Below the pieces are notes generated by a model, which ran no database searches, was not told the origin of the DNA, and worked only from the letters and a program-made list of their open reading frames with translations. This document shows, piece after piece, positions 1 to 37,186 of a stretch of 37,186 nt of DNA. The position numbers and the translations under genes are program-made. The stretch covers positions 1 through 37,186 of the forward strand of contig NZ_DJUR01000033.1 of assembly GCF_002440555.1 (NCBI RefSeq), read 5' to 3'. Within the stretch, counting starts at the first letter, position 1. Every line of letters begins with the position of its first letter. The DNA is from Aerococcus sp. UBA6277 (GTDB lineage Bacteria; Bacillota; Bacilli; Lactobacillales; Aerococcaceae).

Positions 1-60
1 AGTTTAACGGTAGGGTTTCAAGGTTAACATTCACTATCTTTTTGTATTGGTTATTAATTT

Positions 61-127
61 GAATACATTGAGAAATTACTCATCATAGTTAGAATATATT
101 TACATTCTGTAACTATTGAATGTATTC
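61..127. repeat. Nested inverted repeat in the left-edge noncoding stretch
   Basis: Positions 1-211 hold no recognisable gene. Within them, GAATACATT (61-69) pairs with AATGTATTC (119-127). Inside that, ATAGTTA (85-91) pairs with TAACTAT (110-116). The result is a two-tier AT-rich hairpin with no adjacent T-tract. Its role is unknown. Confidence 0.5.
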
Positions 128-186
128 GTGAATTACCTTAAAGCCGAGAGCTTATCTATTAATCAACAAAAGTTACTAAATAGAGT

Positions 187-203
187 TGAAGCCAGAGGCT
201 TCA
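187..203 (-). terminator. Weak hairpin after the rlmD-like gene
   Basis: TGAAGCC and GGCTTCA form a perfect 7-bp stem with a 3-nt loop, 9 nt beyond the stop codon of the methyltransferase gene. The minus-strand sequence that follows is only moderately T-rich, so this is at best a weak intrinsic terminator. Confidence 0.4.
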
Positions 204-211
204 TGTCTTAA

Positions 212-1621
212 TTAATCTTTTATTTCTTTTTTCTTTAATAACACGATGTTTTCCAAATGAGCAGTATGAGGGAATTGGTCGATTGGTTGTACTTCTACGA
301 CTTCGTAGCCAAAGTCGAGTAACCAAACTAGGTCGGCTGCTAAACTTTTCGGTCCGCATGACACGTAGACAATGCGGTCGGTGCCGAATCGACCGATGGC
401 ACGCATGACTTTACCGCCCGCCCCGTTACGTGGTGGGTCTAATAATAATAAGTCTGGTTGTCCCCAAACATCTGGTAAAACCCGCAATCCTGCTCTGGCA
501 TCTGAGGCCATAAAGAAGGTATTATCTAGGTTATTATCCGCGGCATTTCGTTTGGCTGAGTTGATTGAGTTCTCTACGATTTCAATCCCTGCCAGTGATT
601 TTGAAGCGGCTGCTAATGGTAGTGAAAAAGTTCCGATACCACAGAATAGGTCTAATACTTTCATATCCTCTTTGACCTGAGCCATGTCAATCGCCGTTTC
701 AACCATCTTATTGGCTTGGACAGGATTTACTTGGAAGAAAGTATCTGCCCAAATACGGAATTTAAAACCTTGTAGTTCGTCGTTGATATAGTCACGACCG
801 TGAATGAGATAAACATCATTGTCATACGACCGTTCGGAACCACCATTTTTCTTCAACCATTGGAAGGAAACAATCCGTGGTTGCGCGTTCAGAAGGCGTT
901 GGGTAAGGTCTTCGATTGCTTCAGTGTAAGCATCCGGTGCTTCTAAAGCGTAAATAGCGACCATGATTTCCCCTGTTGCAAATGATTGACGCATCAATAG
1001 GTTGCATAGCAAACCTTCTTTGGTATCTTTATCCAAGCCTGGGAATTGGTAGTCTTTTTGCCATTTGGAGACAACTTTTTTAATGGCAATCATCTCTTCT
1101 GGGGCTAGGATGGAGTCTTCTAAGTCGATAACTTTGCGGTAATTTCCTTGTTGGTGCATACCTAAAGACCCGTCTACGCCAAAAGTTAATTCCATCTTGT
1201 TGCGGTATCTGTAAGGATTGTCCATGCCGATGATGGGTTTGACTAGGTTAGTATCAAAGCCAGCTTCTGCTAAATAACCCTTAATTAGATTTTCTTTGTG
1301 GGCTAGCTGGTCTTCGTATTTCATAAATTGTAGGGGCGCGCCGGCAGCCATTTCTCGGTCTACTGGCATATCCAAATTCCGCATGGGACTTGGTTCCAGC
1401 AATTCGTCAAATGATAGACTGGCTTTATGACGTCCTTTGGCATTGGGCACAGTCACGCGAACTTTGTCTCCTGGGACGACATTATCGATAAATAGTAGTA
1501 AATGTTTTCCGTGGGGGCCTTTTTCTGGCGGATGGATATAGCGCACAAACCCCACGCCTGTATGGTCCAGTTTCTCAACTGTCACTTCAAGAACTTCTGT
1601 TGGATATAGATCTTTCTTCAC
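212..1621 (-). CDS. rlmD: 23S rRNA (uracil-5-)-methyltransferase, RlmD/RumA (TrmA) family
   Basis: SAM-dependent methyltransferase expected to make 5-methyluridine in 23S rRNA. The 469-aa protein has an N-terminal TRAM-like RNA-binding domain (about residues 5-70), a central RNA-recognition region, and a C-terminal Rossmann domain with the SAM motif DLFCGIGTFSLPLA, the LLLDPPRNGAG motif and the nucleophile region YVSCGPKSLAADL. The family usually has SCNP, so SCGP is a small variation. The Cys cluster that binds an Fe-S centre in E. coli RumA is absent: the equivalent stretch reads VDREMAAGAPLQF. The start is GTG at 1621, with GAGGTG 7 nt upstream. Gram-positives often carry two paralogs, and the U1939/U747 target cannot be decided from sequence alone. 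Confidence 0.88.
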   Translation of the reverse strand: MKKDLYPTEVLEVTVEKLDHTGVGFVRYIHPPEKGPHGKHLLLFIDNVVPGDKVRVTVPNAKGRHKASLSFDELLEPSPMRNLDMPVDREMAAGAPLQFMKYEDQLAHKENLIKGYLAEAGFDTNLVKPIIGMDNPYRYRNKMELTFGVDGSLGMHQQGNYRKVIDLEDSILAPEEMIAIKKVVSKWQKDYQFPGLDKDTKEGLLCNLLMRQSFATGEIMVAIYALEAPDAYTEAIEDLTQRLLNAQPRIVSFQWLKKNGGSERSYDNDVYLIHGRDYINDELQGFKFRIWADTFFQVNPVQANKMVETAIDMAQVKEDMKVLDLFCGIGTFSLPLAAASKSLAGIEIVENSINSAKRNAADNNLDNTFFMASDARAGLRVLPDVWGQPDLLLLDPPRNGAGGKVMRAIGRFGTDRIVYVSCGPKSLAADLVWLLDFGYEVVEVQPIDQFPHTAHLENIVLLKKKEIKD

Positions 1622-1671
1622 TTTTTCACACCTCTTCTGGCAATTGTCAAGAAATTATAACAGTTTATACG

Positions 1672-1696
1672 AAAAAAGACTAGGTTTCCCCAGTCT
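1672..1696 (-). terminator. Intrinsic terminator of the DUF1456 gene
   Basis: On the minus strand AGACTGGG and CCTAGTCT form an 8-bp stem (one G-U pair) closed by a GAAA tetraloop and followed by six T. It lies 38 nt after the stop codon of the DUF1456 gene. Confidence 0.8.
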
Positions 1697-1733
1697 GATT
1701 TCTACTATTAACTACTATATATGTGACGGTAAT

Positions 1734-2225
1734 TTATTCCCCGCGGTAGCGCATTTTCAACCCATTTAGGAAGTTACGTGCGTACCGGTCGCCACATGGT
1801 TTGTAGTTGCGGTGTCCTTCTTTACGTAAGACGGCGCCTAATTCACTTTTGGTTAAACGGCCACCAGCATCTTCCATGATTTCATGCAAATCTTCTGTGG
1901 TTAATGACAAGGCAATCTTCATTTTCTTCAATAATAGATTGTTGGCATTGTCGTCAGTTAACTCAAGTTTTGGTTCCGGTGCCCCTTCACGGACGCCACG
2001 TTGGGAAGTGATAATCCCATTTAAAAAGCGTTCAAAGTGTTCATTGTCTAAGACTTCTTCATACTCACGCTCATACTCATCTTCACTAGTAGGCGTTGAA
2101 GTAGTGAAGGCACGCACTTGATCAGCTGTGACACTTGCCCCACCCATGTCGAAAATTTTTACAACATCTTCGTCTTTGATATCTAAAGCATAACGCAAGC
2201 GCGTTAGTCGGTCATTATTATTCAT
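1734..2225 (-). CDS. DUF1456 family protein (YehS-like)
   Basis: 163-aa cytoplasmic protein with the duplicated layout of DUF1456 proteins. Two similar helical segments begin with NNDRLTRLRYALDIKDEDV (residues 3-21) and LLKKMKIALSLTTEDLHEI (about 98-116), and each is followed by a lysine/arginine-rich turn. The function of the family is not established. The ATG start has GAGAGG about 10 nt upstream. The gene ends in a strong terminator and sits between a methyltransferase and an acetyltransferase gene with no obvious functional link. The family call is from memory of the domain pattern. Confidence 0.75.
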   Translation of the reverse strand: MNNNDRLTRLRYALDIKDEDVVKIFDMGGASVTADQVRAFTTSTPTSEDEYEREYEEVLDNEHFERFLNGIITSQRGVREGAPEPKLELTDDNANNLLLKKMKIALSLTTEDLHEIMEDAGGRLTKSELGAVLRKEGHRNYKPCGDRYARNFLNGLKMRYRGE

Positions 2226-2261
2226 TTTATCTCAACCTCTCTCAATAGTTATTATAGCAGA

Positions 2262-2846
2262 TTAACCGTCACAACGGGCATCTGCTTCAGTAATTTCACG
2301 GATCGGTTTACAAGGGTTACCTACTGCAATCATGTTTGCTGGGATATCTTTTGTGACTACTGAACCGCCACCAATGACAGCCCCGTCGCCTATCGTTACA
2401 CCTGGCATGACTTTCACGCCACCACCAAACCAGACATTATTGCCGACTGTAATGGGTTTGGCGTATTCTAATCCCTTGTTGCGGCGGTCTGCATCTAGCG
2501 GGTGGCCGGCTGTATAAAAGCCACAGTCTGGTGCAACAAATACGTTATCTCCGAAAGTGACTTTAGCCCCGTCTAGAATAACTAAATTATGGTTGGCATA
2601 AAAGTTTTCCCCGATTTCAATGTTAAACCCATAATCACAATAAAATGGCCCTGTAATTTCAAATTGGTTACCTGTCTTACCTAACAATTGCCGAATAATA
2701 CCTTGTCGCTTTGCTTCTTCACTAGGCCGCGCATGATTAAAGTCATAACACAATTCCTTAGCGTCTACTCTTGCAGCGACTAACTCCTGGTCATAGTTAG
2801 CATCATAAATTTTACCAGCTAACATCTTATCTTTTTCACTTGTCAT
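2262..2846 (-). CDS. maa: Sugar O-acetyltransferase, maltose/galactoside acetyltransferase type
   Basis: 194-aa left-handed beta-helix acyltransferase that moves acetyl from acetyl-CoA to sugar hydroxyls. The N-terminal Mac domain (KDKMLAGKIYDANYDQELV, residues 5-23) is typical of the Maa/LacA/NodL group. The C-terminal half shows hexapeptide repeats such as VTIGDGAVIGGGSVVTKDI, and the probable catalytic His lies in YTAGHPLD. The length is slightly above the usual 183-190. AAGGAG sits 8 nt before the ATG. It lies beyond the lacG terminators, so it is probably a separate transcription unit. The acceptor sugar cannot be told from sequence. Confidence 0.85.
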   Translation of the reverse strand: MTSEKDKMLAGKIYDANYDQELVAARVDAKELCYDFNHARPSEEAKRQGIIRQLLGKTGNQFEITGPFYCDYGFNIEIGENFYANHNLVILDGAKVTFGDNVFVAPDCGFYTAGHPLDADRRNKGLEYAKPITVGNNVWFGGGVKVMPGVTIGDGAVIGGGSVVTKDIPANMIAVGNPCKPIREITEADARCDG

Positions 2847-3010
2847 GAAAGAAACTCCTTATATCATTAACCTATTTCTTAATGCTTAGTATAACAAAAT
2901 CTATTTATAACCAGAAATAACTATCTTAATCATTTACAAATTTATCTAGATTGAATAAAACGCTTAATATACTAGTCTCGTTAAAAAATTTAAGTTCCAA
3001 GTCTCATATT

Positions 3011-3037
3011 AAAAAGGCCGGGGTAATTCCCGACCTT
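3011..3037 (-). terminator. Second hairpin with T-tract downstream of lacG
   Basis: On the minus strand AAGGTCGGG pairs with CCCGGCCTT (one T-G pair), followed by TTTTT. It reads in the lac direction about 140 nt after lacG, beyond the proximal terminator. It could be a back-up terminator or the end of a lost gene. Confidence 0.65.
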
Positions 3038-3071
3038 TCATGCTAATTTAGTTCTTTTTATGATGAAGTTT

Positions 3072-3114
3072 ATTTACAATTATCGATGGAAGAATACTAG
3101 TAATAATTGTAAAT
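3072..3114. repeat. 12-bp perfect inverted repeat between two terminators
   Basis: ATTTACAATTAT (3072-3083) and ATAATTGTAAAT (3103-3114) are perfect inverted copies with a 19-nt spacer. No T-tract follows on either strand. The rest of 2847-3173 holds only the two hairpins listed beside it and the upstream region of the acetyltransferase gene. Confidence 0.6.
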
Positions 3115-3125
3115 CAAGGTAAAGT

Positions 3126-3167
3126 AAAAAGTTAACCATCTAAAGTGTATCACCCTAGATGGTTAAC
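3126..3167 (-). terminator. Intrinsic terminator of lacDFEG
   Basis: GTTAACCATCTA (3131-3142) and TAGATGGTTAAC (3156-3167) form a perfect 12-bp stem, followed on the minus strand by TTTTTACTTT. It begins 6 nt after the lacG stop codon. Confidence 0.88.
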
Positions 3168-3173
3168 TAGCTA

Positions 3174-4610
<1,437 letters not shown>

Positions 4611-4623
4611 TTAACTTTAACTA

Positions 4624-6336
4624 TTATGCTTCTTTTAATACGGAATCAACAAATTCTAATGCGGCTTTTGGATCGCGTGTTAATGAGATGTATTCTTTCC
4701 CTCTTGTTTTGACTAACTTCACATTTAATCTATTAGCATCTTCTTTAATATCATCATAGTTAGAAACGACTTGAGGTGCCAATATGATTAAATCATAGTT
4801 CCCCATAATCTCTTGGTGAGCACCATAAGCCCCTGCACCTGCTACTACTGGAACATCATATTCCTTAGCCCCCTTGTTTAGGGCGTTGGCTAATAGCCCA
4901 CTGGTTCCTGCACCGGCACATAAGACCAAGACAGATACTTCATCTTTGATATGACTACCAGTTGAAACTTGACCGTCATTTTCTCCGACTTCAGTTGCAT
5001 CAGCTTTAGTTTCTGCTTGTTCTTCAATAATTTCATCTTCGTTACTTAATTCTTTTTCTAAAATTTGTTTGTCATAAACTTTAAAGAATGGGTAGTAAAT
5101 AATCGCATCTACTGCAATCAGTAGAGCCACTACAACAAATGATAAAGGTGCAATTCCTGTCCCTAATACGATACCTATAGGTCCTGGTGTTGGCCAAGGT
5201 AGGAAATAAGAGAATCCATTCATTCCAAAAACTTCTACAAAGAATTTAAAAATCCAGACATTTAAAATAGGTGCTAAAACAAAAGGTACAAAGAATACTG
5301 GATTCAGTACCAATGGTCCACCAAATAGGATTGGCTCATTTACACCAAAAGAGGTTGGGATAAATGACGCTTTCCCCACTGCTTTATTTTGTTTTGATTT
5401 ACCAAACCACATAAATAAGTAAGGCACGACAAACGTTGCACCTGTACCCCCTAATGTTGCAACAAAGTACTGTAAGCCCGGTGTAATAATGTTAGCAGCA
5501 TGCTCGCCACCTTGGATTAATGCTAGGTTTGCATCCATATTCAAGAAGGCAATTGCAGTAATGGCTGGTTCTACAATTGATGGTCCGTGAATACCAATAA
5601 ACCAGAAGAATCCTATAGCACCGTAAATAATGGCGATCCCCACATAACCATCGGCTGCAGTAAACAAGGGTTGAAACATTTGAATTATGGCTTGTGCAAA
5701 ACTTACGCCTGTAAAAGCACGGATCGCAATGTCAATACCATAAGCGATGACCACTGCAATAGCAAATGGGATAACGTCCGTAAATGCTTGTGAGATATTT
5801 GGTGGTACTTCCTCTGGCATTCGAATGGCAATGTCATTTTTCATACAGAAATTATAGACAATCACGGTGATAAAGGCTGCTACAAAGGCCGCTAATAGCC
5901 CTGTTGTGCCGAGATGACCAGATGAGAATCCTGCAACAACTGCATCACCTTCACCCTGTGCAATTTCAGTTGATGAAAGGAATAGGAAGACAACAATCGC
6001 TGCAATCATCGTAGATACACGATTCAACTGCTTGGTTGCCGGCAAGCGTCTATTATAGGAATCTGTTAGCGCCCTTGCTGTTGTTGCTGAAACGAGTAGC
6101 CCTAAAATCCCCATTGAGAAGGTATATGGTTTTACAATGAAGGCAACAACTTCATCACTCCAGTAGAATCCCCACACGTTAGGCACATAAGCAATCAGCA
6201 TAAAGATACTTGAGAATAAGACGACAGGCATGGCTGATATAAACCCATCTTTAATCGCCCTTAAGTAAATATTTCTAGATAGTTTCTCGAAGAATGGCTT
6301 CATCTTCTCAATCTGAGAAATCAATTTGTCCATCAT
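4624..6336 (-). CDS. lacE: PTS lactose transporter subunit EIICB
   Basis: Membrane permease and phosphotransferase that imports lactose and phosphorylates it at galactose C6. The first roughly 430 residues form the multi-helix EIIC domain, with the substrate region [19 protein letters not shown] and the [18 protein letters not shown] and [12 protein letters not shown] segments. An acidic linker (about 440-465) leads to the EIIB domain, whose phospho-Cys lies in [19 protein letters not shown]. The total of about 570 aa matches LacE. A GTG at 6345 would overlap lacF, but AGGTGA is 5 nt before the ATG at 6336, which gives the MMDKLI start usual for LacE and leaves 1 nt between the lacF stop and this start. 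The two genes are thus likely coupled in translation. Confidence 0.95.
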
Positions 6337-6337
6337 T

Positions 6338-6655
6338 TTAGTCACCTACTCTACGGTAAAGTTCGATAAAATCAGTTACAATCTCTTTTAACAACAAGGT
6401 CGTCATTAAGTGGTCTTGTCCGTGGACCATAATGAAACCTAACTCAATATTCTCACCACTCGCTTCTTTAGCTAGCATATTTGTTTGGGCATTATGGGCA
6501 TCCACTAAACTTTCGTTGGCTTCACCAACCAATCGTTCAGCTTCGTCAAATTCGCCGTTTCGCGCTTTGGATAAAGCTTCCACCAAAATTGACCGTGCCT
6601 CACCAGCATATGCGACAATTTCAAAACCTATCATAGTTGCTTCTTCTTTATTCAT
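6338..6655 (-). CDS. lacF: PTS lactose transporter subunit EIIA
   Basis: Cytoplasmic phosphocarrier that passes phosphate from HPr to the EIIB domain of LacE. The 105-aa all-helical protein has the phospho-His region [17 protein letters not shown] near residue 80, plus the conserved [13 protein letters not shown] start and the DAHNAQT segment. GGAGG lies 8 nt before the ATG at 6655; an upstream GTG in the same frame is badly spaced. The gene is 24 nt downstream of lacD and abuts lacE. Confidence 0.95.
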
Positions 6656-6679
6656 CACTGTTACCTCCGTTAATTGATT

Positions 6680-7687
6680 TTATTTACTTACGACTAAATT
6701 ACTGGCAATTTTACTTTCCCAAGACACTGCTGTTTCGTTCAATGTCTGATTTAATTCTTCAATATTGGCCACACCTTGTGTGCTCAACCATTCGCGGGCT
6801 GCAGCTTCTCCTTCATTAGCAAAAACGGCAACCGACTCTTTCCAAGTAGCCCGGCCACATAAAACCCCATTAAAGTCTGCGCCAGCTTCTTTGGCGAATA
6901 CCAAGGTATCTCTAAATAATTGTGAACTTACTCCTGCACTTAAGTAGATATATGGCAATTCTGTCGCTTCGTCTTGCGCTTTAAAGTAACCTTTTGCTTC
7001 TTCAGCAGTGTATACTGGCTCATCATCAGTAAAGCCTTCAACAAAGTTCATATTTACAGGTACTTCCACTTTTAAGACATCTACATCATATCTATCCTTA
7101 GAGAATTCTTTCATAGCTTCTAAAACTTTTCTTGGTTTCACTTCTGCATATTCTTTCGATTTAGCATCTTCAATATCTTTGTCATAAGTTAAGATCTCTA
7201 AGAAGTAAGGAATTTCTTCTGCCTTACATTCAGAACCAATACGTTCTACAAAGGCTTTTTTTTGTTCATTAATTTCATCATCTTCATCTGCATCATAATA
7301 TAGAAGGAATTTAACAGCATCTGCCCCTTCATCTTTAATTCGTCTAGCAGACCAGATTGGTAATAAATCTGGTAAACGACCGGGTTCTGAAGCATCATAA
7401 CCTGTTTCTTCATAAGCTAACAACAAACCTGCAGAAGGCGCTTTTACTTTTGCCGCTGGTAAACCATATTCAGGATCTAATAAGATAGAAGATGCATAGG
7501 GCGTTAATTCTTCAGAAATAGCTTCTTTGAATGTTTCGACAGCCTTTTGAATATCATCTGTTTCCCCTGCTTGAGCGATCATTTTCTTCAATGAACCCCG
7601 TTGATCAATAGCTAGCGCAGAAATAAACCCTTCTTTAGTAGATAACTGTTTCAATTTATTTAACTTACCTTCTGATACGAATTTCAT
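6680..7687 (-). CDS. lacD: Tagatose 1,6-bisphosphate aldolase, class I
   Basis: Splits tagatose-1,6-bisphosphate into dihydroxyacetone phosphate and glyceraldehyde-3-phosphate, the last step of the tagatose-6-phosphate pathway. The 335-aa length and the segments [15 protein letters not shown] (residues 24-38), [12 protein letters not shown] (about 65-76) and [18 protein letters not shown] are typical of LacD; the Schiff-base Lys is expected in LKVEVP. AGGAGG is 5 nt before the ATG. It is the first gene of the minus-strand lac unit, whereas in staphylococci and streptococci lacD normally follows lacC directly. Confidence 0.95.
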
Positions 7688-7726
7688 AATATCCTCCTTG
7701 TGGCCATTTGTTAATTTGTGTTGTTT

Positions 7727-7742
7727 TATGTTTCTTTTTGTT
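7727..7742 (+). promoter_or_regulatory. Candidate LacR operator half, copy 1 (lacD leader)
   Basis: TATGTTTCTTTTTGTT matches 7838-7853 at 14 of 16 positions in the same orientation. It lies between the lacD promoter and the lacD ribosome binding site. A repeated TGTTT-rich site flanking divergent lac promoters is a reasonable candidate for binding by the DeoR-family repressor LacR. The assignment is an inference. Confidence 0.4.
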
Positions 7743-7751
7743 TAATTAGAT

Positions 7752-7778
7752 ATTATAACGCTTTCACGTTATAGTCAA
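7752..7778 (-). promoter_or_regulatory. lacDFEG promoter
   Basis: Minus strand: -35 TTGACT (7778-7773), then either TATAAT at 7757-7752 (15-nt spacer) or TAATAT at 7755-7750 (17-nt spacer). The spacer carries a cre-like site and a 7-bp inverted repeat, TATAACG/CGTTATA (7754-7773). Confidence 0.65.
7753..7766 (-). promoter_or_regulatory. cre site (CcpA operator) within the lacD promoter
   Basis: Minus strand TGAAAGCGTTATAA fits the cre consensus TGNAANCGNTNNCA with one mismatch. Lying between -35 and -10, it should allow CcpA to block lacDFEG during growth on glucose. Confidence 0.6.
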
Positions 7779-7831
7779 GCCTTTTTAGAATATTTTTTAT
7801 TCTATCTTTTTATTTATTATGATTGTTATTG

Positions 7832-7860
7832 TTGATATTTGTTTATTTTTGTTCTACAAT
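7832..7860 (+). promoter_or_regulatory. lacABC promoter
   Basis: TTGATA (7832-7837) and TACAAT (7855-7860) are separated by exactly 17 nt, 40 nt before the lacA start. The spacer contains the second copy of the TGTTT-rich repeat. Confidence 0.7.
7838..7853 (+). promoter_or_regulatory. Candidate LacR operator half, copy 2 (lacA promoter spacer)
   Basis: TTTGTTTATTTTTGTT, 14 of 16 identical to 7727-7742, occupies the spacer of the lacA promoter, where a bound repressor would exclude RNA polymerase. Inferred from position and repetition. Confidence 0.4.
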
Positions 7861-7900
7861 GTGTTTGTAAATAAATAAATTAAATTTTGGAGGTTATATT

Positions 7901-8329
7901 ATGAAAGTGTATCTTGGTGCTGACAAAGACGGAATGCAATTAAAAGAAGTCATTAAACAATACTTACAAACAAACAAGATTGATTTTGAAGATCTATCAG
8001 AAACACCTAGCATCGATTTTGTAGAATCTACTACTAAGGTAGCTCAACAAATTCTAGCGGATGATAATGCCCGCGGTATTTTATTTGATCGATATGGTGC
8101 TGGTTCATACATTTCAGCCACAAAAATCAAAGGGATTATTGCCGCTGAAGTTTCTGATGAACGGTCTGCTTATATGACAAGAGAACACAATAATTCAAAA
8201 ATCATTACATTAGGTGAACAAATTGTGGGGCACGAATTAGCGGAAAACATTGTGGATGCCTTTCTATCTGCCGATTATGACGGTGGTCGCCACCAAATTC
8301 GTGTAGATATGTTAAACGCTATGTGCTAA
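7901..8329 (+). CDS. lacA: Galactose-6-phosphate isomerase subunit LacA
   Basis: With LacB it converts galactose-6-phosphate to tagatose-6-phosphate. The 142-aa RpiB-like protein has [21 protein letters not shown] at its start and a diverged middle ([17 protein letters not shown]) where LacB keeps the active-site [10 protein letters not shown]. This matches the usual division between the two subunits. GGAGG lies 7 nt before the ATG. It is first in lacABC, followed after 24 nt by lacB, and is divergent from lacD across a 213-nt control region. Confidence 0.93.
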
Positions 8330-8353
8330 GAGAATAGAATCGGAGGTAAAATT

Positions 8354-8866
8354 ATGAAAATTGCAATTGGTTGTGACCATATCGTGACAGATATTAAAAT
8401 TCGCGTATCAGATTACTTAGTAGAACAAGGTTATGAGGTGGTTGATGTAGGTACCTATAATCACGTGAGAACCCACTACCCTATCTTTGGGCGTAAAGTT
8501 GGTGAGGCAGTAACAAATGGTGAAGCTGATCTTGGTGTCGTCATTTGTGGTACTGGTGTTGGGATTTCAAACGCCGTCAACAAAGTGCCAGGCGTTCGTG
8601 CAGCTTTGGTAAGAGATATGACAACTGCTCAATACTCTAAGCGAGAATTAAACGCCAACGTTATCGCCTTCGGTGGGATGATTACTGGTGAATTATTAAT
8701 GGAAGATATCATTTCTGCCTTTATCCAAGAGGAATATCAACCTTCTGAGGAAAATAAAACCCTAATCAACAAAATTACCCACCTTGAATCAAGCAATCAT
8801 TCAGACAACCCTGACTTATTCACTGAATACCTTGAAAAATGGGACCGTGGCGAATACCACGATTAA
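8354..8866 (+). CDS. lacB: Galactose-6-phosphate isomerase subunit LacB
   Basis: Catalytic partner of LacA. The 170-aa RpiB/LacB-fold protein has the sugar-phosphate-binding start [11 protein letters not shown], the conserved [12 protein letters not shown] segment and the active-site region [20 protein letters not shown] with its Cys near residue 65. The length equals LacB of staphylococci (171). GGAGG lies 7 nt before the ATG. lacC begins 11 nt after its stop. Confidence 0.95.
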
Positions 8867-8877
8867 GCGGTGATTAT

Positions 8878-9810
8878 ATGATTTTGACTGTAACCTTAAA
8901 CCCTTCCGTTGATATCTCATACACCATCCCCGACCTGCGATTAGATACAACAAATAGAACTGACCAAGTGGGTAAGACAGCTGGTGGCAAAGGGATTAAC
9001 GTGACTAGGGTCATTCATGATTTAAATAAAGCCGTCACAGCCACTGGTTTTATCGGTGGACATTTAGGTGAAGGCATTGTCTCGGAATTAAATAAAAACG
9101 GTATCAAAACAGATTTCTTATCTATCGAAGGTGACACCAGAAATTGTATTGCCATCTTACATGATGGCCAACAAACCGAAGTCTTAGAATCAGGCCCTAC
9201 CATCACCGATAATGAAAATGCGGCCTTCTTAACTCACTTCAAACAAGCTGTTGACTATGCTGATGTCATTACCATTTCTGGGTCTTTACCCAAGGGTTTA
9301 GAAGAAGATTACTATGTAAAACTGATTCAAATTACCAATGATTTAGACAAGAAAACCGTGCTCGATACGTCCAAATCTAATCTTTCAAGTGTACTAGAAA
9401 GTCCATTTAAACCTACTGTAATCAAACCCAATATCGAGGAATTGTCCGATTTATTAGGTCAAAAAGTGAGTGCAGATCCAGCCGATTTAAAAGCAGTCTT
9501 AGCTGATGAATTATTTTCGGGGATTGAGTGGATTGTCGTGTCTTTAGGGGGTAATGGTGCTTTTGCTAAACACGGGGACCGTTACTACAAGGTGTCAATT
9601 CCAAGTATCAACGTGGTGAACCCAGTTGGATCTGGTGACGCAACGGTGGCTGGTATCGCCGGTGCTTTAGAAGACAATTTGGATGATATCAGCTTACTCA
9701 AACAGGCAATGACTACAGGTATGTTAAATACTATGGAGCGTATCACGGGCCATATCGATATCAATCATTTTGATGATCTATTTGATCGCGTGACTGTAAC
9801 CGAATATTAG
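8878..9810 (+). CDS. lacC: Tagatose-6-phosphate kinase (PfkB family)
   Basis: Phosphorylates tagatose-6-phosphate at C1 with ATP. The 310-aa PfkB-fold kinase begins MILTVTLNPSVDISYTI, has the sugar-binding GKTAGGKGINVTRV (about residues 34-47), and the anion-hole/catalytic Asp in NPVGSGDATVAGIAGAL. A longer in-frame start at 8839 would overlap lacB; the ATG at 8878 is chosen because it gives the family N-terminus and follows the lacB stop with a weak GCGGTGAT ribosome site, suggesting coupled translation. A terminator follows. Confidence 0.95.
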   Translation: MILTVTLNPSVDISYTIPDLRLDTTNRTDQVGKTAGGKGINVTRVIHDLNKAVTATGFIGGHLGEGIVSELNKNGIKTDFLSIEGDTRNCIAILHDGQQTEVLESGPTITDNENAAFLTHFKQAVDYADVITISGSLPKGLEEDYYVKLIQITNDLDKKTVLDTSKSNLSSVLESPFKPTVIKPNIEELSDLLGQKVSADPADLKAVLADELFSGIEWIVVSLGGNGAFAKHGDRYYKVSIPSINVVNPVGSGDATVAGIAGALEDNLDDISLLKQAMTTGMLNTMERITGHIDINHFDDLFDRVTVTEY

Positions 9811-9820
9811 TTTATTTTCT

Positions 9821-9865
9821 GCTCTTTTCAAGTATACTAGGTATTTGAGAAGAGCTTTATTTCAT
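9821..9865 (+). terminator. Intrinsic terminator of lacABC
   Basis: GCTCTTTTCAA (9821-9831) pairs with TTGAGAAGAGC (9845-9855; one U-G pair) and is followed by TTTATTTCATT. It separates lacC from lacR, so lacR probably has its own promoter or depends on partial read-through. Confidence 0.78.
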
Positions 9866-9941
9866 TATATGATATATATAAGGCTTCTATTGCTAACCTA
9901 AACACCTATTATGATTAACCGGAAACGAGGTGAACTCAACA

Positions 9942-10697
9942 ATGTTAAAAAAGAAAAGACATGAACTAATCTTAGATTTACTTAAACGAAACGGTACCGT
10001 ATCCGTCACTGATATTGTCGACAAGTTGAATGTATCAGATATGACTGTGCGACGAGACTTAACAGAACTAGAAGAAAGTGGTTTATTAAGACGGGTTCAT
10101 GGGGGAGCCATTTCACAAGGCGAATATCCAAAAGAAGAACTATCTCATGACGCTAAAAAAGTCATTAATATCAGCGAGAAGAACCTTATCGCTGAAAAAG
10201 CGATTGAGCTAATTAATGACGGCGATATCATCTATATGGGCCCTGGTACCACCATGGAAATCATGGCTCAAAAGATGGAACGGCAAGATTACGAGGTATA
10301 CACCAACTGCCTACCTGTATTCAATACCCTGGCTGATAAAGACATTAATGTCTACCTACTCGGTGGTAAAATCAAGAAGAACACCCAAGCTTTTAATGGC
10401 TACATCACCCTTGCTGTACTGGAAAACCTAAAATTCCACAAGGCTTTCTTTTCTGCCAATGGGGTCACCAATAACAGCATTATGACCGCCACCCTGGAAG
10501 AAGGAAAAACCCAGGAACTGGCCCTGCATAATTCAACTGAGAGGTACCTATTACTCGATCCTTCTAAAGTTGGTAAAGAAGACTTCTTCACTTACTATTC
10601 TTTAAACGACGTGACTGCTGTAGTCATTAATAATGATGAAGATCATCGGTATGAACAGATTATGAAGCATTCAAACATCCTATTAGTTTCTGACTAA
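9942..10697 (+). CDS. lacR: Lactose phosphotransferase system repressor, DeoR family
   Basis: Sugar-phosphate-responsive repressor; in related bacteria LacR releases DNA in response to tagatose-6-phosphate. The 251-aa protein has an N-terminal winged helix with VTDIVDKLNVSDMTVRRDL (about residues 20-38) followed by the RRVHGGAI signature, and a C-terminal sugar-isomerase-like sensor with DGDIIYMGPGTTMEIM and YLLLDPSKVGKEDFF. A GTG at 9930 is in frame, but GAGGTGA is 8 nt before the ATG at 9942, so the latter is preferred. Its place after lacC, rather than before lacA, differs from the streptococcal order. Confidence 0.92.
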   Translation: MLKKKRHELILDLLKRNGTVSVTDIVDKLNVSDMTVRRDLTELEESGLLRRVHGGAISQGEYPKEELSHDAKKVINISEKNLIAEKAIELINDGDIIYMGPGTTMEIMAQKMERQDYEVYTNCLPVFNTLADKDINVYLLGGKIKKNTQAFNGYITLAVLENLKFHKAFFSANGVTNNSIMTATLEEGKTQELALHNSTERYLLLDPSKVGKEDFFTYYSLNDVTAVVINNDEDHRYEQIMKHSNILLVSD

Positions 10698-10701
10698 TAA
10701 A

Positions 10702-10756
10702 AAATCTCCAAGAATTAACCATTTAGTTAAGTCTTGGAGATTTCTTTTCATTTTTT
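10702..10756. terminator. Bidirectional terminator between lacR and the katA unit
   Basis: AAATCTCCAAGA (10702-10713) and TCTTGGAGATTT (10732-10743) form a perfect 12-bp stem, extended inward by TTAAC/GTTAA. T-tracts follow on the plus strand (CTTTTCATTTTTT) and on the minus strand (TTTTTATTAG), so it serves both convergent units. Confidence 0.88.
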
Positions 10757-11315
10757 ACACTTTTACAGTTTGTCTACTGTTGGTATACACGAATGCAACT
10801 ACCATTAATACGACATAGACAGTAACTAAGCTCATAAAGACAACATTTTCACGCAAGAAGTCAATGGCCATCATGTGGACAAGTGTCGCAGTTGTACTCA
10901 CTGCAAGTAGGCCCTTTGTCCATTTGCTGAAGGTAGATTGGCGTTTAGCTGTCATTTTGCCAGAAGCAGTTTGACCGATAAATGTGGCTACCGCATACGT
11001 TACAAGACCGATTACAGCAACGAAACCGGTGATGGCTACGGCTGATCCAGCTAATAAGTTGCCTAGACCAGTGAATGATAGGGCAACGTGACCAAGAATG
11101 GCCATCACTAAACCGATAATAGTTGTTGATGCTGCTTGTACCTGCGCGTCATTTTCTTTGGTCAAGATAGCTTGCAAGGTGCTCGCAACCATTAGGGCAA
11201 ATACCATCAACCCCATAACTAGTCCCATTGAAATGGTTGTTGTGCCAAGTAAGCTGGCTACTAATGTGGCAAAAATACCCATGCCGACTACGGGGTAAAG
11301 TCCTTTTTTCATCAT
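10755..11315 (-). CDS. Small integral membrane protein of unknown function
   Basis: 186-aa protein with about six hydrophobic segments (roughly residues 6-28, 33-52, 64-84, 90-114, 135-155 and 158-178) joined by short polar loops. A positively charged loop (TAKRQSTFSKWTKG) lies near residue 125. No catalytic motif or family is recognised. AGGAGG lies 5 nt before the first of two tandem ATG codons and 8 nt before the second (11312). It starts 42 nt after the katA stop with no terminator between, so it is probably cotranscribed with the catalase gene. The ending ANSRQTVKV-like tail (TNSRQTVKV) is cytoplasmic by charge. The function cannot be inferred beyond a possible stress link from this context. 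Confidence 0.8.
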   Translation of the reverse strand: MMKKGLYPVVGMGIFATLVASLLGTTTISMGLVMGLMVFALMVASTLQAILTKENDAQVQAASTTIIGLVMAILGHVALSFTGLGNLLAGSAVAITGFVAVIGLVTYAVATFIGQTASGKMTAKRQSTFSKWTKGLLAVSTTATLVHMMAIDFLRENVVFMSLVTVYVVLMVVAFVYTNSRQTVKV

Positions 11316-11357
11316 AATATCCTCCTAAAAATGTATAAATCAAGTAACAGTTGCCAA

Positions 11358-13067
11358 TTATAAGAAGAACGGGTCGTCCATAATCCCTGTTAAGTTTGTT
11401 GGATCTTCAACATTGGTATCACGGCCTTCTTCTGGTAGGTCATTGGCTGATGCTGGTTGTGCAGGTTCAGTTGGCACATTAAGATCTTCAGCACCACGTG
11501 CATTGGCTTCACGGTTTGCTTGGTCTGAATCTCTTGGTGTTGGTGTTAAATCAACAGTATTTATATCAATACCTAAAGCTTTCGCAACACCTTCCCCATA
11601 TTTAGGATCTGCTTGATAACAATTGTTGATATGACGGTGCTTAATTTGTAGCGTAGCATCACCCATTGCACGTGCAGTATTTTCAAATAAAACTAACTGT
11701 TGTTCAGAAGTCATCCGGTTAAATAAAATACCTGGTTGAGTGTAATAGTCATTATCATCCCCGCGGAAATCGTAATAATCTACATCACCTGCATCCATCG
11801 GTGGTTCAGCCATATCTTTATGATCTTTCCAGTTACCATATGAATTTGGCTCAACATTGATTTGTCCACCACCATTTCCATCCATACGGCCTTGACCATC
11901 ACGGCTATATGGGTGGAAATCTTTTACACCACGCGGATAGTTGACTGGGATTTGATGATAATTCACACCAATTCTGTAACGTTGTGCATCCGGATATGAG
12001 AATAAACGTGCTTGTAGCATTCTATCTGGTGAAACGCCGATACCAGGTACTAAGTTAGCTGGGTTAAAGGCTGCTTCTTCAACATCTTGGAAGTAGTTTT
12101 CTGGGTTTTTATTTAATTCCATTTCCCCTACTTCAACAAATGGGAAGTCCTCTTTTGGCCAAACTTTTGTTAAGTCAAAAGGGTTGAAGCTGACTTGTTT
12201 GGCTTCTTCTTCAGTCATGATTTGGAAATACAATGTCCATTTTGGATATTGGCCAAATTCGATAGCGTCATATAGGTCACGTTGGTGTGATTCACGGTCT
12301 TCAGCAATCACGTGCGCGGCTTCTTGGTCAGTTAGATTTTGAATCCCTTGTTGTGAACGGAAGAAGAATTTCACCCATACACGTTCATTTTCCGCATTAA
12401 TTAAACTGTAAGTATGTGACGAAAATCCATGCATATAGCGGTATGATGATGGGATACCACGGTCTGACATGGTAATTGTTACTTGGTGTAAGGATTCAGG
12501 TAATGAAGTCCAGAAGTCCCAGTTAGTATTTGAACTACGCATATTCGATTTTGGGTCGCGTTTAATAGCGCGGTTTAAATCGATAAAATGTTTAGGTTCA
12601 CGTAGGAAAAATACGGGTGTATTGTTTCCAACTAAATCCCAATTTCCCTCTTCTGTATAGAACTTAAGCGCAAATCCGCGAATATCACGTTCTGCATCAG
12701 CTGCCCCACGTTCACCGGCAACACTTGAGAAACGGACAAACATTTCTGTTTCTTTCCCTACTTCAGAGAAAATATTGGCTTTTGTATATTTAGTCACGTC
12801 ATGGGTTACCCTAAAAGTCCCATAAGCACCAGAGCCTTTGGCATGCATACGACGTTCAGGAATCACTTCTCGAGAAAAATTCGCTAATTTCTCTTGTAGC
12901 CAAGTATCTTGCAATACACTAGGGCCGCGGCGACCTGCAGTCATGGTATCGTTGTTGTTGATAACAGGCGCACCTGCATCGGTGTGAAGTGCTGGATTAT
13001 TTGGCACCACTTGGTTGCGACTTACGCTACTGTTGACTAGTCCGTTTTTAGACATTGGATTATTCAA
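11358..13067 (-). CDS. katA: Haem catalase, monofunctional (KatA type)
   Basis: Breaks hydrogen peroxide into water and oxygen. The 569-aa protein carries the small-subunit clade catalase core: catalytic His about 75 ([12 protein letters not shown]), catalytic Asn about 148 ([11 protein letters not shown]), and haem-ligating Tyr about 358 ([14 protein letters not shown]). A polar N-terminal extension of about 30 residues and an acidic, proline-rich tail (ends [15 protein letters not shown]) flank the core. The start is TTG at 13067: AGGAGG lies 7 nt before it but 19 nt before the nearest ATG. Catalase is uncommon in Lactobacillales, apart from genera such as Aerococcus and some enterococci and lactobacilli, and needs haem. 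It is followed by a membrane protein gene in the same unit. Confidence 0.95.
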
Positions 13068-13135
13068 AATAAAACCTCCTATTTTTTATCCTTTAAGGGT
13101 ACCACTAGCTAGGAAACTACTCAAAATTTTTGCTT

Positions 13136-13172
13136 ATTTTAAATTAATAAAAAACATTTATCAAATATAAAT
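13136..13172 (-). promoter_or_regulatory. katA promoter with AT-rich inverted repeat
   Basis: Minus strand TTGATA (13164-13159) and TAAAAT (13141-13136) are 17 nt apart. ATTTAT(N5)ATAAAT at 13156-13172 overlaps the -35. It resembles half-sites of a Per box, but the spacing is 2 nt shorter than the PerR consensus, so PerR control is only a suggestion. Confidence 0.5.
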
Positions 13173-13240
13173 CCTTAATTAATGAATACTTACCCTTTCT
13201 ATAGTAGCGAGTGACTAATTATAAAAGAACAATCATGTAT

Positions 13241-13267
13241 AAAAAAAGCGTTCAAATGAACGCTTTT
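13241..13267 (-). terminator. Terminator of the flavin oxidoreductase gene
   Basis: AAAAGCGTTC (13244-13253) and GAACGCTTTT (13258-13267) form a 10-bp stem followed on the minus strand by a T-tract. It starts 14 nt after the original stop codon of the frameshifted gene, supporting that stop as the ancestral end. Confidence 0.8.
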
Positions 13268-13280
13268 AAACTACTATTAT

Positions 13281-14464
13281 TTATTTCCCTAACATATCAT
13301 AACGACCTGTATGCAAGTGTCGAATGGTTTCACCACCTGGTAGTGGAGGTAAGCCTAATGAATCTTCACGAGAGAAAGCTTCTTTCAACCCTTCTGTCCA
13401 TGAGACATAGTCCATGTTTTCTGGACTAATTTCATGGTAAATTTCATTTCCACGCCCTTCTTGAATCTTAGTCCAAATTGTGGATCTATTAGCGTACCAC
13501 GGCCAACAACTACAATATCAGTATAGTTTTCAACAGCATCTTTAGCACTTTCTTCGTCAAAGACGCCACCAACCGCTAACAATTTAGTTTGGTCATCTAA
13601 TACGGCCTTGAATAATTCAGCGTAAGATTGGTCCACCTCGTTTGGTGTGGAGTTGTAGCCTCCCCATAATGATAGATGGATATAGTCGAGTTCATTTTTC
13701 ACGATTTCAGTAACTAAGGCTGTAGCATCTCTGTAGTCGTAACCCACCACATCGCCGTGGATTTCTTCTGGACTTAAACGGTAACCGACGATAAAGTCAC
13801 TTGGTGCTTGTTCAGCGACTACTCGTTTCACTTCTTTCACAACTGCTAGTGGGAAGGCCATGCGTTTCTCAAGGCTGCCACCCCATTGGTCGTTTCGTTG
13901 ATTTGAAAAGGCTGAAAAGAATTGTTGCAATAGGTAGTGGTTGGCTCCGTGGATTTCAACCCCATCAAAACCGGCTTTTATTGCACGACTTGTTGCCCGT
14001 CCAAAGTCTTTGATGATGTCTTCAATTTCTTGACCAGTTAATTCACGCACTGGATAAGATAAGAAATCAAAGTCAATGGCTGATGGTGCCACAACGTCTT
14101 GACCAGAAATCGCTTGACCTACTGCAGCTCGACCTGAGTGGTGGATTTGTAGGACAGCCTTGTTGCCATCTTTCTTCATGGCCGTCGCTAATTTTGTTAG
14201 ACCGTCCAAGTGGGCATCAGAATAGACCGCTAATTGTTCCGGGTAGCCAGGATGGTAGGCAGGTCCGCCGTTTTCACTGACATAATGGAATTCAGTGACG
14301 ATTAAGCCTCCTGCCTGTGACCGGGCACCGTAGTATTTCAAGGTATCGTCGCTCACAAATCCGTTGCGTTTACCAGATTGAGATTGCATGGGTGACATGG
14401 CTACCCGATTATTTAAAACGGCTCCGTGACGTAGGTTTACTTTGTCCGTTAATTTGTTTGTCAT
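13281..14464 (-). pseudogene. NADH:flavin oxidoreductase (old yellow enzyme family), frameshifted near the C-terminus
   Basis: FMN-dependent ene-reductase-type barrel. The intact frame runs from ATG 14464 to a premature stop at 13385 (359 aa) and includes LNNRVAMSPMQS, the substrate-binding His/Asn pair in VEIHGANHYLLQQFFS, and the FMN phosphate region VVVGRGTLIDP. After PQFGL the frame is wrong: shifting at about 13467-13470 restores QEGRGNEIYHEISPENMDY and a tail ending HLHTGRYDMLGK with a stop at 13281, giving about 394 aa. A single A lost from a short A-run (CTAAAGATT to CTAAGATT) would explain it. AAGGAG lies 8 nt before the ATG. The gene is preceded by an operator identical in its arms to one at the adjacent arsR gene. 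It could be a real mutation or a sequencing error. Confidence 0.85.
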
Positions 14465-14512
14465 TCTGCTAGCTCCTTATGTACATCTTCTTCATCATTT
14501 ATTTACGAATAT

Positions 14513-14534
14513 CATATCGATAAAACTCGATATG
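14513..14534. promoter_or_regulatory. ArsR-type operator upstream of the flavin oxidoreductase gene
   Basis: Perfect palindrome CATATCGA-N6-TCGATATG (spacer TAAAAC), 49 nt before the oxidoreductase start. The same 8-bp arms and 6-nt spacing recur at 14910-14931 beside the regulator gene. Confidence 0.75.
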
Positions 14535-14540
14535 TTTGGG

Positions 14541-14580
14541 GGAAAATATAGGTTGCTGACTAGCTAATTCCTATATTTCC
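14541..14580 (-). terminator. Probable terminator of the ArsR-family gene
   Basis: Minus strand GGAAATATAGG pairs with CCTATATTTTCC (one bulged base); the 5' arm includes the regulator stop codon. The T-tract lies within the 3' arm, so strength is uncertain. Confidence 0.5.
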
Positions 14581-14873
14581 TTATCAATAAACTTGCTTAA
14601 TTCTTGAATTGCTGCCTCATTGCGACGGTAGTATGTCCACTTACCAATCCGAGTCGGGGTCACCAAACCAGCCTTACTCATCATGGTTAAATAATGAGAA
14701 GTCGTAGACTGGGTTAAGCCAAGCACCCGTTGAATTTCCCCCACACAAACCCCGTGTTCTGTCATATCAACATCCGTTTCATGGACGAAATAAGCCGCTG
14801 GATCCTTCAAATAGTGCATAATCAGTAAGCGGTGTTCATTTGCTAAAGCCTTAAAAATATCTATCGCCGCCAA
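14571..14873 (-). CDS. ArsR-family winged-helix repressor
   Basis: Small DNA-binding repressor with the ArsR/SmtB layout: IFKALANEHRLLIMHYLKDP, then the recognition helices VGEIQRVLGLTQSTTSHYLTMM and the wing VTPTRIGKWTYYRRN. One Cys (HGVCVGEI) sits where ArsR proteins often have the ELCVC metal motif, so a metal or thiol-reactive signal is possible but unproven. The frame is open from an ATG at 14912 (113 aa), but that codon lies inside the operator and has no ribosome site. TTG at 14873 follows GGGGTAGGTGA closely and gives a 100-aa protein starting just before the conserved region, so it is preferred with moderate certainty. It probably represses itself and the flavin oxidoreductase through matching operators. 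Confidence 0.82.
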   Translation of the reverse strand: MAAIDIFKALANEHRLLIMHYLKDPAAYFVHETDVDMTEHGVCVGEIQRVLGLTQSTTSHYLTMMSKAGLVTPTRIGKWTYYRRNEAAIQELSKFIDKEI

Positions 14874-14909
14874 ATAATCACCTACCCCGTTTCCATAATA
14901 TAAATCTAT

Positions 14910-14931
14910 CATATCGAGTTATTTCGATATG
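14910..14931. promoter_or_regulatory. ArsR-type operator at the regulator's own promoter
   Basis: Perfect palindrome CATATCGA-N6-TCGATATG (spacer GTTATT), the same arms and spacing as 14513-14534. It lies directly upstream of the regulator and points to autoregulation. Confidence 0.75.
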
Positions 14932-15046
14932 TAAAAATGAATCGACTCAAGCAAGCTAAATTTTTGAATATCTTTTGTGTATGTCCTATGAACACAGGAA
15001 AATAGAGATGACAACCGTCGCTTTAAATCCTTAAAGGAGAATCGCT

Positions 15047-15106
15047 ATGGACACATTTTCTGTATATGGCAACCTAGTCGCTAAACTTGGTCATCAAAGA
15101 CGGTAA
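15047..15106 (+). pseudogene. 19-codon ORF, likely 5' remnant of a lost gene
   Basis: ATG at 15047 has AAAGGAG 7 nt upstream and encodes MDTFSVYGNLVAKLGHQRR before a stop. Some 50 nt later a strong terminator follows. A good ribosome site, a very short product and a terminator suggest an internal deletion of a gene once divergent from the ArsR gene. The identity is unknown, and a real small peptide cannot be excluded. The rest of the 360-nt stretch 14874-15232 holds the ArsR operator, this ORF and the terminator. Confidence 0.4.
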
Positions 15107-15156
15107 AGCCCAATTTTAAACATGCACTTACTCATCAAATAAAAGAAATTTTCCAA

Positions 15157-15214
15157 AAAACACGCCACTATACTGATTTTCCTTTCAGGATAGCGGCGTG
15201 TTTTAGTTTTTTTT
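15157..15214. terminator. Strong bidirectional terminator
   Basis: AAAACACGCC (15157-15166) and GGCGTGTTTT (15195-15204) form a 10-bp stem, extended by CTAT/ATAG after one mismatch. The plus strand continues AGTTTTTTTT and the minus strand has TTTTTT. It ends both the short plus-strand ORF and the hxlR-type gene. Confidence 0.88.
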
Positions 15215-15232
15215 CAGACTGACCAACATCAG

Positions 15233-15571
15233 TCATTTTGACAAGTTTTCTAGGAATTCGTCGCCCCAGTCACAAATTGCATAAACGACATTATCCAGTC
15301 TTTTCCCAATATCAGTTAGCTTGTACTCAACTTTTGGTGGCATTTCTTGATAGACTACTCTTTCAATCACCTTGTCGCGTTCTAATTCTCTGAGTTGTCG
15401 AACGAGCATCCGTTGATTAATATCTGGCAACAAGCGCTCAAACTCGCTTAATCGTAGCACTTCCTTTTGCAATAAATGATAAATGATGGGAATCTTCCAT
15501 TTACCACCGATAATCGATAGCGCCAAATCCTTTGTTGTATAGAATTCCTTGTTATTAAATTCGATAAGCAT
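15233..15571 (-). CDS. HxlR-family winged-helix transcriptional regulator
   Basis: 112-aa MarR-like dimeric regulator of the HxlR/YodB type. It has LALSIIGGKWKIPIIYHLL (residues 16-34), the recognition region LPDINQRMLVRQLRELE, and the wing ending VEYKLTDIGKRL. Members often sense quinones, aldehydes or disulfide stress through Cys; the single Cys here is C-terminal (YAICDWGDEF) rather than in the N-terminal CPV motif usual for YodB-type sensors. GGAGGG is 6 nt before the ATG. No intact target gene is adjacent: the divergent plus-strand ORF next door is a remnant, so the regulator may be orphaned. Confidence 0.88.
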   Translation of the reverse strand: MLIEFNNKEFYTTKDLALSIIGGKWKIPIIYHLLQKEVLRLSEFERLLPDINQRMLVRQLRELERDKVIERVVYQEMPPKVEYKLTDIGKRLDNVVYAICDWGDEFLENLSK

Positions 15572-15582
15572 AGTATCCCTCC

Positions 15583-15644
15583 ATTCAGACTTTTGAACTG
15601 AATCATTATTAAAGATAACGCTATTAAAGATACCATAGTATGGT
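15583..15644. repeat. Repeats upstream of the HxlR-family gene
   Basis: Three small repeats lie in the promoter region: ATTCAG-N9-CTGAAT (15583-15603), a direct repeat TATTAAAGATA at 15607-15617 and 15622-15632 (15-nt period), and the palindrome ACCATAGTATGGT (15632-15644). Any could be the regulator's own operator. Confidence 0.5.
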
Positions 15645-15706
15645 TAAGTTCAGAAAAACTTTGCACCTTGGATAGGAAAGTCACCTTTTATATATTTCAT
15701 TAGACG

Positions 15707-15735
15707 AAAAAGGCTGAGACATGATGATCTCAACC
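15707..15735 (-). terminator. Terminator of the DUF6241-like gene
   Basis: Minus strand GGTTGAGA pairs with TCTCAGCC (one T-G pair) around an 8-nt loop and is followed by TTTTTCG, 30 nt after the stop codon. Confidence 0.75.
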
Positions 15736-15764
15736 CCATTTTGCCTTATTGTGCTAAAAAACTG

Positions 15765-16412
15765 TTACATATCTACATCTCTAAAGTTGGCTTCTACAAA
15801 GGCAGCTTCTTGTTCATCATCTGATAAGGCATAGGCTTCCCCGATATCCCCATCTTTGTTGTTCCACACGTAATTGTGGGCGTAAACAGCATTTGAGAAG
15901 TCCCCTTCATCCCAAGCGGTTAACACTTCAATGTAGAAAGGATAGTGTTCAGAGTCACTAAATGCTTCAGCTTGTTCAAGCATGATAGCGATTCTTTCTG
16001 GTGTGATTTCTAACGCACCCTGTTTCGAGTTGGCTTGAACTTTTTGATGGGTCATATAGTGGATGGCATTTAGAAATTGGCTTTCTTGGGTAATATCCAT
16101 ATGCAACCAAGAACCATATAATTCTCTACCCATTAAAACCTTGGTATCCGCTTCTTGAGCAAGCGCTTTTTCGATTTCTGAACCTTCATCTTCTGAATCC
16201 TCTGCTTCTTCAGATTCGCTCTCTTCTGATTCAGATGAAGCACTTGATTCTGAACTTGAAGCTGTAGAACTTGTAGACGACGCTACTGAACTTGACGCGG
16301 CGGTGGTACTCGATTCGCCTGATTCACTTACACTAAAGTAGACCACAGCAACAATCCCACCCGCGACTACTAGTGCTAAAAAAATTAAAAATGCATTTAA
16401 TACCTTTTTCAA
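15765..16412 (-). CDS. Membrane-anchored extracytoplasmic protein, DUF6241-like
   Basis: 215 aa. A hydrophobic N-terminal segment (about residues 4-26, no lipobox Cys) should anchor it in the membrane. A Ser/Thr-rich then Glu/Ser-rich linker (about 29-82) spans the wall, and the C-terminal domain (about 85-215) contains ELYGSWLHMDITQES, HYMTHQKVQA, ALEITPERIAIMLEQ and VYAHNYVWNNKDGDIG, a pattern I associate with DUF6241. The function is unknown. The start is TTG at 16412, supported by GGGAGG 8 nt upstream and the MKKVLNAFLIF-type start that follows. It is monocistronic, with its own terminator. Confidence 0.72.
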   Translation of the reverse strand: MKKVLNAFLIFLALVVAGGIVAVVYFSVSESGESSTTAASSSVASSTSSTASSSESSASSESEESESEEAEDSEDEGSEIEKALAQEADTKVLMGRELYGSWLHMDITQESQFLNAIHYMTHQKVQANSKQGALEITPERIAIMLEQAEAFSDSEHYPFYIEVLTAWDEGDFSNAVYAHNYVWNNKDGDIGEAYALSDDEQEAAFVEANFRDVDM

Positions 16413-16605
16413 CGATACATCCTCCCAAAATACTTTTTCTTCATCTACAAATTCTGTTGAATTGACACCCCGTTCTCCCTACAAGGTGTCATTGTTCACT
16501 AGAAAAATACCCATTTCTTGATTGAGTCGATAATGACTGTCTAAGCAGGTGCTTATTTTCAGTCAAATTTATGGCGCGTTACTTTCATCTAACTCCTCCC
16601 AAACT

Positions 16606-16680
16606 TTATTTTCGAAATAATTTAAAGCCCTCTTCATCCATTTCAACCACCTTATCATAAACGGCACCATAATTTAACTT
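16606..16680 (-). pseudogene. Possible C-terminal remnant of an unidentified gene after yaaA
   Basis: Overlapping the yaaA stop, the minus strand reads KKLNYGAVYDKVVEMDEEG and on to GFKLFRK before a stop at 16606. The composition looks protein-like, yet there is no start or ribosome site. The rest of 16413-16673 shows only a 7-bp inverted repeat, TGACACC/GGTGTCA (16463-16491), upstream of the DUF6241-like gene. Confidence 0.25.
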
Positions 16681-17405
16681 CTTTTCTTAATAAATACGAA
16701 CTTATTATTATTTGAGTGGTCTAAGTCAAATTGATAACCGTCAGCATCGAATTTTTGAATATCTGTAAGATTTTTAATTTGATTGCTCGCTAAAAAGGCA
16801 ACCATCTTACCTCGCCCTTTTTTAGAAATGGTTGAATGTTTTTTCAATCCATCTGTCTTATTTGGGTCGTATTCGTAGAATTCAAAGTCGACCCAATGGT
16901 AGCGCCCTTGGTCCAACATCACTGAAAACTCCTGGCTCGCCAGATTTAAGACTGTCTCTCCCTTTTCAAAAAAAGCATTAAAATCACTTCCCCATAGGTG
17001 GCGCAAGTTTTGGCCGTCGACTTTAAGGGGTGTATTGAAGTCGAGTCTGTAGGGGCGGATGGGGTCGGTGGCTTTGATTGGGCCGTATAAGGCGGATAGG
17101 ATGCGGAAATGTTGGTCTAAATAGCTTGCGATTTCTGAATCTTCTAAATTTAATTCGATTTGACGGAAGGCTAAGCCGTTATAGAGGTCTAGCGCTTTGT
17201 AAGCAGGACCCGTATTTAAGTGTCGGATATAGTCTTTGACTTGTGACACTTGTTGGTCAGAAATTTTGTACAATTTCTTTAGCTGGTCGTCTGACAGGGC
17301 TTGTAGGCTTTGGATAATGGCTTGGGTTGTTGCTGAATATTTCGGTTTATCTGTTGATATTTTATCTACTTTCATTTCTTTGGCTGGGGCAAAAATAATT
17401 TTCAT
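16674..17405 (-). CDS. yaaA: Peroxide stress protein YaaA (DUF328)
   Basis: In E. coli YaaA lowers intracellular unincorporated iron during peroxide stress and has a DNA-binding fold. The 243-aa protein shows the family start MKIIFAPAKEMK, the LDLYNGLAFRQIE segment (about residues 72-84), the core HFRILSALYGPIKATDPI and RPYRLDF (about 100-124), and the basic C-terminal HSTISKKGRGKMVAFLAS. The ribosome site AGGACGAG before the ATG is weak. It lies in a region rich in redox and stress functions but is not in an operon with them. Confidence 0.9.
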   Translation of the reverse strand: MKIIFAPAKEMKVDKISTDKPKYSATTQAIIQSLQALSDDQLKKLYKISDQQVSQVKDYIRHLNTGPAYKALDLYNGLAFRQIELNLEDSEIASYLDQHFRILSALYGPIKATDPIRPYRLDFNTPLKVDGQNLRHLWGSDFNAFFEKGETVLNLASQEFSVMLDQGRYHWVDFEFYEYDPNKTDGLKKHSTISKKGRGKMVAFLASNQIKNLTDIQKFDADGYQFDLDHSNNNKFVFIKKRS

Positions 17406-17695
17406 TGTTCACTCGTCCTAACACTTATAATCTATGGTCCTAGTTTAGCTTATTCTGTAACGATTGACCAAATAATTGCCATGTGTATTGTTAGCAACTT
17501 TTCATTAAATAAGGAGTTAACAAAATCTGAATACTGAAATTTTAGCATTTTTATTTTTAGCAATGCCCTTCCTTCAACTCAAGTCATTTTCAAATTTCCT
17601 TTTACTTTCAGCCACAAATTCCGTATACTAAAAAAGTAAAGTCAATTTCAATGACAAATGAAAGCCATAAATTTTTAAGAAATCGAGGATCGTTT

Positions 17696-17883
17696 ATGAG
17701 TGCGGTAGCCGCAAACTAAGTTATTCAAATCAGAAGTAAGATCATTACCGGGACGGACATTTAGTCACCCGCTTTTCAACATGGTTTCATTTCTAACTTA
17801 GAAGGTGCCTACCTCACTTTACAAACATGCTGGATATTGGAATGCCCCTAGATGAACTAGGTCTATTTCCCTATCCCTCTTGA
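17696..17883 (+). pseudogene. Decayed gene, family not recognised
   Basis: ATG at 17696 has GAGG 7 nt upstream but stops after 7 codons. Beyond it, coding-like text continues in shifting frames: VIQIRSKIITGTDI, stop, SPAFQHGFISNLEGAYLTLQ, then MLDIGMPLDELGLFPYPS with a stop at 17883, only 3 nt before a strong terminator. This is the pattern of a small gene inactivated by point changes. Elsewhere in 17406-17997 nothing else is visible, apart from the yaaA upstream region and the mutS2-like ribosome site. Confidence 0.5.
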
Positions 17884-17886
17884 TTT

Positions 17887-17915
17887 GAAGCTACGGTGGC
17901 CCGTGGCTTCTTTTT
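17887..17915 (+). terminator. Intrinsic terminator after the decayed gene
   Basis: GAAGCTACGG (17887-17896) and CCGTGGCTTC (17901-17910) form a 10-bp stem with a 4-nt loop and one U-G pair, followed by TTTTT. Confidence 0.85.
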
Positions 17916-17997
17916 ATACCCACATATCATTGAAATACTGGGAGGTTCCCTTCAATTCGCCCTAAGTAAAATTGCCTATTGATGAGGAGACATATAC

Positions 17998-19896
17998 ATG
18001 AATCAAAACACCTATGAAAAATTACAATACGAGGCCTTTAAAGCCATGGTCCGTTCTTACTGTGTCAGCGAACTTGGTGGTCAATTAATCGACAAATTAA
18101 CCCCGTCTACCAATCTTGACGTGGTTCAATTACGGCTAAAGGAAACCTCTGAAGCTCGCGCCATTATTGATACCGGGTCATCCGTCCCCTTTATGGGGGT
18201 CACTAACCTAGACCACACCCTGACCAAGTTGGACAAGGGAATTGTCCTGACCGCCAACGAACTTTTCGCGGTAGCTGAATTCCTGCGGGGGTGTCGTCGG
18301 ATAGCTAGCTTTATGGACAGGCATACCTTTATCGCCCCAAACCTTGCCCAATACGCCCAATCAATGACTGACCTCCGCCAGATTGAGGAGGAAATTCATT
18401 TTGCCATTAAAAATAATCAAGTAGATAGCGAGGCTAATCGTGATTTGAAACGTGCTCGCCACCATATACAAACGGCCGAAGACAAAATTAAGGATCGCCT
18501 AAACAAATTTCTGACCAGCGCTAGCAATAAGTCTTCCATCCAGGAATTCGTCGTGGCCTATAAGAACGACCACTACACCATTCCCATCAAAGCTTCCTAC
18601 AAAAATCAAGTTCAAGGAACAGTGATTGAAATGTCACAAAAGGGCACAACGATTTTTGTTGAACCTAACGTGGTCAGCAAATTATCCGCCGAGCTAGATG
18701 GCTTGCGTGCCGAGGAAGCCATGCTTGAATACCAGATTTTAGCTGGTTTAACCGGTTTGATCGTTGAAAATACTCAACTGATTCGAGTTAATATTGAGTT
18801 AATCGCTCAGTACGACATGATCTTCGCCAAAGGGAAACACAGTCGCCATATTGACGGCATTGCCCCCTCAACCAACGATTATGGCTACATCAACCTAGTA
18901 GACGCCAAGCACCCCCTATTAACAGGGCCAGTCGTACCTTTGAATTTCACCATTGGAGACGACTACCGAAGCTTGGTCATTACCGGACCAAATGCCGGTG
19001 GGAAGACCATCGTCTTAAAAACGGTCGGGTTAGTGACCCTCGCTACCATGTCAGGTTGTCATATTGCCGCTAGCCCTGAAACAGAAGTGGCTGTTTTTGA
19101 CCAGACTTTCGTCAACCTTGGGGACAACCAAAGTCTTGAAAATGCCTTATCCACATTCTCATCGCATATGAAGAATTTATCGGATATTTTGCGCGTGGCC
19201 AACAACAATACCCTGTTGCTGTTTGATGAAATCGGCAGCGGGACTGAACCCAATGAAGGTGCCGCCCTAGCGATTGCCATTTTAGAAGAGTTTTACCTGA
19301 AGGGTGCGATTACCGTTGCCACCACCCATTACGGTGAAATCAAGGACTTTTCAGACCAGCATCCAGATTTTATGAATGCCGCCATGCAGTTCCAGAATAA
19401 AAGTCTAGAACCTACCTATAAATTATTGATGGGTCAATCCGGCGCCAGCAATGCCATGTGGATTTCCCGGAAAATGGCCATTCCTGAGCATCTCTTACAG
19501 CGAGCAGAAGGCTACCTAATTGATAAAAACTACCAATTTGACCTGGTAAAAGACAGTAAAGTCAGAAAAGCAAAATTCAGTAAACTAGGAGACGCCCTTT
19601 TCACTGACTACCAAAAAGGTGACCGAGTGACCTTACTTGAAACTGGCCAATCTGCTTTAATTTATTCACAGGTGGATAAATACCATCAAGTAACAGTGTA
19701 TGTTGCCGGTGAGTATATGGATATCCACGTCCGGCGCCTACAATTAGCCGAAAAAGCCAGCGACTTATACCCAGATGGTTACAATTTAGACAATCTATTT
19801 GTGGATTACGCTACCCGTAAACTCAATCACGATATTGAACGCGGATCGAAAAAAGCCCTGCGGAAAATCCATAAAGAGTTGCGCCATGAGGATTAA
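17998..19896 (+). CDS. MutS2-like ATPase without Smr domain
   Basis: 632-aa member of the MutS family related to MutS2, which acts on branched DNA and, in Bacillus, on collided ribosomes. It has the MutS core/clamp region (about residues 1-290), Walker A GPNAGGKT (330-337), the LGDNQSLENALSTFSSHMKN segment (about 374-393) and Walker B LLLFDEIGSG (406-415). MutS2 is normally about 780 aa with a C-terminal Smr nuclease domain. Here the chain ends in a short basic tail, so no Smr domain is present. No frameshift is visible, and a terminator follows, so this is probably a distinct short paralog, known as an accessory MutS-type protein in several Firmicutes. GAGGAG lies 8-9 nt before the ATG. Confidence 0.85.
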   Translation: MNQNTYEKLQYEAFKAMVRSYCVSELGGQLIDKLTPSTNLDVVQLRLKETSEARAIIDTGSSVPFMGVTNLDHTLTKLDKGIVLTANELFAVAEFLRGCRRIASFMDRHTFIAPNLAQYAQSMTDLRQIEEEIHFAIKNNQVDSEANRDLKRARHHIQTAEDKIKDRLNKFLTSASNKSSIQEFVVAYKNDHYTIPIKASYKNQVQGTVIEMSQKGTTIFVEPNVVSKLSAELDGLRAEEAMLEYQILAGLTGLIVENTQLIRVNIELIAQYDMIFAKGKHSRHIDGIAPSTNDYGYINLVDAKHPLLTGPVVPLNFTIGDDYRSLVITGPNAGGKTIVLKTVGLVTLATMSGCHIAASPETEVAVFDQTFVNLGDNQSLENALSTFSSHMKNLSDILRVANNNTLLLFDEIGSGTEPNEGAALAIAILEEFYLKGAITVATTHYGEIKDFSDQHPDFMNAAMQFQNKSLEPTYKLLMGQSGASNAMWISRKMAIPEHLLQRAEGYLIDKNYQFDLVKDSKVRKAKFSKLGDALFTDYQKGDRVTLLETGQSALIYSQVDKYHQVTVYVAGEYMDIHVRRLQLAEKASDLYPDGYNLDNLFVDYATRKLNHDIERGSKKALRKIHKELRHED

Positions 19897-19979
19897 GTTC
19901 AGGATCTAGTATCGGATTAAATAAAGAACGGGACAAAAATTGCCCACCACTTCCATTCTGGCTATTGAAAGCCGATTAA

Positions 19980-20018
19980 AAAAGCATTGCCTGAAATTTC
20001 GGGCAATGCTTTTTTTTC
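19980..20018 (+). terminator. Terminator of the mutS2-like gene
   Basis: AAAAGCATTGCC (19980-19991) and GGCAATGCTTTT (20002-20013) form a 12-bp stem with a long T-tract. Confidence 0.9.
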
Positions 20019-20025
20019 GTTATTT

Positions 20026-20452
20026 TTACCAAATATTCCAGGGATAAGCTTCTGGAAAAGTTGATTCTGCAGCGATTGGGGTCTTTTGAACAGGATGGGT
20101 TAAGGTCAGACTATTAGCCCATAAAGCAATTTGTTGGCCCGCTTTACTGTATTGTGCACCATATTCTTAATCCCCCCAAATAAACGTACCAATTCCTGCC
20201 AGTTGAACCAGAATTTGATGGGGAGCGGCCGGTCTGTAACTTTACGCTAAGTAGACTGAGTCCGTCTCTAGATGGGATCACACTATAATCTAGCACGGCC
20301 TTTTTCCCTTCCTTATGGTTCTCTGAAACAATTGACACTTTATTCTTTTGTCGGTTTTTGTACAGGTAATCCACAAGGCGGCTGCTAGCCTGTTTCGTAT
20401 TCCCATTGACCACCGCCAAAGTAGTAATAAAATTAATACGTATTTCCAACAT
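20026..20452 (-). pseudogene. RluA-family pseudouridine synthase, truncated and frameshifted
   Basis: Only the C-terminal half remains. TTLAVVNGNTKQASSRLVDY, the conserved KEGKKAVLDYSVI and LSLLSVKLQTGR are in one frame. After TGR the text continues in another frame as PHQILVQLAGIGTFIWGD, one in-frame TAA (where EYG follows), then EYGAQYSKAGQQIALWANS and a tail ending FPEAYPWNIW at 20026. The catalytic HRLD domain is absent: 20453-20560 shows no coding text. The gene is therefore dead three ways: 5' deletion, frameshift at about 20218-20222, and a stop near 20165. The stretch 20453-20733 is AT-rich noncoding with only a cre-like TGAAAACGTTTTAT at 20618-20631. Confidence 0.85.
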
Positions 20453-20754
20453 TGCTACAGCAATAAGTTTTTCTTTATAAAAACCTTTGACATTTTATAT
20501 TGTTCTTGGTCTTTTTGAGTTGTTAAATAAGTTGTGATAGGCAATCGATAATAATTAATCTTTTAAGAGTAAATTTAATCCAGTTATCGACATTATACTT
20601 TTCTTCTCCGATAAAAATGAAAACGTTTTATGTATCTTTCTTTATTTTTCGTCAAATGTTATGATAAATATTGGATTAAAAAAATATATATTATCTAATA
20701 AAAATTTCATTTAGTGGATATTTTTATTTTTCTATGGTTAGGGAGGAAGTTTTT

Positions 20755-21237
20755 ATGAAAAAGCAATATGCTTTTTATGCGGTAACGGCGGCACTAGTTG
20801 TAGCCATTTCTTTATTTATCATTATTCCTGTTCCTGCATCGAACGGATTCTTCACATTTGCTGATGTGGGGATTGTGACGGCTTCATTAGTCTTTGGACC
20901 AGTGGGCGGACTCGTTGTCGGTGCCATGTCTGGTGGGTTAATTGACTTACTCTCAGGCTATGCACAGTGGATTATCTTCTCAGCAGTTATCCACGGAGCG
21001 CAAGGATATATTGCTGGTTTGGCCAAAGATAAAGGCCGTAAAGAAAAAGTATTATACTTAGTTTTATCCGCTGTTGTGATGATTGTCGGTTATGCGATTG
21101 CTAGCTGGATCTTATATGGTACGGTTGCTGCAGCGATTGCTGGCTTGTTCACTAATATTCTACAATCTGGTGTAGGGGTCTTGATCGCTATTCCAATCAG
21201 TATCCGATTAAAACCAGTTATTGAACGCTACTTATAG
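20755..21237 (+). CDS. ECF transporter S component (substrate-binding membrane subunit)
   Basis: 160-aa membrane protein with about five to six helices. FFTFADVGIVTASLVFGPVG (about residues 31-50) and GAMSGGLIDLLSGYAQW form the substrate-pocket region typical of vitamin-binding S components, which use the shared EcfA/A'/T energising module. The substrate cannot be assigned; no vitamin riboswitch is visible upstream. GGGAGG lies 8 nt before ATG 20755; an earlier in-frame ATG at 20734 lacks a ribosome site. It is a solitary gene with a strong terminator, as usual for group II ECF systems whose EcfAAT genes lie elsewhere. Confidence 0.85.
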   Translation: MKKQYAFYAVTAALVVAISLFIIIPVPASNGFFTFADVGIVTASLVFGPVGGLVVGAMSGGLIDLLSGYAQWIIFSAVIHGAQGYIAGLAKDKGRKEKVLYLVLSAVVMIVGYAIASWILYGTVAAAIAGLFTNILQSGVGVLIAIPISIRLKPVIERYL

Positions 21238-21258
21238 GTTGAATATGTAGTTAAAAGG

Positions 21259-21299
21259 AAATGACCACTAGCTCGAACCTCGAGTTAGTGGTCATTTTT
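21259..21299 (+). terminator. Terminator of the ECF S-component gene
   Basis: An 18-bp stem (21259-21276 with 21280-21297, one G-T pair, loop ACC) runs into TTTTTG. It begins 22 nt after the stop codon. Confidence 0.9.
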
Positions 21300-21330
21300 G
21301 ATTTGATAGCTATTGTTGGCCCCTTGTCTC

Positions 21331-21363
21331 GGGTCAATAAGGTAAAAACCTAAAAATAGACCC
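21331..21363. repeat. Small nested hairpin between two terminators
   Basis: GGGTC/GACCC encloses AGGT/ACCT. Nearby GCGAAA and TTTTCGC could pair too. Between 21300 and 21430 there is no credible gene: an AAGGGG-preceded ATG at 21424 stops after two more codons. Confidence 0.35.
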
Positions 21364-21429
21364 AAATCTTGCGAAACGCAGCACTTTTCGCCTCCCAGCG
21401 AATAAGTTATGAAGGGGAATAACATGAAA

Positions 21430-21470
21430 AAATAGTCCAAGCAATTTATTTTAAACCGCTTGGACTATTT
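21430..21470 (-). terminator. Terminator of the unknown two-frame gene
   Basis: AAATAGTCCAAGC (21430-21442) and GCTTGGACTATTT (21458-21470) form a perfect 13-bp stem, followed on the minus strand by TTTCATG beyond the TTT of the stem. It lies 46 nt after the stop codon at 21516. Confidence 0.8.
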
Positions 21471-21515
21471 ATACTTACACGCCAGATTCAAATATACGTT
21501 TTATTTTCCGTATCA

Positions 21516-22887
21516 TTAGACCCTTTCAGGTATGAATAATCGTTGCTCATTATCTTCTGTTACGATATATAGCAACTCTTGATCTTGATTGGACAAAGAG
21601 ATGACTTCATTTATCATTTCATCGATATCTCTATTACGAGATAGAGCTTCAATAGTAGTCGATAATTCCTGATTTATATCGGCTAGTCTTTCTTCAACTT
21701 TGGCTACTTCTCGCTTAGGCAAACCTGTTACGACGGACTTAAGCCCCTTACTTGACGCCTCACCAATATTTTTTGAAAACTGTCCAACAGACCCAGAAAG
21801 CTTCTCAACTTGTCCAGGTAATTTTAATCCCTTTTTCTTAGCTTTGTCTTCATTCTTATCCTTTTTCAAAAACGGTAAGTTGCTAGACTTTTCGCTAAAA
21901 CTTTCCAGAAATTTCTCAGATCCCTCTAGTCGATTCGTTTTATGGGCCAACTCTTCATTTTTTTGTTGAACGATGACATCATAAATATCTTCTAGTTTCG
22001 TTTCATAATTTAAAATAGAAACTATTCGCAAATTTTTCTTTAAGTTCTTCAGTTCGCGCTTTAATTAATTCATTTGAATTACCCAGTTTTATTCGAACAC
22101 TAATTTCTATTAAATCAGCATATAAGGATAATTTATCTGTTTCAAAGGCATATTTTATTGCATAGTTAATATCACCTATCAATTTGTCTTCTGTTTTTTG
22201 ATTATTCTTCTGCAGTAAGTCTTGTTCATATCGTTTCAATCTTTGCTGGAACTGTTCATAGATACTCGTAATTTCAATTTTAAGATGTCTGATTTGGCCG
22301 ATATCCGCTTGATCTACCATTTTACGCTTAGCAATTTCTAGTAAACCTTTACTTGCAGATATTATCTTGCCTATAATTTCATCTTCATGCATATTAAAAA
22401 GCACGTCTAATTTTTCATCGATAGCAGAAATTTGACTATTAATTTCATTAAGATAATAGGTACTTGAAGCAAAAGCCATGGCTTGCATACCAATTCCTAA
22501 AACCATTGCAGGGTTAATAGCGTTTGGCATATTTATTTCAGAAAAGCCAGCATGACTAATTAAATGATTTTCGCTGTCTCTCACCATAGTCGTAAAGGTA
22601 TTATCTACTTTAAAATGAGATAATTTTTCAGGACTTACTGTAGCTGTATATAAGCCATTTGGATAAGTTTCTAAGATTTGTTCAAATGCCATACTGTTGG
22701 TCTTAAAAAATACTCCAGCATCTACTAAACTTCCCCCTATTAATGAAGTAGTACCTAAATTAACTTCTTTAAATTTTTTACCGAAACTAATTTTTCCTTC
22801 TGACGCTCTCTCAAATTGTAGCTCATTTCCTGAGGAATCAACCATAACATTAACTTCATTATTCTTTGATGGTGTATTCTCCGTCAT
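21516..22887 (-). pseudogene. Unknown protein with hydrophobic segment and coiled coils, split into two frames
   Basis: Frame 1 (22887-22003, 294 aa) starts at ATG with GGGAG 8 nt upstream. It has a polar N-terminal domain, a hydrophobic stretch NPAMVLGIGMQAMAFASSTY (about residues 126-145) and long charged helices. Frame 2 (22031-21516, 171 aa) overlaps it by 29 nt in the +1 frame. Its first possible start is a TTG with no ribosome site, and no ATG occurs until near its end. It continues the helical, Lys/Glu-rich style with a basic KKDKNEDKAKKKGLKLPG segment. The simplest reading is one gene of about 456 codons broken by one extra base in GAAAAATTT (about 22030-22037); programmed frameshifting or a second coupled gene are alternatives. 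No family recognised. A single terminator follows frame 2. Confidence 0.6.
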
Positions 22888-23004
22888 AGCAATCGTCTCC
22901 CAAACTGTTTAATTATATATATTATATTAAAAGTTACAGGGAATACAATCTTAATATGTGCAGTTTACTAATAAGTTTAAAATAAATTACTTGGCTTTGA
23001 TTGC

Positions 23005-23348
23005 CTAAATATATGTACCGCATTCAATTGCCAATATGGCATAAATCAATGAATCCGTCCACTCACCCTTAGGCCAATAATCTTGGATAAAATGAACTTC
23101 CTTTCGCATGCCCAGTCGCTCACATAAAGCTGCAGAACTTATTTTTCTAGCATCCAAATTCGCGCCACTATGCGATGAATATTAGATTGGTCTAATACGG
23201 TAGCTATCAGAACATAGACAGCTTCCTTGGCATAGCCTTCTCCCCTAAAACCTTTTGAGAAAGTATAGCCAATCTCCACCGTTTCTTGCATGTCTGTATA
23301 AGTCACAAACAAATTGCCGATAACCTTGGCATCTATAACTACCGCCAA
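23005..23348 (-). pseudogene. GNAT acetyltransferase (RimJ/RimL-like), truncated and frameshifted
   Basis: The first frame reads IGNLFVTYTDMQETVEIGYT, then FRGEGYAKEAVYVLIATVL and IHRIVARIWMLEK, where it stops. The neighbouring frame continues DARKISSAALCERLGMRKEV, HFIQDYWPKGEW and DSLIYAILA to a stop at 23005, which completes the acetyl-CoA-binding half of a GNAT fold. The frame change is near 23140-23155. Upstream of 23348 stops appear at once, so the N-terminal part is missing too. The adjacent 22888-23004 is the promoter region of the unknown gene. Confidence 0.82.
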
Positions 23349-23439
23349 ATCTTAATTTTTTCAGTTAATCCATATCATGCGACTGTATTTCCCATCTATG
23401 TTATGATGAAATTAATCAAAACTAACGGAGGTATTTAGA

Positions 23440-23820
23440 ATGAGCCAAGTACTTGTTGAAATTTGTTTACGTGTGAGAGATATTGATGCGACTTTAGATT
23501 TCTATACAAATCTATTTGATTTTGAGGTAGCTAGCCGCAGAGAGTTTCCGGAGAATAAATTTGATTTAATCTACTTAAACTCACCAGGTTCAAATGTCCA
23601 AATTGAGTTGACTTACAACTATGATGCAGATCCATACACAATTGGCGACGGCTTTAGCCATTTAGGTGTAACTGTTGATGATTTAGAAGCTATGCATGAA
23701 ATTTGTAAAGCATCTGCTTATGAAACTGGCGACTTAAAAGGTCTTTCAGGAGGCACACCTTCATACTTCTTCGTAACTGACCCAGATGGTTACAGAATTG
23801 AAGTTAAACGTAAAAAATAA
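23440..23820 (+). CDS. gloA: VOC-family protein, glyoxalase I (GloA) type
   Basis: 126-aa two-module vicinal-oxygen-chelate protein resembling lactoylglutathione lyase, which detoxifies methylglyoxal adducts. Metal ligands expected from GloA are visible as Glu in IELTYNYD, His in FSHLGVTV and Glu in DPDGYRIEV. The first ligand, His in E. coli HTMLRV, is replaced by Glu7 in EICLRV. Lactobacillales usually lack glutathione or import it, so the thiol cofactor is uncertain. GGAGG is 8 nt before the ATG and a TATGAT -10 lies at 23402. Its terminator has been split by an insertion sequence. Confidence 0.85.
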   Translation: MSQVLVEICLRVRDIDATLDFYTNLFDFEVASRREFPENKFDLIYLNSPGSNVQIELTYNYDADPYTIGDGFSHLGVTVDDLEAMHEICKASAYETGDLKGLSGGTPSYFFVTDPDGYRIEVKRKK

Positions 23821-23910
23821 TTACCCATTCCTATAAAACAAAAGGCGTTACCCTAGTTTACTCTGAACTGCACCCTGTCAAGTAGACAGGTAAATAAACA
23901 AAATTTTTGT

Positions 23911-23945
23911 GCCATGTATGATACTTTTCATCCATGGCTTTTTTT
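23911..23945 (+). terminator. Terminator-like hairpin at the left end of the IS
   Basis: GCCATG/CATGGC (23911-23938) encloses ATGA/TCAT and is followed by TTTTTTT on the plus strand. It could stop gloA transcription entering the element, in place of the split native terminator. Confidence 0.65.
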
Positions 23946-24837
23946 ATGCCGGAATGCTTAAGCCCATTTTTAACGTCACCCGTTGAGTGTTATAAAACCC
24001 AATATATTGTTTAATATCATTCTCTAATTCTTCAAAGCTCACATAAGTCTTCAGCCGATACATTTCTTCTTTAATAATTCCCCAAAAGTTCTCCATTGGA
24101 CCGTTATCAATGCATTTCCCCACACGAGACATACTGTGGGTGAGTTGATGTTTCTTCACAAAATTATTAAAGTCGTATGACGTGTATTGATATCCCCGAT
24201 CGCTATGAATAAGCGTTTGGGTTGATATAATCTTGTCTTCAATTTGGCGAACTGTATCACGAACTAAGGCATTATCATTACGTTTCGATAGTTTAAAGGC
24301 TACGATCTTATTTTCGCCATAATCCAATATGGCACTAAGATAAGCTTTGGCGTTCTCTCCATACTTAAATTCAGTCACATCGGTTAATAAGACTTCCATC
24401 GATTGATAGTCCTTTCGGAATTCTCTATTGAGGACATTATCGGCGATATGTGCAGGATTGTGGGGCTTGTAACGATATCGTTTCCGACGGATAACAGCTT
24501 TCAAGTTCAGTAATTTCATCAAACGATAGACACACTTATGGTTTACTTTAGCGTTCATGAAGTAGTTCAGATAGATAGTTATTCGACGATAGCCATAAAT
24601 ACCTTTATGCTTTTCATAGACTTGAAGGATTAATTCAACAAGCTTTCGAAGCCGTTTTTCCGACGCAGTCGGCTTGCGTTTCAACCACTTATAATAACCC
24701 GCTCTGCTCACACCCAAAGCATCACAGAGATGGATTACTTTGTATCCTTCTTTTTGTAGTTTCTTGATCGTTTGGTATTCCGCTTCATACCTCGTTTGCG
24801 TGACATCAACTCTCTTTCCACTTCTTCTAACTTTTTT
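23944..24837 (-). CDS. IS150-type transposase OrfB, rve/DDE domain
   Basis: Catalytic half of the IS3-family transposase. DDE residues are visible: Asp in LLTDVTEFKYGENAKAYLSA, Asp in IHSDRGYQYTS, and Glu in DNGPMENFWGIIKEE. Before these lie the HTH_21-type region GVSRAGYYKWLKRKPT and KHKGIYGYRRI. There is no proper start codon: the frame stays open back to the heptamer A AAA AAG (24837-24831) in orfA. The working product is therefore the OrfAB fusion made by a -1 ribosomal frameshift, as is known for this family. A TTG at 24717 is the first internal start-like codon. The C-terminus (VTLKMGLSIPA) is a little short against relatives ending SPVEYR-like, which may be normal for this subgroup. 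Confidence 0.85.
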   Translation of the reverse strand, partial: KKVRRSGKRVDVTQTRYEAEYQTIKKLQKEGYKVIHLCDALGVSRAGYYKWLKRKPTASEKRLRKLVELILQVYEKHKGIYGYRRITIYLNYFMNAKVNHKCVYRLMKLLNLKAVIRRKRYRYKPHNPAHIADNVLNREFRKDYQSMEVLLTDVTEFKYGENAKAYLSAILDYGENKIVAFKLSKRNDNALVRDTVRQIEDKIISTQTLIHSDRGYQYTSYDFNNFVKKHQLTHSMSRVGKCIDNGPMENFWGIIKEEMYRLKTYVSFEELENDIKQYIGFYNTQRVTLKMGLSIPA

Positions 24838-25490
24838 AACGCTACGTTCTCCGTTTCTAGATACTCATTTCGTGCTCTTAAAGCTGCATTTTCAGCCCGG
24901 ATTCTTTCTTCTTCCGTTTGAACAGAGTTTGGTTTGCCGCGACCTCGTCCATCTACTAGTCCGTCAGGACCATGCTTCTTATATTTTTGAACCCATGAAT
25001 ACACGTTATTGTAGGATACCTGATACTTCTCAGCAGTTTTTTTATAAGATAAACTATTAGCTAGGCAGTCTTGGACTATTTTGATTTTTTCTTCTTGTGT
25101 TGATTTTTTATCTGTCATCGTATACACCTCGGATTTTGGAGAATAGCTCCTCATTTCTTCCCCTTTAGTATACTTGTTTATCCAGCTCCTGACAGTATCA
25201 ACTTTTGGGATATTATATTTAACAGCTAGCTGACCTATAGGTAATCTATCTTCTAAATATTCTTTCACGACTAAGTCCTTAAATTCTTTGCTATATTTAT
25301 TGTACTTAGATTTAACTTGAATCCCACTAATTCCATGCTCTTGGTATCTTAAGACTTTATCCCAAAAGGACGTCCAATTAATTAATAAACCATAGGCTTC
25401 TTTTAATTCTTTGAAACTGATTCCTTCATTCAGATACATCAAAATATATCTTTCGATTTCTTCAGTTGTATGTTTACTGTTTGAACGCAT
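24735..25490 (-). CDS. IS150-type OrfA, DNA-binding protein
   Basis: 251 aa, longer than the roughly 175 aa of IS150 OrfA. It has two or more helix-turn-helix units (about residues 10-50 and 130-170), including LPIGQLAVKYNIPKVDTVRSW and SYKKTAEKYQVSYNNVYSW, and a C-terminal leucine-zipper-like helix (about 195-225). It binds the terminal repeats and supplies the N-terminus of the OrfAB transposase. TTA AAA AAG codons at 24839-24831 form the slip site, and the -1 frame is open from there into OrfB. The ATG at 25490 is preceded by AGGGGGA, which lies inside a hairpin arm. Confidence 0.85.
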   Translation of the reverse strand: MRSNSKHTTEEIERYILMYLNEGISFKELKEAYGLLINWTSFWDKVLRYQEHGISGIQVKSKYNKYSKEFKDLVVKEYLEDRLPIGQLAVKYNIPKVDTVRSWINKYTKGEEMRSYSPKSEVYTMTDKKSTQEEKIKIVQDCLANSLSYKKTAEKYQVSYNNVYSWVQKYKKHGPDGLVDGRGRGKPNSVQTEEERIRAENAALRARNEYLETENVALKKLEEVERELMSRKRGMKRNTKRSRNYKKKDTK

Positions 25491-25496
25491 AAAAAT

Positions 25497-25540
25497 CCCC
25501 CTAAAGTAATTTTTCTTTTTTAAGTGTCTACTTTAGGGGG
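25497..25540 (-). promoter_or_regulatory. Hairpin hiding the orfA ribosome binding site
   Basis: CCCCCTAAAGTA (25497-25508) and TACTTTAGGGGG (25529-25540) are perfect 12-bp inverted copies just before orfA. In RNA that enters the element from outside, the AGGGGGA ribosome site would be paired. IS10 and IS50 protect themselves in this way against read-through transcription, which here would come from the trp operon on the same strand. Confidence 0.6.
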
Positions 25541-25768
25541 AGCATATCACTCGCTAAGGTAACGCCTTTTGTTTTATTATTCCGCCCCTATTCAAATGTC
25601 AATTTCGTACGCTTCTTGATACGTATAAAAATAGTATATGTGGTCCCTTTATAGATAGACAAGATGGTTTTAGTCTAGTTGAATTATCCATGGTGAAGTA
25701 GCGGTATTTTCGTTACTAGTCACCTTTTGCCTTCAGCATCAACTTTTACCAATATTTCCTAGAGCATG

Positions 25769-26539
25769 CTACCTTAGGGCTGCCTGCATTTCATGGACAT
25801 AGTCATAAATGTAAGTTTTTGCTTCTTCACCGTGAGCTTCAACTAAACGCACAATCCCGCTTCCTACAATGACGCCATCTGCTTTGGCTGAGATATCTTT
25901 CACCTGACTTGGCTGGTTAATCCCAAAACCAACGGCTACTGGAATATCTGAAACAGCACGAATTTCCGCCACCATGGCAGAAATATCCGTTGTGATATTA
26001 GACCGCACACCAGTAACACCCATAGACGACACTAGATAGATGAAGCCTTCTGCCTTTTCGGCAACATCTTTAATCCGGTCTTTAGAGGTCGGTGCAATCA
26101 AAGTAATGACTTCAATCCCGTATTGATTCGCAACAACTTTCACCTCGTCATCTTCCTCAAAAGGCAAGTCAGGAATGATAATACCAGAAACACCAATTTC
26201 TTGGCATTTAGCGAAAAACTTATCATAACCATACACAAAAACCGGGTTTAAGTAGGTCATAAAAACTAATGGCACATGGATTTGATCTTGCAATGAAGCT
26301 ACCATGTCAAAGACATTATTCAAGCGCACCCCTGCTGATAAAGCCCGGACACTCGCATTTTCTACAACTGGCCCTTCAGCGATTGGATCTGAGAAAGGAA
26401 TCCCGATTTCAATCAAGTCTGCCCCTGCTTCTTGGGCGGCTAAGATATTTTCAGCTGATTGGTCCAGGTTGGGATCGCCTGCCATCAAATAGGTGATAAA
26501 GGCTTTTTTATTTTGGAATGCTTCAGCTATTTTACTCAT
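25769..26539 (-). CDS. trpA: Tryptophan synthase alpha subunit
   Basis: Splits indole-3-glycerol phosphate to indole and glyceraldehyde-3-phosphate; indole is channelled to TrpB. The 256-aa TIM barrel shows catalytic Glu about 44 in [23 protein letters not shown], and the phosphate-binding GFGINQPSQ and [10 protein letters not shown]. The residue corresponding to catalytic Asp60 of Salmonella TrpA is Glu (IAEGP instead of LADGP). The frame extends upstream to 26590, but ATG 26539 gives the family N-terminus with AAGGAG 9 nt upstream and overlaps the trpB stop by 8 nt. It is last in trpEGDCFBA. Between 25553 and 25768 there is no gene, only the right terminator arm and a hairpin at 25692-25724 lacking a minus-strand T-tract. 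Confidence 0.95.
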
Positions 26540-27716
26540 AAATCTCTTCTCCTTTATAACGGGCAATGGCTGCCACATCCTTGTCCCCACGTCCTGATAG
26601 ACAAATCACGATGCTTTGGTCTGGTGACAATGTAGGCGCCAATTTTTGGGCGTAAGCAACAGCGTGGGCAGATTCAATCGCTGGAATAATCCCTTCCATT
26701 TTAGAGAGGTATTCAAAAGCTGCCACTGCTTCATCATCTGTTACTGGTACGTATTCCGCACGGCCAACTTCATTTAAACGGGCATGTTCTGGCCCAATCC
26801 CTGGGTAGTCAAGACCCGCTGAAATCGAATAAACTGGGGCGATTTGACCATATTCATCTTGGCAGAATAAACTCTTCATACCGTGGAAAATACCTGTCGT
26901 CCCCTTGGCCATAGTCGCTGCATGTTGAGTCGTATGAATTCCTTTTCCAGCCGCTTCACAACCAATTAAACGAACCCCTTCGTCTTCAATGAAGTGGTAG
27001 AAAGTCCCGATAGCATTAGACCCACCACCCACGCAAGCAATGACTGCATCCGGCAATTGCCCAAGATTTTTCTGGAATTCATCTTTAATTTCACGAGAAA
27101 TCACACTTTGGAAGTCCCGCACCATAGTTGGATATGGATGAGGCCCCATAACTGAACCTAGGACATAATGGGTATCCTCCACCCGATTACTCCATTCACG
27201 CATAGTTTCGTTCACCGCATCCTTCAAGGTTTTGGTTCCCTTAGCCACGCTGTTCACCTTAGCCCCTAACAATTCCATCCGAAAGACATTCAAAGCTTGC
27301 CGGTCTGTATCTTCTTGCCCCATAAAAATTTCACATTCCATCTTCAACAAGGCCGCCGCTGTTGCTGTCGCCACCCCGTGCTGACCAGCCCCAGTTTCTG
27401 CAATTAAACGGGTTTTCCCCATTTTTTTCGCCAACAAGGCTTGCCCTAGGACGTTATTAATTTTGTGCGACCCGGTATGGTTCAGGTCTTCTCTTTTTAG
27501 ATATACCTTGGCCCCGCCTAAATCTGCCGTCATATTCTCTGCATAATACAAACGCGACGGACGACCAGCATAATCATTTAATAAAGCAGTCAATTCTTTC
27601 TGAAAGTCTGGATCATTTTTATAAAAATTGTAGGCTTCCTCCACCCGTTGCACTTCAGCCATCAAGGTTTCTGGAATATACTGGCCACCAAAGTCGCCGA
27701 ATCTACCATTAGTCAT
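26532..27716 (-). CDS. trpB: Tryptophan synthase beta subunit
   Basis: PLP enzyme that joins indole and serine to make tryptophan. The 394-aa TrpB1-type protein has [18 protein letters not shown] at its start, the Schiff-base Lys about 85 in [10 protein letters not shown], catalytic Glu in [10 protein letters not shown], and the phosphate loop [10 protein letters not shown]. The C-terminal monovalent-cation region ends LSGRGDKDV. It overlaps trpF by 8 nt and trpA by 8 nt, so translation is coupled. Confidence 0.97.
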
Positions 27717-28323
27717 GTGTTACCTCCCGTATTTTTGCTACGAATTCTTGCATCTTCACTGGATCTTTGACCCCATCAGTTTCAAGTGACGACGACGCGT
27801 CTACCGCATAAGGCCGAACCACTTTTAAGGCCTTTTCAATATTATCAACCCCTAGACCTCCAGCCAGGAAAAAGGGCATATCTTGGTATGCTGAAACCAT
27901 CTGCCAGTCAAATACCTTTCCTGAACCACCGCGGCTAGGACTCAAGCTGTCGAATAACAAATAGGCCGCTTGACTCGGATCCACCTCTAAGTCATTCCCA
28001 ACCGCAACCGATTGGATAATATCTTGGTCAACTTGACCCTTCAACTGTTCGATATAGCCCTGATCTTCTTCACCGTGTAACTGAACCAAATCAATGGTCC
28101 CAGCCTGACAAATGGCCACAATCTCGTCAATTGGGGCATTCACAAAAACGCCCACCGTTTGAATATCGGCCGCTAAATTACGTCTAAATTTTGCTGCTAA
28201 ATCAGGGGATACATATCGCTTGGTTTCTGGCACAAAGATAAAACCTACAAAATCTGGTTTAGCCGCATTCGCCGCCTCAATATCTTCCGGCCGTCTCAAG
28301 CCACAAATTTTCACCTTAACCAT
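27709..28323 (-). CDS. trpF: Phosphoribosylanthranilate isomerase
   Basis: Converts phosphoribosylanthranilate to CdRP, the third committed step. The 204-aa TIM barrel has catalytic Cys in [14 protein letters not shown], the [15 protein letters not shown] strand, and catalytic Asp in [14 protein letters not shown] followed by [10 protein letters not shown]. It is a free-standing enzyme, not fused to TrpC as in enterobacteria. The trpC stop and the trpF start share one base (TAATG), and the trpB start overlaps its 3' end. Confidence 0.95.
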
Positions 28324-29105
28324 TATAATGCTCCTTTAAGTTCACTTAATTTCGCTTGCTTATCGCCCGCCAACATCATAGATTCACCGATTAAAACCGC
28401 ATCCACTCTGTTGTCATGCAATAATTTGATATCTGCAGCTGTCTTAATCCCACTCTCAGCCACAAAGACCGTGTCATCCGGCGTCAGATTTCTCAAGCGA
28501 ATAGAATTTTGGAAATCCACTTCAAAGTTATGTAAATTCCGGTTGTTGACCCCGATAATTCGGCTGCCGGCTTCAATGGCCATGGCGATTTCGTCTGCGT
28601 CATGGGCTTCCACTAAAACCGACAAGCCCAATTCGTCCGCTAAGGCAATGTATGCGGCCAACTGGTCTGGACTTAAAATTGCACAAATCAATAATATGGC
28701 GTCCGCCCCGATTGCCCGGGCTTGGTAAATTTGATAAGGGTCGATCACAAAATCTTTCCGCAAAATAGGAATAGCCACTGCTTGGCTAATTTCCCTTAAA
28801 TATTGGTTGTGCCCTTGGAAATAATCTTCTTCCGTTAAAACCGACAAGGCCGTAGCCCCAGCAGCTTGGTAATCTTTGGCAATTTCTACATAAGGGAAAT
28901 CTTTGGCGATTAAACCCTTTGATGGCGATGCTTTCTTCACTTCGCATATAAAGGACATCTCTCCTTCTTTCAAGGCTTGTTCAAAAGCAAAAGGTGGCAA
29001 ATGACGGTCTGGTAAAGTCGCTAACAAGTCTTCCAAAGGTGTTTTCAGCTTGTCTTCGGCTACCCTTTTCCCCCGAGCGCGGACGATCTCATCTAAGATA
29101 CTCAT
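28323..29105 (-). CDS. trpC: Indole-3-glycerol phosphate synthase
   Basis: Closes the indole ring from CdRP. The 260-aa (beta/alpha)8 barrel has catalytic Lys in FICEVKKASPSKG, ILRKDFVIDPYQI, the Glu in SVLVEAHD, IGVNNRNLHNFEVD and VFVAESGIKTAADI. Its ATG overlaps the trpD stop in an ATGA-type junction (4 nt). Confidence 0.96.
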   Translation of the reverse strand: MSILDEIVRARGKRVAEDKLKTPLEDLLATLPDRHLPPFAFEQALKEGEMSFICEVKKASPSKGLIAKDFPYVEIAKDYQAAGATALSVLTEEDYFQGHNQYLREISQAVAIPILRKDFVIDPYQIYQARAIGADAILLICAILSPDQLAAYIALADELGLSVLVEAHDADEIAMAIEAGSRIIGVNNRNLHNFEVDFQNSIRLRNLTPDDTVFVAESGIKTAADIKLLHDNRVDAVLIGESMMLAGDKQAKLSELKGAL

Positions 29106-30130
29106 GCAGTGACCTCCTGACCAATACGGTTTGTTGCGGCAATAAATTCGTCTAATTTGGCTTTAGCTTTACCTGAATCAAGCATATCTTCAGCCAGACG
29201 GACACAGTCACGTAAAGACAGTTCATCTTTTCCCATGTACAGGCAGCAAGCCGCGTTCATGACAACGATATTGCGGCGGGCACCTTGTTCACCGTTTAAG
29301 ATATCTAAAGCGATCTGAGCATTCTCTTCTGGATCACCACCGATAAGCTCACTTAATTGACCGCGTTCAAGGCCGAATTGTTCTGGGGTGATAAAGTAGC
29401 TAGTCACCTTACCATCATTGACTTCGCAAATGGTTGTGGTATCCGTAATGGTAATTTCGTCCAAGCCGTCATGACCGTGCACCACCATAGCGCGTTTCAC
29501 ATTCAATTGGTTTAATACTTGAGCAAGTGGTTCCACTAATTTCTCGTCGTATACACCCAATAATTGTTTGGTTGCCCCAGCTGGATTGGCTAAGGGACCT
29601 AAAATATTGAACATCGTACGAGCTCCTAATTGTTTACGGACAGGCGCCACATGTTTCATGGCTGAATGGTAAGTTTGGGCGATCATAAAGCAGAAGTCTG
29701 TTTCCTCTAAGATTTGTGCACTTTGGTCCGCCGTTAGGAAAATGTTTGCGCCCAAGACTTCCAATACATCCGCTGACCCACATTTACTCGATACGGACCG
29801 GTTACCATGTTTGGCTACCGCAACACCAGCAGCCGCAACGACAAAGGCAGAAATGGTTGAAATATTGAAGGAGTTTAGTTCATCCCCACCCGTCCCAACA
29901 ATATCAAGAACGTCTTTTTTTGCGGATAATTTAAGACCCTTATCACGCATGACTTCAGCTGAAGCAGTAATTTCATCAATTGTTTCACCCTTCATCCGCA
30001 AAGCCGCAAGGTAAGCACCCATCTGACTGTCAGTAGCTTCCCCTTCCATCATCTGGTTCATGACTTGGCCTGCTGTTTCTTTAGATAAATCATTGCCTGA
30101 GAATAATTCGTTAATCGCCTTGTTAATCAT
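29102..30130 (-). CDS. trpD: Anthranilate phosphoribosyltransferase
   Basis: Transfers phosphoribose from PRPP to anthranilate. The 342-aa protein has the PRPP/metal loop DIVGTGGDELNSFNIST (about residues 78-94), KHGNRSVSSKCGSADVLEVL, and VVHGHDGLDE. It is separate from trpG, not a fusion. It overlaps trpG by 8 nt at its start and trpC by 4 nt at its end. Confidence 0.96.
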   Translation of the reverse strand: MINKAINELFSGNDLSKETAGQVMNQMMEGEATDSQMGAYLAALRMKGETIDEITASAEVMRDKGLKLSAKKDVLDIVGTGGDELNSFNISTISAFVVAAAGVAVAKHGNRSVSSKCGSADVLEVLGANIFLTADQSAQILEETDFCFMIAQTYHSAMKHVAPVRKQLGARTMFNILGPLANPAGATKQLLGVYDEKLVEPLAQVLNQLNVKRAMVVHGHDGLDEITITDTTTICEVNDGKVTSYFITPEQFGLERGQLSELIGGDPEENAQIALDILNGEQGARRNIVVMNAACCLYMGKDELSLRDCVRLAEDMLDSGKAKAKLDEFIAATNRIGQEVTA

Positions 30131-30710
30131 GTGTGTTTCCTCCTACTTTAAGAAAATTCTGAATCATCGTCTCGCCTGAAGGTGTTAGTATCGACTCGGG
30201 ATGGAACTGGACGCCAAACATTGGGTATTCACGGTGACGGACAGCCATCACCTCACCCTTGTCCGATTCGGCAATCACCAGTAGCTCATCCGGCATACTT
30301 TGTCGGTCCGCAATCAGCGAATGGTAGCGGGCTACTGGCACAACTGGCGGTAACCCTCTAAAAATCTCACTCCCACTCGCCACATGAATGGTCGACTGTT
30401 TCCCGTGAACAGCCGGTTGGGCATGAATAATATCCGCCCCGTAAGCTAGACACATCGCTTGAAGACCTAAACAAACCCCTAAAATTGGAAAATGGTCAGC
30501 CAATTCTTTGGTGACAGCCACTGTGACGCCTGCATCCTCCGGTCGTCCTGGACCAGGAGAGATAACAATATGTGAGGGATTTAAATCAATAATTTCTTCG
30601 ATGGTGACTTGGTCATTTCGCACAACTTGGATAGCTTCATCCGTATTCTTGCCGATCAATTGGTAGAGATTGTAAGTAAAGCTGTCGTAGTTATCAATCA
30701 GTAAAATCAT
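30123..30710 (-). CDS. trpG: Anthranilate synthase component II (glutamine amidotransferase)
   Basis: Supplies ammonia from glutamine to TrpE. The 195-aa class I amidotransferase has IDNYDSFTYNLYQ at its start, the oxyanion SPGPGRPEDAG, nucleophile Cys80 in ILGVCLGLQAM, and His/Glu in FGVQFHPESILT. It lies only 2 nt from trpE. In some Firmicutes this subunit also serves folate synthesis (PabA); placement inside trp supports a trp role. Confidence 0.95.
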   Translation of the reverse strand: MILLIDNYDSFTYNLYQLIGKNTDEAIQVVRNDQVTIEEIIDLNPSHIVISPGPGRPEDAGVTVAVTKELADHFPILGVCLGLQAMCLAYGADIIHAQPAVHGKQSTIHVASGSEIFRGLPPVVPVARYHSLIADRQSMPDELLVIAESDKGEVMAVRHREYPMFGVQFHPESILTPSGETMIQNFLKVGGNTHD

Positions 30711-30712
30711 GG

Positions 30713-32176
30713 TTATGCCTCCTCGTGTCCTAATGCTGTCATCATGGCTTTGGCCTTGTTCTTCGTTTCTAAGTATTCTTTTTCAGGGTCTGAATCTGCC
30801 ACAATCCCAGCGCCAGATTGGACAAAGACTTGGTCATTCTTCAAGACAGCCATCCGGATGCCGATACACATATCCATGTTGCCGGCAAAGTCGATATAGC
30901 CTAAAGCACCGCCATATGGGCCTCGTTTGGTATTTTCAATTTCATCAATCAATTGGCAGGCCCGAATCTTAGGGGCACCGGATAAAGTACCCGCTGGTAG
31001 TGCTGATTTTAAGACATCTAAACAAGTCGCGTTTGGTCTGACTTTGGCCGTTACCTTGGATGAAATGTGGCTGACGTGTGAAAACTGCTTGATGGCTCTG
31101 TATTCACTGACTTCTAGGGTACCGAATTCAGCGACCTTTCCGATATCGTTGCGGGCTAAGTCAACAAGCATGTCATGTTCGGCCAACTCTTTTTCGTTTT
31201 GCAAGAGGCCTTCAACTAATGCTCTATCTTCCGCATCCGTTGCCCCGCGCGGTACAGTACCGGCTAGTGGGAAGGATGAAGCGACCCCGTTACGAACAGA
31301 GACCAGGGTTTCCGGTGATGCACACGCGATTTCTAAGTCATCGAAATGCATGTAGACCATGTAAGGTGACGGATTAATCGTCCGAAGCAGGCGATAAGTT
31401 TGGAGTAATGACCCGGCAAATGGGGCCTTAAACCGGTTGGATACCACCGCTTGGAAGATGTCACCCTCCACAATATGGTGTTGGATTTTCTCTACGATAC
31501 GCTCGTAATCTTCTTGGCTAAACAAAGCTTCAAAGTTGCCCACCTCTTGGGTCAAGTCCTCCTCGCGAACAGGGTTTGGACGCATAATCATCTGCTCCAT
31601 ATCTTTCAAGTCTGTAGCCCCTTGGATGTAGTTTTCTTCTAATTTGTCGGTTTCAATATTGACGATTAAGACAATCTTTTGGCGGAAGTGGTCAAAGGCA
31701 ATGACTTTATCCATCAACATGAAATGGTAGTCCCGGAAATTTTCTGGGTTATTTTTCGTTAACTGTAGAGATGGTTCCGTATATTTGATGCAGTCATAAG
31801 ACAAGTAACCAACCAAACCTCCTGTAAAAGGCGGTAAATAATCAATACTTGGACTCTTATAACGGTCAAGGACATCGTTCAAGGATGCTAGTGGATCATC
31901 TGCTTGGAAGATTTCTTCATGCTTGCCCTCTCGCACGGTTACTTGACCGTCTGTAGAATAGATCGACACGTTTGGTTTATAGCCAAGAAAAGAATAGCGA
32001 CTCCAGTTATCTTTATTCACCACACTCTCCAGTAGGTAAAAGTGGTCAGATTGTTTGCTGATCGTTCTTAGCACTTCGATTGAGGTTGCTACATCGGAAA
32101 AAATTTCTAAAGCAATTGGGATAATCGTATGGTCTTTCCCTAACTGTCTCGCTTCTTCTAAACTTGGTTTAATCAT
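30713..32176 (-). CDS. trpE: Anthranilate synthase component I
   Basis: Makes anthranilate from chorismate with TrpG. The 487-aa chorismate-binding protein keeps the tryptophan feedback-site element FYLLESVVNKDNWSRYSF (about residues 46-63), and the catalytic domain has GDIFQAVVSNRF, MVDLARNDIG-like MLVDLARNDIGKVAEF, the LPAGTLSGAPKIRA loop and a C-terminal GAGIVADSDPEKEY. AAGGAG is 9 nt before the ATG. It is the first gene of the operon, directly after a T-box leader, so it is controlled by tRNA-Trp charging and probably also by feedback inhibition. Confidence 0.96.
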   Translation of the reverse strand: MIKPSLEEARQLGKDHTIIPIALEIFSDVATSIEVLRTISKQSDHFYLLESVVNKDNWSRYSFLGYKPNVSIYSTDGQVTVREGKHEEIFQADDPLASLNDVLDRYKSPSIDYLPPFTGGLVGYLSYDCIKYTEPSLQLTKNNPENFRDYHFMLMDKVIAFDHFRQKIVLIVNIETDKLEENYIQGATDLKDMEQMIMRPNPVREEDLTQEVGNFEALFSQEDYERIVEKIQHHIVEGDIFQAVVSNRFKAPFAGSLLQTYRLLRTINPSPYMVYMHFDDLEIACASPETLVSVRNGVASSFPLAGTVPRGATDAEDRALVEGLLQNEKELAEHDMLVDLARNDIGKVAEFGTLEVSEYRAIKQFSHVSHISSKVTAKVRPNATCLDVLKSALPAGTLSGAPKIRACQLIDEIENTKRGPYGGALGYIDFAGNMDMCIGIRMAVLKNDQVFVQSGAGIVADSDPEKEYLETKNKAKAMMTALGHEEA

Positions 32177-32251
32177 TGTCGTACGCTCCTTTTAATTCAT
32201 TATTGAAATCATAAAATTACGGCTAGTCATGACAATTGGGGCGAAAACAAC

Positions 32252-32296
32252 AAAAAAGCACCCATCCATGACTTATACAAGTCAAGGACGGGTGCT
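32252..32296 (-). terminator. Regulated terminator of the trp T-box leader
   Basis: Minus strand AGCACCCGTCC and GGATGGGTGCT form the main stem, extended by GACTT/AAGTC, followed by TTTTTTG. Its 5' arm can instead pair with the T-box sequence to form the antiterminator. Confidence 0.9.
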
Positions 32297-32555
32297 CTAA
32301 AAACATCCGCGGTACCACCTTGAATTTACAGACACTACGCCTGTACGCTCTGCAGGATACTAACATATCCCTCGCAACTGACGTATGCGTCACGTCGCAG
32401 AATAATCAGAAGTTTATCTCCAAATACACTTCCTTTAACTGCGCCCTCCGTGGTCCATTTGATGCACTGCGTTGTGCGAGGCTCTCAGTAATCCCCACTC
32501 CCTGTAACTGCACGTTACACCGTTATCTCCACTTCATTGGTTTAAAGTTGTTATT
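32252..32555 (-). ncRNA. Tryptophan T-box riboswitch (leader of trpEGDCFBA)
   Basis: The leader contains the signature AAGGTGGTACCGCGG (32321-32307), which pairs with the uncharged tRNA acceptor end, followed by the terminator. Upstream lies a long stem I region with AGTGGAGATAACG and GAGAGCC elements. Its likely specifier codon is TGG in AAATGGACCAC (TGG at 32457-32455), fitting tRNA-Trp and the genes controlled. Uncharged tRNA-Trp should stabilise the antiterminator and turn on the operon. The exact specifier position was judged by eye. Confidence 0.92.
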
Positions 32556-32566
32556 CGATTAGTTAG

Positions 32567-32596
32567 AGTATAAAGGAACAGGCAAAAATAAGTCAA
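32567..32596 (-). promoter_or_regulatory. trp operon promoter
   Basis: Minus strand TTGACT (32596-32591) and TATACT (32572-32567), 18-nt spacer, place the start of transcription just before the T-box stem I. Confidence 0.75.
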
Positions 32597-32709
32597 GGCT
32601 TTTATTAAAAAAACATTATAAAACACATCTTCTACTCATATACTAAAGACATTTTAGCAAATAGTCATCGATGTTTATTCCTGATAAGTCCTTTCTATAG
32701 GCATTATTT

Positions 32710-32913
32710 TTATCTTTTATGTTGAATTTCTTTTACTCGACCAACAATGCCATCTTCTAGCATGACCTTAATGCCATGTGGATGATTTTGGGAATTGGTT
32801 AGAATTTTACTGACAATACCCGCTGTTAATTTTCCTGAATGTTGGTCTTGCTTTTGAACAATCTTCACTTGGCTACCAATTTGAATATGACTTCTTTTAT
32901 TTCCTTCATTCAT
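32710..32913 (-). CDS. YwbE family protein (DUF2196)
   Basis: 67-aa small basic protein with the YwbE pattern: IQIGSQVKIVQKQDQHSGKL, TAGIVSKILTNSQNHPHGIK and VMLEDGIVGRVKEI. The fold should be a small beta-barrel. The function is unknown. The ribosome site is the purine-poor but G-rich GGGGG stretch just before the ATG at 32913. It lies upstream of the trp promoter on the same strand, and 32597-32709 shows no clear terminator. Confidence 0.85.
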   Translation of the reverse strand: MNEGNKRSHIQIGSQVKIVQKQDQHSGKLTAGIVSKILTNSQNHPHGIKVMLEDGIVGRVKEIQHKR

Positions 32914-32974
32914 TGTTTTTCCCCCTTTTCTCTTTATTTATCAGAATTATACCATCCAAAACTTCTGCTAGTGT

Positions 32975-33110
32975 CTACTTCAATTCTTTGAAGTAGCCCT
33001 CCGCACCAATACTACCTACACTAGCTCTTTGTTTGAGGTCATTCACACGTAGGTCAGCATAGCTATCATGGGCAATTATATTTAGATTTAAAGCAACTAA
33101 GTACCGAATA
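32975..33110 (-). pseudogene. C-terminal remnant of an unidentified protein
   Basis: A minus-strand frame without a start reads RYLVALNLNIIAHDSYADLR, then VNDLKQRASVGSIGAEGYFK, ELK and a stop at 32975. It is clearly protein-like and is cut off upstream by the terminator of the rrf2-type gene. The parent family is not recognised. The rest of 32914-33189 holds that terminator and the ywbE-like gene's ribosome site. Confidence 0.5.
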
Positions 33111-33111
33111 C

Positions 33112-33164
33112 AAAAAAGATCTGTAAAATATGCGCATAATGGCGGTTAATTTTACAGATCTTTT
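33112..33164 (-). terminator. Terminator of the Rrf2-family gene
   Basis: AAAAGATCTGTAAAAT (33114-33129) and ATTTTACAGATCTTTT (33149-33164) form a perfect 16-bp stem; the minus strand continues with TTTTTTG overlapping the stem end. Confidence 0.88.
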
Positions 33165-33189
33165 CGTCTATCTATTTTAGACTATAACT

Positions 33190-33663
33190 TTATAAAAATC
33201 TTTGAATCATTTGCGCGGTTTCTTCATCAATCATTTGTGACTGACTAGCACTTTTGGATATGGAATGGATAATATCCGCTAAGTTGATTTGCTGCATCTC
33301 CAATTCGACACTACGTTGCAATTGATCATATTTATCAGCTAAAACACCTTGGATATTACCGCCTACGATACAAGCAGGTGCTGTTTTCTCATCTACACGG
33401 AATATTTGCTGTTCTTCATCAATAGCTTGATAAATATCATAAAAGGAAATCGCCGATGCTTCTCTACTTAATTTCGGATTGGCCTTTCCTGATTGACTGG
33501 TAATCAGGCCGGCCTTTTTAAGTCTACTCATCATGCGTCTAACAGAAACGGGATTAGCATTCACACTTTTGGCAATCACTTCACTAGATAAGTCTGTACC
33601 TTGAAGCATCTCGATATAAACTAGAATATGAATAGCGTCACTAAATTTTACTGAATGTTTCAT
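33190..33663 (-). CDS. Rrf2-family transcriptional regulator
   Basis: 157-aa winged-helix regulator. It has KFSDAIHILVYIEMLQGTDL, recognition region VIAKSVNANPVSVRRMMSRL, wing KKAGLITSQSGKANPKLSRE and a C-terminal dimer helix. Only one Cys (TAPACIVGGNIQ) is present, so an Fe-S cluster of the IscR/NsrR type is unlikely and a YwnA-like or thiol-based sensor is more probable. The frame is open to 33705, but ATG 33663 with GGTGGG 8 nt upstream gives the family start. It is divergent from the quinone-reductase-like gene, with a palindrome between. Confidence 0.88.
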   Translation of the reverse strand: MKHSVKFSDAIHILVYIEMLQGTDLSSEVIAKSVNANPVSVRRMMSRLKKAGLITSQSGKANPKLSREASAISFYDIYQAIDEEQQIFRVDEKTAPACIVGGNIQGVLADKYDQLQRSVELEMQQINLADIIHSISKSASQSQMIDEETAQMIQRFL

Positions 33664-33686
33664 CTGAATATCCCACCTCTTTTCTC

Positions 33687-33715
33687 TTGACTTATTATAG
33701 CACATTCACTATCAT
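33687..33715 (+). promoter_or_regulatory. Promoter of the NmrA/QorB-like gene
   Basis: TTGACT (33687-33692), 17 nt, TATCAT (33710-33715). On the opposite strand TATAAT (33699-33694) serves the regulator, so the two promoters overlap. Confidence 0.7.
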
Positions 33716-33716
33716 T

Positions 33717-33743
33717 AACCTGTAACTTTAATTATTACAGGTT
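33717..33743. promoter_or_regulatory. Probable operator of the Rrf2-family regulator
   Basis: Perfect inverted repeat AACCTGTAA-N9-TTACAGGTT. It covers the start point of the plus-strand promoter and the -35 region of the regulator's own promoter, so one bound dimer could control both genes. Confidence 0.7.
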
Positions 33744-33763
33744 TGAAAAAGGAGTGTTTATTC

Positions 33764-34612
33764 ATGAAATATTTAGTAACTGGCGCAACAGGTGCCTTGG
33801 GTGCCCACACATTAGACAAATTAAAAACGTTAGTTCCCGTGTCAGATATCCACGTCTTAGCACGTAGCGAAGAAAAAGCTGCGCCACTTGCTGAGGCTGG
33901 CTACACAGTACACATCGGCGATTACTTAGATAAAGCATCTTTAAAAGCTGCCTTCACAGGTATTGACCGCTTGTTACTAGTTTCATCAGCACCTGGCACT
34001 CGTCAAGAAGAACATCAAAATGCGATTGATGCAGCCAAAGAAGCTGGCGTTAGCTTTATCACCTATACAAGCTTCGCCCATGCAGACCGATCTTCTGCCG
34101 AACTAGCAACTGACCACCGTTATACCGAAAAAGCCATCAAAGCATCCGGCATTCCTTTTACAATTTTAAGAAACAACTGGTACTTGGAAAATGAACTACC
34201 GCTAGTAGGTGCAGCTTTAAGCAGTGGCAAACTATTATACGCCGCTGAAAATGGAAAAGCTGGTTGGGCATTACGCCGCGAATACGGTGAAGCAGCTGCA
34301 ATCGTTTTAGCTGGTGAAAAAACTTTCCCTGAAATTCTAGAACTATCTGGTAAACCAGTAGACTACGCGACTTTAACTAAAGCTCTAGCAGAAGCAACAG
34401 GTAAAGAAATTGCGCCTTTAGATACTGACGACGAAACATTCGTTAAAAATCTAACTGACAATCAATTACCAGAACCAGTAGCTGGCTTCTTCCTAGCGAT
34501 TCAAGGAGACATCAAAAATGGTGTATTAGATGTACAATCAGATGACTTTGAAAAAGTATTAGGCAAGCCATTAACACCGCTTGTAGACGCCTTTAAAGAA
34601 TTACTTCAATAA
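33764..34612 (+). CDS. NmrA-family NAD(P)-dependent reductase (QorB-like)
   Basis: 282-aa atypical short-chain dehydrogenase fold. It has the nucleotide-binding MKYLVTGATGALGAHTLDKL, HVLARSEEKAAPLAEAGY for the cofactor phosphate side, GIDRLLLVSSAPG and YTSFAHADRS. The pattern resembles E. coli QorB, a NAD(P)H:quinone oxidoreductase, though the substrate is unproven. AAAAAGGAG lies 9 nt before ATG 33764; an in-frame TTG at 33743 has no site. It is divergent from an Rrf2-type regulator that probably represses it, and ends in a strong terminator. Confidence 0.85.
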   Translation: MKYLVTGATGALGAHTLDKLKTLVPVSDIHVLARSEEKAAPLAEAGYTVHIGDYLDKASLKAAFTGIDRLLLVSSAPGTRQEEHQNAIDAAKEAGVSFITYTSFAHADRSSAELATDHRYTEKAIKASGIPFTILRNNWYLENELPLVGAALSSGKLLYAAENGKAGWALRREYGEAAAIVLAGEKTFPEILELSGKPVDYATLTKALAEATGKEIAPLDTDDETFVKNLTDNQLPEPVAGFFLAIQGDIKNGVLDVQSDDFEKVLGKPLTPLVDAFKELLQ

Positions 34613-34652
34613 TTCATATCGTTCAATAAACCCTTCTTCAAAAAAAATCAAA

Positions 34653-34699
34653 AGACCCTACTAGCTAGCCTTAGCGACAACTAGTAGGGTCTCTTTTTT
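34653..34699. terminator. Bidirectional terminator
   Basis: AGACCCTACTAG (34653-34664) and CTAGTAGGGTCT (34681-34692) form a perfect 12-bp stem. The plus strand continues CTTTTTT; the minus strand continues TTTTGATTTTTTT. It serves the reductase gene and the riboswitch-controlled gene. Confidence 0.88.
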
Positions 34700-34700
34700 A

Positions 34701-35015
34701 CTACCGTATTGCTTTATAGTCCACATCTGTATAGGAAAAATTAGTAATCAAATTGACCAATTGATCATAAGTTTCAAGACTTATTGCCTCCTTAAATCCA
34801 TCATAATCATTAACATGGACTTTTCCTATACAACACACGCAAACTCTAGCAATATGTGTCCCAGAACATGGCTTATCACGACAGATCACAGCAATATGAT
34901 CATGTTCTTTAGGATCCCCTTTCTTACTTCTGTAGAAACGAAAATACGGCATAAAACCTAAGGCACCAATCCCACCTACAAATTCACTAAAACTCACGCA
35001 TTCATCATTAAACAT
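34701..35015 (-). CDS. Cys-rich orphan protein under SAM-I riboswitch control
   Basis: 104-aa soluble protein not recognised as any family. It has no signal peptide; a Gly-rich start (SEFVGGIGALGFMPYFRFYR), a central cysteine cluster (HIAVICRDKPCSGTH, then ARVCVCCIGKVHV) and an acidic C-terminal half. Six Cys and several His could bind a metal or take part in thiol chemistry; this is inference. AGGAG lies 8 nt before the ATG, and the gene is the only one behind a complete SAM-I riboswitch with terminator and promoter. A role in methionine, cysteine or SAM-related metabolism or transport is therefore likely. No frameshift is visible. Confidence 0.75.
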   Translation of the reverse strand: MFNDECVSFSEFVGGIGALGFMPYFRFYRSKKGDPKEHDHIAVICRDKPCSGTHIARVCVCCIGKVHVNDYDGFKEAISLETYDQLVNLITNFSYTDVDYKAIR

Positions 35016-35044
35016 TCAACACACTCCTAGTTATTTTATTCAAT

Positions 35045-35072
35045 AAAAAAAGCACAACGCGACTCGTCGTGC
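35045..35072 (-). terminator. Regulated terminator of the SAM riboswitch
   Basis: Minus strand GCACGAC and GTTGTGC (one G-T pair) around a 7-nt loop, followed by TTTTTTT, between the aptamer and the gene. Confidence 0.88.
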
Positions 35073-35088
35073 CAATAACTTGGTTAGA

Positions 35089-35182
35089 CTCATCTATCTC
35101 TTTCGAGTTGGAATTAGCACCTTGCCAAAGGTAGGTTGCTGAAGCTTCATAGGGCCAAATCCCTCCACTTGCTCTGAATAAG
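35089..35182 (-). ncRNA. SAM-I riboswitch (S box)
   Basis: The minus strand carries the S-box consensus in order: CTTATTCAGAGC (P1/P2 5' side), GTGGAGGGATTTGGCCCTAT, GAAGCTTCAGCAACC, AAGGTGCTAATTCC, and GAGATAGATGAG closing P1 (CTTAT with ATGAG). SAM binding should favour the terminator that follows, so the downstream gene would be on when SAM is low. Confidence 0.93.
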
Positions 35183-35205
35183 TTGTGTTCTTTAATTGTA
35201 TGCGT

Positions 35206-35234
35206 ATTATACCAAATGTATGGATAGATTTCAA
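35206..35234 (-). promoter_or_regulatory. Promoter of the SAM riboswitch unit
   Basis: Minus strand TTGAAA (35234-35229), 17 nt, TATAAT (35211-35206), with TGG before the -10 (extended -10). Transcription would start about 15 nt before the aptamer. Confidence 0.8.
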
Positions 35235-35361
35235 ATCGTGATGAAATTCGACATTTAAATTAAGATAAGCAATTTTTTATGCGACTTATTTAGCCATTCA
35301 ATTATGAAGTAAAAATGATGATACTGTTACGCGACGCTAGTTCGACGTTTCAAAACTGTCA

Positions 35362-35446
35362 TCATTCATTTGACATATGGCATATCCTAGCTATCTTCCA
35401 CATGATAAAACCTCCTATAGCAAGACTGTAATCTCGCTTTAGGAGG
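35362..35446 (-). other. Hairpin followed by a 13-codon ORF
   Basis: In the 370-nt gap between the riboswitch promoter and the metallopeptidase gene, CCTCCTATAGC (35411-35421) and GCTTTAGGAGG (35436-35446) form an 11-bp stem with one mismatch. On the minus strand its 3' arm ends AGGAGG, followed by TTTTATC and ATG (35403) of an ORF encoding MWKIARICHMSNE. Just after it AATGATGA/TCATCATT plus TTTT could terminate. This could be a plain terminator of the upstream gene, or a small gene with a masked ribosome site. Nothing else is evident in 35235-35604. Confidence 0.35.
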
Positions 35447-35604
35447 CATCTACAAACCATACTAATAGCTAGTATAATCATTACTTATTTAAAAACATAC
35501 GAAGATTTTATATATAAGACCCTATTCAAATACAGTATGTGTTGCTGCACTAAAATTCCCTACATATGTATACTATAATCATTAAGCACATTCTGTGACC
35601 CACT

Positions 35605-36642
35605 TTATAGGCTATTGTAGTCTATATTATAAGTGTCCCATTGTGACAAGTCGCCTGCTTCTAATCCTTTCTTAAACCATCTTTGCCGTTGCTCAGCAGT
35701 ACCATGGGTGAAAGAGTCGGGCATCGTACGGCCATAAGCTTTTTCTTGCAAGACGTCATCACCAATGTGATAAGCTGCGTTTAATCCTTCTTCAAGGTCC
35801 CCTGCTTCCATCCAATCATTCTCAACAACGTTATGTGCCCATACACCAGCAAGATAGTCAGCTTGTAATTCCATCCGTACAGTCCATTGATTTTGTTCAG
35901 TTTGACCAACTTCAGACTGGATTTGTCGAACCTGATTGGAAAGGCCAAGTTGCTGTTGAACATGGTGCCCTACTTCATGGGCGATCACATAGGCCATAGC
36001 AAAATCACCACCGCCTCCATAATTTTTAACAAGTTGATTATAGAAATCTAGGTCGATGTAAATAGTTTCATCCGTTGGACAATAGAAAGGACCAACTTCA
36101 GATGTGTTATACCCACAAGATGAATTCACAGCATCCTCAAAGATGACCAAATCTGGCGCCTTATAAGTATATCCAGCTTCAGAAAATGCTTGTGTCCAAT
36201 ACTCTTCGGTATCATAAAGGATAACTGAAACAAATTCAGCCAACTCATCTTCAGTAACTGTTTCACTATCTGTTGATCCAGTCTCTGGTAAACTGACCTG
36301 ACTATTAGGATTGGCTTGAATTTGCGTATTCGATTCCATCTGTCCTGGTAATTGTACCTCTACCTGTCCAGTTTGATCGTTTGTTTGATTATTACTTGAA
36401 CTAGATTGGTTGCCACCTAATAAAGATGTCCCACCAAATACAAAGAATATAATCAGCAGTAAGATAATCGAACCGCAACCTAAGCTTCTGCCTCCAGTTG
36501 AAGTCCCGCGACCACCTGGAAGCTGAATAGGTATTCTACCTCCGGATCGCCCTTGCCCCAAACCACCTAATCCACCATTTCCGGTGTTTCGACCACGCAA
36601 GTCTTTTACATTACCACTACGTTTGCGCCCTTGCCATTTCAT
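35605..36642 (-). CDS. Neutral zinc metallopeptidase, YpfJ/Zn_peptidase (PF04228) family
   Basis: 345 aa. A basic, Gly-rich N-terminus (residues 1-52) precedes one membrane helix (about 54-76), so the catalytic domain should face outside. A Gln/Asn-rich linker (about 78-125) follows. The peptidase domain has the zinc motif HEVGH in AYVIAHEVGHHVQQQLG and the third ligand Glu in MELQADYLAGVWAH. Two Cys flank the active-site region (SSCGYNTSEVGPFYCPTDE). The substrate is unknown for the family. The start ATG is preceded by GGGGG; an extended -10 promoter lies at 36669-36697. Confidence 0.9.
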   Translation of the reverse strand: MKWQGRKRSGNVKDLRGRNTGNGGLGGLGQGRSGGRIPIQLPGGRGTSTGGRSLGCGSIILLLIIFFVFGGTSLLGGNQSSSSNNQTNDQTGQVEVQLPGQMESNTQIQANPNSQVSLPETGSTDSETVTEDELAEFVSVILYDTEEYWTQAFSEAGYTYKAPDLVIFEDAVNSSCGYNTSEVGPFYCPTDETIYIDLDFYNQLVKNYGGGGDFAMAYVIAHEVGHHVQQQLGLSNQVRQIQSEVGQTEQNQWTVRMELQADYLAGVWAHNVVENDWMEAGDLEEGLNAAYHIGDDVLQEKAYGRTMPDSFTHGTAEQRQRWFKKGLEAGDLSQWDTYNIDYNSL

Positions 36643-36668
36643 GGAAATACCCCCTGACAGTTTTCTCC

Positions 36669-36697
36669 ATTATAACATATGTGATATATTCCATGAA
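36669..36697 (-). promoter_or_regulatory. Promoter of the zinc metallopeptidase gene
   Basis: Minus strand TATAAT (36674-36669) with TG one base upstream (extended -10), and a poor -35 TTCATG (36697-36692) at 17 nt. Confidence 0.6.
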
Positions 36698-36820
36698 CAA
36701 ATGTAATGTAAACGTTCCCCACAATTTATAATAAGGTGGTAATTAAGACTAGCGTCACCCGTAAAAAATACTGAAGTATCTTTTATTGAACTATTACGAA
36801 AAAAGTCAATAAAGCAGTAA

Positions 36821-36853
36821 AGGCGTTGAATATCTTCTACACATTCAACACCT
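36821..36853 (-). terminator. Hairpin with weak T-tract upstream of the metallopeptidase unit
   Basis: Minus strand AGGTGTTGAAT and ATTCAACGCCT (one T-G pair) followed by TTTACTGCTTT. It would end transcription coming from the right edge. Confidence 0.55.
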
Positions 36854-36899
36854 CTATCAATCTATATCTACTTGTATTACTATGTTTAATTTTCTGACT

Positions 36900-37010
36900 T
36901 GATGACTATCTAAAGATGGAAGGAGTGGATGAGATTCTAAATTTTTAAACTTCCTTTAACCTGTCCGAATATGCGTTTAATATCAAGTCGCTTTACCCCG
37001 ATCACAAGTT
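36900..37010 (-). pseudogene. Possible transposase remnant (IS1182/IS5-like C-terminus)
   Basis: The minus strand reads GVKRLDIKRIFGQVKGSLKI, a stop, then NLIHSFHL. RLDI-x-R-IFGQ-x-KG resembles the C-terminal region of DDE transposases of the IS1182/IS5 type. It is short, interrupted and without ends, so the call is tentative. Nothing else was found in 36643-37010 beyond the promoter and hairpin listed. Confidence 0.35.
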
Positions 37011-37016
37011 TTAATC

Positions 37017-37186
37017 TTAAAAATCCAGTCTCATATCATACCAAGTTGCGCCACCATGAACTGATTCAGATTTACCTAAATTCTTATATCCAAATTTTTC
37101 ATCATAAGCAATCAATTCTTTCTCGCAAGTAAGGATACATCCCTTACACCCTTGATTACGTGCATTGGAATGTCAACACATTATTG
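37017..37186 (-). pseudogene. GNAT acetyltransferase C-terminus, cut by the window edge and interrupted
   Basis: The frame ending at 37017 reads NARNQGCKGCILTCEKELIA, YDEKFGYKNLGKSESVHGGA and TWYDMRLDF, the typical end of a GNAT N-acetyltransferase that has CKE-LI-YEKFGF and HGG-WYDM elements. An in-frame TGA at 37175-37173 interrupts it near the edge, so the gene is probably broken. More sequence is needed to be sure. Confidence 0.6.

Follow-up and report, generated by a model that had tools for sequence, protein, structure and literature searches.

What does a SAM-I riboswitch regulate when the only gene behind it encodes a small protein of no recognised family? The question arises near one end of the window, by which we mean the whole 37,186-nt stretch of Aerococcus sp. 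UBA6277 DNA that was analysed. A sequence-only reading had described here an intact promoter, aptamer and terminator ahead of a single orphan gene, and had taken the riboswitch as a strong hint to the function of the product, perhaps in metal or thiol handling or as an aid to transport.

Anatomy of the transcription unit

The unit is predicted to be complete, with its own promoter and terminator and a single gene, and runs from 35234 to 34701 on the minus strand. The promoter (35206..35234, minus strand) combines a -35 TTGAAA, a 17-nt spacer and an extended -10 TG-n-TATAAT, matching 11 of 12 consensus positions; judged by eye, the extended -10 is seen again in most relatives and the -35 region is not conserved. 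The SAM-I (S-box) aptamer (RF00162; 35087..35184, minus strand) covers model positions 1–108, the full length, and scores 70.5 bits (E 1.1e-14) in a covariance-model search with a gathering score of 44.4 bits. All core elements (AGAG, GAGGGA, GGCCC, UGAA, GCAACC, and GGUGC-AA) are kept in the alignment. The leader is thus the SAM-I riboswitch it had been taken for, and the doubt that the covariance model might fail to recognise it did not materialise. It is the sole Rfam gathering-level match within the window, and the 1.83-Mb assembly (93.75% complete) yielded no further SAM-I.

Behind the aptamer follows an intrinsic terminator stem-loop of nine pairs (35051..35073, minus strand) with a T run to about 35044; one intrinsic terminator was found in the window leader compared with a mean of 0.6 in shuffles. 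The Shine-Dalgarno sequence AGGAG (35024..35028, minus strand) lies 8 nt ahead of the ATG of the 104-aa ORF (35015–34701, minus strand, stop codon included). Beyond it, a terminator-like hairpin at 34650..34695 (inverted repeat I1, no strand assigned, 15-nt arms, 93% complementary) is common to the orphan gene and a convergent NmrA-like gene and separates the two, and the orphan is indeed the sole gene of its unit. The upstream neighbour encodes a putative neutral zinc metallopeptidase.

Another inverted repeat, at 35026–35083, encloses the terminator and extends into the Shine-Dalgarno region (CCTAGTTATT / AATAACTTGG, plus strand). By eye, it recurs at the same region in most relatives. Elsewhere in the window, two ORFs at 23944–25490 that adjoin trp genes resemble, on reading, an IS3-type transposase pair.

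The unit shares with other members of RF00162 the aptamer, the transcription-terminator platform and, judged by sequence, the SAM-off logic. It differs from the usual SAM-I in controlling a lone orphan gene and no known sulfur or SAM gene, and in an antiterminator that would form between the 5′ strand of P1 and the 3′ arm of the terminator. The 5′ half of this putative antiterminator, CACAAC (35182..35187, minus strand), overlaps the P1 5′ strand and is exactly complementary to GUUGUG in the terminator 3′ arm (35058–35053, minus strand). With SAM bound, P1 would form, the terminator would fold and transcription would halt; with SAM scarce, CACAAC would be freed to pair with GUUGUG and the gene would be transcribed. 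The 6-bp pairing is possible in 18 of 20 leaders, the exceptions being a broken copy that keeps 5 of the 6 pairs (G072) and a leader without its 5′ part (G038:C15). As the pairing hardly varies, covariation gives it little weight; the switch is inferred. Minimum-energy folds of seven full-length leaders contain the antiterminator in two (G000 and G015) and P1 plus terminator in four, while G052 differs; the folding of the window leader has a shuffle z-score of only -0.84. SAM is the probable in vivo ligand of the window aptamer, judging from its sequence. A consensus SAM-I of T. ilyis is reported to bind SAM and to terminate transcription at 1 mM SAM (PMC10853860).

The orphan protein and its relatives

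The 104-aa protein has no match in Pfam or NCBIfam and no sequence relative in the PDB, which bears out its description as an orphan; in these family searches it matched no known family concerned with the metabolism or transport of methionine, cysteine or SAM. The window's family is represented by 76 genomes, 18 of which have a homolog once five genomes with chance-level rows only are taken from an initial tally of 23. The 24 match rows represent 23 homologous copies, the window's included: 18 full-length matches, two broken copies with the start kept (G031 and G072) and three truncated at the 5′ end. Among the full-length matches, two have an internal stop and G038:C15 has no visible in-frame start codon. 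Across 395 genomes of the wider order, clear homologs were confined to the window's family (17 genomes, with one marginal row uncounted), and none was found in the phages, plasmids or viral contigs searched. Named relatives with the gene are Fundicoccus, Ruoffia, Globicatella, Hutsoniella, Eremococcus, Jeotgalibaca dankookensis and the Aerococcaceae bacteria DSM 111176 and DSM 111020.

Wherever the 5′ end is intact, in 20 copies, a SAM-I lies 71–78 nt upstream. The three copies without one (G024:C29, G055:C3:66629, and G036:C39) all miss their 5′ part, so that homologs free of the riboswitch, which would have spoken against a functional link, did not turn up. Ka/Ks lies between 0.11 and 0.30 in 9 of 9 close pairs, showing at the sequence level that the ORF is under purifying selection. 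Because the order of aptamer, terminator and ORF recurs in 20 copies and the ORF is selected, the arrangement is not due to chance. The patchy distribution and the several broken copies mean that the gene is dispensable. A regulator that is tightly linked and defined by its ligand gives a testable handle on a protein family of undescribed role.

Two cysteine clusters had been pointed out in the protein, of which one is a family feature. The C-x-CC cluster is conserved (C59 in 28 of 28 aligned sequences, C61 in 27, and C62 in 28), but C-x4-C is not, as C45 occurs in 21 of 28 and C50 in only 5. The product would belong to a new family of small proteins with an alpha-beta-beta-beta-alpha fold. 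A structure model of the relative P0004 (pLDDT 93.5) resembles a cluster of phage proteins in Foldseek, several of them at probability 1.00, with a best E of 1.4e-3 at TM 0.66 and none reaching E 0.001. Uncharacterised proteins of phages 3-521 and LP65 (Lactobacillus), A9 (Brochothrix) and BC611 (Enterococcus) are similar to the model in predicted fold (probability 0.99–1.00, TM 0.57–0.66), but they differ from the orphan family in sequence (8–17% identity) and are 133–154 aa long.

Neighbours of the gene in related genomes

In Fundicoccus, Hutsoniella, G035 and Jeotgalibaca a large serine recombinase gene is convergent to the orphan gene at a distance of ~60–80 nt; it is shortened in Jeotgalibaca, and in the other three it belongs to a trio of recombinase, 148-aa protein and recombinase. 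Searching the 76 genomes with the recombinase gave 20 matches in 17 genomes. Five of these reach 86% identity or more, each of them directly convergent with the orphan gene or, in G024:C29, with its 3′ part; four are full length and that of G052 is reduced to residues 131–522. None of the remaining 15, whose identity is 67% or less, directly adjoins the orphan gene; two lie at some distance from a copy, 5.8 kb away in G055 and ~7 kb away in G034. Counted per copy, 5 of 23 adjoin a close recombinase and two more (L065 and L068) lie beside recombinase C-terminal remnants. Between genera, the DNA shared by the pairs compared starts ~16–36 nt upstream of the aptamer, with unrelated DNA beyond, and in recombinase-linked pairs it continues into the recombinase. 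No recombinase adjoins the window copy, and the relatives that suggest its prophage origin are 47–50% identical to it.

In G035 the orphan unit occupies one end of a ~40-kb prophage region in which amidase, holin and terminase are confirmed by Pfam, and tail and portal genes by reading only. This prophage encodes a 385-aa MetK, 45.6% identical to that of the window's genome, together with an N4/N6 and a C5 DNA methylase. The prophage of Fundicoccus (G034) likewise encodes a 385-aa MetK, 90.6% identical to that of G035, and an N4/N6 DNA methylase. The cassette is found at a prophage edge in two genomes and beside the same recombinase in three further ones; a search for attachment-site repeats of the G035 prophage yielded none that convinced, so that the cassette may sit inside it or just outside.

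The arrangement resembles that of streptococcal prophages of the Phi1207.3/Phim46.1 type, which are described as carrying MetK, ParB-type and C5 DNA methylases, lysis genes, tandem serine recombinases and, at the recombinase end, an accessory gene (PMC4260502). The order given there for Phi1207.3 is MetK, two methylases, lysis genes, two recombinases and the accessory gene at the right end. Unlike in those prophages, the cargo here is a SAM-I-switched orphan gene. The recombinase is less than 60% identical to those of all 144 matching phage records, and the genes immediately beyond the recombinases vary among four recombinase-related phage records. A riboswitch that controls an accessory gene on a phage genome, as proposed here, has a parallel in the glutamine riboswitch with tmRNA of phage Melnitz; ligand class and target are different there and the phage is marine, and the Melnitz report calls riboswitches a rare feature in phages (PMC9004378).

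A neighbour of another kind is seen in three close relatives (G015, G017, and G018; orphan genes 93–94% identical to that of the window), where a Cys/Met PLP-enzyme gene (PF01053 in G015, E 2.3e-139) lies 1–2 kb from the orphan gene behind a T-box leader (L109 3550–3800, L108 5071–5321, and L110 8091–8340). It forms a transcription unit separate from the SAM-I unit, and in G015 and G018 an Rrf2 regulator and an NmrA-like gene stand between the two. The enzyme gene is absent from the window and from 17 other orphan-family loci tested, with a 43-residue remnant kept at L107. Its proximity fits a sulfur role, which the orphan protein may still have.

The locus with that remnant (L107, G055:C3) and L109 of G015 have in common an island, ~94–96% identical between the two genera, that reaches from the NmrA-like gene to an apparent pdxS. 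In G055 this island holds a 3′ remnant of a window-type copy.

SAM-I leaders in other genomes and the role of the protein

We read 68 SAM-I leaders. Of the 61 that the window's family has, 51 were covered, and the 17 genomes of families f3, f4 and f6 with a match contributed all of their 17. G064:C45 and nine low-scoring leaders of genus g19 were left unread in the window's family, and families f2, f7 (3–7 SAM-I per genome), f8 and f9 lay outside the survey. Small orphan genes stand downstream of 59 of the 68 leaders, 44 of 51 in the window's family and 15 of 17 in the other three. Giving the window's family before the other three, they comprise the family of the window protein (20 and 0), our types D (13 and 4), B (5 and 5), C (4 and 3) and E (2 and 0), and singletons (0 and 3); the letters B–E are our own labels, and the representatives used for sorting were drawn from the same leaders. 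The remaining leaders precede metK (3 and 0), a metK-like remnant (2 and 0), metN (0 and 1), an amino-acid permease gene (0 and 1) or no recognised gene (2 and 0). Ten representatives of the orphan types gave no Pfam match above the cut-off. Family-wide searches with B_73 and C_102 found three and four homologs, all behind SAM-I, although the B copy of G003 has internal stops. Genes of types B–E lie in chromosomal contexts without the close recombinase.

The textbook methionine riboswitch thus mostly heads small orphan genes in the four families read, and in the window's genome the host metK stands directly behind a SAM-III switch. SAM-III is present in 62 of the 76 family genomes; the 14 without it comprise three with metK behind SAM-I (G073–G075) and 11 others. 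Streptococcaceae and nearly all Lactobacillus are reported to have lost SAM-I, a loss correlated with other regulators, among them the Smk-box and T-boxes (PMC3766115). The linkage of the window's gene to SAM-I has proved stronger than the sequence-only reading had claimed. The step of that reading from there to a sulfur-pathway, thiol-handling or transport function has fared less well in view of the many orphans behind SAM-I, metK under SAM-III and the prophage-type recombinases that recur as neighbours elsewhere, with the T-box Cys/Met gene of three relatives in its favour.

Several minor observations were made among these leaders. Solitary unrelated small proteins (60–135 aa) stand behind SAM-I in G017, G013, G003, G210, G080, G101, G190 and G246 (L035, L036, L095, and L145–L149). 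Types B and C appear by eye to have a DPxxxxS...RR-like stretch in common, and a 'GGPKSxAEAMxxHxxK'-like motif (E about 1e-4 to 1e-5) joins SAM-I-headed proteins of genus g19 and family f3 (L037, L156, L157, L160, L161, and relatives). The leaders without a recognised gene of the sorted types downstream are G038:C29 (L051) and G024:C91 (L100).

On balance we favour, at a little better than an even chance, the reading that the orphan is a prophage cargo gene induced by SAM shortage and now resident in the window's genome. Promoter, SAM-off transcriptional riboswitch, gene and terminator would form a self-contained cassette that spread with Phi1207.3/Phim46.1-related prophages and in some genomes still sits at their recombinase-side edge. 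The window copy would be a solitary, chromosomal and still selected descendant, its prophage origin being suggested by its relatives. When SAM is too low for DNA to stay methylated, the target of the protein might be a phage-host or restriction/methylation partner, with a block of self-restriction as the likeliest effect. Such low-SAM anti-restriction is our leading guess and the weakest step of the proposal; action on restriction, methylation or phage growth, taken together as one class, is the role we favour, at well below an even chance. Should the cargo reading be true, cells and prophages would read the methyl-donor pool as a sign of conflict or of failing DNA methylation. A wider version, to which we give a low probability, would have SAM-I serve as a conflict sensor in bacteria of the order and in their prophages. 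SAM shortage through starvation, heavy DNA methylation or an incoming phage would then induce unrelated small effectors (at least types A–E) whose targets are restriction, methylation or phage growth, and the window's gene would be the prophage-borne branch.

The main competitor, which we regard as unlikely though well worth keeping in view, is a host helper in methionine/SAM homeostasis that at low SAM would tune the uptake of methionine or the activity of MetK or of methyltransferases, with no more than an incidental link to prophages. It accords with the usual service of SAM-I to this pathway, with the chromosomal contexts of types B–E and with purifying selection in four g1 genomes that have no close recombinase nearby, three of which carry the T-box enzyme gene. 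That gene, however, is its own unit, lies past two genes in G015 and G018, and is missing at the window and 17 other loci tested; the host metK has a SAM-III of its own, and the patchy presence and broken copies mark the orphan gene as dispensable. A defence or superinfection-exclusion gene would suit the cargo position, the phage-like fold cluster, the turnover of copies and the SAM-off logic. Phages can encode SAM-degrading enzymes, and such a gene would be triggered when an incoming phage destroys SAM. PADLOC, however, assigned the window protein to 0 families, its best value being 0.013 in one of 28 family members, and we think this role improbable.

Very little probability remains for a recombination directionality factor that would let the adjoining large serine recombinase excise the prophage with SAM shortage as the signal. 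Such factors are small, diverse and without family signatures, which would agree with the orphan protein, as would its convergent position in five of five close cases; yet the ORF is under purifying selection also in genomes without that recombinase, and several copies stand alone. Least probable of all is a SAM-I variant that senses another ligand, e.g., spermidine. A spermidine variant with the same four-stem architecture as the window aptamer is documented, including in Trichococcus (PMC10853860); it has a changed pocket and polyamine genes, whereas the window leader has the consensus pocket and no polyamine gene downstream. In genus g19, eleven SAM-I rows of 43.7–45 bits (two read, one aligned) may be such variants; the aligned one scores 44.8 bits and has changes in AGAG and elsewhere, in contrast to the consensus core and far higher score of the window's aptamer.

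Two of these g19 leaders, L105 and L106 (G069:C25 and G071:C1; ~45 bits, changed core), head a 531-aa ORF. It opens with a short stretch similar to the N-terminus of MetK (57% over 21 aa, E 0.002), and the part that follows looks by eye like an amino-acid decarboxylase. This fits the published Trichococcus spermidine riboswitch and hints at its origin from a metK leader.
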